This document shows positions 1-64,000 of a stretch of 64,000 bases of DNA, one piece after another. The stretch covers positions 124,001 through 188,000 of the forward strand of contig NZ_BOOW01000020.1 of assembly GCF_016863435.1 (NCBI RefSeq), read 5' to 3'. This DNA is from Sinosporangium siamense. Its GTDB lineage: Bacteria; Actinomycetota; Actinomycetes; Streptosporangiales; Streptosporangiaceae. Numbering within the stretch: position 1 is the first letter of the stretch; each line of letters opens with the position of its first letter. A model generated the notes under the pieces. It was not told where the DNA came from, made no database searches, and was given only the letters and a program-made list of their open reading frames with translations. The position numbers and the translations under genes are program-made.

Positions 1-2
1 AG

Positions 3-410
3 TGGAGCCCGGATCGGGACACCCGGCCATGGATCAGATTCTGCTTGCGCGCTCATCATATTCAGGCGCAGCAGGCGAGGCGCCGGGTCGCGCTATTGAG
101 CCGTGCCTGGGCTGAGTTGTCCGATGCTACGGCTGCGGCGGGGCTCGACGAACGAACCGTGTTCGCACTTCTGCCTGCCTTCTGGGGGTCGCGCGTACGG
201 CGTACTGTTTACCAGCTGGATGCCGAGCTGAGCTCTCAGCAAGCCGTCAGAGACATCAGAGAATTGTGTCGCTTGGCATGGCTTGTGCCCGTGGGGAAGG
301 CGCGGGGGCGCTACTACGTGGCGGGTGCGGCCATGCAGCCGGTGTTTTCCTCCGTGCAGCAGTCCACGAAACCCTACGTCGACCCATATCGGGAGTCCGC
401 GGCGTCCTGA
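3..410 (+). CDS. Fic family protein, C-terminal fragment (5' end outside the window)
   Basis: The reading frame is open from the first bases of the window and ends at TGA 408-410, so only about 135 C-terminal residues are visible. The first residues (SPDRDTRPWIRFCLRAHHIQAQ) resemble the region after the Fic core in actinobacterial Fic proteins, where a helical segment and a winged-helix-like tail follow. The catalytic HxFx(D/E)GN motif would lie upstream and cannot be checked. If the family call is right, it would transfer AMP or a similar group to protein targets. An internal TTG at 45 is an alternative start but would cut a conserved-looking segment. The family call rests on a short stretch. 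Confidence 0.5.
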   Translation, partial: WSPDRDTRPWIRFCLRAHHIQAQQARRRVALLSRAWAELSDATAAAGLDERTVFALLPAFWGSRVRRTVYQLDAELSSQQAVRDIRELCRLAWLVPVGKARGRYYVAGAAMQPVFSSVQQSTKPYVDPYRESAAS

Positions 411-523
411 TGGTGCTGCGATGTGGGACCGGAGCCACCTTGGGCATCGCTTCCTAGAGCGTCGAGGTGGTGCACTGCGTCGCCAGAGGTGCCATCGCGG
501 GGCGAGCCTTAAGCAACACGGAA

Positions 524-550
524 CAGGCCCCCTTCAAAGAAGGGGGCCTG
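524..550 (+). terminator. Hairpin terminator after the Fic-family gene
   Basis: A perfect 11-bp inverted repeat (CAGGCCCCCTT with AAGGGGGCCTG) encloses a 5-nt loop, 114 bp after the Fic-family stop. There is no clear T-tract, as is common in high-GC actinobacteria. Nothing else was recognised between 411 and 636. Confidence 0.6.
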
Positions 551-636
551 GTGGGTTAGCCATGAAAAGCCGTAGAAAGGGGCCAATGCTCCTATAGGAG
601 CAGCCTGCAACCAACGGAGCAGCAAGCTCAGTGCCC

Positions 637-843
637 TTATACGAGCCTTTGCAGGGCGTTGCGTAGCCGGAGAGAAGCGCGTTCCACGTTGCGGCGTGCT
701 CGGTTGACGGCGCGGACGCGGGCTATGAGGCGTTGTTTCTCAGCCTCACGGTGAAGCGTCCGTATTCGCTCCCACACGAGCTCTTCATACATAGGGGCTC
801 CGGGCGAGCGGGTGCGGGAATGGCCGGGAATGTGGTCGATCAT
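637..843 (-). CDS. Small basic protein of unknown function downstream of whiB7
   Basis: A 68-aa product if started at ATG 843, which has AAGG nine bases upstream. An internal ATG at 792 with GGAG five bases upstream would give 51 aa. The C-terminal 50 residues are rich in Arg, Leu and Glu and read as one amphipathic helix (MYEELVWERIRTLHREAEKQ onward), without cysteines or membrane segments. It lies directly after whiB7 on the same strand and is probably cotranscribed. I do not recognise a function. Confidence 0.55.
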   Translation of the reverse strand: MIDHIPGHSRTRSPGAPMYEELVWERIRTLHREAEKQRLIARVRAVNRARRNVERASLRLRNALQRLV

Positions 844-881
844 CGGTGTGATCCTTGTCGGTATTGGAGACGGTTGACCGG

Positions 882-1151
882 TCAGGCCGCTACAGGAGTC
901 TTGCGGGGGCGGCCGCGGGGGCGCTTCCGCGGGACGACGACGCCGCGGAGGATGAGTTCCCCGCCCCAGACACCCCACGGCTCCTCGCGCTCAAGGGCGC
1001 GGGCGAGGCAGGATTTCCGGATCGGGCACCCGCCGCAGAGCGCCTTGGCGAACTCCACGTCGTCGGGAGACTCGGCGAACCACAGGTCTGGGTCGGTACG
1101 ACAGGGGATTTCGGCTTCGTCGATCAGGTCCATGATCGTCTTGGCCCCCAT
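882..1151 (-). CDS. whiB7: WhiB-family transcription factor WhiB7 (WblC)
   Basis: An 89-aa WhiB protein. It has the four iron-sulfur cysteines (one in EIPC, then C-x2-C-x5-C in LCGGCPIRKSC), the GVWGG turn, and a C-terminal AT-hook (RGRPRK) preceded by basic residues, which marks the WhiB7 subfamily. In family members the [4Fe-4S] protein binds the principal sigma factor and activates intrinsic antibiotic-resistance genes. ATG 1151 is preferred because AAGG lies eight bases upstream; the GTG at 1160 sits inside that ribosome-binding site. A strong terminator and an ORF precede it (1235-1808), matching the attenuated leaders known for whiB7/wblC. Confidence 0.9.
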   Translation of the reverse strand: MGAKTIMDLIDEAEIPCRTDPDLWFAESPDDVEFAKALCGGCPIRKSCLARALEREEPWGVWGGELILRGVVVPRKRPRGRPRKTPVAA

Positions 1152-1234
1152 CTGCGTCACCTTTCTGGTAAGAGAGAAAATGATCTTGCTTTTTCACAAC
1201 CTCGCGGGTGGTCAAGGGACGCGGACAAACAAGA

Positions 1235-1298
1235 AGGCCGCGGATCCTGTCTGTGGATCCGCGGCCTGGAGGCTCTGCGCCGGTCAGGTTATGACCGG
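1235..1298 (-). promoter_or_regulatory. whiB7: Putative whiB7 leader attenuator: two consecutive hairpins
   Basis: On the minus strand, a 7-bp hairpin (CCGGTCA/TGACCGG, 1280-1298) contains the stop codon of the upstream ORF. It is followed by a perfect 13-bp stem (AGGCCGCGGATCC, 1235-1267, 7-nt loop) and then by TTCTTGTTTG, a good intrinsic terminator. whiB7 starts 84 bp downstream. Conditional termination in this leader is established in mycobacteria and Streptomyces. The sequence here allows it but cannot prove antitermination, and the hairpin could simply end the upstream gene. Confidence 0.65.
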
Positions 1299-1808
1299 TT
1301 GTCTCCAGGTGTTTGGATCACACTGCTGCGTGAGACGCAGCCCACCGTTGGCGGTCTGCTGGGTCAGGTTGCCGAATGCTTCAGCAAGGGCGGGCATGGC
1401 CTCGATGTCATCGCCCAGGAGGGCGTCGACGTCGGCGGGCCCCTCGGTCTGAGTGGGCGCTGCTTCGTAGGCGGCTTCGGCGAACGCTTGCGCATCGCGA
1501 CGACGCAGTCCTGCGACGGACATGCCAAGCTCAGACGTGGCGCCCAAACCGGTTGACACTGCTCCCGTCGACACGACCTCGCCGCCCAGCGCGACAAACT
1601 CCACGTGGCGGAGTTTGCCGAGGCCGGCTTGCCACCTGCCATCGCAGGAGGCGGGCAGAGCGATCGTGAGGGAAGGCGGTGCCTCCATGGCCGAATGCGC
1701 GGCAAGGCCGAGCATCCGAGCGTTGACGAAGACCGGCTTGGCGTTGGCCGGAGCACTCGGGCATGCGGAAGTGAGCAACGGCTTCACGGAAAGCGTGTGC
1801 TTGATCAC
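1284..1808 (-). CDS. Hypothetical 174-aa protein, or long leader ORF, upstream of whiB7
   Basis: GTG start at 1808 with a strong GGAGGT nine bases upstream. The product has no signal peptide, membrane segment or recognisable domain. Most codons end in G or C, as in a real gene, but the last dozen include CCA, AGA, CAA and ATA, which are rare in such genomes. The stop codon lies in a 7-bp hairpin directly before the whiB7 terminator, and another 7-bp hairpin (1325-1341) lies within the 3' end. It may be an independent gene, or the translated leader ORF that senses ribosome stalling for whiB7. Confidence 0.6.
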   Translation of the reverse strand: MIKHTLSVKPLLTSACPSAPANAKPVFVNARMLGLAAHSAMEAPPSLTIALPASCDGRWQAGLGKLRHVEFVALGGEVVSTGAVSTGLGATSELGMSVAGLRRRDAQAFAEAAYEAAPTQTEGPADVDALLGDDIEAMPALAEAFGNLTQQTANGGLRLTQQCDPNTWRQPVIT

Positions 1809-1916
1809 CGACTGCTCACCTCCATCTGAAGATCGTCGAGTGCCGACACCCGACTCGCTTGTTGAAGACCCTATTCCCCTCTCCGAAAGAGGGCAACATA
1901 TTTTCTACCTGCTGTT

Positions 1917-2789
1917 TTACGTTCGCGCCACTCGGATCATGCACTCCTGGACCACCGACACGGCGAGCTCTCCGGAGGGGGTGAACATCTCTCCTCTGGC
2001 AAGTCCCCGTGCCCCTCCGGCCCACGGCGATTCCTGGGCGTAGAGGAACCAGTCGTCGGCCCGCAGCGGCCGGTGGAACCACATGGCGTGGTCGAGCGAG
2101 GCGCCGATGATCCGCGAGGAGCCCCAGGCGAGTCCGTGGGCCGACAGAACGGTGTCCACGAGCGTGTAGTCGGAGGCATAGGCGGCCAGGACGACATGCA
2201 GGAGTGGGTCGTCGGGAAGGTCCGCGTCGTATTTGAACCACACGTTCGTCGACGCCGACCGCAGCGCCGGGTCGGTGTTGGCCTCCCAGATCAGCGGGGA
2301 GACGTAGCGCATGTCGACCGGCCGCTCACGCGCGATCCACTCAAGCGCGTCGGGGTTGTCGCCGAGCACGGCGGAGGCCCGCTCGCTGAATGTCGCGAGC
2401 GTCTCCGGCGCCGGCACGTCGGGCATGGTGGCCGCCTGGTGCTCGACGCCCGGCTCGACGTGGTGGAACGACGCCGACATCGTGAAGATGCTCTTGCCGT
2501 GTTGCACGGCGACGACGCGGCGCGTGGTGAAGGAGCGGCCGTCCCGCACCCGCTCGACGTTGTAGACGATGGGGATGGACGGGTCGCCCGGCCGGATGAA
2601 GTAGGCGTGGAGGGAGTGCACGAAACGCTCGGACGACACGGTGCGCCCGGCGGCGACGAGCGCCTGCGCGGCGACCTGCCCGCCGAAGACACGCTGGATG
2701 TGCTCCTTCGGGCTGCGCCCCCGGAAGATGTCGAGCTCGATCTGCTCCAGATCGAGCAGGTCCAGGAGTTCTTTGAGCGCGTCGTTCAC
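1917..2789 (-). CDS. tesB: Acyl-CoA thioesterase II
   Basis: A 290-aa double-hotdog thioesterase that hydrolyses acyl-CoA to free fatty acid and CoA. The TesB triad region is visible near the C-terminus: Asp in ASLDHAMWFH and Gln in SVVQECMIR, with a Ser/Thr position between them. GTG 2789 is chosen because it overlaps the uvrD2 stop (GTGA) and has GGGAGG four bases upstream. An ATG at 2810 lacks a ribosome-binding site. Translational coupling to uvrD2 is likely. A weak 6-bp hairpin near 1876-1892 follows the gene. Confidence 0.92.
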   Translation of the reverse strand: MNDALKELLDLLDLEQIELDIFRGRSPKEHIQRVFGGQVAAQALVAAGRTVSSERFVHSLHAYFIRPGDPSIPIVYNVERVRDGRSFTTRRVVAVQHGKSIFTMSASFHHVEPGVEHQAATMPDVPAPETLATFSERASAVLGDNPDALEWIARERPVDMRYVSPLIWEANTDPALRSASTNVWFKYDADLPDDPLLHVVLAAYASDYTLVDTVLSAHGLAWGSSRIIGASLDHAMWFHRPLRADDWFLYAQESPWAGGARGLARGEMFTPSGELAVSVVQECMIRVART

Positions 2790-4840
2790 GAAGCCTCCCG
2801 ATCGCGGCATATGGCGAGTACGGCGTCGCCGTACCGGTCAAGTTTGACGCGTCCGATGCCCGTGATGCTCAGCAGGTCGGTCTCTGTGGTCGGGGCACGC
2901 TCGGCGATGGCCTGGAGGGTGACGTCGGTGAAGACCACATAGGGCGGGATCTTGGCCTCCTTGGCGACCGCCGTACGCCAGTTCTTGAGGTCTTCGAGCA
3001 GCCGCTCGTCGAACTCGGCGGGGCAGCCGGCGCACCGGCCGAGCTTTTGCTCCTGCGCGGCGACGAGGGTCTTGGCGCACACCCGGCAGTGCATGGGCAC
3101 GGCCACCTGGCGGCGCTCGCGGACCGGGGCGGACTCGGCGCGGGGGGCGCGGGGCGCGCGGGAGGTGAGCCCGGTGAGGAACCGCGAGGGGCGGCGGCGC
3201 CTGCCGCCGCCGGGGGCGCGGGCGAGGGCCCACGACAGGGTGAGGTGGGCGCGGGCGCGGGTGACGCCGACGTAGAGGAGGCGGCGTTCCTCTTCGAGCT
3301 GGTCGGTGGTCTCGGCGTAGACGATCGGGAGCATGCCCTCGGTGAGGCCGACGATGAAGACGGCGTCCCATTCGAGGCCCTTGGCGGCGTGGAGGGAGGC
3401 GAGGGTGACGCCTTCGACCGGGGGGACGTGCTGCTCGGCGGCCCGGCGTTCCAGCTCGGCGACGTAGGCCCGCAGGCCCGCGCCTTCGGCGGCGAGGTCT
3501 TCCGCGAGGTCGGCGAGGGCTTTGAGCGAGCCCCAGCGTTCGCGGGCGACGCCGCCGGCGGGCGGCTCGGGGGTGAGGCCGATGCCGGACAGGATGTGGT
3601 GCACGGTGGGAGCCAGGGCGTCGCCGTCGTCGGCGCGGGCGGCGCCGCGCAGCAGGACGACCGCCTGGCGCACCTCGGGGCGCTCGAAGAACCGGTCGGC
3701 GCCGCGCACGAGGTAGGGGATGCCGAGCTTGGCCAGGGCCTGCTCGTAGTTCTCCGACTGGGCGTTGACGCGGAACAGCACGGCGATCTCGCGGGACGGC
3801 ACGCCTTTGGCGATCAGGTCGCGCACGACCCGCGCGGTGCCGGCGGCCTCGGCCTGCTCGTCGTCGTATTCGACGAAGGCGGGGGGCGGGCCGTCGGCCC
3901 GCTGGGCGACGAGTTCGAGGCGGTGGGGGGTGCGGGCGGCGGCGAGCACCTTGTTGGCCAGGCCGACGACCTGCGGCGTGGAGCGGTAATCGCGCACGAG
4001 CCGCACGACGGCGGCGCCGGGGTGCTCGACGGCGAACCCGGTGAGATAGCGGGGGGTGGCGCCGGTGAAGGAGTAAATCGTCTGGTTGGGGTCGCCGACG
4101 ACGCACAGGTCGTCGCGCCCGCCGAGCCAGGTGTCGAGGAGCAGCTTCTGCAGCGGGTTGACGTCCTGGTATTCGTCGACCACGAAATAGCGGTATTGCC
4201 CGCGGATCTGCGCGGCTACCTCCGCGTGCTCGGTCATGACGGCGGCGGTGAGCTCGAGGATGGTCTCGAAGTCGACCAGGTGGCGCTCGCGGCGCAGCCG
4301 TTCGTAGGTCTCGTAGACACGGGCCATCTCGGCGGCGGGCAGGGGCGGCGTGCGGCCGGACTTGGCGGCGCCGGCCTGGTAGTCGTCGGGGCCGAGCTGG
4401 GTGACCTTCGCCCACTCGATCTCCGAGGCGATGTCGCGCAGCTCGGTGCGCTCGGGGGTGCGCCTGAGGACGCGGCACGCCTCGGCGAGCAGCGGGAGTT
4501 TGGACTCGATGACCGACGGGGTGTCGCCGCCGATGACGCGTGGCCAGAAGTAGGTGAGCTGGCGCAGGGCCGCCGCGTGGAAGGTGCGCGCCTGCACGCC
4601 GGGTGCGCCGAGCTCGCGCAGCCGCTGGCGCAGCTCGCCGGCGGCGCGGGTCGTGAAGGTCACCGCGAGCACACTCTGCGGCTCGACCACGCCGGTGCGC
4701 ACCGCGTGCGCGATGCGGTGGGTGATGGCCCGCGTCTTGCCGGTGCCCGCCCCGGCGAGCACGCAGACGGGCCCGCTGACGGCCTCGGCGACCTGGAGTT
4801 GCTCGGGGTCGAGACCGGAAAGCGCGTCGTCGTGGTCCAC
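2786..4840 (-). CDS. uvrD2: ATP-dependent DNA helicase UvrD2 with HRDC domain
   Basis: A 684-aa SF1A helicase: Walker A AGAGTGKT (about residues 29-36), motif II VVDEYQD (about 220-226), helicase motifs to about residue 540, a tetracysteine motif (CRVC...CAGC, near 578-600) and a C-terminal HRDC domain (about 610-680). The tetracysteine plus HRDC layout is that of mycobacterial UvrD2, a 3'-5' helicase in DNA repair and replication. The GTG start has GGAG six bases upstream. It is one of three SF1 helicase genes in the window, with adnA and adnB. Confidence 0.95.
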   Translation of the reverse strand: MDHDDALSGLDPEQLQVAEAVSGPVCVLAGAGTGKTRAITHRIAHAVRTGVVEPQSVLAVTFTTRAAGELRQRLRELGAPGVQARTFHAAALRQLTYFWPRVIGGDTPSVIESKLPLLAEACRVLRRTPERTELRDIASEIEWAKVTQLGPDDYQAGAAKSGRTPPLPAAEMARVYETYERLRRERHLVDFETILELTAAVMTEHAEVAAQIRGQYRYFVVDEYQDVNPLQKLLLDTWLGGRDDLCVVGDPNQTIYSFTGATPRYLTGFAVEHPGAAVVRLVRDYRSTPQVVGLANKVLAAARTPHRLELVAQRADGPPPAFVEYDDEQAEAAGTARVVRDLIAKGVPSREIAVLFRVNAQSENYEQALAKLGIPYLVRGADRFFERPEVRQAVVLLRGAARADDGDALAPTVHHILSGIGLTPEPPAGGVARERWGSLKALADLAEDLAAEGAGLRAYVAELERRAAEQHVPPVEGVTLASLHAAKGLEWDAVFIVGLTEGMLPIVYAETTDQLEEERRLLYVGVTRARAHLTLSWALARAPGGGRRRRPSRFLTGLTSRAPRAPRAESAPVRERRQVAVPMHCRVCAKTLVAAQEQKLGRCAGCPAEFDERLLEDLKNWRTAVAKEAKIPPYVVFTDVTLQAIAERAPTTETDLLSITGIGRVKLDRYGDAVLAICRDREAS

Positions 4841-5033
4841 GCGAGGCTCCTTACGGTCACGTAACAGCTATTCGGCCACTATCTTCCCAGCAGATCACTC
4901 GGGCGTGCGCTGTGGCGCACCATAAGGCGTCTGAACAAGCCACTACATCCTGCCCGGTTGTCGAGATGCAAAAGCTTGGTCACGTACTCCACAATGGGGT
5001 CGTGTCGATTGGCCCGGGGGAAGGAAGACGTCC

Positions 5034-5975
5034 GTGCGATCTGCGGTGTTTGTGAGTGCTTTGGCACTTGCCGCCGGTGCTGTCGTGCCCGCGTCGGCTC
5101 ATGCGGTCGTCGGTCCCCGCGGTGAACCGACCCCCGCTCCGGTCGTCTCCTCGACCGTCGAGCCCCCGCTCGGCACCTCCGTCGCCGAGGTCGCGTACGG
5201 TCCCCACCGCAGGCAGAAAATGGACGTCTGGTGGCAGACGGAAGGCGCCAAACGACCCGGCGTGTTCCTGGTCCACGGCGGCTGGTGGTCGAGCGGCGAC
5301 AAGAAGTACATGGCCGAGATCACCCGCAGCTACGCCGAACTCGGTTACACCGTCTTCAACCTCAACTACCGGCTGTCGGGTGACGCTGCGTGGCCGGCGC
5401 AGCGTGTGGACATGTTCGACGCCATCTCGACGGCCCGCCGCCACGCGGCGCGCTGGTCGTTCGACCCGGGCAACTATGTGATCATCGGCTTCTCTGCCGG
5501 TGGCCACCTGGCGTTCTCGACCGGGACGTACGGCAACGGCGTGCCCGGCCTCCGGGGCGTCGTCGGCGTTTCCCCGGTCGCGTCGCCGCTCAAGGCCTAC
5601 AACGACGGCGCCGACACCCTCGACCCGCTCAAGATCCGCCTGCGGAACGCGGCGATCCGGCTGGCCGGGGGCTGCGAGCCGAAGGGCAGATGCGCCCGCG
5701 TCTGGGCGAGCATGGAGGTGCCGTGGCACGCCAGCCGCGGCGACGTGCCGATGTTCGCCGTGCACTCCGAGGACGAGTTCGTGCCGCCGCAGCACAGCCT
5801 GGCGCTCAAGGCGGCGCTGAAGCAGGTCGGCGTCTCGATGACGGTCCGCTCGATCCCCGGCACCGACCACAGCGCGCCGCTCTACCGCGCCTTCGGCGTA
5901 GCCGACGAGGTGCAGCGCTGGGTCGGCCGCCGGTTGGCCGACCAGTCGAGCGACTCGCGCGACTCCGACCGTTAG
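5034..5975 (+). CDS. Secreted alpha/beta hydrolase (carboxylesterase type)
   Basis: 313 aa with an N-terminal signal peptide (cleavage probably after ASA, about residue 22). The fold is that of hormone-sensitive-lipase/BD-FAE esterases: oxyanion motif HGGWW (81-85), nucleophile elbow GFSAGG (Ser154), and probable Asp247 and His279. The GTG start has AAGGA eight bases upstream. It diverges from uvrD2 across about 190 bp and precedes the mycoredoxin gene. The substrate is unknown; an exported ester hydrolase is the safest reading. Confidence 0.85.
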   Translation: MRSAVFVSALALAAGAVVPASAHAVVGPRGEPTPAPVVSSTVEPPLGTSVAEVAYGPHRRQKMDVWWQTEGAKRPGVFLVHGGWWSSGDKKYMAEITRSYAELGYTVFNLNYRLSGDAAWPAQRVDMFDAISTARRHAARWSFDPGNYVIIGFSAGGHLAFSTGTYGNGVPGLRGVVGVSPVASPLKAYNDGADTLDPLKIRLRNAAIRLAGGCEPKGRCARVWASMEVPWHASRGDVPMFAVHSEDEFVPPQHSLALKAALKQVGVSMTVRSIPGTDHSAPLYRAFGVADEVQRWVGRRLADQSSDSRDSDR

Positions 5976-6072
5976 ACACCTGTGGGGGCGATCGCCCCGG
6001 GTGCCGGGAAGATGATGGGGTGTCGCTTTGTTAGCAGTGAGCGCTAACGCCGGATGGAAGGGATAGGTCTTC

Positions 6073-6324
6073 ATGGCGCTCACGGTCTACACCACGAGTT
6101 GGTGCGGTCCTTGCAAGAGGCTCAAGAGCCAGCTCACCCGCGAGGGAATCTCCTACCGCGAGATCGACATTGAGGCCGACCCCACGGCGGCCGAGTTCGT
6201 GATGAGCGTCAACAACGGCAACCAGGCCGTCCCGACCGTCCTTGTGGTGCCGCCGGGCGGGGGCGACAACATCGTGATGACGAACCCGAGTGTGGCACAG
6301 GTGAAAAAGGCCCTCACGGTCTGA
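6073..6324 (+). CDS. mrx1: Mycoredoxin (glutaredoxin-like, CGPC active site)
   Basis: 83 aa, the length of actinobacterial glutaredoxin-like mycoredoxins. The redox motif CGPC is at residues 11-14 and the cis-proline loop is AVPTV. Mycoredoxins reduce mycothiol mixed disulfides in actinobacteria. The neighbourhood (uvrD2, nudC, adnAB) is where this gene often sits. The start is an ATG behind an AAGGGATAGG stretch. The motif is CGPC rather than the CxYC of some homologues, so thioredoxin-like activity is also possible. Confidence 0.85.
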   Translation: MALTVYTTSWCGPCKRLKSQLTREGISYREIDIEADPTAAEFVMSVNNGNQAVPTVLVVPPGGGDNIVMTNPSVAQVKKALTV

Positions 6325-6555
6325 CCCCGCCCAAACGCGCGACCGCGCACCTCCGGCGATCGGCCGGCGGGCCCGCAGAATCCCTGCCGGCCGCTCCATG
6401 ATCGCGGTGTTCGGCCACACCGTCCGCTACGGCGAAGCCGGAAAGACGAGGCCGAGCGGGGGCGGCACGTGCCCTCCGTGGCCCCGGTCGCGCGCTCGGT
6501 GTCCTGCCGGCGAGGCTTTCGCCGTACGGGACGTCTTGCAACGCCTGCCAACGCG

Positions 6556-6590
6556 CCCGGCGCGGTCAGCGTCAAGCTGACCGCGCCGGG
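6556..6590. terminator. Strong hairpin between mycoredoxin and histidine-rich genes
   Basis: A perfect 15-bp stem (CCCGGCGCGGTCAGC) with a 5-nt loop lies between the two convergent genes and could serve both strands. The rest of 6325-6689 shows no convincing gene. Confidence 0.7.
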
Positions 6591-6689
6591 TCGATGATGC
6601 GTGGAGCCGGTCAGGCTCCGTGAGCTGTCGTCATCTCATCCGGTGACCGGACCGGCGGGTCCGGGTCGCCGTCTGGGCGGGACGTCGGC

Positions 6690-7679
6690 TCAGTGGCAGC
6701 CGTGGCAGCCGTGGTGGTGGTGATGCCCGTCGTGGTCGTGATCCCCGTGATGGTGGTGATGATGGGGATGACCGTGGTGGCGCCTGTGATGGCGGTTGTG
6801 GTGGTGGTGCCGGCTGTGGTGGTCGTTCTCACGGAACCGCTCGTGACGACGGATGTGCCACGTCCTGGAGCCGCCGTGGTGGGAACCGGAGCTGGCATAT
6901 CCGCGTCCGCCGCGCAGCGAGGGCTTCTCACCGCGGTGGGAACGGACGTGTCCACCGTAGTTGATGTGCCCGCGCTTGATCTCGTCGCGCACTACGAACT
7001 CATGGTGGCAGTGGTGCCGGTTGCAGTTGTGGTGGTGATTGTGGTGGTTGTGGTGGTGATGCCGATGGTGAGCGTGGTGGCGGTCACGGTGGCAACGCAC
7101 CCCCTTGCAGTGCTTTCTCCAGCAGTCCTCGTGGTGGACACCGTGCGGGTCGTGGTGGAAGCCCGCGTCCACGTAAGCGGTGTGGTGCGGCCGCAGTTTC
7201 ACCCAGATGCACTTGCACTTGTTGACGTGTGAGTGCCTGCTTTGTGAGACCGGGTGCAGCTGGTCACCCCTGACCGGGGACGTCAAACCGCGCGCGTCGC
7301 GCGGCTCGAAGCAGACCTCGACATGTCCGGAGTGGCGAACCGCGAGCCGGAAACGGCCCTGTTCGTCGGTCGTCGTCTCAGCGACGGTGTCGTCTTCTTT
7401 GTCATTGGCCTCGACCTTGACGTTTTCGATGCCGGGCTCGCCTTGGTCGCGCTCACCGTTCCGGTTCCGGTCGAACCAGACGATTCCCTCGATGTGCGAG
7501 TCGTCGGCGCGTGCCGCGGCCATCTGGCTACTCGCGGCGTTCGTTTTCGCGGGAGCGGCCGCGGCGAGAGCGGTTGTGCCGCCACCCGCCAGTGCGACGA
7601 TTCCTGCGAATGCAGCGGTGGACAGGGTCGCGAGCACCCTCTTGCCGCCGCCGTCCGCGAATATAGCGGTTATACCCAT
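6690..7679 (-). CDS. Secreted histidine-rich protein with SdrD-B-like domain
   Basis: 329 aa from ATG 7679, which has GGGGGA about nine bases upstream; upstream in-frame starts lack a ribosome-binding site. It has an N-terminal signal sequence to about residue 44. An SdrD/collagen-binding-B-like beta domain (GIVWFDRNRNGERDQGEPGI..., about 63-130) is followed by a region with CKC and other cysteines. From about residue 180 to the end, His runs alternate with Arg, Asn, Asp and Gly, ending GCHGCH. Such tails bind Zn, Ni, Cu or Co in known proteins. Function unknown; surface metal buffering or storage is an inference. Confidence 0.75.
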   Translation of the reverse strand: MGITAIFADGGGKRVLATLSTAAFAGIVALAGGGTTALAAAAPAKTNAASSQMAAARADDSHIEGIVWFDRNRNGERDQGEPGIENVKVEANDKEDDTVAETTTDEQGRFRLAVRHSGHVEVCFEPRDARGLTSPVRGDQLHPVSQSRHSHVNKCKCIWVKLRPHHTAYVDAGFHHDPHGVHHEDCWRKHCKGVRCHRDRHHAHHRHHHHNHHNHHHNCNRHHCHHEFVVRDEIKRGHINYGGHVRSHRGEKPSLRGGRGYASSGSHHGGSRTWHIRRHERFRENDHHSRHHHHNRHHRRHHGHPHHHHHHGDHDHDGHHHHHGCHGCH

Positions 7680-8028
7680 AATTGCTGTTCCCCCGATCAG
7701 CATGGATAGGGCGTCATTAATCGCTTCTGTGCCCGGGGCAAGGTCAACAAAACACCCCTTATTCGATTTATGCTCCCCCGAGCAATATTCGGGAACCACA
7801 TTCCTCCCCCAAGCACACTGTAAAATGATTGAGGAGCATACTTCGCATGAAAAGCTGATTTATCTGCACAATCCGGACAGATCAAATCGGATAATCCACG
7901 ACAAGGATTTAAGACTGCCCGAATGCGGAATAACCCCTTCCAGTCCACTCAATGGCCGTTGATCATCATCGCCACGGATATAAACGGCCACGAGTCGGCA
8001 CAAGGCGACTTATCCGGATCGAGGAACT
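7680..8028. other. Divergent AT-rich intergenic region
   Basis: It separates the histidine-rich gene (minus) from the L,D-transpeptidase gene (plus) and is clearly more AT-rich than its surroundings. A TTGACC sequence on the minus strand (7742-7747) could be the -35 element of the histidine-rich gene. A short inverted repeat (CCCGA/TCGGG) lies near 7778-7794. No gene is seen. Confidence 0.5.
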
Positions 8029-8889
8029 ATGTGCAGACAGGATTCCCTTGGCGCGACGGGCCCGACAGAGCCAGCGAGGCCGGCGAAGCCAACGAGCCCG
8101 GCCCCCGAGCCGGCCGAGACCACCGCCCTCAGCCCGGCCGCCCCGGCGCACCGGACCGCCGCACGCCGGTTGCGCCGCTGGTCGCTCCTTCTCATCTCGA
8201 CCACGATCTCCACCGTCGTGACCGCCCTGCCCGTGATCACGGAGAGCCCCGCGGCCTCCGCCGCGGCCGACTCGCGCCCCACGCTCACGCCCGGCGCCTG
8301 CGGCCCGGTGGTGCGCCACCTCCAGCGACGCCTGGCCCACCTGCGCTACGCGCCCGGCCCCGCCACGGGCTGTGTGAACAGGCCGACCATCATGGCCGTG
8401 TGGGCCCTGCAGAAGGCGAACCGGCTCCGGCCGGCCTCGGCCGTCGGGCCGCGCACCTGGCGGGCGCTGGACCGGGGGCGTGTGCCCCGCCCGCTCGTGC
8501 GCCAGGGCGCGGCCCCGAAACGGGTGGAGATCAATCTGACCCGCCAGCTCATGCACGTCTACCGTAGGAACCGGCTGGCCCTGACCACCCACATCTCCAC
8601 GGGCGCGCAGCGGAGATACTGCCACAAGGGCCGCTGCGGCTTCGCCATCACGCCGACCGGGAACTTCCGCGTCTACCGCCAGAACAACGGCTGGCGCACG
8701 GGCCCGCTGGGCAGCATGTACAAACCGATGTACTTCCGCGGCGGCATCGCCATGCACGGCTCGACCTCGGTGCCGCTCTATCCCGCCTCACATGGATGTG
8801 TACGGCTACCGCTCAACGTGGCCCACAACCTGCGCCATCTGGTGAGCAAGGGGCAGCCGGTCTACGTGCGCCGGCCGCCACGTCGCTGA
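8029..8889 (+). CDS. L,D-transpeptidase (YkuD) with peptidoglycan-binding domain
   Basis: 286 aa: a Pro/Ala-rich cytoplasmic N-terminus, one membrane or signal segment (about 51-72), a peptidoglycan-binding-1-like domain (about 86-150) and a C-terminal YkuD domain with the catalytic signature HGS...SHGCVRLP (Cys257). The enzyme forms 3-3 crosslinks in peptidoglycan or attaches proteins to it. ATG 8029 has GAGGA close upstream (3 bases). Its stop is only 7 bp from the convergent nudC stop. Confidence 0.9.
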   Translation: MCRQDSLGATGPTEPARPAKPTSPAPEPAETTALSPAAPAHRTAARRLRRWSLLLISTTISTVVTALPVITESPAASAAADSRPTLTPGACGPVVRHLQRRLAHLRYAPGPATGCVNRPTIMAVWALQKANRLRPASAVGPRTWRALDRGRVPRPLVRQGAAPKRVEINLTRQLMHVYRRNRLALTTHISTGAQRRYCHKGRCGFAITPTGNFRVYRQNNGWRTGPLGSMYKPMYFRGGIAMHGSTSVPLYPASHGCVRLPLNVAHNLRHLVSKGQPVYVRRPPRR

Positions 8890-8896
8890 GCGGCGA

Positions 8897-9877
8897 TCAG
8901 TCTCCGGAGAGGTGCCCGCCGAACCAGGTCTCGATCAACCTGCGGGCGATCGAGACCTCGGGCGGCAGCCGTACACTCCCCGCCGCGAGAGCCTCGGTGA
9001 GCTCGGCCCGCGTATACCACCGCGCCTCGGCGATCTCGTGGGGATCGCAGCGCAGCTCGGTGGTGAGGGCGCGGGTGAAGAAGCCCAGCATCAGGCTGCG
9101 TGGGAAGGGCCAGGGCTGGCTGCCGAGGTAGCGGGGGGCGGTGACGGTGACGCCGACCTCCTCGGCGACCTCGCGGATCACGGCCCGCTCCAGCGACTCG
9201 CCGGGCTCGACGAAGCCGGCGAGGATCGAGTAGCGGTCCTTCGGCCAGCTCGGCCCCCGGGCGAGCAGCACCCGGTCGGCGTCGTCGTGCACCAGCATGA
9301 TGACCGCCGGGTCAACGCGGGGGAAGTGCACGCTGGCGTCCCGCGGGCACACGCGCGTGTTGCCGCCTCCCGCGACCTCCGTACGGCTGCCGCAGCGTGG
9401 GCAGAACTCGTGACTGGTGTGCCACGCCTCCAGCGCGACGGCGTAGACGAGGAGCCCGGCGTCCCGGTCGCCGAGGAGTGCGCCGATCTGGCGCAGCCCC
9501 ATGGCGACGGGCCGGCCCTCCGGCACGGTCTCGGCGGTGAGGGGGGCGACTACCCTGCCCTCGGACCTTCCCTCGGCGCCGCGAGCGCCGGGCAGCGGCG
9601 CGGACACCGCGAAGTAAGACACACCTCCGTCGTCCACACCGAGGAGGTAGTGCCGGCCGGGCGGTGCCTCGGCCGGGGAGAACAGTTCGATGGCGAGTTC
9701 GGTGCCGCTTCTGCGAACCAGGGTGCGGCCCTCGTGGATCACGAGGACTTTGCTGCGGTCGTCGGCCCAGGCCTTCTTCAGCCACTCGTCGTCGCCGCGT
9801 AGTGGCGACGATCTGTCTATGGCACTGCGCGCGAGAAGCAGCGGCCCGATAAGTCCATCTTGTGCCGATCGTTCCAC
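8897..9877 (-). CDS. nudC: NAD(+) diphosphatase NudC (Nudix hydrolase)
   Basis: 326 aa from GTG 9877 (AAGGA six bases upstream); an ATG further upstream (9934) has no ribosome-binding site. It contains a zinc-ribbon (CPRC...CPRD, about 159-180, with Asp where the fourth Cys is expected), the full Nudix box GX5EX7REVXEEXG (about 221-243) and the NudC-specific SQPWPFPRS (about 253-261). It hydrolyses NADH or NAD+ to NMN(H) and AMP and can remove NAD caps from RNA in E. coli. It is divergent from the siderophore operon. Confidence 0.93.
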   Translation of the reverse strand: MERSAQDGLIGPLLLARSAIDRSSPLRGDDEWLKKAWADDRSKVLVIHEGRTLVRRSGTELAIELFSPAEAPPGRHYLLGVDDGGVSYFAVSAPLPGARGAEGRSEGRVVAPLTAETVPEGRPVAMGLRQIGALLGDRDAGLLVYAVALEAWHTSHEFCPRCGSRTEVAGGGNTRVCPRDASVHFPRVDPAVIMLVHDDADRVLLARGPSWPKDRYSILAGFVEPGESLERAVIREVAEEVGVTVTAPRYLGSQPWPFPRSLMLGFFTRALTTELRCDPHEIAEARWYTRAELTEALAAGSVRLPPEVSIARRLIETWFGGHLSGD

Positions 9878-9964
9878 ACAGTTTCCTTCCAGGAGCCCTG
9901 ACCATCCTAAAAGGTCTCGCGCGGCGCTCATCATGATCCCGCTTCAGGCTATGATGGCCGTGAG

Positions 9965-9983
9965 TTAGGTAAGCCTTACCTGA
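9965..9983. promoter_or_regulatory. Iron box (DmdR/IdeR-type operator)
   Basis: TTAGGTAAGCCTTACCTGA is a 19-bp imperfect palindrome that matches the actinobacterial iron-box pattern TTAGGTTAGGCTAACCTAA at most positions. It ends 18 bp before the first siderophore gene and 87 bp from nudC. By analogy, the Fe(II)-bound repressor would shut the operon off in iron sufficiency. Confidence 0.85.
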
Positions 9984-10001
9984 ATCCCCCGGGGGTGTCA
10001 G

Positions 10002-11168
10002 TTGCGGGTGTACTTCACCTCGCTGAAAACGACCGGCGCCGTCACCGACGGATTCCTCCCCGCGGCCAAGGCGCTCGGCCGCGAGGTGACGATCCTCACC
10101 GACCGGCCCGGCGACTACGCCGCCTGCGGTGTCGAGGTCTTCGGCTGCGACGTGCGCGACCCCCGCGCCGTGATCGACACCATCGCCCACCACGAGCCGC
10201 CCGAGGCGGTGTTCACCAACTCCGACCACATCCAGGCGGAGACCGCGATGGTGGCCGACTACTTCGGCCTGCCGGGCAAGGACTGGCGGGCCTGCGCGAC
10301 GGCCAAGAACAAGGCGCTCATGCGGCGGGCACTCGCCCGTGCCGGGGTCGAGTCGGTCTGGTCGGCGAGGTTGTCCCCCGGCGACCCCGTCCCCGCCGAC
10401 ACCCCCCTGCCCGCCGTGGTCAAACCCCGCGAAGGGGTCGCCAGCGAGCACGTGGTCTACGTCGAGACGCAGCGCGAGCTGGCCGAGGCCGTGCGCACCA
10501 TCCGCGCGGAGCGGCCGGGCGAGGCCCTGGTCGTGGAGCAATACCTCTCGGGGCCGCTGCACACCCTGGAGACGCTCGGCGACAGCCGCACCGGTGCGCC
10601 GAGGGTGCTCGGGGGGTTCAGAACGACACTCGGGCCTCTGCCGTACTTCGTGGAGGAGCGGCTCGACTGGCATCCCGAGGGGCCGCACGAGCACGTGCTG
10701 GCGGCGCTGCGGGCGCTCGGGGTGGGGTTCGGGGCGTGCCACACCGAATACGTGGTGACCGAGAGCGGGCCCAGGATCATCGAGATCAACTATCGGGTGA
10801 TCGGGGACGACTGCGAGTTCCTGCTGGCCGACCTGCTGGGAGTGCCGTTGTTCGAGTGGATCCTGCGGGTGCACCTCGGCGAGGAGCTGCCCACCGCGCC
10901 GCCGGCGCCCTCGGTGTACGGCTCCGCCGTGAGCCTGGTCGCCGACCGCGCCGGCCATGTGACCTCGGCGCCGCCCCCGCTCGACGGAGGGCACGACGGA
11001 CGGGTGCGGCTCTGGCACCGCCCGCTGCGCGCGGTCGGCGACCGCGTCGAGCACACCCACACCAACCGCGACTACCTCGGGCTGCTGCGTGTGATCGGGG
11101 CCGACCACGCCGAGGTGGAGGCCGCCGTCACCGCCTTCAGGGCCGAACGCCCCTGGGTGATCGCATGA
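10002..11168 (+). CDS. ATP-grasp ligase of a vibrioferrin-type siderophore operon (PvsA-like)
   Basis: 388 aa. ATP-grasp hallmarks: a PAVVKPREG lysine strand (about 145), the VVEQYLSG hinge (about 180) and a metal-binding EINYR near residue 260. The start is TTG 10002 (GGGGGTG four bases upstream) or GTG 10008. It is the first gene after the iron box, and its stop overlaps the next start by 4 bp. In the vibrioferrin pathway PvsA, an ATP-grasp ligase, is thought to join alanine to 2-oxoglutarate. The same role is plausible here, inferred from gene context. Confidence 0.8.
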   Translation: MRVYFTSLKTTGAVTDGFLPAAKALGREVTILTDRPGDYAACGVEVFGCDVRDPRAVIDTIAHHEPPEAVFTNSDHIQAETAMVADYFGLPGKDWRACATAKNKALMRRALARAGVESVWSARLSPGDPVPADTPLPAVVKPREGVASEHVVYVETQRELAEAVRTIRAERPGEALVVEQYLSGPLHTLETLGDSRTGAPRVLGGFRTTLGPLPYFVEERLDWHPEGPHEHVLAALRALGVGFGACHTEYVVTESGPRIIEINYRVIGDDCEFLLADLLGVPLFEWILRVHLGEELPTAPPAPSVYGSAVSLVADRAGHVTSAPPPLDGGHDGRVRLWHRPLRAVGDRVEHTHTNRDYLGLLRVIGADHAEVEAAVTAFRAERPWVIA

Positions 11169-12823
11169 CGCCGCGCGAGCGGGAGGGCTATCTCGCCGCG
11201 CGGGTGCTCGACGCGCTGCTGCGGGAGGACTACGGCGAGCTCGGGCGGTGGGTCACCCGCGACAAGGAGGGCGTGGAACTGCTGCTGGCCTCGGGCCGGG
11301 CGGTGCGCCTCACGCCGGGCTCGCTCTACCAGGACTTCACCGTCTCCCCCGGCGAGCCGCTGACGCTCGGCGAGGTGCTCGCGACCCTCGGCCACCTTGC
11401 CGCCCCGGAGGACGCCGAGGGGGTGCGGGCGTTCGCCGAGGAGTGCCGGGTGGCGCTGGCGAGCCTGACGCTGCACGACGCCCACAGCGGACGGGTGCTC
11501 GCGGCGCTGCGCGACGACCCGCCGGACTCGATGATCGCCAGAGAGGTGGTGGCGGCCTTCGTCGACCACCCGGTCTACCCGACCGCGCGGGCCCGTGCGG
11601 GGCTCGGCGCCGAGGAGCTGATCGCCTACGCCCCCGAGTTCGGGCCGCGCTTCGGCCTGCGCTGGGCCGCGGTCCCCCGTTCGCGCGTGCGCCGCCAGGA
11701 AGGGGGCGGGCAGCCGGAATGGTGGCCGTCCTTCCCCGCGGTGGGGCTGCCGCCGGAGCTCGCGGCCACCCACGAGCTCTTCCCGGTGCACCCGCTGACC
11801 GCGCCCGCCCTGACCGGGGTGAACGTGCTGACCGAGGTGAACGTGGCGCCGCTGCCGTTCCTCACCGTGCGCCCCACGTTGTCGATGCGCACCGTCGAGG
11901 TGGCGCCCCGGCTGCACCTCAAGCTGCCGCTCACCACCAGCACCCTCGGGTTGCGCAACCGCCGCTCGATCAAGCCGGACACCCTGGCGGACGGCGCGCG
12001 GGCCGAACGCCTGCTGCGCGAGGTGCTCGCGGCCGAGCCGGACCTGCCGGTGATGCTCGCCGACGAACAGACCTATGCGCACGCCGGCCACGAATACCTG
12101 GGCTGGATGCTGCGCGGCTTCCCCGAGGGGGAGATCGTCCCTGTGGCCTCGCTGCTCGCCCCGTCGCCGCGCGGCGGCACGGTGGTGGCCGAGCTCGCCG
12201 CGCGGCATACGGGCGGCGACGTGGCGGCGCTGCTGGAGAGCTATGTGCGTCAGCTGCTGCGGTGCAACGTGACGCTGTTCGTGAGATACGGCGTGGCGCT
12301 GGAGGCCCACCAGCAGAACCTGTCGCTGGTCTTCGGCGGCCACGGCCCGCCGCGCCTGCTGGTCAAGGACAACGACGGGCTGCTCGCCTCGCCGGAGCGG
12401 CTGCGCCAGGCCGGCGTCACCCCGCCCCGCTTCGCCGACACGCGCATGCTGACCGACGACCCGCACGCCCTGGCGGATGTGTTCGTGACGATCACGCTGC
12501 ATCTGGCGGCGGCCGCGGTGGTCTTCGGCGCGTTGCCGGAGCGGCGCGCCGTGACGCTGCTGCGGGGGGCGCTGACCGAGGCGCTCGACGAGCACGGGGA
12601 GCATCCGATGGCGCGGCTGCTGCGGGCACGCACGCTGGACGCGGCGCGGCTGGTGGGCAAGTCGATGGTCACCGCGGGCACCCTGGTCGACAAGGCGCGC
12701 ACCGGGGCGCGGGACGTCAACAAGTTCTACGGCACGAGCGGCCCCAACTATCTGCGGCGGCCTCGCGGCGGGTCCAAGATCGGGCGCTCCACCACCCAGG
12801 CGATGGTTTCCGAGCGGGGTTAG
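11165..12823 (+). CDS. IucA/IucC-family NIS siderophore synthetase (PvsB-like)
   Basis: 552 aa from ATG 11165 (ATGA overlap with the ATP-grasp gene). The N-terminal IucA/IucC domain carries HPLTAP, TLSMRTVEV and KLPLTTSTLG motifs. The C-terminal FhuF-like domain contains EAHQQNLSLV and VKDNDG. NIS synthetases adenylate a carboxylate (citrate or a derivative) and condense it with an amine or alcohol. Its place beside a second, AcsD-like synthetase suggests the PvsB role of joining O-citryl-ethanolamine to the second half. Substrate assignment is inference. Confidence 0.85.
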   Translation: MTPREREGYLAARVLDALLREDYGELGRWVTRDKEGVELLLASGRAVRLTPGSLYQDFTVSPGEPLTLGEVLATLGHLAAPEDAEGVRAFAEECRVALASLTLHDAHSGRVLAALRDDPPDSMIAREVVAAFVDHPVYPTARARAGLGAEELIAYAPEFGPRFGLRWAAVPRSRVRRQEGGGQPEWWPSFPAVGLPPELAATHELFPVHPLTAPALTGVNVLTEVNVAPLPFLTVRPTLSMRTVEVAPRLHLKLPLTTSTLGLRNRRSIKPDTLADGARAERLLREVLAAEPDLPVMLADEQTYAHAGHEYLGWMLRGFPEGEIVPVASLLAPSPRGGTVVAELAARHTGGDVAALLESYVRQLLRCNVTLFVRYGVALEAHQQNLSLVFGGHGPPRLLVKDNDGLLASPERLRQAGVTPPRFADTRMLTDDPHALADVFVTITLHLAAAAVVFGALPERRAVTLLRGALTEALDEHGEHPMARLLRARTLDAARLVGKSMVTAGTLVDKARTGARDVNKFYGTSGPNYLRRPRGGSKIGRSTTQAMVSERG

Positions 12824-12870
12824 CACCCCCGCACAAGTCACTTCCATTTGACGAGGGGCACGTCTTCAAC

Positions 12871-14469
12871 ATGATCCAAGTGCTCGATGCCGTCGGCGCG
12901 CTCGCCGAACGGGCGACGCTGGACGCGCTGCTGCGGTGCTGTGTGCGCGAGGTGGCAGGTCCGAGGGGGCAGGTGTGGCGGGCCGGGCCATACCTGATGG
13001 TGCATCTGGCGGGAGCGCTCCTGCGGGTGCGGTCCGCCGGCGGGGCGGCGCTGCGGTTCGACGGCACGGCCGAGCTGCGATGCGGCGGCGAGTGGCGCCC
13101 GCTCACGGTGGACGAGCTGGTGGAGCTGGTCGCGGGTGAGCTCGGCGGCGGCAACGAGGAGTTCGCCGCCCAGGTGTCGGCCAGCCGGGAGGTCACGGGC
13201 CGCCTGGTCGAGGCGCGCCGCGAGGCCGAGCCTCCCGGCGACCCGTGGCTCGCCTCGGAGCAGGCGCTGGTGTTCGGCCATCCCTTCCACCCGTCGCCCA
13301 AGGCCGGAGGGGGCGCCGAGCGGCTGCAATATGCGCCGGAGGCACACGCGCGGTTCCCGCTGCGGATGTTCGCCGTACGCGACGACGTGCTCCACGAGGG
13401 CGGTGACACGCGGGCACTCGACGCCCTTGGTACGGCACCGCCGGGTTATGCCCTGCTCCCCGCCCATCCGTGGCAGGCCGACCTGCTGAAGCCGCATCTG
13501 GCCGGTCCCCTGGCCGAAGGGCTGCTCCTGGACCTCGGTCCCGGCCGTGAACCCGTCGTGCCCACCTCGTCGGTGCGCACGGTCTACGAGCCGAACGCGG
13601 AGATCTGCCTGAAGTTCTCGCTGGACGTCCGCATCACCAACTGTGTGCGGAAGAACGCGTGGTATGAGCTGGAGGGGGCAGTCGAGTTGAACTCCCGGCT
13701 CGACCCGGTCTTCGCCGACCTGGCGGCGGCCCATCCCGGCACGTCGCGGCTGCGCGAGCCGGGGTTCCGCTCGGTGGCCCTCGGTCTGCCGCTGCTGGAG
13801 GGCCTCGGTGTCATCGTGCGGGAAGGGCCGTGGCGGGTGTGCGGGCCGGAGGTGACGCCGCTGCTCGCCGGGGCGCTCGCCGGCCACGAGGTGCCGCACC
13901 CCTGCGGGGAGCGGCGCGCCGCCGATCCGCTCGCCTGGTGGACGGCCTATGTCGAGCGGGTCGCGCCGCCGGTGCTGGACGCCTATCTGCGGCACGGTGT
14001 GGTGCTGGAGCCACACCTGCAGAACGTCCTCATCGGGGTGGACAGGTCGGGCATGCCGATCGAGGCTGTCTTCCGCGATCTGGAGGGCACCAAGCTGGTC
14101 GCCGGCCGCCACGATCTCACTGGGGTGCCGGACCGGGTGGCCGCCGCCCTCACCTACAGCGCCGAGGCGGGGTGGAGCCGGGTCGTCTACTGCCTGATGG
14201 TCAACCATCTGACGGAGATCGCGGCCACCGTCGTGGAAGCCGCCCGCCCGCACGACCCGCACGCCCTTCTGGCCGACCTGTGGGCGTCGGCGTGGAAGGT
14301 CCTCTCCGTCTACGCCGACGCCCGCGGCCGGCCCGCCCCTCTCGCGTCCCTGCTCGACGGCTCGCCCCTGCCCGCCAAGGCGAACCTGGCGGTTCGCTGG
14401 GCCCGCGCCGCGGACAAGACCGCCGGATACGTCACCGTGCCCGGCCCCTTCCCCGGAGGTTCCCGGTGA
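12871..14469 (+). CDS. IucA/IucC-family NIS siderophore synthetase (PvsD/AcsD-like)
   Basis: 532 aa from ATG 12871. Upstream AGGGG is rather distant (about 14 bases), and no closer in-frame start was found. Motifs: GHPFHPSPK, LLPAHPWQ, TSSVRTVYEP, KFSLDVRITNCVRKN and EPHLQNVLIG. The SSVRTV and RITNCVRKN signature is that of AcsD/IucA-type enzymes, which act on citrate; AcsD and PvsD make O-citryl-serine. The stop overlaps the next GTG start. The 47-bp gap before it is the only break in the operon, which is where pvsC (exporter) would sit in Vibrio. Confidence 0.85.
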   Translation: MIQVLDAVGALAERATLDALLRCCVREVAGPRGQVWRAGPYLMVHLAGALLRVRSAGGAALRFDGTAELRCGGEWRPLTVDELVELVAGELGGGNEEFAAQVSASREVTGRLVEARREAEPPGDPWLASEQALVFGHPFHPSPKAGGGAERLQYAPEAHARFPLRMFAVRDDVLHEGGDTRALDALGTAPPGYALLPAHPWQADLLKPHLAGPLAEGLLLDLGPGREPVVPTSSVRTVYEPNAEICLKFSLDVRITNCVRKNAWYELEGAVELNSRLDPVFADLAAAHPGTSRLREPGFRSVALGLPLLEGLGVIVREGPWRVCGPEVTPLLAGALAGHEVPHPCGERRAADPLAWWTAYVERVAPPVLDAYLRHGVVLEPHLQNVLIGVDRSGMPIEAVFRDLEGTKLVAGRHDLTGVPDRVAAALTYSAEAGWSRVVYCLMVNHLTEIAATVVEAARPHDPHALLADLWASAWKVLSVYADARGRPAPLASLLDGSPLPAKANLAVRWARAADKTAGYVTVPGPFPGGSR

Positions 14470-15563
14470 TCGCGGTTCCCTCGTCGGTGCGTGCGGCGGC
14501 CGGGCGGCTGCGCGACTTCCCGGCTTATGTCTATGACCTGGCCGCCCTGTCCACCCATATGCGTGCCGTGCGCTCGGCGCTTCCCGGCGTCGAGCTCTAT
14601 TACGCGGCCAAGGCCAACCCCGACCCGGCGCTGCTGACCACGCTCGCGCCGCACGTCGACGGGTTCGAGGTCTCCTCCGGCGGTGAGCTGGCCCATGTGC
14701 GCTCCGCCGTACCCGGCGCCCGCCTCGCGTTCGGCGGGCCTGGCAAGACCGACGACGAGCTCGCCGCCGCCGCGGGCGCCCACCGGGTGCATGTGGAGAG
14801 CCCCGGCGAGCTGCGCCGCCTCCTCGCGATGGGGGTGGAGGCAGACGTGCTGCTCCGCGTCAACCTAGACATCCCCGTCGCCGGGGCGTCTCTGGCCATG
14901 GGCGGCGGAGCCACACCCTTCGGGATGGACCCCGCGGGCATCGACGAATGCCTCACCCTGCTCTCCGGCCACCCGGGGGTGCGCCTGCGCGGTGTGCACG
15001 CCCACCTGGCGAGCGGCCTTGAGGCCGGGCCGCTGGTCGACCTGGCGGGCGCCGTGCTCGGCTACGCGCGGGGGCTCGGCGTGCGGGAGGTCAACGTGGG
15101 GGGCGGCATGGCCGTGGCGTATACCGAGCCGTCCCGGAGGTTCGACTGGGAGGCGTACGGCAAGGGCCTGACAGGCCTGATCGCGGACGGCGAGCGGGTG
15201 CGGATCGAGCCGGGGCGGGCGCTCACGGTCTATTGCGGGTGGTATCTCACCCGGGTGATCGACGTGAAGCGGGTGCACGGCGAGCTCTTCGCCGTCGTGG
15301 CGGGCGGCACCCACCACCTCCGCACACCGGTGACCAAGGGCCACGACCAGCCGTTCGCGGTGCTGGACGGAGCCGGCGGGCCCGGGGAGCCGGTCACGGT
15401 CGTCGGCCAGCTGTGCACGCCGAAGGACGTGCTCGCGAGAAGGGCCGGGACATCGGTTCGTGTGGGCGATGTGCTGGCATTCGGGATGGCGGGGGCTTAT
15501 GCCTGGAATATCTCCCACCACGAGTTCTTGCTGCACCCCAAACCCAAGTTCTTTTACGTGTGA
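14466..15563 (+). CDS. PLP-dependent decarboxylase (PvsE/SbnH-like)
   Basis: 365 aa from GTG 14466, overlapping the previous stop by 4 bp. It is a fold-type III PLP enzyme (ornithine/diaminopimelate decarboxylase family) with PLP lysine in YYAAKANPDP (Lys49), HLASG, the glycine-rich NVGGGMAV, EPGRALTVYCG and a C-terminal active-site Cys in QLCTPKDV. In vibrioferrin and achromobactin pathways this enzyme decarboxylates the citryl-serine intermediate to give citryl-ethanolamine. Only 4 bp separate its stop from the convergent adnB stop. Confidence 0.87.
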   Translation: MIAVPSSVRAAAGRLRDFPAYVYDLAALSTHMRAVRSALPGVELYYAAKANPDPALLTTLAPHVDGFEVSSGGELAHVRSAVPGARLAFGGPGKTDDELAAAAGAHRVHVESPGELRRLLAMGVEADVLLRVNLDIPVAGASLAMGGGATPFGMDPAGIDECLTLLSGHPGVRLRGVHAHLASGLEAGPLVDLAGAVLGYARGLGVREVNVGGGMAVAYTEPSRRFDWEAYGKGLTGLIADGERVRIEPGRALTVYCGWYLTRVIDVKRVHGELFAVVAGGTHHLRTPVTKGHDQPFAVLDGAGGPGEPVTVVGQLCTPKDVLARRAGTSVRVGDVLAFGMAGAYAWNISHHEFLLHPKPKFFYV

Positions 15564-15567
15564 GGAG

Positions 15568-18500
15568 CTATTTCCGAGGGACCGATTCGATAAGGGCGAC
15601 CAGGCCGGCGGCGTCCAGCAGGTTGACGGGGCGAATTGTCTCTCCCCGGCGGACATAATGGAAAGCGGCGCGCACCTTTTCGACCGGCACCTGGGCGAGA
15701 TCGGCCCAGGCGAGGCGATAAGCCGCGAGCTGCACGGCGACGGCCCGCTCGGCGCGGCCGTGGGGGCGGTCGCCGGTCTTCCAGTCGACGACCTCGTAGC
15801 CGCCGTCGGGGCTGCGGAAGACGGCGTCCATGCGACCCCGGATCAGACGATCGGCGATCATCGTCTCGAAGGGGACCTCCATGTCCAAGGGGACACGCCC
15901 GGCCCATTCGCTCTCTTCGAAACGCTCCTGGAGTTCGGCGAGCTGGATCTCGCTGTCCGCCGGTTCGTCGACCGCGCCGGGCATCTCGTAGTCGTCGATG
16001 AGGCGCTGCTGCCCCCAGCGGGTCTCCAGCCACTTGTGGAAACTGGTGCCGCGCCGGGCGAGAGGCGCGGGTTTGACCGGCACAGGACGGCGGATGCGGC
16101 GGGCGAGCTCGCCGGCGTCGGCGGCCAGGGTGACGAGGTTCGACACCGTCAGGGTGGGCGGCAGCTCGACGGCGCGCCTGCCGCCCGCGCGCTCCGTGTC
16201 GCGTTCGCGGAGCAGGAGCTCGATGTCGCGTTCCCAGGCGCGGACCCGGTCGAAGGTGTGCACAGGGGCGGTCTCAGCCACAGGGCGGGCGAGCCCGGCG
16301 AGGGCCTCCTGCACGAGCTCGGCGCCGTCGAGGACGGCGGCCTGGCGGGGCCCGTCGGGGACGACCGGCCACTCGGCGGAGGCCGGCTCGGCGAGCAGCG
16401 GGTTGGCGGCGCCCTCCTCAAGGTCGGCGGCCCAGACGGCGACGCGGCGGCAGGCGGCGCGGATCTCCAGCAGGAAATCAGAGGGTTCGAGGGGCTTGGT
16501 GGCGGTCCCCCACCGGTAGCCGGAGGCGATGAGCAGATAGTGCGCCCGCGTGACGGCGACGTAGGCGAGGCGGCGCTCCTCCATGAGGTCGCGGTCGCGG
16601 CTGTGCTCGTCGAACCGGGCCAGCTCGTCCTTGGAGAGGCCGGTGAGCCGGGGCAGGTCGCCCGCGTCGCCCCGCAGCGGATAGGGCAGTTTGCGGAAGT
16701 TCTCCGTCCAGCGGGAGTTCGTGCGGGGCGTCGCGGGGAACAGGCTGCCCTTGCCGAGGGCGCCCTTGGCCGTGGTCGCCTGCGACAGGCCCGGCACGAT
16801 GACGACGGGCCACTCCAGGCCCTTGGCGGCGTGCACGGTCATGAGCTTGACGCTGTTGGTCTCGCCGACCCGCCCGGCCTCCAGCCCGAACTCCTCGCTT
16901 TCCGCGGCCTTCAGATAGGCGAGGAACGCGCCGAGCGTCGGATCCTCGGCGTCGCCGGCGAACCTCGCCGCCGCGTCGAGGAAGGCGTCGAGGTCGGCGC
17001 GGGCCGCGAAGGCCCCCGCCGTGCCCCCGCGGGCCGCCACCTCGATGTCGAGGCCCATGCGGCGCTCGACCTCGGTGATGAGGTCGGGCAGCGGCTGCCC
17101 GGTGTGGGCGCGCATGGTGCGCAGCTCGTGGGCGAGTGCGAGCAGCCGCACCCGCGCCACCGGGGAGTACGGCTCAAGCCAGGCGGGCCGTTCCGGCAAC
17201 TCGTCGAGTGCGTCGACGAGGCTGCCGCGCTCCTCGCTCATTTCGGCGGCGACCTGCTCGACGGGGTCGTCGGGCCGCCTGGCGCCGCTTCTGCTCTCCC
17301 GGGTCAGCTCCCGCGCCTGGTCGCCGAGGACACGCAGGTCGGCGGGGCCGATGCGCCACCTGGCGCCGCCGAGGAGGCGCAGCAGGGCGTCGCCGGCGGT
17401 CGGGTCGTAGAGCACGCGCAGGGTGGCGACGATGTCGGCCACCTCGGGGACGGTGAGCAGGCCGCCGAGGCCGACCACCTCGACGGGGATGCCGCGGGCC
17501 TCCAGCGCGCGGCGCAGCGCCGGGAACTGGGCGCGTTTCCTGGCGAGCACCGCGACGTCGCCCGGCTGCACCGCCGCCGGCCCGCCCCAGGAGCTCTGCG
17601 GGGCCTTGTCGCGCTCGCCGGCGCCCCAGGGCAGGCCGTCGGGGGCGGTCTCCTCGCCGAGGACCCACTGCACCTGCTCGGCCACCCACAGGGCCTCGTC
17701 CTCGGCGGTCTCGTGGAAGGCGCACACGACCCGGCCGCGCTCCCTGCGGCTCGGCCCGGGGGTGAGCACGGGGACCTCGCCCACCTCGACGCGGAGCGGC
17801 AGCTGAACCCGGGCCGCCACGCCGAGCACGTGGTCGCCGTTGCGGAAGCTGACCGACAACTTGGTGACGGGGGCGGGTTCGCCCGCGACGCCGGGGAAGT
17901 CGCGGGGGAAGCGGGTGAGGTTGCCGGCCGACGCGCCGCGCCAGCCGTAGATCGACTGGCAGGGGTCGCCCACGGCGGTCACCGCGTGCCCGCCGGAGAA
18001 CAAGGACCGCAGGAGCGCGAGCTGGGCGTGGCTCGTGTCCTGATATTCGTCGAGCAGCACCACGGGGAACCGGCCGCGCTCGATCTCCCCGACCTCCGGG
18101 TGCCGCATGGCGATGCGGGCGGCCAGGGCCATCTGGTCGCCGAAGTCGATGACCTCCCGGGAGCGCTTGAGCCGCTGATATGCCTCGACTAGCGGAAGCA
18201 TCTGCTCCCTGACCTCCTGGACGGCGAGCGGCCTGCGCTGGGCGAGCACGGTCTTGCCGGTGAGGTCGCCGAAGCGGGCCGCCAGCCACTCGCCGACCTC
18301 GCGCACGTCGCCGGGGCCGCGCAGATGCTCGGCCAGCTCCCCCGCGAGGTCGAGCACGGCGGCGGTGACCGACGGCGGGCTCAGCTCGACCTTGTCCATC
18401 GGCCCGTCGTAGCCCGCGACGACCCGCGAGGCGAGCTGCCACGACACGGCGGGCGTGATGAGCCGCATGGTGGGCTCCAGGCCCTCGCGCAGCGCGTGGT

Positions 18501-18849
18501 CGGTGAACAGGCGCGAGGCGTAGGCGTGGTAGGTCGAGATGGTCGGGTCTTCCTCAAGCTGGCCGGCGGACACCAGACCGTGCTCGACCAGGGCGGCCAG
18601 GCGCTTGCGCACACGCGCGGCCAGCTCCGCGGCGGCCTTGCGGGTGAAGGTCAGGCCGAGCACACGCTCCGGCCGCACCAGGCCGTTGGCGACCAGCCAC
18701 ACGACACGCCCGGCCATGGTCTCGCTCTTGCCGGAGCCCGCGCCCGCCATCACCACCATGGGGCCGAGGGGGGCGCTGATGACCGCGCTCTGCTCCTCGG
18801 TGGGCGTGGGCAGGCCGAGCTTGAGCGCCAGCTCCTCCGGGGTCAGCAC
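15568..18849 (-). CDS. adnB: AdnB subunit of the AdnAB helicase-nuclease
   Basis: 1093 aa from GTG 18849 (GGGAG six bases upstream). SF1 helicase with Walker A AGAGSGKS (about 35-42) and motif II LLDEYQDTS. The C-terminal RecB-type nuclease has the PD-(D/E)XK core VVDWKTG (about 1020-1026). AdnAB is the actinobacterial end-resection motor-nuclease for double-strand breaks. A start at 18984 would include three in-frame copies of a 7-residue insertion-derived peptide and overlap adnA, so it is rejected. The order adnA-adnB is that of mycobacteria. Confidence 0.93.
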   Translation of the reverse strand: MLTPEELALKLGLPTPTEEQSAVISAPLGPMVVMAGAGSGKSETMAGRVVWLVANGLVRPERVLGLTFTRKAAAELAARVRKRLAALVEHGLVSAGQLEEDPTISTYHAYASRLFTDHALREGLEPTMRLITPAVSWQLASRVVAGYDGPMDKVELSPPSVTAAVLDLAGELAEHLRGPGDVREVGEWLAARFGDLTGKTVLAQRRPLAVQEVREQMLPLVEAYQRLKRSREVIDFGDQMALAARIAMRHPEVGEIERGRFPVVLLDEYQDTSHAQLALLRSLFSGGHAVTAVGDPCQSIYGWRGASAGNLTRFPRDFPGVAGEPAPVTKLSVSFRNGDHVLGVAARVQLPLRVEVGEVPVLTPGPSRRERGRVVCAFHETAEDEALWVAEQVQWVLGEETAPDGLPWGAGERDKAPQSSWGGPAAVQPGDVAVLARKRAQFPALRRALEARGIPVEVVGLGGLLTVPEVADIVATLRVLYDPTAGDALLRLLGGARWRIGPADLRVLGDQARELTRESRSGARRPDDPVEQVAAEMSEERGSLVDALDELPERPAWLEPYSPVARVRLLALAHELRTMRAHTGQPLPDLITEVERRMGLDIEVAARGGTAGAFAARADLDAFLDAAARFAGDAEDPTLGAFLAYLKAAESEEFGLEAGRVGETNSVKLMTVHAAKGLEWPVVIVPGLSQATTAKGALGKGSLFPATPRTNSRWTENFRKLPYPLRGDAGDLPRLTGLSKDELARFDEHSRDRDLMEERRLAYVAVTRAHYLLIASGYRWGTATKPLEPSDFLLEIRAACRRVAVWAADLEEGAANPLLAEPASAEWPVVPDGPRQAAVLDGAELVQEALAGLARPVAETAPVHTFDRVRAWERDIELLLRERDTERAGGRRAVELPPTLTVSNLVTLAADAGELARRIRRPVPVKPAPLARRGTSFHKWLETRWGQQRLIDDYEMPGAVDEPADSEIQLAELQERFEESEWAGRVPLDMEVPFETMIADRLIRGRMDAVFRSPDGGYEVVDWKTGDRPHGRAERAVAVQLAAYRLAWADLAQVPVEKVRAAFHYVRRGETIRPVNLLDAAGLVALIESVPRK

Positions 18850-18940
18850 ACGAGGCTCCCGCCGTACGGCACAGCACTCTCGAAGAACGGCACAGCACTC
18901 TCGAAGTACGGCACTGCGGGGGATCGCGGGGTCAGCACAC
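18839..18940. repeat. 89-bp duplication/insertion between adnA and adnB with 21-bp tandem repeats
   Basis: GGGGTCAGCACAC occurs exactly at 18839-18851 and 18928-18940, 89 bp apart. One copy lies at the adnB start and the other at the adnA stop. Between them a 21-bp unit is repeated (18865-18885, 18886-18906, then partial to about 18916). Without the segment, the adnA stop and adnB start would overlap (GTGTGCTGA). Confidence 0.8.
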
Positions 18941-21900
18941 CTGGCCCCCTTGGTCGTTGACCGGGCAGCTGCCCTTGACCGCACACGTGCGGCACCCGTC
19001 GTTGACCGTGGCGGAGAACGTCGTGGCCGACATGCCGTCGGCGACTTCCTCCACGAGGGCGGCCGCCCAGCCCGGATCGGGGTCGTCGGCGAGCGCCCGC
19101 TGCGTCTGCTCCTTGGCCGTCGGGGCGTCCTTGCCCGCCGCCCCGCCGACCTGCACGAGGGCGGCGCCGCCCGGCTCGGTGAGACCGTGTTTGGCGAACG
19201 CCCCGAGCAGCGTGGCGAGCTGATAGACGCCGAGCTGGGGGTTGCGCTGCAGGTCGCCCTTGGGGGGCGATGAGCCGGTCTTGAGGTCGATGATCACCGC
19301 CCGGCCGAGCTCGTCCTGCTCGACCCGGTCGACCCGCCCCTTGATCTCGACGTCGGCCGACACCCGCGCGGTCAGGTCGCGTTCGAGTGCGACGAGCTTG
19401 CGGGGGTTCTCGTGGTGCCAGCGCACGAATCTGGCGATCATCTTCTCGGCCACGGCGCGCTGTTTGCGGTTGAACCACACCCCGCCGAAGTCGAGCTCGC
19501 CCCAGATCTCGTCGAGCCGCCGCCCGAGGTGCTCCTCGCTCGGCATGCCGGTGGCGGCGAGCACCGCAATGGCGTGCACGACCGTGCCGAGGCCGCGGGC
19601 GGCGTCAGTGCCGCCGCCGCCGACCGCCGTCTCAAGCAGCCACCGCAGGCCGCAGCGGGTGAAGCTCTCCACGGCCGACGGCGAGATGCGCACGACGCCG
19701 TCCGGCCAGCCGATCGGGCGCTCGTCGGACAGGTCGGTGAGGGCGTACCAGTCGTCGGGGTGGGCGCCGCGCACCCCCGCCGCGGCGAGCTTCGCGAGGT
19801 GCCCTGCGGCCACGCGGCGCATCTCCTCGGGCCGCGTCGGGTCGCACACGGCGGACCGCAGGTCGGCCACCAGCGCCGGCATGCTGAGCCAGCGGGCGCG
19901 GTCGAGGGCGCCGGCCTCCTCGCCGCCGCCCTGCACGAGCTCGGCGAGGAACCGTGAGGGGCGCTCGTCGGTGTCCTCGCCGCCGACGGCGGTGACGACG
20001 AGCCGCCGCCTGGCCCGGGTGGCGGCGACGTAGAACAGGCGGCGCTCCTCGGCCAGCAGTTTGGACGACAGCGCCGCGGCGGCGACGGTGCCCTCGATGC
20101 GCTCGTCGCCCTCGACGAGGCCGACGAGGTTCTCGATGCCGAGCATCGTCCCGCGCAGCCGCAGGTCGGGCCAGACGCCCTCCTGCACGCCCGCGACGAC
20201 CACGACGTCCCACTCCAGGCCCTTGGAGCGGTGGGCGGTGAGGATGCGCACCGCCTCGCCGTCGGGTGCGCGCTCGGCCAGCGAGTCGCCCGCGATCTCC
20301 TGGGAGGCGAGGTCCTCCAGGAACACCTCGGGCCCGGCCTTCGGCAACCGGTCGACGAACCTCGCCGCCCGGTCGAACAGCGTGACGACCGCGTCGAGGT
20401 CGCGGTCGGCCCTGGCCCCGCGGGCGCCCCCGGCGAGCCCCGCGTCGGTCCATTTCTCGGCCAGCCCAGACGCCTGCCACACGGTCCAGAGCACGTCCTC
20501 GGCCGAGCCGCCCTGGCGTATGGCGTCGCGTGCCGTGGCGATGAGCTTCGCGACGCGTTCCGCCGGTGCGGCCACGTAGCCCTCGACGCGCACCAGCTCG
20601 CGCGCGTCGCGCAGGGCGGCGACCAGCAGCTCGGCCGACGAGCGCGGCGGGAGCAGCCCGCCCTCCTGCGCCTCGTGCTCGGCGACGCGGAGCGCACGCT
20701 TGAGGCGGCGCACGCCGATGGTGTCGGTGCCGCCGAGCGCGCCCGTCAGCAGCTCCTCGGCGGTGCCCTCGTCGAGCCTTGCCGGGTCGATGGCGACGCG
20801 CAGCAGCGTCACCAGGGGCCGCACCCCCGGCTCCTGCACGAGCGGCACCTCGTCGCCGGCGACGACCACCGGCACGCCCGCGCCGATGAGCGCCCGGCGC
20901 AGCGCCGGCACCTGGCGCTCGGCCGACCGCACCAGCACCGCCATGCGCGACCAGGGCACCCCGTCGAGCAGGTGCGCCCGGCGCAGCGTGTCGGCGACGA
21001 CCGCGGCCTCCTGGCCGGCGCTGTCGGTGAGCAGCGCCTTCACCTCGCCCGGCTCGCCGCCGGTCGGTGAGAGTAGCTCACGGTGGGCGCCCTGGCCCGC
21101 GGGGAGCCTCTCGGCGACCCGGCGCGACGCGCGCAGCAGCGCGCCGGAACTGCGGCGGCACACCCGCAGCGCCACCACGGGCGCCTCGTCGCCGCCCGCG
21201 GTGCGGAACCTGTGCGGGAACTCCTGGATGCCGCGCACGTCCGCGCCGCGGAAGCCGTAGATCGACTGGTCGGGGTCGCCGACCGCGATGAGGTCGCGGC
21301 CGTCGCCGGCGAGCTGCTGGAGCAGGAACTCCTGCGCTGGGTCGGTGTCCTGATATTCGTCGACGAAGACGACGTCGTAGGCCGCGCGTTCCCGCCGCCG
21401 CACCTCGCTGCCGGCGAGCAGCCCCGCCGCGGCGCGGATCAGCTCCGAGTAATCGAGCACCGGCACCGGCTCCAGGTCGAACCGCGCGTAGTAGCGGTGG
21501 GCGAACCGGCCGACCGCCGCCCAGTCGTCGCGACCGTGGCTCCTGCCGTAGTGGACGAGGTCGTCGCCGTCGAGGCCGCGCTCGGCGGCGCGGGCCAGGA
21601 AGTCGCGCAGCTCCTCGGCGAACCCGCGCGTCTTGAGCGCCTCACGCATGCGCTCCGGCCACTCAAGGGCCCCGTCGGACAACTCGCCCGCGAGCAGGCG
21701 GCGCACCTCAAGCAGCTGCTCGGGGCCGGTCAGCAGGCGCGGCGGCGGCTCGCCCGCGAGCACCGCCTCCCGCCTGAGCAGCGTGTAGGCATAACTGTGG
21801 AAGGTGAGCGCGAGCGGCGTGCGTGTGGTGCGGCGCAACCGGCCGGTAATGCGTTCGCGCAGCTCACCTGCGGCCTTGCGGCTGAAGGTGAGGATCAGCA

Positions 21901-22105
21901 CCCGCTCCGGGTCGACCCCGCGCCGCTCGACGCGGTCGACCACGGTCTCGACGATCGTGGTGGTCTTGCCCGTGCCCGGTCCTGCCAGCACCAGCAGCGG
22001 TCCGCTCTCATGAGCCACAACCGCCCGTTGATGCGCGTCCAGCACCGGCGCCTCACGGCGCAAATCATCACTCGAACGCACCAATCGCCACGTCTGAGCA
22101 CTCAC
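18932..22105 (-). CDS. adnA: AdnA subunit of the AdnAB helicase-nuclease
   Basis: 1057 aa. Walker A AGPGTGKT (about 41-48) and motif II VFVDEYQDTD are intact. The C-terminus holds a PD-(D/E)XK nuclease (IIDLKTGSS) and the [4Fe-4S] cysteines (an upstream CGLRW Cys plus CRTC...SC...C at the end), as in AdnA/AddB-type nucleases. The GTG start lacks a strong ribosome-binding site. Together with AdnB it forms the heterodimer that unwinds and trims broken ends. Confidence 0.93.
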   Translation of the reverse strand: MSAQTWRLVRSSDDLRREAPVLDAHQRAVVAHESGPLLVLAGPGTGKTTTIVETVVDRVERRGVDPERVLILTFSRKAAGELRERITGRLRRTTRTPLALTFHSYAYTLLRREAVLAGEPPPRLLTGPEQLLEVRRLLAGELSDGALEWPERMREALKTRGFAEELRDFLARAAERGLDGDDLVHYGRSHGRDDWAAVGRFAHRYYARFDLEPVPVLDYSELIRAAAGLLAGSEVRRRERAAYDVVFVDEYQDTDPAQEFLLQQLAGDGRDLIAVGDPDQSIYGFRGADVRGIQEFPHRFRTAGGDEAPVVALRVCRRSSGALLRASRRVAERLPAGQGAHRELLSPTGGEPGEVKALLTDSAGQEAAVVADTLRRAHLLDGVPWSRMAVLVRSAERQVPALRRALIGAGVPVVVAGDEVPLVQEPGVRPLVTLLRVAIDPARLDEGTAEELLTGALGGTDTIGVRRLKRALRVAEHEAQEGGLLPPRSSAELLVAALRDARELVRVEGYVAAPAERVAKLIATARDAIRQGGSAEDVLWTVWQASGLAEKWTDAGLAGGARGARADRDLDAVVTLFDRAARFVDRLPKAGPEVFLEDLASQEIAGDSLAERAPDGEAVRILTAHRSKGLEWDVVVVAGVQEGVWPDLRLRGTMLGIENLVGLVEGDERIEGTVAAAALSSKLLAEERRLFYVAATRARRRLVVTAVGGEDTDERPSRFLAELVQGGGEEAGALDRARWLSMPALVADLRSAVCDPTRPEEMRRVAAGHLAKLAAAGVRGAHPDDWYALTDLSDERPIGWPDGVVRISPSAVESFTRCGLRWLLETAVGGGGTDAARGLGTVVHAIAVLAATGMPSEEHLGRRLDEIWGELDFGGVWFNRKQRAVAEKMIARFVRWHHENPRKLVALERDLTARVSADVEIKGRVDRVEQDELGRAVIIDLKTGSSPPKGDLQRNPQLGVYQLATLLGAFAKHGLTEPGGAALVQVGGAAGKDAPTAKEQTQRALADDPDPGWAAALVEEVADGMSATTFSATVNDGCRTCAVKGSCPVNDQGGQVC

Positions 22106-22166
22106 AGTTCAGCATTCCATCAGACCCCAGGGACAGATCGTGCCCACTTGACGTCTCCGGGGTATC

Positions 22167-23702
22167 TCAGCTTGCCCAAGGAATCTGCGGTGAGCGATGA
22201 AAGTCGATGCCGAGCCGGGTCCACCGGGGGCCGTGCGCGGCCAGGCGTACGGCGAAGCCGGCGAAGTCACGTGACGCCTGCGGCGACCAGGCCACCTCCG
22301 CGAGAGCGGGGAGGCGGGGGAAGGTGAAAAGTTCGAGTTCGTCCATGGTGGACAGGGTTTCCGTCCACAGGGCGGACTCGACGCCGACGATGTTCTTGTC
22401 GGTGACGCCGTCGATGGTGGCCGCCGGGTCCCAGTCGTAGGCGTCGCGCACCTCGATGTAGCCCGCCCACGTGAAGCCGAGCCTGGTGCTCGGGTCGTAT
22501 TTCATGGCGATGTAGGTCTTGTCAGCCGGCGACATGATGAGCTTGCCGCCGTTGCGCACCGTGGCCAGCGGGTCGTCGGGGGCGACGTTCGACCGCCAGT
22601 ATTGCGTGAGCGTGTCCTCAGCCGGGGGCACGGCGGCGATCTCCTGCCAGCCGACCATGCTCTTGCCGTTCGCCCTGACGAGCTTCTGCACCTTCTCGAT
22701 GAACTTCCGGTAGTCGTCCGGCGGGGTCGCGTCCGCCTCGTCGCCGCCGATGTGGATGTAGGGCCCGGGGGTGAGCCCGGCGACCGTCCTCACGACATCG
22801 GCGAGGAATCTGTCGGTCGCCGGGCTCCCGAGGCAGAGCGAGCTGAACCCCACCTCGATCCCGGTGTACGGCTCGCGCGGCTTGCCGTCGCAGTTGAGCT
22901 CGGCATAGGCCGCGAGGGCCGCGTTCGTGTGCCCGGGCACGTCGATCTCGGGGACGACCTCGACGAACCGCTCCCGGGCGTAGGCGACGATCTCCCGGTA
23001 GTCCTCCGCCGTGTAGAAGCCGCCCTCGCCGCCCCCCACAGCGGTGCGCCCGCCGACCTCGGTGAGCCTGGGCCATCCTTCGATCTCCAGCCGCCATCCC
23101 TGGTCGTCGGTCAGGTGGAGGTGGAGGATGTTCATCTTGTAGGCGGCGATGTGGTCGATGTAGCGCTTCACGTCCTGCACGGGGAAGAAGTGCCGCGCCA
23201 CATCGAGCATCGCTCCCCGCCAGCCATATCGCGGTTTATCGCGAATTTTCATGCCGGGCAGGGTGATGGGCTTCGCCGTACCAGGCTCGGGGAGGAGCTG
23301 ACGGAGGGTCTGCACCGCATAGAACAGCCCCCGGGGGCTGACGGCCCCCAACTTCACCCCGCCCTCCGCCACGGTCAGCTCATAACCCTCAACTCCCAGG
23401 TCGTAGGTATCCCCCGGCAGCTCGAGGGTGATCGCGCCCCCCTCACCCAGGCGCGGAGGCTTCCCGGTTACCTCCTCGACGGCCTTGGCGAGGTTGTGCA
23501 CGATCGCCGTATCGATATGGGCGCCGGCACTGATGGCGACGTCCGGCGTGAGCGTAAAAGGTCTTCCCTCGTAGCTCAGCGAGGAGGGCTGCGGGATGAC
23601 CACGTGCTTCATGGTGGCGGGCTGGAGTGCACTCGAGTCAACCGAGCACCCCGAAATTCCTAGGAATCCCGCAAAGAGCACCAGGACAGCCCATAACCTC
23701 AT
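22167..23702 (-). CDS. GH20 beta-N-acetylhexosaminidase, lipoprotein
   Basis: 511 aa from ATG 23702. The signal peptide ends in the lipobox LGISGC (Cys19), so it is probably membrane-anchored outside the cell. A GH20b N-domain (about 30-155) is followed by the GH20 barrel with the catalytic Asp-Glu pair in HIGGDEAD (about 321-322), HLTDDQGWR and DVPGHTNAAL. It releases terminal GlcNAc/GalNAc from chitin or glycans. The upstream extension to 23777 would mask the lipoprotein signal. The gene stands alone between adnA and a teichoic-acid-type gene. Confidence 0.92.
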   Translation of the reverse strand: MRLWAVLVLFAGFLGISGCSVDSSALQPATMKHVVIPQPSSLSYEGRPFTLTPDVAISAGAHIDTAIVHNLAKAVEEVTGKPPRLGEGGAITLELPGDTYDLGVEGYELTVAEGGVKLGAVSPRGLFYAVQTLRQLLPEPGTAKPITLPGMKIRDKPRYGWRGAMLDVARHFFPVQDVKRYIDHIAAYKMNILHLHLTDDQGWRLEIEGWPRLTEVGGRTAVGGGEGGFYTAEDYREIVAYARERFVEVVPEIDVPGHTNAALAAYAELNCDGKPREPYTGIEVGFSSLCLGSPATDRFLADVVRTVAGLTPGPYIHIGGDEADATPPDDYRKFIEKVQKLVRANGKSMVGWQEIAAVPPAEDTLTQYWRSNVAPDDPLATVRNGGKLIMSPADKTYIAMKYDPSTRLGFTWAGYIEVRDAYDWDPAATIDGVTDKNIVGVESALWTETLSTMDELELFTFPRLPALAEVAWSPQASRDFAGFAVRLAAHGPRWTRLGIDFHRSPQIPWAS

Positions 23703-23778
23703 GCCCCGATTGCACCACCGCCCGGGACGTCGATCAAGAAAATAAGAAAGTTTGTTTCCTATTCGTGAGCCGCGCACG

Positions 23779-23823
23779 GCTCCGCCCCGGCTCCCGCTTC
23801 ACTGGCGGGAGCCGGGGCGGAGC
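23779..23823 (-). terminator. Very strong hairpin terminator
   Basis: A perfect 19-bp stem (GCTCCGCCCCGGCTCCCGC and its complement) with a 7-nt loop lies 8 bp after the stop of the glycerophosphotransferase gene. Confidence 0.85.
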
Positions 23824-23831
23824 GCGGTTGC

Positions 23832-26789
23832 TCAGGCCGGGTCGAAGATGTGCTCGACCAGGCGGGCCGTGGCCTTGCCGTCGTCCTTGGGGGCGTATGT
23901 CGCGCGGAAGCCCGCGTAGCGATCGGCGTGCTTGGGGGTGAGGGCGTCGATGTCCCGGACGGCGTCGACGGCCTGGGCGGCGGTGGCGGCCACGGGGCCG
24001 GGGGCCTGGTCCTTCAGGTCGAGGTAGAGGCCGCGCCTGGTGGCGTAGCGGTCCAGATCGTAGGCGAAGGTGACGACCGGGCGGCCCGTGGCGACGAAGT
24101 CGAACATGGCCGAGGAGTAGTCGGTGACCAGGACATCGGCCACCAAGAACAAGTCAGTGATATCCGGATAAGTCGTGACGTCGGTGACGAAGTCGTCCTG
24201 ACGGGTGATGCCCGGAACGGGGGTCGCGCCCGGCTTGGGGAAGGTGGGGACGACCGGGATCGCCTGCATCGGATGGGCACGCACCAGCAGGTGATGGTCG
24301 GCGCCCAGAACCTTCCTGGCGAGCTTGAGGTCGAGCTTCACCGTGCTGTTCTTGCGGTCATAGTCCCGCCACGTCGGTGCGTAGAGCACGATCTTCCGAC
24401 CGGCGGGCACCCCGAGTCTGCGCCGGATTCTCTCCGCGAGCTCGTCGCGACCTTCGAGAGCGAGCACGTCGTTGCGGGGCAGCCCGCTCTCCAGCACCTC
24501 GCCCTGATAGCCGAAGGCGCGGCGCAACACCGAGGTGGCCCAGGGGCTCTGCGTGACCAGCAGGTCCCAGCCCCGCACGTCGGCCGCCTGGCGATACCAC
24601 ACGGGCGGCTTGGGGTCCCGGGACATGTGCGGCAGGTCGTTGCCGATGTGCTTGGCCGGCGTGCCGTTCCACACCTGCACGACCTTCTGGTCGTCGCGGG
24701 CCTTGAACCACTGCGGCAGCAGCCCGTTGGCCACCACGAACCGCGCCCTGGCGAGGGCGGCGTAGTGCTCCCGCCCCCCGGCGCGCACCACGGTGGGGAC
24801 GACGCCCTGGCCGAGGCCGAGTTCGGCGGAGCCCGGCGGGACGAAGGCGCCGTCCTTGACGACCCAGATGTGCTCCCGGTCGTCGCCACGGCGCAGCCGC
24901 TCCTCGTAGACCGCGCGCACGCTGTCGGCGTAGTGCCGCCCGTCGTTGACGACGTAGACCGTGGCCTCGCGCAGCGGCGCGGAACGCTCGGCGGGATATA
25001 CCGAGCGCCGCAGGGCGAACAGCCCTCCCGCGCCCTTCTCGTCGGCGGGCTTGTCCTCGGCCACCGCCAGCACCGGGATGTCGAACCGGGTGGAGACCAG
25101 GCGATACTCGCGGCCGTTCACCACACGCGGCTCCTCGTCCAGCGAGGGCAGCAGGTCGTGGGCGACGCGCACCGGCACAACCTCTCCTGCGGGGTGGCGG
25201 ACCGTGAGAGCCCAGTTGCCCGACGCCAGCGGCACCGTCTCGCCGAACCTCGGCATCGCGGCCGGGGAGAGGACCGCGGTGAACCGGTCCCCGTCCCGCT
25301 CGATCGGCACCTCGTAGCTGAGCCCGGTGCGGCTGCGCAGCGTCAAAGAACGCGGCCCCGCGTCCGGGTCGGGGTAGGAGCCGCTGAGTGTGAGGCGGGC
25401 GGAGCCGTTCCACTCCACGGAGGTGATCACTGGGCGCACGCGGTGCGCGGACACCACGACCCGGTCGCGGCGGTCGGCGAGTACGGTGACCTCACGGTCG
25501 CCTTCGAGCAGACGCGTCTCCGCGGCCCGGCCGAGCATGACGGGGGCCGCCGGGTCGCCCTTGGGCTCGATCCACAGGCGGCGGCCGTCCTTCTCGGCGA
25601 GGAGCGAGGCCACGGCGAGGGACACGACGACGTTGGTGCCGCCCTCGGCGGGGCTGAAGTCGGCCGACATGCGGTGGCCGCCGAGGCGGGCGTGGCCGCG
25701 GGCGATCGTGCGGCCGGGGAGGAAGACGGTGAGTTCGAGCCGCTCGTCCACCAGGCGCACCGAAGACAACTCGGCGCGGGTCGGCTGGAGCACCACCTGG
25801 ACGGCGCGGTCTGAGGTCCACACCGGGCGCACCCAGCGGTTGGCGCCGAGTTCGAGGCCCGTGGGACGTTCCGTACGGCCCGGCACGGGACCGCGGAGCA
25901 GGCCGGTGGCTCTGGCCGCGCGGCTCCAGATGACGATCTCGGCGCGCCACGTGGTGGTGTCGCGGACCACGGGCCGGCGGCGCAGCAGCCGCCGCCCGCC
26001 GCGCACCAGGGCGCGCACAGCGGCCCGCCAGCGAAGCGCTCCCGGGCGGAGCTCCGCGGTGAAGCCGGACCAGTCGTAGTTGCAGCCGAGCTCCCGCGCG
26101 CCGTGGGTGGCCTCTGGCCGGTGGATCCTGCGGGTGCGCAGCCGCACGGGGGGCAGCCAGCGCGGGCCGCGCAGCACGACGGTGGCGCGGTTGAAGCGCC
26201 TGCCGCGTACGGAGAGTCCGGCGAGGTAGGCGTGTCCCGTGATGCGCAGGCGGCCGTTCACCCAGGAGATGTCGTCGATCTGGGTGATCGGCACGAGGTC
26301 GGCGGCGCGGAGGCGGTAGAGGCTCTTCGGGAGCTGGTCCTGGAAGGGGAGGTCGGCATACCAGCGCAGGCCGTGCCGTACGCGCCGCTGGGGCTCGGCG
26401 GCGGCGGTGACGAGCTCCAGGAGCATGTCGCCGTCGACGAGCGCGGCCTCGGGGCGGGTCTCGACGAGGTGGTAGGCGAGGCGGCGTTCCACCGGCAGGT
26501 CGAGCTTGACCTTGGGGTCGACGGTCGCGAGGTAGGGCTTGAGGTGGCCGAGGAACTCGCGGCGGCGGGCGGGTCCGCGCTTGACCGCCGTGTCGAAGCG
26601 CGTGCCGAGGGGGCCGCCGAGCACCTGGCTGTCGAAGGTCTTACGCTCGGCGGGGGGAAGGCCGCCGGCGCGCACGATCTTCATGATCTCGTCGAGGGGC
26701 TCGCCCCTGTCGCAGAGATCCTGGACAGCCCGCAGGCGGTCGGCGGCGAGGTCACCGCTGGACTGCGTTGCTGTGACGCCGGTGGCCAT
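23832..26789 (-). CDS. CDP-glycerol glycerophosphotransferase family protein (teichoic-acid type)
   Basis: 985 aa from ATG 26789. The C-terminal third (about 610-985) is a TagB/TagF-type glycerophosphotransferase: KVVQVWNGTPAKHIG, ESGLPRNDVL, LYAPTWRDY, LLVRAHPMQ and DVLVTDYSSAMFDF. It would transfer glycerol-phosphate or a related polyol-phosphate at the cytoplasmic membrane face. The N-terminal 600 residues hold an alpha-helical segment and beta-rich repeats that I cannot assign. An annotated start at 26846 would add 19 residues without a better ribosome-binding site. Confidence 0.88.
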   Translation of the reverse strand: MATGVTATQSSGDLAADRLRAVQDLCDRGEPLDEIMKIVRAGGLPPAERKTFDSQVLGGPLGTRFDTAVKRGPARRREFLGHLKPYLATVDPKVKLDLPVERRLAYHLVETRPEAALVDGDMLLELVTAAAEPQRRVRHGLRWYADLPFQDQLPKSLYRLRAADLVPITQIDDISWVNGRLRITGHAYLAGLSVRGRRFNRATVVLRGPRWLPPVRLRTRRIHRPEATHGARELGCNYDWSGFTAELRPGALRWRAAVRALVRGGRRLLRRRPVVRDTTTWRAEIVIWSRAARATGLLRGPVPGRTERPTGLELGANRWVRPVWTSDRAVQVVLQPTRAELSSVRLVDERLELTVFLPGRTIARGHARLGGHRMSADFSPAEGGTNVVVSLAVASLLAEKDGRRLWIEPKGDPAAPVMLGRAAETRLLEGDREVTVLADRRDRVVVSAHRVRPVITSVEWNGSARLTLSGSYPDPDAGPRSLTLRSRTGLSYEVPIERDGDRFTAVLSPAAMPRFGETVPLASGNWALTVRHPAGEVVPVRVAHDLLPSLDEEPRVVNGREYRLVSTRFDIPVLAVAEDKPADEKGAGGLFALRRSVYPAERSAPLREATVYVVNDGRHYADSVRAVYEERLRRGDDREHIWVVKDGAFVPPGSAELGLGQGVVPTVVRAGGREHYAALARARFVVANGLLPQWFKARDDQKVVQVWNGTPAKHIGNDLPHMSRDPKPPVWYRQAADVRGWDLLVTQSPWATSVLRRAFGYQGEVLESGLPRNDVLALEGRDELAERIRRRLGVPAGRKIVLYAPTWRDYDRKNSTVKLDLKLARKVLGADHHLLVRAHPMQAIPVVPTFPKPGATPVPGITRQDDFVTDVTTYPDITDLFLVADVLVTDYSSAMFDFVATGRPVVTFAYDLDRYATRRGLYLDLKDQAPGPVAATAAQAVDAVRDIDALTPKHADRYAGFRATYAPKDDGKATARLVEHIFDPA

Positions 26790-27091
26790 GAGACGGCACC
26801 GCCTTTCGGGACAGGTCGCGGGCCCCAGAGCATTGGTTGCGAGCATCCTTCACCCGTGTCGCGGGTCTGCCCCGGAAGCCGTGACCGCCAGGTGCGCGGA
26901 ACCTGAGCGGGGACGCCGGAGCCGGCGACGCCGAAAAGGCGACCAAAGGGGGGCACCCTCATCCGGACCCGCGGTGTGGGATGAAGAAGGCTTGCTGTCT
27001 CGGCCAATGGTAATGCGCACCACAGGGGGAGCAATCGCCCATCTGACACCGAGAGTGCGTACGCCCTGGTCAGCGGTCGATGATAGGAAAT
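26790..27091. other. Intergenic leader region of the glycerophosphotransferase gene
   Basis: The minus strand holds several short GC-rich hairpins (for example around 26920-26945) but no clear promoter or recognised riboswitch. No gene is seen. Confidence 0.4.
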
Positions 27092-27391
27092 TTAGAGGGT
27101 TGTTCCATCCCAGCGCGCCTGCCGCATATCCGCTCTTTGACCACGGAGCGGAGTCCCTTCGTCACGCCACATCACCAAACACTCGGCCTCGTGCCCCTGC
27201 ACCGGCAGTCCGCTCGCCCGCACCACACGCCACCATGGCACTCCCCCGCCCCAATGGGACATCACGCGTCCCACCTGCCGGGGGCCACCCTCGCCGAGAT
27301 ATTCGGCTATGTCTCCATATGTCATGACCAGACCGGGCGGGATACGTTCCACCAGATCAAGCACACGTTCGGCGAAGGGTGTGGGCTCCAT
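27092..27391 (-). CDS. MGMT-family alkyltransferase-like protein (no catalytic Cys)
   Basis: 99 aa, the length of the DNA-binding domain of O6-alkylguanine-DNA alkyltransferases. The helix-turn-helix and arginine finger region (PRQVGRVMSHW) are present. Where active enzymes have PCHR this protein has PWWRVV, so the acceptor Cys is Trp. It therefore belongs with alkyltransferase-like proteins, which bind O6-alkylguanine and hand the lesion to nucleotide excision repair. ATG 27391 has GGGG four bases upstream; it lies 12 bp after the previous gene's stop. Confidence 0.87.
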   Translation of the reverse strand: MEPTPFAERVLDLVERIPPGLVMTYGDIAEYLGEGGPRQVGRVMSHWGGGVPWWRVVRASGLPVQGHEAECLVMWRDEGTPLRGQRADMRQARWDGTTL

Positions 27392-27403
27392 GCGACCCCC
27401 GGG

Positions 27404-27775
27404 TCAGACGTTCGGCCAGGCCGTAGGACCTTCGCCGAGGATCTCATCCAGTTTGCCGAGCGCGAACACCGAATTCCCGCTGACCTGCTCCACAATGCCG
27501 TCGCGGACCACGTAGAGCTCGCCGTCCTCCCCCGTCAGGCGCCCTCCGAGGGCCTTGGCCAGCCGCGCGAGCTGGGCGACCTGCCAGTCCGACCCCGGCT
27601 GCCCGCGGAGCGCGCCGTTCCAGCTTCCCACCACGTGGGCGGCCTGGCCGTGGCGCGCCACGACCTCGCCCGCCTCCGCCGACCCGTGCAGCTCGAAGCC
27701 AACCGCCAAGACCGCACCGGCGAGCTCGGCGTAGGGGAGCGGAGACTCACGCTCCACCCGCAACTCGTAACCCAT
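27404..27775 (-). CDS. Conserved-looking protein of unknown function upstream of the ATL gene
   Basis: 123 aa from ATG 27775. No signal or membrane segment. The sequence (GYELRVERESPLPYAELAGA... VVGSWNGALRGQPGSDW...) suggests a small alpha/beta fold. It forms a two-gene unit with the alkyltransferase-like gene. The 289 bp between it and the mycosin gene hold no further gene. I do not recognise a family. Confidence 0.7.
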   Translation of the reverse strand: MGYELRVERESPLPYAELAGAVLAVGFELHGSAEAGEVVARHGQAAHVVGSWNGALRGQPGSDWQVAQLARLAKALGGRLTGEDGELYVVRDGIVEQVSGNSVFALGKLDEILGEGPTAWPNV

Positions 27776-28064
27776 GAGGCGCGACCTTAGCGAAGGTTTG
27801 CCGGTGCCGATGCCGGGAAAGGATGAGGATTTTGACCATTGTCCGAACTTGAGGTTGTTCACCCGTTCCGGGACTTGGGTCGGCTATGTGCCTGACATGC
27901 TCGGAATGCGCGGCGCAGCGACATGCACGGCGGATACCCCACGTCCGAAAAGTCACCAAAACCGCATCCGAATCGTGATCAACTCGTCCGGCATGCAAGG
28001 CCGTTCTCATGCCTTCCTGTACTGCGGAGCCAGGCGACCGTGACGTCGGCCGCTGTGCCGGGCT

Positions 28065-29252
28065 CTAGGTCGGGCCGGAGGTGTGCTCGGAGCGGCGGGT
28101 GAGCACGACGATCACGCCGGTGAAGGTCAGGAGCCCGGCCAGGATGCCCGAGATGTACAACCACATCTTCACCGGGTCGGGCCCCGGCGCCCCGACAGCC
28201 TGGGGAGGGCCGCCGCCGAAGTGAGTGGTGCCGGGGACGTCGGTGGAGGTGCGATAGCCGGAGAGTTCCCCGGCCTTGGCGAGCACCGCGGCGGCGTCGA
28301 CGGTGCCGAAGCCGACGCGGTCGTCGTAGCCGCGATCGGGGCGATTGTGGGTTCCGGTGGCCATGGCGCGCGCGACGAGTTCGGGGCGCAGCTTCGGGTG
28401 GCGGGACTTCACCAGGGCGGCCACACCGGCGACGAGTGCGGCCGAGGCGCTCGTGCCGCGGGCTGTGCCGTACTTTCCGCCGGGGACGGCTATGGGGACG
28501 TCCACGCCGGGGGCGGCGACGAGGACGGACAGGTTGCTTGTCGCGAAGGGCGCGGGGAGGCCGTCGCGGCCGACGGAGCCGACGCCGATGACGCCGGTGT
28601 AGCCCGCGGGGTAGCTCCAGATGGAGCTGTGGGGGGTGTCGGCGCGGCCGGGTTTGCCGTCGTTGCCGACGGCGGCCACGACGACGGCGCCTTTGGTGAG
28701 GGCGTGGGAGAGCGCCTCGCGTTCGGACCTGTGGGGGGTGTAGACGCCGATGGACAGGTTGATGACCTGGGCGCCGTGGTCGGCGGCGTAGCGGATGGCG
28801 CGGGCGAGCGGGCTGTCGCGGCGGCCGGGTTCGTCGCGCAGGTTGCCGGGCCGGTCGGGGGCGTCCTGGGTCAGCCGCAGGGAGAGCACGCGGGCTTCGG
28901 GCGCGGTGCCGACGATGCCGCCCCCGGCGCCGGTGCCGGCGATGAGGGAGGCCATGGCGGTGCCGTGCTGCCCCGGAGGGACGGCGGTGCGTTCGACCAC
29001 CTGGCTGACCATGTTGGGGCCGCTGACGACCTTGCCCTTGAGCTCGCGCACGTTGGGGTCGACGCCGCTGTCGATGACGGCGACGGTGACGCCGGCACCT
29101 TTGGTGACGGCCCAGGCGCGCTCCATGTTGAGGGCGGACAGGACCCAGCGCTGGCGTTCGCGTATGGAGGGGGTGGGGGCGGCGGCGCCGGTGAGGGTGA
29201 CGGCGGCGCACAGGGCCGCGACGGCGGTGAGGGCGGGGCGCACGGTCAGCAT
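28065..29252 (-). CDS. Mycosin-type S8 serine protease, copy 1
   Basis: 395 aa from ATG 29252 (AGGGA five bases upstream). It has a signal peptide, a subtilisin triad Asp61 (VIDSGVD), His96 (GQHGTAMASL) and Ser268 (GTSASAALVAG), and a C-terminal membrane helix (about 362-385) with an RRSEH tail. This is the mycosin (MycP) layout, in which the protease faces outward and is linked to type VII secretion. The start overlaps the stop of the anchored-protein gene (7 bp). No ESX/EccC gene lies nearby. Confidence 0.9.
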   Translation of the reverse strand: MLTVRPALTAVAALCAAVTLTGAAAPTPSIRERQRWVLSALNMERAWAVTKGAGVTVAVIDSGVDPNVRELKGKVVSGPNMVSQVVERTAVPPGQHGTAMASLIAGTGAGGGIVGTAPEARVLSLRLTQDAPDRPGNLRDEPGRRDSPLARAIRYAADHGAQVINLSIGVYTPHRSEREALSHALTKGAVVVAAVGNDGKPGRADTPHSSIWSYPAGYTGVIGVGSVGRDGLPAPFATSNLSVLVAAPGVDVPIAVPGGKYGTARGTSASAALVAGVAALVKSRHPKLRPELVARAMATGTHNRPDRGYDDRVGFGTVDAAAVLAKAGELSGYRTSTDVPGTTHFGGGPPQAVGAPGPDPVKMWLYISGILAGLLTFTGVIVVLTRRSEHTSGPT

Positions 29253-30220
29253 TCGTTTCCCTGGGTGCAGCGTGGGACGTCCGGTGGCTGCCCGAGGGAG
29301 CGGGCGATGCGCGCGGCGACCGATTGGGCCGTGGGCCAGAGTTCGCTGTGGAGCGATTCGTGGGGCGGGACGGCTTCGCGGGTGCGCCCGTCGGTGTATC
29401 CGGCGGTGGAGAACACGAGGTACGGCCCGGCCCCGACCCACCCGGTGCGTTGCCGCTGGGCGGCGCCGAAGAGGTCGGCCACGGTGCCGGGGAAGGCCAC
29501 GGGCCGCACGCCGACGCGGTCGTCGACGGGCAGGAGGGCCGAGGCGGAGGTCCTGGCCTCCTCGTCCTCCATGACGGCCACGCCGACCGTCATGACGAAC
29601 GTGCCGCTTTGGTCGACGTAGGTGGCGCGCAGCATCGTGCGGCATCCGTGCTCTTCGAAGGCGGTCGCCACTTGCGGGTCGACCGCGTTGGTGCAGGCGG
29701 TCTCGGGGGCGATGCCGATCCGGCGGGCGTATTGCTGGGCGCGTTCGAGGCCGATGTATTCGACCTCCTCGGGGAAGACGAGTGCCGCGGGCCAGGCGCG
29801 CCAGCGGCGGGCGATGTCCTGCCTGACATATTCCTCACGTTCGGCGGAGGTGAGGGGCCTGGCGCGGGACTCGGCGATGCCGCCCACCAGCCCGAGCAGC
29901 ACGTTGCTTGCGGCGACGGCCAGGATGGTGCCCATCAGCAGCAGGAACGCCGTCCGGAGCCGGATGCCGCGTTCCAGCTCCCGCCGGGCGGCGAGCACGT
30001 GGTCGTTCTGGCTTTTGCCGTATGGCTTGCCGCCGTAAGCCGGCCTTGTGAGCGGGCGGCCGGTGCCTGTGCCGGGGCGGCGGGTGAGAGGGGCGGCAGG
30101 CCAGGATTTAACCGACGCTTTACGGCTTGCTGGGCGCGTGCGGCGCGGCGGATCCCCCTGGGGCGCCGGAGCGAACTCCGGGCGTCCGTCAGGTTCGTCC
30201 GGCCTCCCGTGCTGTGACAT
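29246..30220 (-). CDS. Single-pass membrane protein paired with mycosin, copy 1
   Basis: 324 aa from ATG 30220. A Pro/Arg-rich cytoplasmic N-terminus of about 90 residues precedes one membrane helix (about 92-115). The extracytoplasmic domain contains RRWRAWPAALVFPE, a conserved-looking IGIAPETAC, and three or more cysteines. It is a paralogue of 31604-32344 (same WPA..FPE and GI.P.T.C motifs, two-Cys spacing). Function unknown; its fixed position before a mycosin gene suggests they work together. Confidence 0.78.
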   Translation of the reverse strand: MSQHGRPDEPDGRPEFAPAPQGDPPRRTRPASRKASVKSWPAAPLTRRPGTGTGRPLTRPAYGGKPYGKSQNDHVLAARRELERGIRLRTAFLLLMGTILAVAASNVLLGLVGGIAESRARPLTSAEREEYVRQDIARRWRAWPAALVFPEEVEYIGLERAQQYARRIGIAPETACTNAVDPQVATAFEEHGCRTMLRATYVDQSGTFVMTVGVAVMEDEEARTSASALLPVDDRVGVRPVAFPGTVADLFGAAQRQRTGWVGAGPYLVFSTAGYTDGRTREAVPPHESLHSELWPTAQSVAARIARSLGQPPDVPRCTQGNEC

Positions 30221-30287
30221 GTCCTCAATGCTCCATGGGCGAGCTGGCACCCCATCTTGTCGCTGTCATCCCCTGAAGTGGCCTTTC

Positions 30288-31571
30288 CTACTCACCGCCC
30301 CCTGGGTGGGCGGATGCGAAGTACGTGATCGACTCCGGAGGATGGCGCCGCGCCCTGCCGACCAGAACCGCCATCACTCCCACCGAGACGAGGGCCGCCA
30401 CGGCGGCGACCACGGCGACACCACCGTAGATCGTGATCCGGCCGCTGTCGCGGCGCACCACCACAACCGGCCCGCGCGGCGCGCGGGCCGCCGGGCTTCC
30501 CCGTCCGGGGCGAAGGGATTTGCCGGGATCGTGAGCGCGGGCGCCCACCGCCGTGAAGCTGTGCCGGGCGATGCGGCCCGCCTCGGCGAGCGCGCGGTCG
30601 GCGTTGACCACGCCGAAGCCCAGATCGGTGTCGTAGCCCCCGGAGGGGCGCCGGGTGGCGCCCGCCGTGAGCGCCTGGATCACCAGGGCGGGGGGCAGAT
30701 CGGGGTGCTTGGCCCGGATCAGCGCGGCCACGCCCGAGACGAGCGCGGTCGCCTGGGAGGTGCCTTTCCCCACCCAGTACTCGTCGCCCGGCCCGGCGCC
30801 GAGGATGTCGACACCGGGGGCGGCCAGCAGGACCGAGGGGTTCCAGTTCGAGAACGACGCGCGGCGCAGTCCCTGATCGGCGGCGGCGACCGAGACGACG
30901 CCGGGGAAGGCCGCCGGATAGGAGTAGGGCGCGAATCCCGCGCCGCCGGGGTCGACCGCCCCCTCGTTGCCCGCCGCGGCGACCAGTACGGTGCCCTTGG
31001 AGATCGCGTAGCGGATGGCCGAGCGCTCCTCCTCGGTCGCGAGCTCCTTGGAGATGGACATGTTGATCACGTCGGCGCCCCGGTCGACGGCGTAGCGGAT
31101 GCCTTTGGCGACGACGTTCTCGAAGCGGGCCTCGGTGTTGAAGTCGCGGAACCCGGGCTCCTCGTCCTCCAGGATCACCCGCACCGACAGCACCTTCGCC
31201 CGCGGCGCGACCCCGATCACCCCGGACAGCCCGCCGGGTCCGTGCCCATGCCCGGCGATCAGGGACGCCATGTAGGTGCCGTGGAGTTGCCGGGGCGGGA
31301 TGCCTGGCGGGTTCGCCCCTTCGGTGAAGTCCCTGCCGACGATCACCGAGCCCTCAAGGTCGCGGTGGCCGGGGTCGACGCCGGAGTCCAGCACGGCGAC
31401 CATGACGCCCTCGCCTTTGGTGACGCGCCACGCCTCCGGCAGGTCGAGCGTGTCGAGCACCCGGGCCTGGCCGCCCCTGACGCCGTCGTTGTCCGTGCGC
31501 GCCCACGCGGCCAGAGCGGCGGGGCCGAGCACGACGGGCCCGGCGGCCAGGCCGACGGCGGTCAGGCGCAT
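30288..31571 (-). CDS. Mycosin-type S8 serine protease, copy 2
   Basis: 427 aa from ATG 31571 (GGAAG six bases upstream). It has a signal peptide, the triad Asp62 (VLDSGVD), His97 (RQLHGTYMASL) and Ser272 (GKGTSQATALVSG), and a C-terminal membrane helix (about 385-410). It is the second member of a tandem pair, 33 bp after its own anchored partner. The long in-frame upstream extension to 32054 overlaps the partner gene and is rejected. Confidence 0.9.
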   Translation of the reverse strand: MRLTAVGLAAGPVVLGPAALAAWARTDNDGVRGGQARVLDTLDLPEAWRVTKGEGVMVAVLDSGVDPGHRDLEGSVIVGRDFTEGANPPGIPPRQLHGTYMASLIAGHGHGPGGLSGVIGVAPRAKVLSVRVILEDEEPGFRDFNTEARFENVVAKGIRYAVDRGADVINMSISKELATEEERSAIRYAISKGTVLVAAAGNEGAVDPGGAGFAPYSYPAAFPGVVSVAAADQGLRRASFSNWNPSVLLAAPGVDILGAGPGDEYWVGKGTSQATALVSGVAALIRAKHPDLPPALVIQALTAGATRRPSGGYDTDLGFGVVNADRALAEAGRIARHSFTAVGARAHDPGKSLRPGRGSPAARAPRGPVVVVRRDSGRITIYGGVAVVAAVAALVSVGVMAVLVGRARRHPPESITYFASAHPGGGE

Positions 31572-31603
31572 GAGGAGCTTCCGTGCGCGCCCCGGCCTGC
31601 CGC

Positions 31604-32344
31604 TCAGCAACGCCACTCCCGGGCCTCGCCGCAGTCGGGCATCTGCGGCCGGCTCAGGACGGCCAGCACCCGCTCCCCCAGATCCGGGGCGAACGCAAAC
31701 ATGCCCGGCCGCTGCTGCCCCACCGCTCTGGCGGGGCGCCCGTCGATCTGCCCCGCCGTCGTCAGCACGACGTACGGCCCGGCCTGCCGTACAGATCCCG
31801 CCTGGCGGCCTTGGGAGGTGAAGCGGTCGCTCACGGTGCCGGGAAACGCCAGGGCCCGCAGGCCCGGGGAAGGTTTGCCGGAGTGCGGGAGCGCGGCTCT
31901 GGCCCGGACGGCGGCATGCTCGTTGGGGAAGGCCACCACGCCGACGGTGACGAGGACGCCTTGGAGGGCGTCGAGGTAGGTCGCGCGCAGCACACCTTGG
32001 CATCCGGCCTTCGCGAGGGCCGTGCGGAGGGCACGATCCAAGGCGGACGCGCATCTGGTGTCAGGAGATATGCCGACCCGGGCTGCCTGCTCCTCTCCGC
32101 CCTGTTCGGCGGAGTAGGCGAGGGTCTCAGGGAAGATGCGCCCGGCGGGCCAGACCCACCATCGGCGCGCCACCTCCTCGGCGGAGGCGCGGCGCAGTTC
32201 GTCGGTGCTGGGGCCCCTGGTCAACTCGGTCCCAGCCGCTCCCGCGGCCACCCCGGCGACGACCGCGCAGATCAATGTCAGCGCCGACGCCACGACGAGG
32301 GCCGGCCAGACCGGGCGCGCACTCCGGCCAGGGACATCAGTCAC
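31604..32344 (-). CDS. Single-pass membrane protein paired with mycosin, copy 2
   Basis: 246 aa from GTG 32344. A short cytoplasmic tail and a membrane helix (about 14-36) precede an extracytoplasmic domain with RRWWVWPAGRIFPE, VGISPDTRC and AFPGTVSDRF. It lacks the long proline-rich N-terminus of copy 1 but otherwise aligns along its length. Cysteines recur near the same spacing, suggesting disulfides. Function unknown. Confidence 0.78.
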   Translation of the reverse strand: MTDVPGRSARPVWPALVVASALTLICAVVAGVAAGAAGTELTRGPSTDELRRASAEEVARRWWVWPAGRIFPETLAYSAEQGGEEQAARVGISPDTRCASALDRALRTALAKAGCQGVLRATYLDALQGVLVTVGVVAFPNEHAAVRARAALPHSGKPSPGLRALAFPGTVSDRFTSQGRQAGSVRQAGPYVVLTTAGQIDGRPARAVGQQRPGMFAFAPDLGERVLAVLSRPQMPDCGEAREWRC

Positions 32345-32440
32345 GGCTCGACTTTAATGCTGAAGACCGGGTAACAGCCGCACTTCTCCGCCATACCGCC
32401 ACGGCTTCGGCAATCCGGAAGGTGACCGGCGCGTACGGCG

Positions 32441-32470
32441 ACGCCCCGCCGACCTGAGCCGGCGGGGCGT
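32441..32470 (-). terminator. Hairpin terminator after moeZ
   Basis: An 11-bp perfect stem (ACGCCCCGCCG) with an 8-nt loop lies 22 bp beyond the moeZ stop. Confidence 0.75.
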
Positions 32471-32492
32471 GCAATCGTCGATATGCCGGACC

Positions 32493-33674
32493 TCAGTAGG
32501 TCGGCAGGCTGGGGTCGATCGACTTGACCCAGCTCAGCACGCCGCCGCCGACGTGGACGGCGTCGGAGAAGCCGGCGTTCTTCAAGATCGCGAGCACCTC
32601 GGCCGAACGTGCGCCCGACTTGCAGTGCAGGACGATCTTGCGGTCCTGCGGGAGACCCTCGAGCGCCGCGCCGCTGATGAACTCGCCCTTCGGGATGAGC
32701 ACAGCGCCGGGGATGTTGACGATCTCATACTCGTTGGGCTCGCGGACGTCCACGACGTAGATGTCGTCGCCGCGGTCCTGCATCTCCTTGAGCTCCAGCG
32801 CGGTGATCGTCGCGCCGGAGGCCGCCTGCTGGGCCTCGTCGGACACCGTGCCGCAGAAGGCCTCATAGTCCTCAAGGAGCTGGGTGATCGTCGGGTTCTT
32901 CCCGCACAGCGGGCACTCGGGGTCCTTGCGGACCTTGACCGCGCGATATTGCATCTCCAGCGCGTCGTAGATCATCAGACGGCCCACGAGCGGATCGCCG
33001 ATGCCGGTGAGCAGCTTGATCGCCTCGTTGACCTGGATCGAGCCGACCGAGGCGCACAGCACGCCGAGCACACCGCCCTCGGCGCAGGAGGGCACCATGC
33101 CGGGCGGCGGGGGCTCGGGGTAGAGGCAGCGGTAGCAAGGGCCGTGCTCGGCCCAGAAGACGCTCGCCTGGCCGTCGAACCGATAGATCGAGCCCCAGAC
33201 ATAGGGCTTGCCGAGCAGCACGGCCGCGTCGTTGACCATGTAGCGCGTCGCGAAGTTGTCGGTCCCGTCCACGATCAGGTCGTAGCCGGAGAAGATCTCC
33301 ATGACGTTGTCGGTGCTGAGCGCCACGTTGTGCACCACGACGTCGACCAGCGGGTTGATCTCCTTGACGCTGGCCGCGGCGCTCTCGGCCTTGAGACGGC
33401 CCACGTCGGACTGGCCGTGGATGATCTGGCGCTGCAGGTTGGACTCGTCGACGATGTCGAAGTCGATCACTCCCAGCGTGCCGACCCCGGCCGCCGCGAG
33501 ATACATGAGCGCGGGGGACCCGAGGCCACCGGCACCCACACACAGCACCTTGGCGTTCTTCAGCCGCTTCTGCCCCGCCATCCCCACATCGGGAATGATC
33601 AGATGGCGCGAGTAGCGGCGCACCTCGTCAACTGTCAGCTCGGCTGCCGGCTCTACCAGCGGTGGCAACGACAC
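32493..33674 (-). CDS. moeZ: Adenylyltransferase/sulfurtransferase MoeZ
   Basis: 393 aa. The N-terminal ThiF/MoeB E1-like domain has the nucleotide loop GAGGLGSP, the DGTDNF motif and zinc cysteines (CYRC and CPLC). The C-terminal rhodanese domain has the active-site Cys in VLHCKSGARS. It activates small sulfur-carrier proteins and delivers sulfur in molybdopterin and related thiolation pathways. The GTG start has a CGGAG sequence a few bases upstream. It is transcribed alone, ending at a hairpin. Confidence 0.95.
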   Translation of the reverse strand: MSLPPLVEPAAELTVDEVRRYSRHLIIPDVGMAGQKRLKNAKVLCVGAGGLGSPALMYLAAAGVGTLGVIDFDIVDESNLQRQIIHGQSDVGRLKAESAAASVKEINPLVDVVVHNVALSTDNVMEIFSGYDLIVDGTDNFATRYMVNDAAVLLGKPYVWGSIYRFDGQASVFWAEHGPCYRCLYPEPPPPGMVPSCAEGGVLGVLCASVGSIQVNEAIKLLTGIGDPLVGRLMIYDALEMQYRAVKVRKDPECPLCGKNPTITQLLEDYEAFCGTVSDEAQQAASGATITALELKEMQDRGDDIYVVDVREPNEYEIVNIPGAVLIPKGEFISGAALEGLPQDRKIVLHCKSGARSAEVLAILKNAGFSDAVHVGGGVLSWVKSIDPSLPTY

Positions 33675-33881
33675 TTTTCTCCGCTCCCGTTTTCAGGGGA
33701 ATGATCAGGGGTCTACGGCGCACCGCACCGTGCGCCCCGCACATGCAAACCTAGCCCGGCCGCCGGGCATTCCCAACCACCGGCCCCGACTACCGGAACA
33801 TGAGCCGGGCGGAGTTGTGGATCAAGCTAAGGCGCCCGCCGACCGGGGTCGCGCCGCCGGCTCCACGGCCTCCCAGGCGCC

Positions 33882-34787
33882 TCAGGCCGCTTGGGCCGCC
33901 ACCGCGTGTGCGATCAGCTCTCTGGCCTCCCGGGCGACCAGGTCGGGGAACTCCATCTGCGCCACGTGCCCCGCGTTGGGCAGCAGCACGAGCCGCACCT
34001 TGGGGAAGGTACGGCCGGCGCGGGCGGCCATGCGCGGGTCCACGAGCCGGTCCTTGCGCCCGTGGATCACGAGCGTCGGGGCGATGATCTTCGCGGCCTG
34101 CCGCCAGAGATTATCCTCCCCCCGCCGGAAGTACTCCGACACGATGCCGCGGGCCGAGGCGGCCAGCGCCTGACCGGCGTAGGCGAGGGCGTCGCGGCGG
34201 CGCAGCTCCTCTATGGCCTCCCGCAAGCGCTCAGGGTGCACCCGGGCGAGGTCGGCGTAGCACATGGCGAGCGTCGCGTTGATCCGCTTCTCCGCCGGCA
34301 GCACGCGGAGGTGCTCGACGGCCCACTCCCCGATGCGGGGGGCGGCGGACACCACGACTCGGGCCGGGCCGTACCTCGGGAGCAGATCGGGCAGCGCCGG
34401 CGAGACGAGGATCAGCGACCGCACCAGGTCGGGCCGGGTGGCGGCGAGGCGGACCGAGACGGCTCCGCCGAGCGAGTTGCCGAACAGGTGCACGGGACCG
34501 CGGTCGAGATTCTCGATCAGGCGGATCACCGACTGCGTGTGGGCGTCCACGGAGTAGTCGCCGCTCGGCGGGGCCGGCGAGTAGCCCGCCCCCGGCAGGT
34601 CGACGGCGTGCCCGGCGACGACGTCGCGCAACTCGTTCATCAGGTCGGTCCAGTTGGTGGCCGAGCCCGCGAGTCCGTGGACGAACACTGCGGTCTCCGT
34701 CGCGGTCTGCGGGGTCGAACGCACGAAGACCTCTTGTTCTCCGAGGTCGACCAGTTGTCCGGGCCACACCGGGATCGGCTCGTTCAC
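33882..34787 (-). CDS. Alpha/beta hydrolase
   Basis: 301 aa from GTG 34787, which has GGAGG four bases upstream; an ORF start at 34910 is unsupported. Alpha/beta-hydrolase signatures: FVHGLAGS oxyanion loop, GNSLGG nucleophile elbow, an Asp in HGRKDRLVDP, and a His in NAGHVAQMEFP. Cytosolic, substrate unknown. Downstream, 33675-33881 has no gene. Confidence 0.87.
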   Translation of the reverse strand: MNEPIPVWPGQLVDLGEQEVFVRSTPQTATETAVFVHGLAGSATNWTDLMNELRDVVAGHAVDLPGAGYSPAPPSGDYSVDAHTQSVIRLIENLDRGPVHLFGNSLGGAVSVRLAATRPDLVRSLILVSPALPDLLPRYGPARVVVSAAPRIGEWAVEHLRVLPAEKRINATLAMCYADLARVHPERLREAIEELRRRDALAYAGQALAASARGIVSEYFRRGEDNLWRQAAKIIAPTLVIHGRKDRLVDPRMAARAGRTFPKVRLVLLPNAGHVAQMEFPDLVAREARELIAHAVAAQAA

Positions 34788-34986
34788 CGCGCCTCCTCTG
34801 TCAGCGCCTCCGCTCAGCCTTACGGCTTCCGACGATAGCCGCCCTTGGCGCAGGACGGTTATTGAGTCGGATGTCTTTATATACCCACAATGTACAACCG
34901 ATAACCCCATTTAATTATTTCACCCCCACACAAATAACCGCAATTCCACATATATCAACACAAATTAGGACACGCAAAGCAGCATA

Positions 34987-35017
34987 AAGGGCTTCCAGTT
35001 GATCTCTGGAAGCCCTT
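34987..35017. terminator. Orphan terminator-like hairpin in an AT-rich gap
   Basis: A perfect 12-bp stem (AAGGGCTTCCAG/CTGGAAGCCCTT) with a 7-nt loop. Upstream and downstream genes diverge from the region, so no known transcript needs it. It may end a short regulatory RNA or act as a leader attenuator. Confidence 0.5.
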
Positions 35018-35183
35018 CTCCGTCTGAACTTTTGGGCCCCACCTCCGCCCGTCCCGCTTCGCGATCTCTACCAGACTCCCCCACACACCCTCTGATCAGC
35101 CCACACGCCTCAGAAAGGTCATAGGGCATCCACTTAATACATCGCTTTTATCCAGTCCAACTCACCACACTTAGCAAAGACTC

Positions 35184-35216
35184 TCCGTATTCAGTAGATA
35201 ACTATCCGTAATCAGT
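35184..35216 (+). promoter_or_regulatory. Two direct repeats, 21 bp apart, upstream of the histidine-rich gene
   Basis: TCCGTATTCAGT (35184-35195) and TCCGTAATCAGT (35205-35216) differ at one base. The 21-bp spacing, two helical turns, suits a regulator binding one face of the DNA. They lie 72 bp from the start codon. Promoter hexamers were not assigned. Confidence 0.4.
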
Positions 35217-35287
35217 TTCATGGTCACGAATCAGGACATCAAGGCCAATAGCCCCTCGGGCCGATCATTCGGAAAGGGAAGTAGAAG

Positions 35288-35788
35288 ATGAACCTGAAGC
35301 GACTCTCGAACGTGCTCGTCGCTGCGGCCATCGCCGGTGGCGGCGTGGTCACAGTCGGCGCAGCCACTGCAATCACTGCTTCGCCCGCCGCCGCCAGCTC
35401 GCACGGCGCGCGTTGTGGCAAGCACTTCTGCCTCTACAAGGTCCACGTCGTGAAGGTGCGTCGATTCAGGACGTTCGACCACCACGACCACCACCACCAC
35501 TTCAACCGGTTCCACCACCACCGTCACCACCACCACCGCCCGCATCACCACCACCACGACGGGCATCATGGGCATCACGGGCATGACGGTGACCACTGGG
35601 ACGGTGACGGCGAGGGCGGCGGCGGCGACTTCCGTGACGGACACCGTCACCACCGTCACCACCGGCACCACCACCACAACTGCTCCCACGGCCACTGCAG
35701 CCGGGCCGGAGAGCACTTCCTCTTCTACAAGAAGAAGATCAAGATCGTGAAGGCCGGGGCCAGTCACCACCGCAGATGGCGTCGATAG
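35288..35788 (+). CDS. Small secreted histidine-rich protein with terminal sequence repeat
   Basis: 166 aa with a clear signal peptide (about 1-37, AAASS). The middle (about 60-140) is dominated by His runs with Asp, Gly and Arg. A motif flanks the His region on both sides: GKHFCLYKVHVVKV near residue 44 and GEHFLFYKKKIKIVK near 143. ATG 35288 has GGGAAG six bases upstream. His runs of this kind bind divalent metals in characterised proteins, but the function here is unknown. A 14-bp-stem terminator follows. It is unrelated in layout to the protein at 6690-7679. Confidence 0.75.
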   Translation: MNLKRLSNVLVAAAIAGGGVVTVGAATAITASPAAASSHGARCGKHFCLYKVHVVKVRRFRTFDHHDHHHHFNRFHHHRHHHHRPHHHHHDGHHGHHGHDGDHWDGDGEGGGGDFRDGHRHHRHHRHHHHNCSHGHCSRAGEHFLFYKKKIKIVKAGASHHRRWRR

Positions 35789-35859
35789 TCCCAGCCGAAC
35801 GAGACGGACATGCCAGGTCGCGATGACCTGCTTGCCCTAAGACGTCAAGCGTGACGTCG

Positions 35860-35890
35860 GCGTCGTGGCACCTCCCAGGTGCCACGACGC
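35860..35890 (+). terminator. Hairpin terminator after the histidine-rich gene
   Basis: A 14-bp perfect stem (GCGTCGTGGCACCT and its complement) with a 3-nt loop, 72 bp after the stop. The remaining sequence up to ku (35891-36256) shows no convincing gene. Confidence 0.75.
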
Positions 35891-36256
35891 TCACGCGTGC
35901 AGGACCCATCGGACAGAGTCCGGCCTTGCCGGCGGCGTGCACCGCTTGGGCCGGCGAGGTGCGGACGGACGCAGGAACCGCCCGATACGGCAGGTCCCGG
36001 CGCGGCATGCGCTACCCGAAGGCACCCGGCACCCCGGCATACCGACCGGCCGGGCGCCGAGCACCACGGGCGGCCGGCGCGGGCGCCGGGAGTCGTCGGC
36101 GCAGCCGGGCGTGAGGCCGCGGGCGGCGGCCTGGTGGGGACGAGCGCCGGAAGTGCCCCGGGGCGCTCACGGCGGACCCGGTGGCTACGCTGCGTAAGCG
36201 TGGCGGTCAGGCGGGTGGGGCGCTTACCGCGTGTCCGGCGGTCACCCTCCGTGCGG

Positions 36257-37177
36257 TCAGGCGGTTTTGCGGGGCTTGCGCCGGGCCGGGGCCTTGGCTT
36301 CCCTGGGTTCCTTTTCCGTCTTGCTCGCGGCTCGGGCCGGGCGTTTGGGTTTGGCCTCCTTGGCTTCTGCCGTACGGGGGGCCTTGGGACCGGCGGCTTC
36401 GCGTTCGCGTTTGGCGGCTTCGACGCTGGCGCGCAGGGCGGCCATGAGGTCGACGGAGGGACCGGCCTCCTCGGCGGGGGCGGCGGGGGCGACCACCTCG
36501 CGGCCCGCCACCTTGGCCTCGATGACCTCCTGGAGCGCCTCGCGGTAGGCGTCGCGGTATTCCGCGGGGTCGAAGTCGGCCACCATGGTCGTGATCAGCG
36601 ACTCGGCCATGCTTACCTCGGCCTGCCGTACCTCGATGTCCTCCTCCAGGAAGGGGAAGGAGGCGACGCGGATCTCGTCCGGCCAGAGCATGGTCTCCAG
36701 CACGAACACCCCGTCGCGCACCCGCAGGGTCGCGAGCGACTCGCGCTGGCGGAGCGCGACCTTGACGACCGCGACCTGGCCGGAGCGCTCCAGGGCGTCC
36801 CGGAGGAGCACGTACGGCCGGGCGCCCTGGGCGTCGGGCTCCAGGAAGTAGGACTTGGCGAAGTAGATCGGGTCGATCTGCTCGGCAGGGGTGAACTGGA
36901 GCACGTCGATGCGGCGGGAGGTGGACAGCGGCAGGTCCTCGAAGTCCTCGTCGGTCAGCACCACCATCTCGCCCGTGGCGAGCTCATATCCCTTGGCGAT
37001 GTCGCCGAAGGACACCTCTTGCCCGCACACGCTGCACACGCGGCGATACTTGATGCGCCCGCCGTCGGTGCGGTGCACCTGGTTGAAGGACACGTCCTTC
37101 TGCTCGGTGGCCGAATAGACCTTCACGGGGATCATAACCAGCCCGAAGGAGATCGCACCCTTCCAAATGCTGCGCAT
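36257..37177 (-). CDS. ku: Ku protein for non-homologous end joining
   Basis: 306 aa. The Ku core begins MRSIWKGAISFGLVMIPVKV and covers about residues 1-255, with KYRRVCSVCGQEV in the middle. A Lys/Ala/Arg-rich C-terminal tail (about 256-306) is typical of actinobacterial Ku and binds DNA and LigD. The homodimer rings DNA ends. It is divergently placed from the ligase and polymerase genes across 228 bp. Confidence 0.95.
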   Translation of the reverse strand: MRSIWKGAISFGLVMIPVKVYSATEQKDVSFNQVHRTDGGRIKYRRVCSVCGQEVSFGDIAKGYELATGEMVVLTDEDFEDLPLSTSRRIDVLQFTPAEQIDPIYFAKSYFLEPDAQGARPYVLLRDALERSGQVAVVKVALRQRESLATLRVRDGVFVLETMLWPDEIRVASFPFLEEDIEVRQAEVSMAESLITTMVADFDPAEYRDAYREALQEVIEAKVAGREVVAPAAPAEEAGPSVDLMAALRASVEAAKREREAAGPKAPRTAEAKEAKPKRPARAASKTEKEPREAKAPARRKPRKTA

Positions 37178-37405
37178 AGCCGTCCTCCCGAGGTCGACCT
37201 CATTCGATACTAATTTCCGACCACACGTTCGAACAGTGCACCTTTTCTGCCCTCAGACCGCTTTGTACGGCGAAGCCGGATCCACGCAGGTCACGCACCC
37301 GGCGACGTGGCGTGAGCCGGGCCGAGACGATTGAGTCCATGACGAGGCAGAACCCTTAATCCCGGATTACTCGCCATGAGGCACATACCCCTCATGGGGG
37401 ATCCA

Positions 37406-38356
37406 ATGCCATATCCGATCGCGCCGATGCTGGCCGTATCCGGCCGGCTACCTGCGGATCTGGCGAACTACGCCCTAGAGGTCAAGTGGGATGGCATCCG
37501 GGCCGTGGTGTACGTCCGGGAGGACGGGATACGCGTTACCGGTCGTAGGGGGACGGACTTCACCCGCCGCTACCCGGAGGTCGCCGACGCCGTCGACGTC
37601 CTCGGCGGACAGGGCCACGCCGGGCACCGGGCCGTGCTCGACGGGGAGGTCGTGGCGCTCGACGAGACCGGGCGTCCCAGCTTCGAGCTGCTCCAGCGTC
37701 GTATGCACGTGGAGAACCCCGGCGCGGCGGGCCTGCTGGCCGAGGTTCCGGTGCGTTATCTGCCCTTCGATCTGCTCTACCTCGACGGCCACACTTTGCT
37801 GGCTCTGCCGTACACCGAGCGCAGGGAGCTGCTGGGCTCGCTCGGCCTGGACGTGCCGCCCGCCTTTCCCGGCGAAGGCGGGGATCTGCTCACGGCCACC
37901 CGCGAACAGGGGCTGGAGGGGGTGGTGGCCAAGAGGCTGGACTCTCCGTACCGGCCGGGGCGCAGGGTGGACTGGTGGATCAAGGTGAAGCACCTGTCGA
38001 CGCGGGAGGTGGTGATCGCCGGGTGGCGGCCCGGGGCCGGGCGGCGAGCCGGAGGGATCGGGTCGCTGCTGATGGGGGCGTTCGGGGAGAGCGGGCTCGT
38101 CTACATCGGACACGTCGGCACGGGCTTTTCCGACGCGGCGCTCGACGCCCTGTACTCCCTGCTCACACCGCTGGAGATCCCGGACAGCCCCTTCGCCGAG
38201 CGGCCCCCCTGGGACATCGCCAAAAACGCGAAATGGGTTCGGCCGGAGGTGGTGGGGGAAGTGGCCTACACGATGTGGACACGCGACGTGCGGCTGCGCA
38301 ACCCCGCCTGGAGGGGGCTGCGGCCGGACAAGGCTCCGGGGGAGGTGCGGCTGTGA
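37406..38356 (+). CDS. ATP-dependent DNA ligase (LigD ligase-domain type)
   Basis: 316 aa from ATG 37406 (GGGGGA four bases upstream); ATG 37394 or 37376 are alternatives. Nucleotidyltransferase motif I EVKWDGIR carries the adenylated Lys. Further motifs are DGEVVALD, EGVVAKRL and WIKVKH, followed by an OB-fold domain. It corresponds to the ligase domain of LigD but stands alone with no nuclease or polymerase domain attached. The next gene starts 4 bp before this one stops, so they are coupled. Confidence 0.9.
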   Translation: MPYPIAPMLAVSGRLPADLANYALEVKWDGIRAVVYVREDGIRVTGRRGTDFTRRYPEVADAVDVLGGQGHAGHRAVLDGEVVALDETGRPSFELLQRRMHVENPGAAGLLAEVPVRYLPFDLLYLDGHTLLALPYTERRELLGSLGLDVPPAFPGEGGDLLTATREQGLEGVVAKRLDSPYRPGRRVDWWIKVKHLSTREVVIAGWRPGAGRRAGGIGSLLMGAFGESGLVYIGHVGTGFSDAALDALYSLLTPLEIPDSPFAERPPWDIAKNAKWVRPEVVGEVAYTMWTRDVRLRNPAWRGLRPDKAPGEVRL

Positions 38357-39246
38357 GTGCGGCGAAGGATAACCGGGTGACCGTGCATGTGGGCGGTCGC
38401 GACCTGTCCTTGAGCAACCTCGGCAAGGTCCTCTACCCCGAGACCGGCTTCACGAAGGCCGAGGTGATCGACTATTACACGCGGATCGCCCCGGTGATGC
38501 TTCCCCACCTGCGGGGACGGCCCCTGACCGTGAAGCGCTACCCCAACGGGGTCGACGGGGCCTTCTTCTTCGAGAAGAACGCCCCCGCGCACACCCCCGG
38601 CTGGATACGCACGGTGACGCTTCCCGTGCCCGGCAGCTCCAAAGGCCGGGAGACGATCGACTTCCCCGTCGTGGAGGATCTGCCGACCCTCGTCTACTTC
38701 GCCAACCTCGCCGCGCTCGAACTCCACGTGCCCATGTGGCGCGTCGACGACGACGGCGCCGCGCAGCCGCCCGACACCCTCGTGTTCGACCTCGACCCCG
38801 GCGAGCCGGCCACGATCGTGGAGTGCTGCCTGGTGGCGCAGCTGATCCGCGGGGAGCTCGAGGCCGAAGGCATCACCTCGTGGCCGAAGACCAGCGGCGG
38901 CAAGGGGCTCCAGCTTTACGCGCCGTGGGAGGGCGGCCACCCCTCCGACTACGCCAAAGCCATCGCCCGCAGGCTGGAAAAGGCCCACCCGGACGCCGTC
39001 GTCAGCGTGATGGCCCGCAAGGCCAGACCCGGCAAGGTGTTCATCGACTGGAGCCAGAACAACCCCGCCAAGACCACAGTCGCCCCCTACTCGCTCAGAG
39101 CCCGTGAACGACCCACCGCCTCGACCCCGCTGACCTGGCAGGAGGTGGAGGACTGCACGGACCCGGGCGACCTCGTCCTCACCTCATCCGACGTCCTGTC
39201 CCGGGTGGAACACCAAGGGGACCTGTTCTCGGAGGTGGCGAAATAG
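38353..39246 (+). CDS. ligD: LigD-type primase-polymerase domain protein
   Basis: 297 aa from GTG 38353 (GGAGG seven bases upstream), overlapping the ligase stop. It is an archaeo-eukaryotic primase-family NHEJ polymerase with the metal-binding FDLDPG, the SGGKGLQLY substrate motif and [12 protein letters not shown]. It fills gaps and adds nucleotides at joined ends. It is separate from the ligase gene; the 3'-phosphoesterase domain of fused LigD is not present here. Confidence 0.92.
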
Positions 39247-39400
39247 GGGGTGGCCGCGACGCCCCGATGCGGGTTACCTCCTCGCGAAATCAAAATCGAA
39301 AAGTAGTGTGGGATTGAGCGGCGGGCTGCCTGGACGGAGCCGCGCTCACCTGCATACTCGCGGGGCCGGTTTCAATGGCGAACTGGAGGGAGTTACGCAG

Positions 39401-39616
39401 ATGTCGGAGATGGATCAACACGGCGACGAGCCCGTCCTGGTCGCGGAGGAGGAGATCGCGGCCGAGGCCGCCGAGGCCGACGCCGTCGAGCAGCACCTCA
39501 CCCTCCGAGACGACGGCAACCAATGGCCGGACCACGGCACGCCTCTGGAGGCCGATCCGGCCGACGCGGCCGATCAGGCCCGCGGCGTCAACCTCGACGA
39601 AGACGACTATCGCTGA
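39401..39616 (+). CDS. Small acidic protein of unknown function
   Basis: 71 aa from ATG 39401 (GGAG eight bases upstream). Strongly acidic (many Glu and Asp), ending VNLDEDDYR; no Cys, signal or membrane segment. It lies 64 bp upstream of the TetR gene on the same strand. No family recognised. Confidence 0.6.
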
Positions 39617-39680
39617 GCGGATTACCCACACGTAGGATGTGCGAGACCCTGGAGACATGGAGCCACCCAAGGAGAACGCC

Positions 39681-40307
39681 GTGACCGCTACCCCGGACGC
39701 CAAGCCCCGGGGCACCCGGCTGCCCCGGATGGCCCGCCGCCGCCAGCTGCTCAGCGCCGCCCAGGAAGTCTTCGTCGAGAACGGCTATCACGCGGCGGCG
39801 ATGGACGAGATCGCCGAGCGCGCCGGGGTCAGCAAGCCGGTCCTTTACCAGCATTTCCCGGGCAAGCTTGAGCTCTACCTCGCCCTGCTCGACCTGCACG
39901 TCGAGGACATGGTGAAGAGGTGCCGCGACGCGCTCGACTCCACCACGGAGAACAAGCAGCGGGTCCGGGCCACGTTCGGGGCGTTCTTCGACTTCGTGTC
40001 CGGCCAGGGAGAGGCGTTCCGCCTGGTCTTCGAGTCCGACCTGCGCAACGTCGCCCCCGTCCGCCAGCGTGTCGAGCGTTCCCTCCGCGACTGCGCCGAG
40101 ATGATCAGCCAGGTCATCCAGGAGGACACCGGCTGCTCCAGCGAGGAGGCCCATCTCCTCGGCGTCGCCCTCGTCGGCATGGCCGAGGTCAGCGCGCGTT
40201 ACTGGGTGACCACCCACGGGGCCATCCCGCAGGACGCCGCCGAGCAACTGGTCGCCCGCCTCGCCTGGCGCGGCATCAGCGGCTTTCCCCGCACCAGCGA
40301 CCACTGA
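39681..40307 (+). CDS. TetR-family transcriptional regulator
   Basis: 208 aa from GTG 39681 (AAGGAG six bases upstream); an ATG at 39657 is also in frame. The N-terminal helix-turn-helix is clear (RRQLLSAAQEVFVENGYHAA, MDEIAERAGVSKPVLYQHFP). The C-terminal ligand and dimer domain spans about 75-205. The order TetR, DUF3107, ferritin-like protein, DEAD helicase is common in actinomycetes. Ligand and targets are unknown. Confidence 0.92.
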   Translation: MTATPDAKPRGTRLPRMARRRQLLSAAQEVFVENGYHAAAMDEIAERAGVSKPVLYQHFPGKLELYLALLDLHVEDMVKRCRDALDSTTENKQRVRATFGAFFDFVSGQGEAFRLVFESDLRNVAPVRQRVERSLRDCAEMISQVIQEDTGCSSEEAHLLGVALVGMAEVSARYWVTTHGAIPQDAAEQLVARLAWRGISGFPRTSDH

Positions 40308-40356
40308 CCTGTTCACCTGATCCTGGTCTTCCGGCACCGGGCCTGGTCGTACGGCC

Positions 40357-40510
40357 CTGCTGACTTGGCGCTGCTGATCCGGCGTTGTTGATTTGGCGCT
40401 GCTGATCCGGCCCTGCTGACTTGGCGCTGCTGATCCGGCGCTGCTGATTTGGCCCCGTTGGTTTAACCCCGTTGGTTTGGCCCTGTTCACGTGGCCCTGG
40501 CACTTGCCCC
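40357..40510. repeat. 14-bp minisatellite, eleven degenerate units
   Basis: Consecutive 14-bp units with consensus CTGCTGATTTGGCG. The first seven are closely matched and the last four are diverged (CCGTTGGTTTGGCC). The period is exact across the array. It starts 49 bp after the TetR stop and ends about 98 bp before DUF3107. No coding role is apparent. Confidence 0.88.
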
Positions 40511-40607
40511 TGTTCGCTTGGCGCGATCAGGGCCCCATCGGGCCGCCTTCCGGGGTGACGATGGTCCATGGGCGGCGGTCACGTCTCCCTCGGCGAAAGG
40601 GAACCTG

Positions 40608-40838
40608 ATGGAAATCAAGATCAGCGTGCGGTCGGTGCACCGGGAGATCGTCGTCGAGACCGATCTCACCGCTGAGCAGGTCGAAGAGGAGGTCCGCATG
40701 GCGATGGCCGCCGACCGCGGCGTCTTCGCGATCGAAGACGTCAAGGGCCGCCGCATCATCGTCCCGGTCGCCTCTCTCGGTTTCGTCGAGATCGGCGGCG
40801 ACGAGCTCCGCCCCGTCGGCTTCGGCGGCACCCTCTAG
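40608..40838 (+). CDS. DUF3107 family protein
   Basis: 76 aa from ATG 40608 (AAGGGA five bases upstream). The sequence MEIKISVRSVHREIVVETDL...RIIVPVASLGFVEIG matches the short actinobacterial DUF3107 family in length and style. It is an ATP-binding-like small protein family with no established function. It keeps its usual place between the TetR and ferritin-like genes. Confidence 0.8.
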   Translation: MEIKISVRSVHREIVVETDLTAEQVEEEVRMAMAADRGVFAIEDVKGRRIIVPVASLGFVEIGGDELRPVGFGGTL

Positions 40839-40979
40839 CGGTTTCACGGCTCACTGCAGCGGCTCCCCTGCGGGTTTCCACCGCCACGGGCTCCACAGCC
40901 GTGGTCCACAGCCGTGGTTCGACAGCCGCACCCGGGCGGTCCCGAAGGCCGGCGTGCCCGGGTGCTCGGCGCGCCCGGC

Positions 40980-41075
40980 GACACCGTCCCGGCCGTCCCA
41001 AAGGACACCGTCCCGGCCGTCCCGCAGGACACCGTCCCGGCCGTCCCGCAGGATGCCGTCCCGGCCGTCCCGAAG
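40980..41075. repeat. 24-bp tandem repeat, four units
   Basis: Four 24-bp units (GACACCGTCCCGGCCGTCCC plus CAAG/GCAG-like ends) in perfect register; units 2 and 3 are identical. The period is a multiple of three, so open frames run through it in several phases and produce low-complexity peptides. Confidence 0.88.
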
Positions 41076-41159
41076 GTGGCGCGGCACAAGGGCGATCCAG
41101 GCGCCCGGCATGCCCGGAGACCCCCGCCGATCGCCCCCGCCCTCCCCAATGGTGGCGCG

Positions 41160-41184
41160 CTGCCGGCCCCTGCGGGGCCGGCAG
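41160..41184. terminator. Hairpin in the gap before the ferritin-like gene
   Basis: An 11-bp perfect stem (CTGCCGGCCCC/GGGGCCGGCAG) with a 3-nt loop. It could terminate transcripts from either side. Confidence 0.6.
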
Positions 41185-41494
41185 CGCGGATCGGCCGGGT
41201 TTCTAGGACCTGCCCTCTCCCGCACACATCCTGCGTGTTGCCAGGTGGCAGCAGCGCGGGCGGCGTTGTCGTGGCGTTTCGTGGAGGATGTTGTCGCTGC
41301 TGGGACAGATCGCGTTCTCTCGTCGCAACACCGGACGCGATGTCCAGCGATTCGGCCCACATCTCATCAGGGAAGTGTCATAGCGCCGCGAGGCCCTCAT
41401 ATCAGGCACGCTACCGCCGACGGTGCGGTTTTTGTCCACGGACTCGGCCAAGGAATTCTTGTGAGCGTCCAAGCCGGCGGCGCCGTATACGGAC

Positions 41495-42160
41495 TTAGGG
41501 GCCCGGGGTGAGGCCCAGGGCGGACATGCGTTTGCCGTGGGCCTCGGTGAGACGGGCGAACATGCGGGAGATCTCGGCGAGGTCCTCGCCGTGAGCGTCG
41601 ACCAGCATCTGGGCGAGGCTCGGCCGGGCGGCGGCCACACGCTGGCCCTGGCTGAGGGCCTCGCCCACGAGGCGCCTGGCCCATAGGGCGAGGCGGCCGC
41701 TGACCTTGGGGTCGGCCTCGATGGCGGCGCGCACACGCTCGACGGCGAATTCGGATCTGCCCTCGTCGGCGACCGCCTCGTCCACGAGGTTCTTCGTGGC
41801 GGAGTCGAGGTGGCGGGCGGCCTCGCGGTAGAAGTCGAGAGCGATCCCGTTGCCGGCGTAAGCCTTGACCAGGGCCTCCAGCCAGTCCGACGGCTGGGTT
41901 TGGGTGTGCCAGTCGTCGAGGGCGGTGACGAACGGCTCCATCGCGGCCTCAGGGTCCACGCCGAGGGACTCCAGCCACTGGCTGAGCAGCCGGAAGTGGG
42001 CATATTCGGTGGCCGCGAGGTCACTGAGCGCAGCCCTGTCGGTCAGCGTGGGGGCGAACCTGGTGGCGTCCTCCGCCATGCGCAGGAACCCGGTCAGCTC
42101 GGCGTAGGCCAGGACACCTAGGAGATCGACGACACCCGGCGCCTGAGGGGAATCACTCAT
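41495..42160 (-). CDS. Ferritin-like fold protein (MiaE-like)
   Basis: 221 aa from ATG 42160, with no clear ribosome-binding site. It is all alpha-helical with Glu and His at positions expected for a ferritin-like diiron bundle (AYAELTGFLRMAEDA, ATEYAHFRLL, AVADEGRSEF). Such proteins in actinomycetes are annotated as ferritin-like or MiaE-like hydroxylase relatives. It diverges from the DEAD helicase across a 310-bp leader. Activity is not established. Confidence 0.8.
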   Translation of the reverse strand: MSDSPQAPGVVDLLGVLAYAELTGFLRMAEDATRFAPTLTDRAALSDLAATEYAHFRLLSQWLESLGVDPEAAMEPFVTALDDWHTQTQPSDWLEALVKAYAGNGIALDFYREAARHLDSATKNLVDEAVADEGRSEFAVERVRAAIEADPKVSGRLALWARRLVGEALSQGQRVAAARPSLAQMLVDAHGEDLAEISRMFARLTEAHGKRMSALGLTPGP

Positions 42161-42295
42161 GGATGCAGCGTACGAGGATCCCCTCGCAACCCCCCACTTC
42201 AGCCACGCCACAGGGGCTGTCTCGGTGGAAAAACATGTCGAACGCCAAGAAATCGGTTCTCCGTTGTGGTATCGAGTACACTGCTCTGTGAAAGT

Positions 42296-42367
42296 GCGAC
42301 CGCACTGTGTAAATCCAGGAGGATTGTCTCCTGGACCCCCATGTTTGGCGTTCGCCACTGCGGTCGC
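42296..42367 (+). promoter_or_regulatory. Structured leader of the DEAD-box helicase mRNA
   Basis: A 9-bp long-range pairing (GCGACCGCA 42296-42304 with TGCGGTCGC 42359-42367) encloses an 8-bp hairpin (TCCAGGAG/CTCCTGGA, 42314-42335) that hides an AGGAGG. An ATG at 42341 lies between the stems. Helicase mRNAs with long structured leaders are often regulated by cold or by the helicase itself; that is only an analogy here. Confidence 0.5.
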
Positions 42368-42472
42368 GATGACGTGAGAGGGCTGGCTTCTCCGCGAGGA
42401 CCCCGGACGGGGGATCGTTCGAACCCGTGGTCCCGGCGGGCCCGCCTTCACTGGAGACTGAGGCAGGCCACG

Positions 42473-44272
42473 CTGACGACTTTCCGAGACCTCGGAGTCA
42501 TACCAGAGATCGCCGATGCCCTCGAGACCGAGGGCATCACGACGCCGTTTCCGATTCAGGAGATGGCCCTACCGCTCGCACTGAGCAGCCAGGACGTGAT
42601 CGGCCAGGCGCGCACAGGCACGGGCAAGACCTACGCCTTCGGCATCCCGATGCTGCAACGCATCGGCAAGCCCCGCAAAAACCGCAAAAAGCCGCGCGGC
42701 CTCGTGGTCGTGCCCACGCGTGAGCTAGCGCTCCAGGTCACGGAGGATCTCGTGGCCGCGGGTGGCAAGCTCGGCTCGCGCGTGCTTTCTGTGTATGGCG
42801 GGCGGGCCTACGAGCCCCAGGTCGAAGCGCTCAAGACCGGTGTCGACGTCGTCGTCGGCACCCCGGGCCGGCTGCTCGACCTCGTGAAGCAAAAGCACCT
42901 CGACCTTGGCCAGACGGCCATGCTGGTGCTCGACGAGGCCGACCGCATGCTCGATCTGGGCTTCCTGCCCGACATCGAGCGGATCATCAAGCTCATCCCC
43001 GCGGAGCGGCAGACCATGCTGTTCTCCGCGACCATGCCGGGGGAGATCGTCTCCCTTGCCAGGAAGTATCTCAACCGTCCCACCCACGTGCGGGCCGAGA
43101 GCACGCAGAGCGAGGGTGAGGCCAAGCCGGACATCGCACAGCATGTCTGGCGGGTGCACCGCATGGACAAGATCGAGATCGTGGGCCGGATGCTCCAAGC
43201 GGACGGCCGCGGGCTCACGATGGTCTTCTGCGAGACCAAGCGTGCCTGCGACATGGTCGCCGAGCAGCTCGAAACCCGCGGCTTCGCCGCGGCGCCGGTC
43301 CACGGCGACCTCGGTCAGGGGCAGCGGGAGCAGGCGCTCCGCGCGTTCAAGAACGGCAAGATCGACGTGCTCGTCGCCACCGACGTGGCGGCGCGGGGCA
43401 TCGACATCGACGACGTCACGCACGTCGTCAACTACGACTGCCCCCAGGACGAGAAGGCCTACGTCCACCGCATCGGGCGCACCGGGCGGGCCGGGCGCAC
43501 CGGCATCGCGGTGACCTTCGTGGAGTGGGAGGAACTCACCCGCTGGAAGGTCATCAACGGCGCGCTGAACCTCGCCTTCGCCGAGCCGGTGGAAACCTAC
43601 TCGACCTCGCCGCACGTCTTCACCGAGCTGTCCATCCCCGAGGGCACCAAGGGTGTGCTTCCGCACGCCCAGCGCTCCCGGGCCGGTCTGGCCGCGGAGA
43701 GGATCGAGGACCTCGGCGAGACCGGCCGCTCCCGCGGACGCCGGCGCGACGAACGCGAAGAGCGTGAGACGCGCCCGCGCCGCGACCGCCAGCGCCGGCG
43801 CACCCGCGGCGGCAGGCTCGATGAGACCGCGGCCGGCACACCGGCCACGGAGGTTCTCAGCACGCCGGCATCCCCCGCTCCAGAGCCGGAGGTCTCGTTG
43901 GACAAGCGCCGCACCCGCGCATCGGACGACGCCACGCTTCTCGACCAGCCCGAGGCCACCCAGCCCGGCTCGGCCGACGGCGCCGCCCCCACCCGGCGCG
44001 CACGCACCCGCCGCACGACGGGAGCCGCCGTGGACGCCGTGTCCACGGCTCTGCCGGAGGCCGCTACGTTCCAGCCGCAGCTGCCCGAGGTGGAGCACGC
44101 CGAGCCCAGACCGGAGGCCGAACGCATCGTTCCGGCTTCGCCGTTCATGGTGATCTTCCAGTCGCCGGACCTCGCGACCGACGACGACGAGATCGCCCCT
44201 TCCGCTGCCACGGAGCGCGCCGCCCAGCGCCGCCGCCCCCCGCAGCACCCGCGGCGGCCCCGCCGCAGCTGA
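42473..44272 (+). CDS. DEAD-box RNA helicase
   Basis: 599 aa if started at CTG 42473, where family members begin (M)TTFRDLGV; GAGG lies nine bases upstream. In-frame ATG 42341 would add 44 residues of unusual, Arg-rich sequence. Motifs are complete: Q-motif FPIQEM, ARTGTGKT, PTREL, LDEADRML, SAT, ATDVAARGID and HRIGRTGRAGR. The C-terminal 200 residues are disordered and rich in Arg, Pro, Ala and Glu. The likely roles are RNA remodelling in ribosome assembly or mRNA turnover. A terminator follows. Confidence 0.92.
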   Translation: MTTFRDLGVIPEIADALETEGITTPFPIQEMALPLALSSQDVIGQARTGTGKTYAFGIPMLQRIGKPRKNRKKPRGLVVVPTRELALQVTEDLVAAGGKLGSRVLSVYGGRAYEPQVEALKTGVDVVVGTPGRLLDLVKQKHLDLGQTAMLVLDEADRMLDLGFLPDIERIIKLIPAERQTMLFSATMPGEIVSLARKYLNRPTHVRAESTQSEGEAKPDIAQHVWRVHRMDKIEIVGRMLQADGRGLTMVFCETKRACDMVAEQLETRGFAAAPVHGDLGQGQREQALRAFKNGKIDVLVATDVAARGIDIDDVTHVVNYDCPQDEKAYVHRIGRTGRAGRTGIAVTFVEWEELTRWKVINGALNLAFAEPVETYSTSPHVFTELSIPEGTKGVLPHAQRSRAGLAAERIEDLGETGRSRGRRRDEREERETRPRRDRQRRRTRGGRLDETAAGTPATEVLSTPASPAPEPEVSLDKRRTRASDDATLLDQPEATQPGSADGAAPTRRARTRRTTGAAVDAVSTALPEAATFQPQLPEVEHAEPRPEAERIVPASPFMVIFQSPDLATDDDEIAPSAATERAAQRRRPPQHPRRPRRS

Positions 44273-44282
44273 CCCACCCCAC

Positions 44283-44309
44283 GGCCCCGCCGCCTACCGC
44301 GGCGGGGCC
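44283..44309 (+). terminator. Hairpin terminator after the DEAD-box helicase
   Basis: An 11-bp perfect stem (GGCCCCGCCGC/GCGGCGGGGCC), 5-nt loop, 10 bp after the stop. Confidence 0.8.
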
Positions 44310-44517
44310 CGCACGTCTGTGTCACGCCGGTATACGCCGAAGCCCGGCGAGCGCCAGGCTTATGCGCCGGCCTGCGCCGTTGAGCGCCGGGACAACACGT
44401 AATCCGCGGCGGACGGGGGCCGGCATGAAGGCTGTGTCACGAGAGGTGTACGGAGCGACACCAATGTGTGACTTTTGGCGGTGTCTTCGGGGCAAGCGCT
44501 AGGTATTGTGGTCCTAC

Positions 44518-45390
44518 GTGAGCACGCCACGCTTCCTTACCCTGCCAGACGGAGTCTGCCAAACGCAGGTCGAGACTTCGGTGGGAAAGTTCGCCGCCCT
44601 TGAGGCGCTTCCGGTGTCCGGCATTCCCGAGCGATGGCCCGCGCTACTGGTCCCGGGGTTGACCGGCAGCAAGGAAGACTTCATCGCGATCATGCAGTCC
44701 CTGGCCCTGTCCGGGCGCCGCATCATCGCGATCGACATGCGAGGACAGTTTGAGACGCCCGGCCCCGACGACCCCGGGGCCTACACCTGCGCGGCCCTCG
44801 GCGACGACGTCGACGAGCTGGCCGCCGTGCTCGGCGAGGGTGGACCGGTGCATCTCGTGGGCCACTCCTTCGGAGGGCTCGTCAGCCGCGAGGCGGTGAT
44901 CGACGGGCGCACGAAGTTCGCGTCGTTCACGCTCATGGACGCCGGGCCGGCGGCGATCGTGGGCAGGCGTCAGGAGACCGGGCGCACGATCATCAATGAG
45001 CTGCCGCTGGGAGTGGAGCACATCTGGTCCAGCCGGCTGGAGGCCGACGCGGTGGCGGCGGGGGTGCCCGAGGAGATCGTCTGCTTTCTCCGCAAACGGC
45101 TGATGTCCAACTCCGTGACCGGGTTGACGGTCATGGCGGAAGAGGTGCTCACCGCCCGCGACCGCACCGACGAGCTGGCCGAGATCGCCGTGCCCACACT
45201 GGTGATCTACGGTGAGGGGGACGACGGCTGGCCGCCCCACATCCAGGCGGACATGGCGGGCCGCCTCAACGCCGAATGCATCGTGGTGCCGGGTGCCATG
45301 CACTCCCCCGCCGTCGAGGCGCCGGAGACGACGGCGGCGGCCCTCACCCGCTTCTGGAACGCTGCGGAGAGCCGCTACCGCACCCTCTGA
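44518..45390 (+). CDS. Alpha/beta hydrolase
   Basis: 290 aa from GTG 44518. Signatures are LLVPGLTGSKEDF, nucleophile GHSFGG, an Asp near GEGDDGWP and a His in GAMHSPAVEAP. It has no signal peptide. A TAGGTA-like -10 lies a few bases before the start and no ribosome-binding site is seen, so translation may be leaderless. It sits in the conserved block between the DEAD helicase and the MBL-fold gene. Substrate unknown. Confidence 0.87.
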   Translation: MSTPRFLTLPDGVCQTQVETSVGKFAALEALPVSGIPERWPALLVPGLTGSKEDFIAIMQSLALSGRRIIAIDMRGQFETPGPDDPGAYTCAALGDDVDELAAVLGEGGPVHLVGHSFGGLVSREAVIDGRTKFASFTLMDAGPAAIVGRRQETGRTIINELPLGVEHIWSSRLEADAVAAGVPEEIVCFLRKRLMSNSVTGLTVMAEEVLTARDRTDELAEIAVPTLVIYGEGDDGWPPHIQADMAGRLNAECIVVPGAMHSPAVEAPETTAAALTRFWNAAESRYRTL

Positions 45391-45430
45391 GCATCGAGAC
45401 CCTCTGAGCATTGAGCACGACACGATTGAG

Positions 45431-45462
45431 CGTCCCCCGGACCGGTCCTCGCCTGGGGGACG
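45431..45462. terminator. Hairpin between convergent hydrolase and MBL-fold genes
   Basis: CGTCCCCC pairs with GGGGGACG; the 16-nt interior itself contains the palindrome GGACCGGTCC. It lies 40 bp after the hydrolase stop and 25 bp from the MBL-fold stop, so it may serve both. Confidence 0.65.
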
Positions 45463-45486
45463 TTCATCGCCGGCGGAAGAGCGCCG

Positions 45487-46212
45487 TCAGTCGTCGTTGA
45501 TGTTGAGTTTGATGCCCGCCGCCCGGGTGCCGTCGGTCAGGGGGCCCTCCGGCTTGTCCTCGGCCACGCGGGTCAGGGAGCCGCCGATCCAGTCGTCGAA
45601 GTGGCGCTCAAGGTCGCCGATCGTGGTCTCCTCGCCGTGGGTCGGCAACACCCGCGTGGCGTGGGGCAAGGTGAACAACCGGGCCCCGATGGCGGTGAGC
45701 TGGTCGGCCAGGGCGGGATATTCGCCGCCGAGGCGGCCGGGGCCGTCGGCCTGCAGCGTCTTGCCGGTGAAGACCACGCCCAGCGCCTCGCTATAGAGCG
45801 ACACGCCGCCGGCGGTCACGCCGGGGGTGGCGAGGACCTCAAGCTCGACGCCGGCGACGCCGAACAGTCCCTCGTCGTCCATGTCGATGTCGGGCCAGGT
45901 CTCCGACCAGGTCTCGCGCCACAGGCGCTTGTCCTTGGGATGCAAGGCGATCACGGCCTCGTCGCGCGCGGCCACCTCGATCGCCGCTCCCACGTGGTCG
46001 GGCAGGCCGTGAGTGCAGATGACGGCGAGCGCCTCACGCTCGCCGATCTTTTCCAGGATCTCCTCGGCGTCCCTGGGGGCGTCGATGACGATGACCTCGT
46101 TGTCGTCGCCGACGATCCACGTGTTGTTTTCGACCTTGTGCTCGACGCCGTCGACGTCGACCACACCCTCGGTCACCACTCGCTCGATACGCGCTGTCAC
46201 GCCACTAGACAT
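45487..46212 (-). CDS. Metallo-beta-lactamase-fold protein with degenerate metal site
   Basis: 241 aa with the MBL fold and an otherwise usual layout. The ligand motifs are altered: HxHxDH reads HGLPDH (second His is Leu), the TPGHTPG-type motif is TPGVTAG (His to Val), and FTGDTLF is FTGKTLQ (bridging Asp to Lys). The first His, the DH pair and the last His (LPTHGEETT) remain. Three of the six usual ligands are thus missing, so classical dinuclear zinc hydrolysis is unlikely. It sits where active MBL proteins sit in related actinomycetes. Confidence 0.85.
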   Translation of the reverse strand: MSSGVTARIERVVTEGVVDVDGVEHKVENNTWIVGDDNEVIVIDAPRDAEEILEKIGEREALAVICTHGLPDHVGAAIEVAARDEAVIALHPKDKRLWRETWSETWPDIDMDDEGLFGVAGVELEVLATPGVTAGGVSLYSEALGVVFTGKTLQADGPGRLGGEYPALADQLTAIGARLFTLPHATRVLPTHGEETTIGDLERHFDDWIGGSLTRVAEDKPEGPLTDGTRAAGIKLNINDD

Positions 46213-46266
46213 TACCGCTGCCGCGCCCCGGATGAACTGAGCCTTTCCCGGCCCGTGCCGTACACC

Positions 46267-46908
46267 TCACGTGCCGTCGGTTTCCAGGCGGGTTGTGAGG
46301 GCACCGAAGGGCAGGTCGAACTCGTGTCCGTTGTCGCGGAGGTCGAGGAGGGAGAGCTGGCCGAGGGCGATGAGGCAGCCGGCGTCGGCGGGCCAGGCGA
46401 CCATCCAGAGCCAGTTGCCGAGGGCCTCTCCCGCGTAGACGGCGCGGTCGGCCGCGGATTCCACCCACCACAGGGCGACTGGATGCCCCATCGCGTGGAC
46501 TTTGGCGTGGGTTGTGCCCTGACCGAAGCCAGGCCCCGGATCGGGCCCTGAGAGGCCCGCGTAGGCGGCTCCGAGCCCCACTCCGGGTTCCTCGGCCACG
46601 ACGAGCAGGTCCCCGGGCCCGTAGGTCACCGACGGGCCGCTGAGGGCCACGACGGAGGCGCGGGCGGCACCCTGCTCGTTCGCCACCTCGGCGAAGCCGG
46701 AGATCATCCAGTCGGCCGGAAGTGGCCAGGGCAACCACAGCGGCACCTCGGAGCGCTCCCGCAAGTGCTGGAGCGCCTCGGGGGTGGGCCTGAGGGGGGG
46801 CTGGAGGGGGAGGACGTCGCCGTGTTCGGCACATCGCCACGCGCTCGACCATGAGTTAGGAGCTTGAAGCGGTCCGAAACATCGCGGGCAGATGGGCACG
46901 GATCTCAC
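46267..46908 (-). CDS. Zinc-ribbon protein, DUF6758-like
   Basis: 213 aa from GTG 46908 (GTG 46899 is also possible). The N-terminus has CPRC...C, a probable zinc ribbon (about 7-26). The rest is a soluble domain with PLWLPWPLP, GLGAAYAGL and WLWMVAWPADAG. The layout matches short actinobacterial proteins annotated DUF6758, found next to MBL and Nudix genes. Function unknown. Confidence 0.72.
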   Translation of the reverse strand: MRSVPICPRCFGPLQAPNSWSSAWRCAEHGDVLPLQPPLRPTPEALQHLRERSEVPLWLPWPLPADWMISGFAEVANEQGAARASVVALSGPSVTYGPGDLLVVAEEPGVGLGAAYAGLSGPDPGPGFGQGTTHAKVHAMGHPVALWWVESAADRAVYAGEALGNWLWMVAWPADAGCLIALGQLSLLDLRDNGHEFDLPFGALTTRLETDGT

Positions 46909-46967
46909 GCCTACCTACGCTGCGTCGCCAAATCCCATACGTCAAGACCACTGCCGTTATCCAGCCG

Positions 46968-46981
46968 TAATATTAGCCATG
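46968..46981 (+). promoter_or_regulatory. Probable leaderless promoter of the Nudix gene
   Basis: TAATAT (46968-46973) lies seven bases before GTG 46981, which has no ribosome-binding site. This spacing is typical of actinobacterial leaderless transcripts. No convincing -35 was found. Confidence 0.5.
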
Positions 46982-47409
46982 TGCGGGTAAATTGCGTCGG
47001 GGCCATCATCAGCGACCGATTCGGACGCCTCCTTCTGATCAAGCGCGGCCGGCCTCCGTCCGCGGGCCTCTGGTCGTTGCCGGGCGGCCGGGTCGAGGCG
47101 GGCGAGAGCGACGCCGAGGCCGTGCGCCGGGAGATCTTCGAGGAGACCGGCCTGCGGGTGGCGGTCGGCGAACTCGCGGGCACGGTGGAGCGCCCCGGTC
47201 CCGGCGGGGTGGTCTACGTGATCCGCGACTACCTCGCCGTCGCCGCGGACGGCTCCTCCCCCACACCCGGTGACGACGCCGCCGACGCGAGGTGGTTCAC
47301 GCGGGCGCAAGCCGTACGGCTGCCGCTGAGCCCCGGCCTGGCCGACGCCCTCACCGAGTGGGGGATCCTTGATCAGCCGTCGAACGAGGTGCGCCAGACC
47401 AACAAGTGA
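46981..47409 (+). CDS. Nudix hydrolase
   Basis: 142 aa. The full Nudix box is present: GGRVEAGESDAEAVRREIFE followed by ETGL (about 38-60). GTG 46981 is favoured by the leaderless promoter; upstream frame extension to 46864 lacks support. Substrate unknown; size and composition fit a (d)NTP or ADP-ribose type enzyme. Its last 37 bp overlap the convergent gene on the other strand. Confidence 0.87.
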   Translation: MRVNCVGAIISDRFGRLLLIKRGRPPSAGLWSLPGGRVEAGESDAEAVRREIFEETGLRVAVGELAGTVERPGPGGVVYVIRDYLAVAADGSSPTPGDDAADARWFTRAQAVRLPLSPGLADALTEWGILDQPSNEVRQTNK

Positions 47410-50315
47410 TCGGCGCTGTAGGTCGTCGACCGGCCGAGTGCGATCACCTCGCCCTCCGACTCCACGACCGCGCCGAGATATTGTGTGCCCGCCCCGGCGA
47501 GGCCGTCGCCTTCCGGCATCTGCCGCTGCCAGGCGAGGCCGTCCTCGGAGATCCACGCGGCACTGTCGCCGTCTCCCGCCGCGCCGTGCCACCCGACGGC
47601 GACGAACCCGTCGGGCGCGCCGGCGACGTCCTGTACGGCGGAGGCCTCGTCGGCCGGGATCCACGCATATTCCCACGTGGAGCCGTTGTCGCCGGAGGCG
47701 GCCGAGAAGGTGCGCCGCACCCCCTGCACCTGGGCGGTGCCGATCGCGACGATCCGGCCGTCGCGCACCGCGACGTGGCGCAGACCGGCCGAGGACGCCT
47801 CGGGCGGCAGCACCCCCTTGCGCTGGGTCCACTCGGTGCCGCCTGCGGAGAGCCAGACCACGCTGTCCTCATGGGCGTTGCCGCCCGCCCCGCCGACCGC
47901 GACGAAGCCCTCGGAGGTGGCGGCGACGTCGTGGATGCGGATGTTCGTGCCGCCCGCGGGGAGCTTGCCCGCACGGGTGAACTGCCGCAGGTCGGAGGTG
48001 AACCACAGGGCCGCCGACTTGCGGCCCCCGAGCCCTCCCTCCTCCCCGGCGAGCACGTAGCCCGTCTCCCCTGCGGCCACGGCGTGCGCGGCGAGGTAGG
48101 GGAGGTCGGGCTTGGCGGCGAGCGGCCCCTCTGCGGGGATGCCGCGCCAGGTCCTGCCGTCGGCCGAGCTGACGGCCAGCACGCGGGTGTAGGCGGCGCC
48201 GCTCATGGTGCTGCCGACGGCAAGCCAGCCCTGCGGGCCGTAGGCGACGTCGGTCAGGGTCTGCTTGCCGGGGCCGGACAGGATCTGCGCGGGTCCCGCA
48301 GCCGCCCAGTCGTCCCCGCCGGTGCCGGTCCAGATGCCGGCCTCCCCCGCCGCCGAACCGACCGTGACGTAGCGGCCCTCGCCGACGGCCACCCGGTTGA
48401 TCTCGCGGGCGACGCGGGTGAGCCCGGAGATCTCCTTGAGGGGCACAGAGGCCACGGGGCCGCCCTTGGCCGCCGTCATCAGGACGAGCTGGTTGTCCTT
48501 TTCGCCGGCTCGGTCGCCGCCGACCACGAGGGTTCCGCCGCCCGAGATGGTCAGGTCGCGCAGGGTCGCCTTGGGCAACTTTCCGAGGTCGGTGTGTTTG
48601 GACCAGCTCTTGCCGTTCGTGCTGGTGTGGATGACATATCGCTCCCAGCTCTTCTCGGCGATGGCCGCCACGCCCGACCCGAAGGAGGTCAGCCGGTTGA
48701 CGCCGCCGCCGTCGCGGGAGAAGCCCTTGATGGAGCCGCACGATCGCCACTCGGCCCCGGAGGGCGAGCAGTAGACGCGCACGTCGCCGTCGTCGGTGCG
48801 CTGCCTGATCGGCACCAGCACGAAGGCGTCGCGGAGCGCGGCCAGCGCCCCCGGCCTCGGGGCGACGTCCGCCAGGGAGGCGCCGGTGCGCTTCCAGGTG
48901 CGCCCGCCGTCGGAGGAGCGCAGGATGATTGACGCCGAGTCGCCCTGGCCGGGCTCGGCGAGGGCGACCACCGACTTGCCTCTGGCCACCACGGCCTTGA
49001 TGGTCTGGACCTTGTCGGGGCCGCCGATCTTCTTGCTGTCGATCCGGTCCCATTCGCGCCCGTCGGCGGACACCCAGGCCACGGGGGCCATCCCGCCGCC
49101 GTGCGGGGTGCCGCCCACCGCGACGAAGCCCGCCTCGGTCCTCGCGATGTCGGTGACCTGGTCGACGGGCTGGAAGACGGAGAGTCCGCGGGAGTCGGCG
49201 GCGACCCACTCCCTGCCGTCGTCGCTGCTCCAGAACCCGCGTGCCGCGGGGGCCGAGTCGGTGGGGCTCTCGCTGCTGACGGCCAGCCATTTGCCGTCGC
49301 CGCCGACGACCCGGCCGACCGTGGTCGCCGTGCCCGCCGGACCTTTCACCTTGCCGAGCCGCCAGGTGGCGCCGTTGTCGTCGGAGGTCAGGAACAGGGG
49401 CCTCGGCACGGGGCTCGTGGTGTCGCTGCCCACGGCCACGATCGTGGCGCCGTCGGAGGTGACGGCGTTGAGCACCTGGTTGGAGCCGCCCCCGCCGGAG
49501 GGCACCGCGAAGAGCCCGTCGCCCGGCCGCCCCTCGCCGGCGGCCAGCCGCAACCCTGTGGCGAAGGGCCCTACGCCCTGCCAGACGATCACACCGACGC
49601 CGGCCAGCACGATCGCGACGGCGACCAGCACGATCGGCGAGAGCGGCGTGAAGCCGCGCCGGCGCCTGCGGGTGGGCGTCGAGCGGCGTAACGCGGACGG
49701 GGGCACGGCCCGGTGAGAGCCCGGCCCCTGGCCGTCCGGCGGCGCGTTCGGGGCGAGCAGGTCGGGCCGGGTCGGACGCCCGGTCGGCGGTCCGCCCACG
49801 CGGTGCACGGGGTCTTCAGGGGGTTCAGTGGTCTTTGGGGGTTCGGGCGCCGGGGAGATGTCGCGTGAGCGCCGGGGCGACATGGGCATGGAGTACGGCT
49901 TGCGCGGCGGGCCGGAGGCCACCAGCTTGTCCGGCCGGTTGCGGACCCGCCCCGGCGGACCGCCGGGCGCGGACTCCTCGGTGCCGGCCCCGTCGCCGGT
50001 GGGGGTCCTGCCGCCCGTGGCGGGCGAGTCGTACGGCCTGCGGCGGGGGCTCGGCGAATCCGTCAGGGGGTCCTCCCTGTGGGGCGCGCCGTCGTCGTGG
50101 TGCGGCGCCGCGAACGGGGGCATGCCCCACGGGGACGCGAGCGGAACACCTCTGGCGGCTTCGCCCGCTGCGGGTCCTGGGGGGGCGTGCTGGAGTGTCG
50201 GAGGTGGTCGTTCCTCCCGGGATGACGGTGATGTGCCGTGCGGTGTCGCGCGGTCTGTGCCGCCGCCGTGCGGCGGGCTCCATCGTGAGCGCGGGTCGTG
50301 GGAGCCCGAGGCCAC
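47373..50315 (-). CDS. Large membrane-anchored repeat protein (sialidase/BNR-like propeller)
   Basis: 980 aa from GTG 50315 (GGAGG eight bases upstream). About 220 Pro/Arg/Gly-rich cytoplasmic residues precede one membrane helix (about 225-250, LSPIVLVAVAIVLAGVGVIV). The outer domain of about 700 residues has recurring blades: GFVAVGG or WLAVG followed by about 20 residues, then Ser/Asp-x-Asp-G-x-x-W. These resemble BNR/sialidase or YCF48-like propeller repeats. No catalytic residues are recognised. A structural or binding surface protein is the best guess. Confidence 0.82.
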   Translation of the reverse strand: MASGSHDPRSRWSPPHGGGTDRATPHGTSPSSREERPPPTLQHAPPGPAAGEAARGVPLASPWGMPPFAAPHHDDGAPHREDPLTDSPSPRRRPYDSPATGGRTPTGDGAGTEESAPGGPPGRVRNRPDKLVASGPPRKPYSMPMSPRRSRDISPAPEPPKTTEPPEDPVHRVGGPPTGRPTRPDLLAPNAPPDGQGPGSHRAVPPSALRRSTPTRRRRRGFTPLSPIVLVAVAIVLAGVGVIVWQGVGPFATGLRLAAGEGRPGDGLFAVPSGGGGSNQVLNAVTSDGATIVAVGSDTTSPVPRPLFLTSDDNGATWRLGKVKGPAGTATTVGRVVGGDGKWLAVSSESPTDSAPAARGFWSSDDGREWVAADSRGLSVFQPVDQVTDIARTEAGFVAVGGTPHGGGMAPVAWVSADGREWDRIDSKKIGGPDKVQTIKAVVARGKSVVALAEPGQGDSASIILRSSDGGRTWKRTGASLADVAPRPGALAALRDAFVLVPIRQRTDDGDVRVYCSPSGAEWRSCGSIKGFSRDGGGVNRLTSFGSGVAAIAEKSWERYVIHTSTNGKSWSKHTDLGKLPKATLRDLTISGGGTLVVGGDRAGEKDNQLVLMTAAKGGPVASVPLKEISGLTRVAREINRVAVGEGRYVTVGSAAGEAGIWTGTGGDDWAAAGPAQILSGPGKQTLTDVAYGPQGWLAVGSTMSGAAYTRVLAVSSADGRTWRGIPAEGPLAAKPDLPYLAAHAVAAGETGYVLAGEEGGLGGRKSAALWFTSDLRQFTRAGKLPAGGTNIRIHDVAATSEGFVAVGGAGGNAHEDSVVWLSAGGTEWTQRKGVLPPEASSAGLRHVAVRDGRIVAIGTAQVQGVRRTFSAASGDNGSTWEYAWIPADEASAVQDVAGAPDGFVAVGWHGAAGDGDSAAWISEDGLAWQRQMPEGDGLAGAGTQYLGAVVESEGEVIALGRSTTYSADHLLVWRTSFDG

Positions 50316-50682
50316 GCTCAGCACCTCCTCATCGGGAGCTTGCCCGGCTCGGGGGAGTCAGCCCCAAGCCGTGTTATTTGTGCAATTTTTCCCGGCATGT
50401 CAGATAACCGGTGGCATTCAGCATCTTTCATGCTCACTGCCGTAGGCCAGACAAGGATTCCTCCCACCCTAGGCCGTCCGTCGACGGCTAGCGAGATGGC
50501 ATGAAATCGGCTCACGAGTACCCCAAGTGCTGGAAACGATCACATCTCCTCTCCCCTGGGGGACAGTACTCAAAGCGGGGTGTCGGCACCGGGAACGTAA
50601 CGAGGGGGCGTAACTGTCCTGCATCCAGAGCAGCATGCCCGAGCGGATATTGGCGAGACCTCTCTAGGGAGATTTGCTGTAT
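50316..50682. other. Gap between CPBP and propeller-protein genes
   Basis: It contains a T-rich stretch (near 50371-50393) but no gene. It probably holds the promoter of the propeller gene and the terminator of the CPBP gene. Confidence 0.4.
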
Positions 50683-51741
50683 TTACCCAGAAAGCGTGGG
50701 AACGCCCCTACGGACCGCGAACCGGCAGACGAGCAGTGCAAACACACTGAGCTGCACAAATGTCCCGACAAAGTACTGCCAGGGCACAGAACCCTGGATC
50801 AGGGCGTTCTCCAGCGTGCCGGCCGCCGCACTCACCCCGAAGGCCATCACATTGTTCACCACGTGCAACGCGATTGGAGCCTCCAGGCCACCCGTGCGGA
50901 CCGCGAGCCACCCCATCAGCGCACCGAACAGCAGCACGTCCACCACACCCCAGTCGGTGTAGCCGTGCAGCGAGGCGAAAATGACCGCCCCCACCAGGAT
51001 GCCCGGCCACGGGGTGCGCAACACCGCCCCGAAGGCCTGAATCAGCCACCCGCGCAACGCGTATTCCTCGGCGGCGGCCTGGAACGGCACGATCAGCAGC
51101 ACCACGAGGATGGCCGGCAGGAAGCTCTCCCATCCCACCCAGCCGAAAACGCCCGATGTGCTGTGCCCGGACAGGGCGAGCGCGGCCACCGACGCCACCT
51201 GCCCCAGGACCTGGGCCACCACCGCGATCAGCACGCAGATGCCCAGCCAGCGCCAGCGCACCCGGCCGGCCACCGACGACAATGTGCCCGGTGGCCGGCG
51301 CTGCACGGCCCACGCCACCAGATAGACCACGGGGAGCACCAGCGCCAGCGAGAGCAGGCTCACGGTGAGCTCGAACAGGGGGTCCCCGAAGAGCCGGCCG
51401 GAGGTCGCGGCCACCGGCACCCCGGCTATCACGGCCACCACGCTGCCCACCATGATCACCGACACCCCGACGGCCAGGAACCCGACCGCCACGAGCAGCG
51501 AGCCCACCAGCGGCCGCCACCAGGTGTTCACGGCGTTTCGCGCCATGTGATCGAACCGCGTGCCCGAGGCCGGCGCCAGAGCCCACGGACCGCGCGTCGC
51601 GGGCGGATAGTTCGGGTACGGCACGGGCCCGTGTGGCCCGCCGTACACATAGTGCCCTTGTGCGGGACTCTGCCCGTGCGCCTGCGGCGGCTGGGCGGGG
51701 TCCGTCCCGGGGGGCTGCCAGTGCTGATTCGACCCGTCCAT
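50683..51741 (-). CDS. CPBP-family intramembrane glutamic endopeptidase
   Basis: 352 aa. The N-terminal 60 residues are Pro/Gln-rich and cytoplasmic. About eight membrane helices follow. The CPBP (Abi) motifs are present: AEEYALRGWL (EExxxR), FASLHG (FxxxH) and ALHVVNNV (HxxxN/D). The family includes Rce1-like prenyl proteases and bacteriocin-immunity proteins. The target is not known. ATG 51741 is the first ATG after the upstream gene. Confidence 0.88.
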   Translation of the reverse strand: MDGSNQHWQPPGTDPAQPPQAHGQSPAQGHYVYGGPHGPVPYPNYPPATRGPWALAPASGTRFDHMARNAVNTWWRPLVGSLLVAVGFLAVGVSVIMVGSVVAVIAGVPVAATSGRLFGDPLFELTVSLLSLALVLPVVYLVAWAVQRRPPGTLSSVAGRVRWRWLGICVLIAVVAQVLGQVASVAALALSGHSTSGVFGWVGWESFLPAILVVLLIVPFQAAAEEYALRGWLIQAFGAVLRTPWPGILVGAVIFASLHGYTDWGVVDVLLFGALMGWLAVRTGGLEAPIALHVVNNVMAFGVSAAAGTLENALIQGSVPWQYFVGTFVQLSVFALLVCRFAVRRGVPTLSG

Positions 51742-51789
51742 GCCCCTATTGTCCAGCTTTGCCCCTCATGCTCATGCCGTACCCGCAGG

Positions 51790-52731
51790 TCAGGCGGTGG
51801 GCGGCGTAAAGGAACCGGTCCTGGCGAGCCCCGCGGCCCGCCCCTTGGCGGCGACGACGAGAGCCATCTTGCGCGACGCCTCGTCGATCATCTCGTCGCC
51901 CAGCATGACGGCGCCTCGCCGTTCGATCGTCGTGTAGTAGTCGTAAGCGTCGAGCACCAGCTCGGCGTGATCGTAGTCCTCCTGCGACGGGGAGAACACC
52001 TCGTTGGCGGCCTCGATCTGCCCCGGATGCAGCACCCACTTGCCGTCGAACCCCAGCGCCGCCGCCCGGCCCGCCACCCGCCTGAAGCCGTCGACGTCGT
52101 GGATCTGGAGGTAAGGTCCGTCGACGGCCTGCAGGTCGTGACTGCGGGCGGCCATGAGAATGCGCATCAGGATGTAGTGATAGGCGTCGCCCTCGGTGTA
52201 TCCGGGCGGCTGCTCCCCCACGACCAGCGTGCGCATGTTGATCGACGCCATGAAGTCGGCCGGGCCGAACACCAGCGTCTCCAAGCGCGGCGACGAGGCC
52301 GCGATGTCGTCGATGCGCACCAGGCCCTTGGCGTTCTCGATCTGCGCCTCGATCCCGATGCGGCCCACCGGCAGGCCCACGGCCCGCTCGATCTGCGTGA
52401 GCAGAGTGTCGAGCCACGTCACCGCGGAGGGGTCCTGCACCTTGGGCAGCATGACGCAGTGCAGCCGGTCGCCCGCGCCCTCCACGACCTCGATCACATC
52501 GCGGTAGGCCCACGGCGTGGTCACGTCGTTGACCCGCACCACCACAGTCTTGCCCGACCAGTCGCCCTCGCGCAGGGCTGCCACGACGTTCTTGCGCGCG
52601 TCCTCCTTGGCGAGGGGGGCAACCGAGTCCTCAAGATCCAGAAAGACCTCGTCGGCGGCCAGGCCCTGGGCCTTGGCGAGGAAACGGGGATTGCTGCCGG
52701 GCACCGCGAGACACGACCGTCGGGAACGCAT
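51790..52731 (-). CDS. HpcH/HpaI aldolase/CitE-like CoA-ester lyase
   Basis: 313 aa. TIM-barrel lyase with acyl-CoA and Mg sites typical of CitE/malyl-CoA lyases: RSCLAVPGSNPRFL, DLEDSVAP, ...AQIENAKGL, FGPADFMASI and KWVLHPGQI. Expected chemistry is reversible aldol cleavage of (S)-malyl-CoA, citramalyl-CoA or a similar ester. The family's wider members also include carboxyl-ester variants. It is followed by CPBP on the same strand. Confidence 0.88.
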   Translation of the reverse strand: MRSRRSCLAVPGSNPRFLAKAQGLAADEVFLDLEDSVAPLAKEDARKNVVAALREGDWSGKTVVVRVNDVTTPWAYRDVIEVVEGAGDRLHCVMLPKVQDPSAVTWLDTLLTQIERAVGLPVGRIGIEAQIENAKGLVRIDDIAASSPRLETLVFGPADFMASINMRTLVVGEQPPGYTEGDAYHYILMRILMAARSHDLQAVDGPYLQIHDVDGFRRVAGRAAALGFDGKWVLHPGQIEAANEVFSPSQEDYDHAELVLDAYDYYTTIERRGAVMLGDEMIDEASRKMALVVAAKGRAAGLARTGSFTPPTA

Positions 52732-52873
52732 GCCCCCACGCTACTGGCCCCCTACCGGCTCGGCCTCTATGGGGATCCCCCACAAAGCAAGGCCTCCGTT
52801 GTTGGCGTCGACCTCTTACGACTCGTCTCGACCCCATCCGGAGAATGGACACGAAGTACGAATGGAGAACACC

Positions 52874-53443
52874 ATGGCCAACATCTCCGCAGTCGGCAAA
52901 ACCGCCGTACTGTCCGACCTCCTGCCCGGGAGCCGCGTCCGCGACGCGATCCTCGTCGTCGGCGCCGCCCTCCTCACCGGCGCGGCCGCGCAGGTCAGCT
53001 TCCTCATCCCGGGAACCCCCGTCCCGGTCACACTCCAGACCTTCGCCGCCCTGTTCGCCGGCGCCGCCCTCGGTTTCCCCCGGGCCTTCCTCGGCATGTC
53101 GCTCTACCTCGTCCTCGGCCAGCTCGGCGTGCCGTGGCTCGCCCCCGAGGGCGGCAACGCCACCCTCGGATACGTCGTCGGCTTCATCCTGGCCGCCAGC
53201 GTCGTGGGAGCGCTTTCCCAGCGCGGAGGCGACCGCACCCCGCTGCGCACCATCGCCACGATGGCGCTCGGCACCCTGCTCATCTACGCCGCGGGTGTGC
53301 CGTGGCTGATGGTCGCCACCGGATCCGACCTCGGCGGCGCCATCGCGGACGGCATGGTGCCCTTCCTCCTGGCCGACACCCTCAAGATCCTTGTCGCCGC
53401 GGGAGTGCTCCCCCTCGCGTGGAAGCTCGCCGGCCGGCGCTGA
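52874..53443 (+). CDS. bioY: Biotin transporter BioY
   Basis: 189 aa from ATG 52874 (GGAG six bases upstream); an in-frame ATG at 52862 is less likely. Six membrane helices, with the BioY pattern AQVSFLIPGTPVPVTLQTFA near residues 42-62 and LGQLGVPWLAPEGG. It is the substrate-binding S component of an ECF-type biotin importer, or works alone. No ECF A or T component lies in the window. Confidence 0.93.
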   Translation: MANISAVGKTAVLSDLLPGSRVRDAILVVGAALLTGAAAQVSFLIPGTPVPVTLQTFAALFAGAALGFPRAFLGMSLYLVLGQLGVPWLAPEGGNATLGYVVGFILAASVVGALSQRGGDRTPLRTIATMALGTLLIYAAGVPWLMVATGSDLGGAIADGMVPFLLADTLKILVAAGVLPLAWKLAGRR

Positions 53444-53496
53444 CGCCGGCCGATGTACGGCTCGTGCCCCCGTGGCGCGAGCCGTACATTTGTCTT

Positions 53497-53862
53497 GTGA
53501 TCGTGATCGAAGAGGGCGCCAAGAAGTCGAGCGTCCTGTGGATCTCCCTGCCGGGCTCCACCCGGCCCAGGCTCGCCTGGCACACGTGGCACGACGGCGC
53601 GATCTACGTCGTGTGCGGCGGCGCCGAGCAGCCCCTGCCCGGCCTCGCCGAGGCGGCCAGGGTGCGGGTGACCCTGCGCAGCAAGGACAACGGCTCGGCG
53701 CTCACCGAGTTCGACGCCGCCGTCGAGGTGGTCGACCAGGCCACGGCCCCCGAGGCCGTCGCCGCCCTCGCCAAGGACCGCCTCAACGCCCCAGACGCCG
53801 CCACCCTGACCGATCGCTGGGCGGCGACCGTCACGGTGGTACGGCTGACGCCCGCCTCTTAG
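53497..53862 (+). CDS. Small protein resembling a pyridoxamine-oxidase-like split barrel
   Basis: 121 aa from GTG 53497. A TACATT sequence ends six bases before the start, so it may be leaderless. The sequence (LWISLPGSTRPRLAWHTWHDGAIYVV... VRVTLRSKDNG) alternates beta strands in the way of FMN/F420 split-barrel proteins. No cofactor motif was confirmed. Function unknown. Confidence 0.7.
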   Translation: MIVIEEGAKKSSVLWISLPGSTRPRLAWHTWHDGAIYVVCGGAEQPLPGLAEAARVRVTLRSKDNGSALTEFDAAVEVVDQATAPEAVAALAKDRLNAPDAATLTDRWAATVTVVRLTPAS

Positions 53863-53878
53863 CGCGTCGCCGGACCGT

Positions 53879-54518
53879 TCAGGTCTCGGCCCGGCCCTCC
53901 GGCTGTGCCCCCCACACGGAGAACGTCGGCCGCTCACGCTGCCTGGGATCCCACCCCGAGCAGAAGACGAACCCCTTCACGCTGCCCGCCAGCGCCAGTT
54001 TGAGGTGTCCTTCACCGATGCTGACCAGTTCCCGGAAGTCCTCCCGCTTGCCGTGCTCTCGCACCCATTTGGACTCCATGCTGTGTTCCGGCCCGCCACG
54101 CGGCATGCACTCCTTGATGAACGCCTCCTGTTCGGGTGTGTTGTCCGGCAGCACGATCGTGGAGAGCGGGTCCCGCGTGGTCACGGCGTCGGTTGGCGCC
54201 TCCGACAAGCCGACCGGCACCGCGACCGCCACTGACGCGGCGGCAGCACGGCGGCCAGCCATGTCGCACGGCGGCGTGTTCTCCCTCGGCGGATCGCCCC
54301 TCTGGCCAGCACCAGCGGGTCGGCGGGCCGGGCGCGCGCCGCGACGCCTCGGGGTTGCCGCGGATTCCTCTCCAGCGGGTGGCCGTCTTGGCCAGCGCCG
54401 TCTGCAGCAGGTCCTCGGCCTCGTGCTGATCACCGGTCAGCACGTAGGCCAGCCTTAAGAGGCTGTCGGACCGCGCCACCACGAACTCCGTGAACGCGGT
54501 CTCGTCGTCGGGTCTCAC
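53879..54518 (-). pseudogene. Decayed ECF sigma factor locus (SigE-family type)
   Basis: From GTG 54518, with intact GGAG seven bases upstream, the first about 58 residues read as a sigma-70 region-2 start (FTEFVVARSDSLLRLAYVLT, HEAEDLLQTALAKTATRWRG). The frame then becomes a nonsense tail with no regions 3 or 4. In another frame (to 53879) a recognisable tail resumes: AAAASVAVAVPVGLSEAPTD and an acidic hydrophilic domain ending RERPTFSVWGAQPE. This looks like a deletion that fused the sigma gene to the end of its downstream partner, plus a frameshift. Confidence 0.65.
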
Positions 54519-54668
54519 AAATGGGCTCCTCGTGTCTCCCCCGTTGAGACGGAGCCCATTGCCGAAAACTATGGCGTGCTTTCAGGAGGTGTCGTTCAGG
54601 GGCGTGGTCCGGCACGGCGGGGCGCTCTCAGGTGAAGGCACGGCCGTCTCCAGCGGGGCGGGGCCTTC

Positions 54669-55631
54669 TCAGGTGGGGGCGCCGGCCATCTCCGGCACGG
54701 GGGGCGCCGTCACCGGGCTCGGCCGTACGACGGCGGTCTGGGCGATGAGGGCGCCGGCCAGGACGATGAGACCGCCGAGGATCTGGTGGAGGCCGAGGGC
54801 CTCGCCGAGGAGGACGAAGGCGGCGAGGGAGCCCGCGATCACCTCGAGGGAGGCGACCGTGGAGCCGACCGCGGCCGAGAGGCGGCGGAGGGCGACGATG
54901 CTGGTCAGGTAGGCGATGACGGTCGCGCCGAGCACCAGCGCCGCGAAGGGGACGAGCGCCGGCAGGGTCGTGGTGCCCACGGTGGCGGTGCCGCCGAGCC
55001 GCTCCCAGGGGATGTTCCACGGCTGGGAGATCGGGATCAGGACCGTCGCCGCCCCGATCAGGCCCCAGGCGACGAGGCCGAAGGGGTCGATCTCATCCGC
55101 GAAGCTATCGCTGAGCAGGAAATATCCGGCGCAGCAGGCGGCGGCCCCCAGCGCGAGCAACAATCCCAGGGCGTCGATCTTCAGCCCGGCCCACACCTCC
55201 ACCACGATCGCGAGCCCTGCCACGGCGATGAGGGCCCCGGCGAACGCGGCGAGCGGTAGCCGTACCTTCCTCACGAAACGCACCCAGAACACGACGGCCA
55301 CCGGCGAGGTGTACTCGATCAGGAGTGTCACCCCGACCGGAAGCCGGGTGAGGGCGAGGAAGAAGAGCGCCTGCATGCCGGCCACCGCCACGGCGGCGTA
55401 GAGGGCGAAATGCGGGAGGCTCTTGCGGGGTATGCGGAGTGCGCGCGGCCGGAAGACCGCCAGGGCCGCCATGAGGATCAGCCCGGCCGCCGCCATGCGC
55501 ATCCACACGGCTTCCAGCGGGGCGAAGCCCGCCGCGCCGAGGAACTTCGCCGTCGGGCCGGACAACGAGAAGCAGACCACGGACACGAGGGCGACGGCGA
55601 GCCCGCCCCTCCGGCCGGCGACACCAAGCAT
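54669..55631 (-). CDS. EamA/DMT-family transporter
   Basis: 320 aa from ATG 55631 (GGGAG about 11 bases upstream). Ten predicted membrane helices in two EamA halves, each with the typical EamA pattern (TRLPVGVTLLIEYTSPVAVV and LRRLSAAVGSTVASLEVIAG). Drug/metabolite transporter superfamily; substrate unknown, amino-acid or metabolite export likely. A start at 55679 would add a hydrophilic lead without a ribosome-binding site. Confidence 0.88.
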   Translation of the reverse strand: MLGVAGRRGGLAVALVSVVCFSLSGPTAKFLGAAGFAPLEAVWMRMAAAGLILMAALAVFRPRALRIPRKSLPHFALYAAVAVAGMQALFFLALTRLPVGVTLLIEYTSPVAVVFWVRFVRKVRLPLAAFAGALIAVAGLAIVVEVWAGLKIDALGLLLALGAAACCAGYFLLSDSFADEIDPFGLVAWGLIGAATVLIPISQPWNIPWERLGGTATVGTTTLPALVPFAALVLGATVIAYLTSIVALRRLSAAVGSTVASLEVIAGSLAAFVLLGEALGLHQILGGLIVLAGALIAQTAVVRPSPVTAPPVPEMAGAPT

Positions 55632-55768
55632 CAACCCACGTCTCCCGTAATGAGCATTTATCAGCTTTGATGCTGTCACAGGTGGTCGAATGCCAGCAAT
55701 GCGGTATCAGCCGGTGAGATCGGGGGCCAGGGGGTGGCCTGGAGCGGCTGTCCGATTACCCTGCGAAT

Positions 55769-57010
55769 GTGAGGATCTTCGTAGCTCGGTTGCCCGGGAC
55801 TCCGGTCTTCGACCCGGCCGGAGACCAGATCGGGCGTGTCCGCGACGTCGTCGTCGCCCTGCGCGGCAGGGTGCCCCCACCTGTTCACGGCTTCGTCGTC
55901 GAGGTGCAACCTCGCAGAAGGGTGTTCCTTCCGATCACCCGGGTACGGAGCATCGAAGCCGGTTCACTCATCTTCAGCGGCGCGATCAACATGCGAAGGT
56001 TCGAGCTACGCGCCACCGAGACACTCGTGATCGGGGAAATGCTCGACCTGGAGGTCGAGGTGTCCGGAGAAACAGGGGGCAAGCGGATGAGAGTGCACGA
56101 CCTGGCCATGGAGCAGGTCCGCCCGTCCGACTGGCAACTCACCAAGGTCGCCGTGATCAAGGCCGGGCGCGGCTTCCGGCGCCGCGGCGAGACACGCGTG
56201 CTCGACTGGCACGAGGTCGCCGGCTTCGGCGTAATCCAGGCCGACCAGGACGCCGCCGCCCTCATCGCCGCCTTCGAGTCCCTGCGCGCCGCCGACCTCG
56301 CCAGCGCCCTGCACTCCCTGCCCGACAAACGCCGCTCCGAGGTCGCTCTCGCCCTCGACGACGAGCGCCTCGCCGACGTCCTCGAGGAGATGCCGGAGCG
56401 CGACCAGATCGACATCGTCGGCCGGCTCTCCCCCGAACGCGCCGCGGACGTCCTCGAGGCCATGGACCCCGACGACGCCGCCGACCTCCTCCAGGACCTC
56501 CCCGGTCACCAGGCCGAAGCCCTCCTGGCCCTGATGGAGCCCAGCGAGGCCGCCCCCCTGCGCCGCCTCCTCACCTACGACGAGAACACCGCGGGCGGCA
56601 TGATGACCAGCGAACCCGTCATCTTCCCGCCCACCGCCACCGTCGCCGACGCCCTCGCCCACATCCGCCAGCGCGACCTCACCCCCTCCATCGCCGCCCA
56701 GGTCTACGTCACCAGGCCGCCCACCGAGACCCCCAGCGGCACCTACCTCGGCGTCGCCCACTTCCAGCGCCTCCTGCGCGACCCTCCCTCCACACTTCTC
56801 GGGCGCGTCCTCGACGAATCCGTCGACCCCATCCGCCCGGAGTTCGTCCTCTCCGAAGTCGCCGTCGCGCTCGCGAACTACAACCTCATGGCCGTCCCCG
56901 TGGTCGACGAACTCGGCCGCCTCCTCGGCGCCGTCACCGTCGACGACGTGCTCGACCACCTGCTCCCCGCCGACTGGCGCGAACGCGGCGGAGGCATCCA
57001 CCGTGGCTGA
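55769..57010 (+). CDS. PRC-barrel, MgtE_N and CBS-domain protein (no transporter domain)
   Basis: 413 aa from GTG 55769, with TACCCT six bases upstream, so probably leaderless. N-terminal PRC-barrel-like region (about 1-150), a MgtE intracellular domain (about 165-270, HSLPDKRRSEVALALDDERL and repeats), then a pair of CBS domains (about 275-405). These are the magnesium-sensing parts of MgtE; the membrane part is absent. The C-terminus overlaps a DUF1003 membrane protein gene by 8 bp. Confidence 0.87.
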   Translation: MRIFVARLPGTPVFDPAGDQIGRVRDVVVALRGRVPPPVHGFVVEVQPRRRVFLPITRVRSIEAGSLIFSGAINMRRFELRATETLVIGEMLDLEVEVSGETGGKRMRVHDLAMEQVRPSDWQLTKVAVIKAGRGFRRRGETRVLDWHEVAGFGVIQADQDAAALIAAFESLRAADLASALHSLPDKRRSEVALALDDERLADVLEEMPERDQIDIVGRLSPERAADVLEAMDPDDAADLLQDLPGHQAEALLALMEPSEAAPLRRLLTYDENTAGGMMTSEPVIFPPTATVADALAHIRQRDLTPSIAAQVYVTRPPTETPSGTYLGVAHFQRLLRDPPSTLLGRVLDESVDPIRPEFVLSEVAVALANYNLMAVPVVDELGRLLGAVTVDDVLDHLLPADWRERGGGIHRG

Positions 57011-57473
57011 ACGTCTCGACCAACCCCGCGCCGCCCGCCGCACCCTCGTCGGCCCCCACTACGACCCCGAAGCCTTCGGCCAGCTCTCCGAACGCATCGC
57101 ACGCTTCCTCGGCACGGCGCGGTTCCTCGTCTATATGACCGGGATGATCTTCCTGTGGGTCGTGTGGAACAGCCTCGCCCCCGAGCTCCTGCGCTTCGAC
57201 CCGTATCCGTTCATCTTCCTGACCCTGGTCCTGTCCCTCCAGGCCTCCTACGCGGCCCCCCTGATCCTCCTGGCCCAGAACCGCCAGGCCGACCGCGACC
57301 GCGTTACCTACGAACAGGACCGCACGGCGGCCGACCGCAACCGGGCCGAGATCGAATACCTCACCCGGGAGATCGCCGGCCTCCGCCTGGCCCTGAGCGA
57401 GGTCGCCACCCGCGACTTCATCCGCTCCGAACTCCAACGCCTCACCGAGGAACGCGAAGACCGCACCCCGTGA
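57003..57473 (+). CDS. DUF1003 membrane protein
   Basis: 156 aa from GTG 57003. Two membrane helices (about 41-60 and 70-92) are followed by a charged coiled-coil-like tail (RQADRDRVTYEQDRTAADRN). DUF1003 proteins often follow MgtE_N/CBS genes in actinomycetes, suggesting a two-component membrane complex. Function unknown. Overlap of 8 bp with the preceding gene points to coupling. Confidence 0.88.
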   Translation: MAERLDQPRAARRTLVGPHYDPEAFGQLSERIARFLGTARFLVYMTGMIFLWVVWNSLAPELLRFDPYPFIFLTLVLSLQASYAAPLILLAQNRQADRDRVTYEQDRTAADRNRAEIEYLTREIAGLRLALSEVATRDFIRSELQRLTEEREDRTP

Positions 57474-57486
57474 CGCCCGACGCGCT

Positions 57487-57888
57487 GTGGACAACTCCGA
57501 TCCGCTGCGGAATGTTGGCTTCGCCAAGACCGACAACAATGCGGCAGGACGTCGACTGGTCGACGTCGTGGGCGGTAACGGATTCCGGACCGGGCGGCCT
57601 CCGGCTCAGGACATAACCGTAATCGGATATCCCGCCCTGAGCCCTTACCCCGGCAATCGCCGGCATTCCTGCCGAGGCCGCACCTCGGTCTTCAACGACG
57701 ACCGGATCGTCGTCAACTGCCGGCTCACGGCGGGCTTGAACGGTGGCTCTGGGGTGACCGAGTTCAACAGCGGCAGGGGCACCGGCTACATCAACGGCAC
57801 CTCGATCGGCCGGGACGCGACACGCTGGGCAAGTCCGTACTTTGACGAGTTCGGCTGGGATCTTTACGTCTACGCCGACAATCTGTAA
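57487..57888 (+). pseudogene. Remnant of a secreted trypsin-like peptidase
   Basis: The frame encodes VIGYPALSPYPG, C, and a C-terminal segment (GYINGTSIGRDATRWASPYF, DEFGWDLYVYADNL) typical of the last third of actinobacterial secreted trypsin-like peptidases. The signal peptide, catalytic His and Asp are missing. The serine motif normally GGSSGGPW reads AGLNGGSGVTEF. The GTG at 57487 has no ribosome-binding site. A gene remnant is the best explanation. Confidence 0.55.
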
Positions 57889-58035
57889 CAAGCCGTACCG
57901 TATCGGTTCCCGCCCCGCCACCTGGGGGCCGATGCGGGGGCACAGGCCACGGGGACGGCTTCCGCCGTACGGTTTCCGAGAGCATGGACCGGATGCGGAT
58001 TCGGCATACCTCCTCTGGGTTCATACCATGGACTC

Positions 58036-59178
58036 ATGGCACCTTCCCCGGAACAGGTGACAGCCGCGCTCGCAACGGTCAATGACCCCGAGATCCGTCG
58101 GCCGATCACTGAGCTTGACATGGTCAAGAGCGTTGACATCACCCCCGACGGGTTGGTGCGTGTAGGGATCTACCTCACGGTCGCCGGCTGTCCGATGCGT
58201 GACAGGATCACCCGCGACGTCACCGAAGCCGTCACCAGAGTCGGCGGTGTGGCGGGCGTGCAGGTCGAGCTCGACGTCATGAGCACCGAGCAACGCAAGA
58301 CCCTCCAGACGAAGCTGCGTGGCAACCGCGGCCCCGAGAAGGAGATCCCGTTCGCCAAGCCCGGCTCGCTGACCCGCGTGTTCGCGGTGGCGAGCGGCAA
58401 GGGCGGCGTCGGCAAGTCGTCGGTCACGGTCAACCTGGCCGCGGCGATGGCCGCCGACGGCCTCAAGGTCGGTGTGGTCGACGCCGACATCTACGGCCAC
58501 TCGGTGCCCCGCATGCTCGGCGTGTCGGAGCGGCCGACCAAGGTCGAAGACATGATCATGCCGCCGGTGGCGCACGACATCAAGGTCATCTCGGTGGGCA
58601 TGTTCAAGCCGGAGGGCAACAGCGCCGTGGTGTGGCGTGGCCCGATGCTGGACCGTGCGCTGCACCAGTTCCTCGCTGACGTCTACTGGGGCGATCTGGA
58701 CATCCTGCTGATGGACCTGCCGCCGGGCACCGGCGACATCGCGATCTCCGTGGCGCAGCGCATGCCGACGGCGGAGATCCTGGTCGTGACGACGCCGCAG
58801 ATGGCATCCGCCGAGGTGGCGGAGCGGGCGGGCTCGATCGCGGCGCAGACCCACCAGCAGATCGCCGGCGTGATCGAGAACATGGCCTGGCTCCCCTGCC
58901 CCCACTGCGACGAGCGCATCTCGGTCTTCGGCGAGGGCGGCGGCCAGACGGTCGCCGACGCGCTGACCCGCACGCTAGGCACCCGGGTGCCGCTGCTCGG
59001 CCAGGTGCCGATCGACATGCGCCTGCGCGAAGGCGGCGACGAGGGCAAACCGCTCGTGCTGACCGACCCCGACGCTCCCGCGGCGGCCGAGTTGCGCCGC
59101 ATCGCCGAGGGGCTGAGCAGGCGGTCCAGCAGCCTCAAGGGCATGCAGCTCGGCCTGGCCCCCACCGGCCGGGGCTGA
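58036..59178 (+). CDS. mrp: Mrp/NBP35-family Fe-S cluster carrier ATPase
   Basis: 380 aa. N-terminal MIP18/DUF59 domain (about 5-82), P-loop GKGGVGKS (121-128), MDLPPGTGD and a CPHC metal site (near residue 288). Mrp/ApbC proteins hold and deliver iron-sulfur clusters to apo-enzymes. It lies at the end of the sigE-rseA-mucB-htrA-tatB gene neighbourhood, convergent with tatB. A strong terminator follows. Confidence 0.95.
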   Translation: MAPSPEQVTAALATVNDPEIRRPITELDMVKSVDITPDGLVRVGIYLTVAGCPMRDRITRDVTEAVTRVGGVAGVQVELDVMSTEQRKTLQTKLRGNRGPEKEIPFAKPGSLTRVFAVASGKGGVGKSSVTVNLAAAMAADGLKVGVVDADIYGHSVPRMLGVSERPTKVEDMIMPPVAHDIKVISVGMFKPEGNSAVVWRGPMLDRALHQFLADVYWGDLDILLMDLPPGTGDIAISVAQRMPTAEILVVTTPQMASAEVAERAGSIAAQTHQQIAGVIENMAWLPCPHCDERISVFGEGGGQTVADALTRTLGTRVPLLGQVPIDMRLREGGDEGKPLVLTDPDAPAAAELRRIAEGLSRRSSSLKGMQLGLAPTGRG

Positions 59179-59211
59179 TCCCCTCCGCCGCGCCTATCAA
59201 GCCCTGTCATG

Positions 59212-59247
59212 AAGCAAGGCCCGAGCCGTCCGGCTCGGGCCTTGCTT
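59212..59247. terminator. Strong hairpin between mrp and tatB
   Basis: A perfect 16-bp stem (AAGCAAGGCCCGAGCC and its complement) with a 4-nt loop; two convergent genes end on either side. Confidence 0.85.
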
Positions 59248-59298
59248 CGTGCTTCGCGCTTCGTGCTTTGACGCTTGTGGCGCGGCTCAGAGCGCCGC

Positions 59299-59670
59299 TC
59301 AGGTGGCCTCAGGGTCGTAGGGAGGCACTTGCCCATAGTCGAGGTCATCAGCGCCTGAGAGGGCATATGACGGCGTATAGGGCGGATCGTACGGAGGAGT
59401 CGACGTGGACGTGGTGCGGAAGTCGTCCTCAATGTCGGTCAGCAGGTGCTTGCGCACGAAGTTCTTGGGGTTGAGGTCGGAAGGGTCGAAATCCGCGAAC
59501 TCCGGCCCCAGGCCGGACCGCAGGTCGTCCTTGGCCGACATCGCCATACGCCGCAGCTTGCGCAGACCCTTCCCCGCCTGCGCGGCGGCCTCGGGCAGCT
59601 TCTCCGGCCCGAAGACCAAGAGCGCGATGATCACCAGCGCCCCGATCTCCAACAAACCGAGGTTCAACAC
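59299..59670 (-). CDS. tatB: Twin-arginine translocase subunit TatB
   Basis: 123 aa from GTG 59670 (GGAG six bases upstream). One N-terminal membrane helix with the TatA/B signature (LEIGALVIIALLVFGPEKLP), an amphipathic helix (about 25-50), and a Pro/Thr/Tyr-rich tail. TatB binds Tat substrates in the TatABC complex. Its place between htrA and mrp matches mycobacteria (sigE-rseA-htrA-tatB). Confidence 0.93.
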   Translation of the reverse strand: MLNLGLLEIGALVIIALLVFGPEKLPEAAAQAGKGLRKLRRMAMSAKDDLRSGLGPEFADFDPSDLNPKNFVRKHLLTDIEDDFRTTSTSTPPYDPPYTPSYALSGADDLDYGQVPPYDPEAT

Positions 59671-60080
59671 CGCGTTCTCCTACCGCCACTAGTCGCCGAG
59701 GTGGCCTGAGGACACACAGCCCCCCCATCGGATTCAGACTAACGCCCCAACAGGACAGACGCACCCACGCAAACCCGCCACCCCACCCCGGCCCCTCAGC
59801 CCGCCGCGAACACCCGGTACGGCACGGTCCCCTGAGGCAGCACCGTCCAACCGGGAGCCCCTCCCACCCCCCCTCGTCACCCCAGGCACACGCCGAACTC
59901 CCGATCTCCAACCAGGTAAAACCCGGCGGCGCCCACCGGGGATGAAACGGCCCGCCTGACGCTCTTGGCCACCTCCGCCCAGTCGCCTAGGACCAGTCGA
60001 GCGTGTGCCACACAAACCTTGCAGGACCGGTCGCTGGGTAGCTCGGAGCCCCCTACCGCACCGCCGGGTGCACCCACCGG

Positions 60081-60560
60081 ACGCAAGCTGTACAACCCGA
60101 GACCGGTCCCCTCCGGGCCAGGCGCCGGACGGGATGCGCTTGGCGGAGGCGTAGGTCCCCGAACCCCGAGACCGGTCCCCTCCGGGCCGCAGAGCGGCGG
60201 GATGCGCCTGATGGCGAAGCCGGACCAGAGGGCAGGCGGATATGGGCCTGGCGGAGGCCCTGGGACGCCGGTGCGCCCACCGGGCGCAAGCTGTACGCCC
60301 CAAACCGGTCCCCCCCAGGCCACGGGGCGGCGGGATGCGCCTGATGGCGGAGCCGGACCAGAGGGCAGGCGGACATGCGCTCGATGGAGGAGCCAGGCCG
60401 GGAGGCGGGCGGGCATGCTCCTGGCGGAGGCCGCGGGCCTCCGAAGCCTTCGACAGGCCAAGTGGGCGCAAGCCGTACAACCCGAGACCGGTCCCCTCCG
60501 ACCCGCAAGGCGGGCGGGCATGCGCCTGGCGGAGGCTGCAGGCTCCCGGAACCGCAAGAC
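60081..60560. repeat. Array of long imperfect repeats upstream of the htrA terminator
   Basis: A CGAGACCGGTCCCCTCCG block occurs at 60099, 60167 and 60483, with a weaker copy at 60302. It is followed by GGGATGCGCCTG-type blocks; a 40-bp stretch (GATGGCGAAGCCGGACCAGA and onward) repeats at 60200 and 60333. Spacings are irregular (68, 135, 181 bp), unlike CRISPR. Confidence 0.75.
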
Positions 60561-60622
60561 CCGTGAGCCGCAGGCCACCGAGCCGCCGGGAGGCCGGTCG
60601 GGCGCCTGCCGTACAACGTGTT

Positions 60623-60663
60623 GGGCCCCGGCTTTCAACCGTGGGGGTTGGAAGGCGGGGCCC
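60623..60663 (-). terminator. Hairpin terminator after htrA
   Basis: An 18-bp stem (60623-60640 with 60646-60663), one mismatch and one G-U pair, 5-nt loop, lies 16 bp after the htrA stop. Confidence 0.8.
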
Positions 60664-60679
60664 GTCGGGTGGGGATTGT

Positions 60680-62206
60680 TCAGGAGGGGCGGGGGCGGGG
60701 GGTGGGGACCGTGCCTGCCTCTACGGTGATTGTTGTGTTGCCTTCCTGGCCGGCGCGGCGGTATTTGACGGTGAGCTTCTCGCCGGGGGCCTTGCTGCGG
60801 ATCAGGGCGATGAGTTCGTCGCTGCTCTGCAGGGTCAGGCTGTTGATCTCAAGGATGACGTCGCCGGGCTTGAGGCCAGCCTTGTCGGCGGGGCCGCCGG
60901 GGGTGATCGGCTGGGTGCCGGCGCGGGGCTCGGAGTCGATGCGCACGCCCTGGCCGCGGTATTCGGGGTCGAGCACGACGCCGATGCGGGACCGCTTGGC
61001 GACGCCCGTGGTGATCAGCTCTTCGGCGACCCGGCGGGCGTGGTTGGCGGGGATGGCGAAGCCGAGGCCGATGCTGCCGCCCTGGCCGGTGACGGAGCGG
61101 CCGAGGGTGGCGATGGCGGAGTTGACGCCGATCACCTGCCCGCCGGCGTTGACGAGCGGCCCGCCCGAGTTGCCGGGGTTGATCGCGGCGTCGGTCTGGA
61201 TGGCGTTGATGTAGCTGGGGTCGGCGGAGCCGGAGTCCTCGCCCGCGGTGACCGGGCGGTTGAGGGAGCTGACGATGCCCTGGGTGACGGTGCCGGTGAG
61301 GCCGAGGGGCGAGCCGACTGCGATCACGGGGTCGCCGACGACGACCTGGTCGGAGTTGCCTAGGGTCAGCTCGGGCACGCCGAACACCTCGTCGGGCTTG
61401 ACCACGGCGAGGTCGGAGCCGGCGTCGAACCCGACGATGCGGGCGCCCGTCGTCTTGCGGTTGTGGAACACCACCTGAATCTCGCCGCCCCCCTGGGCGG
61501 AGGCGACCACGTGGTTGTTGGTCAGGACATAACCACCCTTGATCACCAGGCCGGAGCCGGTGCCGGCCTCACTGGCGCCCTTCACCTGGAGGGAGACCAC
61601 GCTCGGCAGCACCCGGGCCGCGATGCCCGCGACGGAGTCGGGGGCGCGGCCGGTGGCGCCCGAGGGGGGCGGGTCGAGCCGGTAGGCCGGGTCGGAGCCG
61701 CTCGCGCCGCCGCTGCCACGCGACAGCAGGTGGGTGCCGACGCTGCCGGCGATCGAGGACAGGAGCGCGACGACGAGGGTCAGCACCACGATGAATCCGG
61801 TGCGCGGCCCCCGCGGCTGCTCCGGCGGCCGGGCCCCGATGGGGGTGGCGGCGGGCGGAGGCGGCGGCGCCCAGCCGGGCCCCATGCCGTATGCCTGCGC
61901 GGGAGGCGGCGGAGAGCCGGGCGGCGGCGAGGGCTGCGGATAGCCGCCGGCGGGCGGGCCGTAAGGTCCCGAAGGGGAGGCGAACGCCGCCGTGTCACGC
62001 GCGGGCGCGGGCGGGCCGGCCTCCTCGACGGTGGTCGTCTCCCAAGGGTCGGCGGGCCGCTGTGCGCCCTCCTGCGGGCGCGTCTGGAAGGTCTCGTCGG
62101 CGGGCAGGAAATCCGGCCGCGCGTCGGGAGGCGACGTCTCCTCGGGGGCCGACGGAGTGCGGCCCTGCCCCTGCTCGGGCTCTTGGGCACGCCTGTCGTC
62201 GGTCAT
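60680..62206 (-). CDS. htrA: HtrA/DegP-type serine protease with PDZ domain
   Basis: 508 aa from ATG 62206 (AGGGGTGAT six bases upstream). A 135-residue Pro/Gly-rich cytoplasmic region, one membrane helix (about 136-160), a trypsin-like domain with catalytic His (TNNHVV), Asp (SDLAVVK) and Ser (GNSGGPL), then a PDZ domain (about 410-500). It is an extracytoplasmic quality-control protease, homologous to the HtrA encoded after sigE-rseA in mycobacteria. Confidence 0.95.
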   Translation of the reverse strand: MTDDRRAQEPEQGQGRTPSAPEETSPPDARPDFLPADETFQTRPQEGAQRPADPWETTTVEEAGPPAPARDTAAFASPSGPYGPPAGGYPQPSPPPGSPPPPAQAYGMGPGWAPPPPPAATPIGARPPEQPRGPRTGFIVVLTLVVALLSSIAGSVGTHLLSRGSGGASGSDPAYRLDPPPSGATGRAPDSVAGIAARVLPSVVSLQVKGASEAGTGSGLVIKGGYVLTNNHVVASAQGGGEIQVVFHNRKTTGARIVGFDAGSDLAVVKPDEVFGVPELTLGNSDQVVVGDPVIAVGSPLGLTGTVTQGIVSSLNRPVTAGEDSGSADPSYINAIQTDAAINPGNSGGPLVNAGGQVIGVNSAIATLGRSVTGQGGSIGLGFAIPANHARRVAEELITTGVAKRSRIGVVLDPEYRGQGVRIDSEPRAGTQPITPGGPADKAGLKPGDVILEINSLTLQSSDELIALIRSKAPGEKLTVKYRRAGQEGNTTITVEAGTVPTPRPRPS

Positions 62207-62323
62207 GTATAGATCACCCCTTGTCTCACGCGCGGCAGCTCCTGTCGGAGCGATGCTATTTTCTCGGCTTGGCCATACGAGAGATGTAAAGCCGAGAGCC
62301 CGCCCCGAGGCGAGGGGGCCGAC

Positions 62324-63358
62324 TTACTCGAAGGGGTTGACCCAGGCGAAAACGGCTTGGGCTCCGCGCCCGAGCCTCTCCCACACCCCGGGCTCGGGAT
62401 CATGAGGCAGCGCGGCGACCGCGGCGTCGACCATGTCCGCCGGCGCGTCGGTGAAGACGGTGTAGACATGACCTCCACTCGCCCAGATCAACTCCTGCTC
62501 GACCGAGTCTCGAACCCAGATCGTATGCCCACCGCGGCGTTCGGAGCGCCAGCCCCCCAGTCCCTCCTCGTCGAGGGTGCCGGGCTGGACGAAGACCGAG
62601 ATGACCGACAATCCGTCGGAGTAGCCGAGGCGGAGGTAGCCGCCCTCGGCTTCGGACGCGGAGAAGAGCTCAAGCCTGCCGGGGAGCACGCTGGGGAAGG
62701 TCCAGCCTTTCGCCTGGAGCGCGAGAACGTCGGGGGCCGCGTAGACGGAGGTGTCCGTGGCCGCGGCGATCTTGGGCGCGGCGGCCGTGGACCGGAAGTC
62801 GATGAAAGCGCTCGCGCTGGCCAGGCGCCCCCGGCCGTCGAGGATCTCGCGGCGCAGGATGACGCCGCTGGCATCGTCGATCCAGTAGCGCGCGGCGTCG
62901 GCGCCGCCGGGGCGCACCACATGCACGACGCTGCTGGGCCGCCCGCAGACCTGGCCGCCGCCCGCCGCCACCACCTGGTAGTTGCGGGCCATAACGTCGA
63001 TCATCTCGTCCTGCGGGGCGACCAGGCCGCCCGCAGGAGAGGCCGGATCGACGCGTTCGAGGGTGCCGGAGGCCTCGGGGTCGGTCACCGTCGGCCGGAC
63101 GGTCATGCCGAGCCCCGGCGTGCTCGTGATCTCGATCAGCGACGAGACCGACCCGTGCGGGCTCCACGAGGTCACGAACTGCGTGCCGTAGTAGGACTCG
63201 GCGCGTGCCGCGCCTGCGGCCTGGCGGAGCAGGGCCAGGCCGCTGTCGTCGGTCTCATTGTCGTCGGGCGCGGCCGCGTGGGCGGAACCACCCGTCACCG
63301 CGAGCACCAGGAGCAGGACCGCCGCCGAGGCGACGGCGGCGGTGGGCAGGCGGCTCAC
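62324..63358 (-). CDS. MucB/RseB-like extracytoplasmic regulator
   Basis: 344 aa from GTG 63358, overlapping the anti-sigma stop by 4 bp. Signal peptide (about 1-28). The mature domain resembles the MucB/RseB N-domain (LALLRQAAGAARAESYYGTQ, YWIDDASGVILRREIL, IDFRST). MucB/RseB proteins bind anti-sigma factors outside the membrane and control their cleavage. Position between anti-sigma and htrA genes fits that role. Confidence 0.85.
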   Translation of the reverse strand: MSRLPTAAVASAAVLLLVLAVTGGSAHAAAPDDNETDDSGLALLRQAAGAARAESYYGTQFVTSWSPHGSVSSLIEITSTPGLGMTVRPTVTDPEASGTLERVDPASPAGGLVAPQDEMIDVMARNYQVVAAGGGQVCGRPSSVVHVVRPGGADAARYWIDDASGVILRREILDGRGRLASASAFIDFRSTAAAPKIAAATDTSVYAAPDVLALQAKGWTFPSVLPGRLELFSASEAEGGYLRLGYSDGLSVISVFVQPGTLDEEGLGGWRSERRGGHTIWVRDSVEQELIWASGGHVYTVFTDAPADMVDAAVAALPHDPEPGVWERLGRGAQAVFAWVNPFE

Positions 63359-63927
63359 GGCCGAGGAACGGCAGAAGCAGGCGTTCCGTAGGGAACCGTG
63401 GTGTTGTGCTGCTGCTTGAACATCTCAACCGGCGGGACCACGGGCTTCGGGTCGGAACCTCCGACAACGAAGAGCGTGCCGATCGCGACGGCCGCTGAAG
63501 CGACACCTGCCGCGACATATCCCACTTTGCGTCTAGTGCTGCTTCGCTGCCCACGCCCCGGACCGGTCAGTCCGAACCCGACGCCCCGCCGCGGCCGGTT
63601 GTCCACGGGCGCGAAACTATAGGGCCCCGGTAGCGAAACCCCGCCAAAGGCAGGTGCGGACTTCTCTTGGGAGCTCCCATCTGGAAAGGGACGCATCCTG
63701 GGCGGCAATGGGCCACCCGGCTCACCCATACGAAGAAGCGACATGGTCAGGTCGGTCGGCATCGACGGCCCCGGCAAGGCGCGCAGCCGCCCCTTGAGGG
63801 CGCGCATGGCCTCGACCTCCGACCTGCAGTCGGCGCAGAAAGTCAGGTGGGCGAGCGCGCGCTCGCGCTCGTGGTGGTTCAGTTCGCCGTCGACGAGCGC
63901 GGAAACGCGCTCTCCAAGATGGCTCAT
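63355..63927 (-). CDS. rseA: Zinc-binding anti-sigma factor (RseA-like)
   Basis: 190 aa from ATG 63927 (GGAGG ten bases upstream). N-terminal ZAS zinc motif His27-x3-Cys31-x2-Cys34 (HLTFCADC). One membrane helix (about 137-158) leaves the C-terminus outside. It would hold the upstream ECF sigma factor inactive. The start lies 2 bp after a probable sigE stop. Confidence 0.87.
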   Translation of the reverse strand: MSHLGERVSALVDGELNHHERERALAHLTFCADCRSEVEAMRALKGRLRALPGPSMPTDLTMSLLRMGEPGGPLPPRMRPFPDGSSQEKSAPAFGGVSLPGPYSFAPVDNRPRRGVGFGLTGPGRGQRSSTRRKVGYVAAGVASAAVAIGTLFVVGGSDPKPVVPPVEMFKQQHNTTVPYGTPASAVPRP

Positions 63928-63929
63928 AT

Positions 63930-64000
63930 CTACACTTCCTCCCCACGTGTCATGGTCGGGGGGAGTGGCTCGCTCCGGGGTGCCCGGTGGTCCAGCGCCT
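63930..64000 (-). CDS. sigE: Probable ECF sigma factor SigE, C-terminal tail (start outside the window)
   Basis: At the window edge the minus strand has a frame (ALDHRAPRSEPLPPTMTRGE, then EV and TAG) that ends 2 bp before the anti-sigma start, as sigma/anti-sigma pairs usually do. Two other frames are also open there, so the call depends on gene order. Only about 22 residues are visible. Confidence 0.5.
   Translation of the reverse strand, partial: ALDHRAPRSEPLPPTMTRGEEV

Follow-up and report, generated by a model that had tools for sequence, protein, structure and literature searches.

The whiB7 gene of Sinosporangium siamense is probably controlled by a transcription attenuator of the whiB7/wblC type that senses ribosomes. 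Its sensing track is unusually long and largely independent of sequence: an upstream open reading frame (uORF) of 174 codons that was identified in the window (the whole stretch of DNA analysed, 64,000 nucleotides). In the mechanism that we propose, WhiB7 would drive its own promoter, and the uORF of the leader RNA would be translated behind RNA polymerase. Ribosomes at the last ~15 codons and the stop would open the stop-codon hairpin and keep the antiterminator arm from pairing, allowing the terminator to form and leaving whiB7 off. When translation is slowed, stalled or unstarted anywhere in the first ~159 codons, through presumed inducers such as ribosome-targeting antibiotics, the end of the uORF would be left free; the free stop hairpin would zip into the antiterminator (GATCC..CCTGGAG with CTCCAGG..GGATC) before the 3′ arm of the terminator is made, switching whiB7 on, and the whiB7 product would then feed its own promoter. 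The long body of the uORF would serve as a track for translating ribosomes, with little constraint on the amino acids that it encodes; this length and this weak constraint are the special features of the leader.

Table 1. Features of the whiB7 locus, in the direction of transcription
Feature	Positions	Strand	Basis
Acyl-CoA thioesterase gene	ends 1917	minus	domain matches
Predicted WhiB7/WblC recognition element GAAAAT, 3 nt 5′ of −35	1900..1905	minus	sequence, recurrence in relatives, GAAAWY consensus
Predicted promoter: −35 TTGCCC (1896-1891), 17-nt spacer, −10 TAGGGT (1873-1868)	1868..1896	minus	sequence, relatives
Short 5′ UTR hairpin GTCGGGTG-TCGG-CACTCGAC	1835..1854	minus	folding
uORF ribosome-binding site GGAGG, 10 nt before GTG	1819..1823	minus	sequence; similar sites in relatives
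uORF, 174 codons, GTG 1808 start, TGA 1286-1284 stop	1284..1808	minus	ORF list and relatives
Hairpin AAACTCC..GGAGTTT inside uORF (codons KLRHVEF)	1596..1616	minus	largely kept in sister species
Antiterminator 5′ arm: GATCC (1319-1315) and CCTGGAG (1309-1303)	1303..1319	minus	predicted pairing; weaker in window's genus than in relatives
Stop-codon hairpin CCGGTCA-TAACC-TGACCGG, between antiterminator arms	1280..1298	minus	sequence; outer-pair covariation in relatives
Antiterminator 3′ arm: CTCCAGG (1271-1265) and GGATC (1260-1256), overlaps terminator 5′ arm	1256..1271	minus	predicted pairing
Intrinsic terminator, 13 bp, 7-nt loop	1235..1267	minus	nearly invariant in 48 aligned leaders
T-rich terminator tail TCTTGTTTGT	1225..1234	minus	terminator scan
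whiB7, ATG 1151-1149, 89 aa	882..1151	minus	Pfam Whib E 1.3e-14

Layout of the leader and its occurrence in the family

Only 11 nt separate the end of the acyl-CoA thioesterase gene from GAAAAT. The WblC/WhiB7 site is described as GAAAWY, 3 nt 5′ of the −35 element, in the available text of PMC7157823, and the GAAAAT/TTGCCC/TAGGGT arrangement fits this description; transcription is predicted to start at ~1861, and a GTAGAAAATATG TTGCCC-like pattern is also present in the leaders of relatives. The initial annotation named a promoter within 1235-1160, together with a lack of cotranscription with the ORF, as the arrangement that would speak against its reading; what we find is a predicted WhiB7-type promoter 5′ of the ORF. 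A consensus scan found no sigma-70-like promoter within 1100-2000, which says little because the promoter 5′ of the uORF escaped the same scan. Just past the predicted transcription start, the stem of the 5′ UTR hairpin differs in the sister species and is still paired there; similar hairpins occur in some other genera, with z < −2 in only 19 of 108 leaders and no significance overall.

The 174-residue ORF ahead of whiB7, with its stop inside a hairpin, was correctly recognized in the initial annotation (GTG 1808 to TGA 1286-1284; hairpin 1298-1280), and so was its strong ribosome-binding site (GGAGG, 1823-1819), which has similar counterparts 5′ of the uORFs of relatives. The codon bias, then called good, is merely moderate, with a GC3 of 0.746 in the uORF versus 0.843 in whiB7 and 0.906 and 0.939 in two upstream genes. 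Composition shuffles of the window's one sequence put the chance of an open frame this long at ~0.015. As to the source of the extra length, no direct repeats of at least 12 nt were found, and a search for a hint of Rho sites, as an excess of C over G, gave values for the uORF like those of the neighbouring genes (C 0.352, G 0.305). The strong hairpin at 1596-1616 may serve as a pause site or be the remnant of a peptide.

For whiB7 itself, ATG 1151-1149 is the most likely start, a small correction, 1160 being an in-frame upstream GTG. Its product is 94% identical to the copy of the sister species and at least 90% identical to many copies in the family, and has a weak AT-hook match near the C-terminus (AT_hook, 15.5 bits, under the cut-off of 17.4). 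Between the terminator and whiB7 (1225-1151, minus strand), the untranslated CCGCGTCCC..TGACC..ACCCGCGAGGTTG is, by eye, well kept in both species. On the other side of whiB7, at 637-843 on the minus strand, lies a small Arg-rich ORF (68 aa from ATG 843, C-terminal end RNVERASLRLRNALQRLV) without a Pfam match; it recurs in 34 of 108 leader loci (E ≤ 1e-3, window counted), of which just 67 extend 600 nt beyond the whiB7 start.

We surveyed the Streptosporangiaceae in the wide sense, Actinomadura included, with the window's genus sampled by two species, that of the window and one sister species. WhiB7 is present in 292 of 297 family genomes. All 69 leaders parsed from 70 fetched have the promoter pattern together with a uORF behind a ribosome-binding site, and all 22 parsed from 30 fetched in further genera have promoter and uORF; the layout is common to all 91 leaders parsed out of the 100 fetched, from Streptosporangiaceae genomes. 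The addition of named contigs gave 120 distinct leaders, 108 of which were kept as family-type and 12 set aside as outside the family, although one of the latter, L128 with 112 codons, carries the label of a Streptosporangiaceae MAG and might have been retained. The median uORF length in the 108 family-type leaders is 99 codons. Since the 106 distinct family-type leaders from beyond the window's genus span 72-129 codons (mean 99.5, SD 12.4) and the two of that genus have 174 and 202, the long uORF is the rule in the family and the window's genus is the extreme of the sample, which bears out the earlier remark that 174 codons is unusual. Lengths outside the family are less sure, because the uORF caller prefers ORFs with a strong ribosome-binding site and, up to 80 codons, those of greater length. 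The uORF stop lies 14-27 nt 5′ of the terminator arm in 107 of 108 leaders, and the spacers flanking the uORF on both sides fall in all three phases. Rfam at gathering thresholds gave no match in the window; a genome search with our attenuator model gave one true match, a second listed match being the opposite strand of the same terminator, and revealed no second attenuator copy.

The reading frame was examined without ORF calls, taking as start the first ATG or GTG 5-14 nt after the first GAGG past the predicted transcription start, and as anchor the last CCTGG before the terminator. This leaves out 28 of the 108 leaders (7 without GAGG, 7 without a correctly spaced start, 13 without CCTGG and 1 without a terminator). 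The C-terminal TGG is in phase with the start in 79 of the 80 testable leaders, at distances of 195-585 nt, L134 being the sole exception, and with one leader per genus in 27 of 27 testable (of 49). The TGG frame is open in all 80, the other two frames in 0 and 10. These counts argue that the uORF frame is kept across the family, and its translation is predicted. Indels in multiples of three amount to 68 of 167 inside and 16 of 129 outside the uORF with loose gap costs, a noisy count, and, in 19 close pairs aligned with strict gaps, to 18 of 18 inside and 1 of 34 outside; they carry no weight for the frame claim, because paired ORF calls force a net length that is a multiple of three.

The serious rival to a role for the length is neutral drift: the attenuator would work as described, and the extra length in the window's genus would be a tolerated insert that leaves sensitivity unaffected. 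We give this nearly an even chance. The middle of the uORF evolves at a dN/dS of ~1, the two species differ in length, and the modelled switch point (below) appears independent of length; on the other hand, both known species share the unusual length, and the frame has stayed open through ~40% divergence, with a neutral probability of 0.063 in a simulation starting from the window sequence. Neutral drift of length and our preferred explanation, an attenuator with a long sensing track, are compatible save for the role of length.

RNA structures at the uORF end

The uORF stop TGA begins the 3′ strand of the stop-codon hairpin. Most family leaders have a GGTCCGC-like stretch and CCTGGAGG 5′ of this hairpin and CCTCCAGGCCGCGGATCC or a close relative 3′ of it, so that the end of the uORF can pair with the 5′ arm of the terminator. 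The conserved C-terminal codons would form the antiterminator arm and the stop-codon hairpin. AGA, ATA, CAA and CCA codons are indeed present near the uORF end; the initial annotation listed them as rare codons, yet they appear better explained as RNA structure, since 92 of the 108 leaders have a TGG in the last 20 codons and 80 of these have AGA or AGG directly after the last one, placed in the antiterminator arm, and since the third base of the penultimate codon is A in 52 of 61 leaders with GTC before it, whether the residue is Ile, Thr or another. The 13-bp terminator with its T-rich tail was rightly described, except that it follows the stop after 16 nt and not 17.

For covariation, 69 of the 108 leaders were chosen for carrying the core of the hairpin together with CCTGG or CCCGG, giving 56 distinct rows, in which sequences and not events are counted. 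The three outermost pairs of the stop hairpin are changed on both sides in 19, 16 and 16 sequences, with the observed pairing reached by 0 of 500 shuffles, and its six outer pairs include 238 standard pairs (at most 207 in shuffles); the inner pairs are satisfied by construction, because of how the leaders were chosen. The antiterminator helix has 433 standard pairs against a shuffle maximum of 425, a count that includes noise from five of the 69 leaders in which the arm was misplaced (L017, L018, L035, L049 and L061).

In the window's genus the RGPxPW residues are lost, and pairing of GATCC with GGATC and of CCTGGAG with CTCCAGG is still possible. By predicted pairing of the terminator arm with upstream RNA, 17 of 26 leaders reach p ≤ 0.05 against synonymous shuffles and 21 of 26 against codon-order shuffles, with the window and its sister at 0.12 and 0.18 (synonymous) and 0.05 and 0.083 (codon order). 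Duplex energy, which proved too blunt as an antiterminator test in GC-rich sequence, gives p ≤ 0.05 in 40 of 106 leaders against synonymous shuffles and in 57 of 106 against codon order, neither leader of the window's genus being among them (window and sister, synonymous p 0.745 and 0.635, codon-order p 0.345 and 0.39). Arm swaps between genera cost on average just ~2 kcal/mol. The window's own antiterminator is the weakest link of the argument, being marginal against shuffles by probability and no better by duplex energy. For the earlier proposal of a whiB7 leader whose uORF senses translation stress, the attenuator anatomy (promoter, uORF, terminator) holds, with the antiterminator of the window as its marginal part.

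To locate the switch, we folded the leader 3′ of a ribosome placed at successive codons and halted before the 3′ arm of the terminator is made, defining the switch point as the first fall of more than 0.2 and not as full collapse. For the window, the predicted fraction of the terminator 5′ arm paired upstream is 0.66-0.68 at positions tried as far as codon 155, then 0.33 at codon 160, 0.54-0.61 at codons 163-170, and 0.30 and 0.21 at codons 172 and 174, with a similar profile in the sister species. In the relatives examined, the modelled pairing is ~0.7-1.0 before the drop and mostly below 0.35 after it, with up to 0.56 in an Actinomadura-type leader. In all 27 leaders modelled for this purpose, with uORFs of 87-202 codons, antiterminator pairing first falls when the ribosome stands 13-16 codons short of the stop (here, as in the pairing shuffles, the sample consisted of the two leaders of the window's genus and about every fourth other). 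Equilibrium folds of 10 leaders favour the terminator in nearly all states modelled, so that the switch would have to be kinetic, with the antiterminator forming first, or assisted. Furthermore, the long untranslated stretch left by an early stall could expose the RNA to Rho, opposing induction.

The weak statistics, the uneven pairing profile in both species and the predicted preference for the terminator at equilibrium would also suit a decayed antiterminator in the window's genus, the leader working otherwise, for example with ribosomes shielding the RNA from Rho, or giving little induction. We consider this unlikely: conservation of the uORF between the two species is highest in its last 25 codons (pS 0.14, pN 0.06; middle 0.46 and 0.46), and with the ribosome upstream the modelled 0.66-0.68 of arm bases would pair before the 3′ arm of the terminator appears.

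The uORF peptide

The dN/dS of the whole uORF is 0.95 (95% interval 0.66-1.33) between the window and its sister species. Streptosporangium has 0.94, a Microtetraspora/Planotetraspora-like group 0.87 and a mixed, mostly Actinomadura-like group 1.08; beyond the named contigs the group labels are our own, and misalignment brings the ratio of more divergent groups closer to 1. For comparison, whiB7 itself has a pS of 0.50 and a pN of 0.03 between the window and its sister. With dN/dS ~1 in four of five groups, the window's genus included, the uORF peptide appears mostly unconserved. It seems to be of little importance, translation of the track being what counts, and what is apparently kept in the window's genus is the open track. 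In Nonomuraea-type leaders (e.g., L005 and L019) the middle of the uORF has a dN/dS of 0.51 (0.37-0.69), unlike in the other groups; since the whole uORF there stands at 0.62 (0.47-0.81), the peptide is not wholly free in Nonomuraea, through some constraint on residues or codons, and may matter.

The initial annotation also allowed for a second role of the ORF as a protein gene, and a stronger form of this would make it a true protein gene that shares an operon with whiB7 and is followed by the attenuator by chance. A long frame that stays open behind a good ribosome-binding site, the value for the middle of the Nonomuraea uORFs, a loose AKLRQEK-like pattern in mid-uORF in 32 of 108 leaders, and the annotation of the M. 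abscessus whiB7 uORF as a gene (MAB_3509c, in the source as available) all point that way. Against it, dN/dS is 0.95 in the genus, far from the pattern of whiB7; a search of 60 relatives with the uORF product returned its own genome and the sister species only, and no hit in the other 106 leaders is better than E 6e-4; the product has no Pfam or NCBIfam match and no confident single-sequence fold (AlphaFold mean pLDDT 34, weak evidence when no alignment is given); and length varies freely, from 72 to 202 codons. We find no support for the second role, and the operon gene is highly improbable.

The conservation of the C-terminal peptide in relatives, which had been proposed as a check, is found in part: residues are kept across genera, as a SecM-like arrest peptide that stalls the ribosome near the end by a specific nascent-chain sequence would have it, but such a peptide is similarly improbable, because there is no clear excess of amino-acid over silent conservation in the C-terminal codons (dN/dS 0.73-1.31 in four groups, and 0.42 with a very wide interval, 0.01-1.88, in the window's genus), because the window's genus lacks RGPxPW yet keeps some pairing, and because ribosomes halted on the last codons are predicted to promote termination, not read-through.

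Known leaders and the meaning of uORF length

Transcription attenuators mediated by a uORF at whiB7/wblC were reportedly described in mycobacteria and Streptomyces by Burian and Thompson in 2018 and by Lee and colleagues in 2022, the latter being, it is said, the main study of these leaders. Leader ORFs of the SecM/VemP type, which have ~160-170 codons, resemble the uORF of the window as long leader ORFs before a regulated gene; they act by specific arrest sequences and export signals, whereas no such amino-acid constraint is seen in the window's uORF, and no export signal or membrane segment is evident by eye in its product.

As far as their available text goes, PMC11550727, PMC10727445 and PMC4128351 describe the whiB7/wblC attenuation scheme, and the window shares its GAAAWY promoter, predicted to be autoregulated, its uORF, its intrinsic terminator and whiB7 at the 3′ end, with a candidate antiterminator made from uORF and terminator sequences, but differs in the 174 codons and the long, weakly constrained body of its uORF. 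In the portions of the whiB7-leader literature at hand, which do not extend to the leader classes of Lee et al. 2022, there is no report of whiB7 uORFs of this length. We called uORFs of 44-52 codons in six of eight Mycobacterium leaders; these calls may be too short, because a uORF mutation in M. smegmatis is placed 390 bp upstream of whiB7 in the part of PMC13393426 available. A uORF proposed to act on stalling anywhere within it is also found in toiL, the multi-antibiotic uORF of E. coli topAI (PMC12121999, in part); toiL unmasks a ribosome-binding site, whereas the uORF of the window is proposed to control a terminator.

We tentatively suggest that the uORF could be a length-coded integrator of translation stress: a frame-locked, nearly sequence-free track whose length would set the sensitivity of whiB7 to sub-lethal stalling, with a fixed control zone of ~13-16 codons at its end. 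Lineages would adjust the threshold by gaining or losing codons, with the window's genus as the sensitive extreme. The matter bears on how one uORF can answer many classes of ribosome inhibitor; antibiotic-induced stalling within the whiB7 uORF is stated to be untested in the available text of PMC12121999. Were the uORF body indeed an unspecific track ending in a fixed control zone, a stall at any point 5′ of that zone would suffice. Such ORFs should not be taken for ordinary hypothetical proteins, and the natural leaders of 72 to 202 codons offer a ready-made series on length versus sensitivity.
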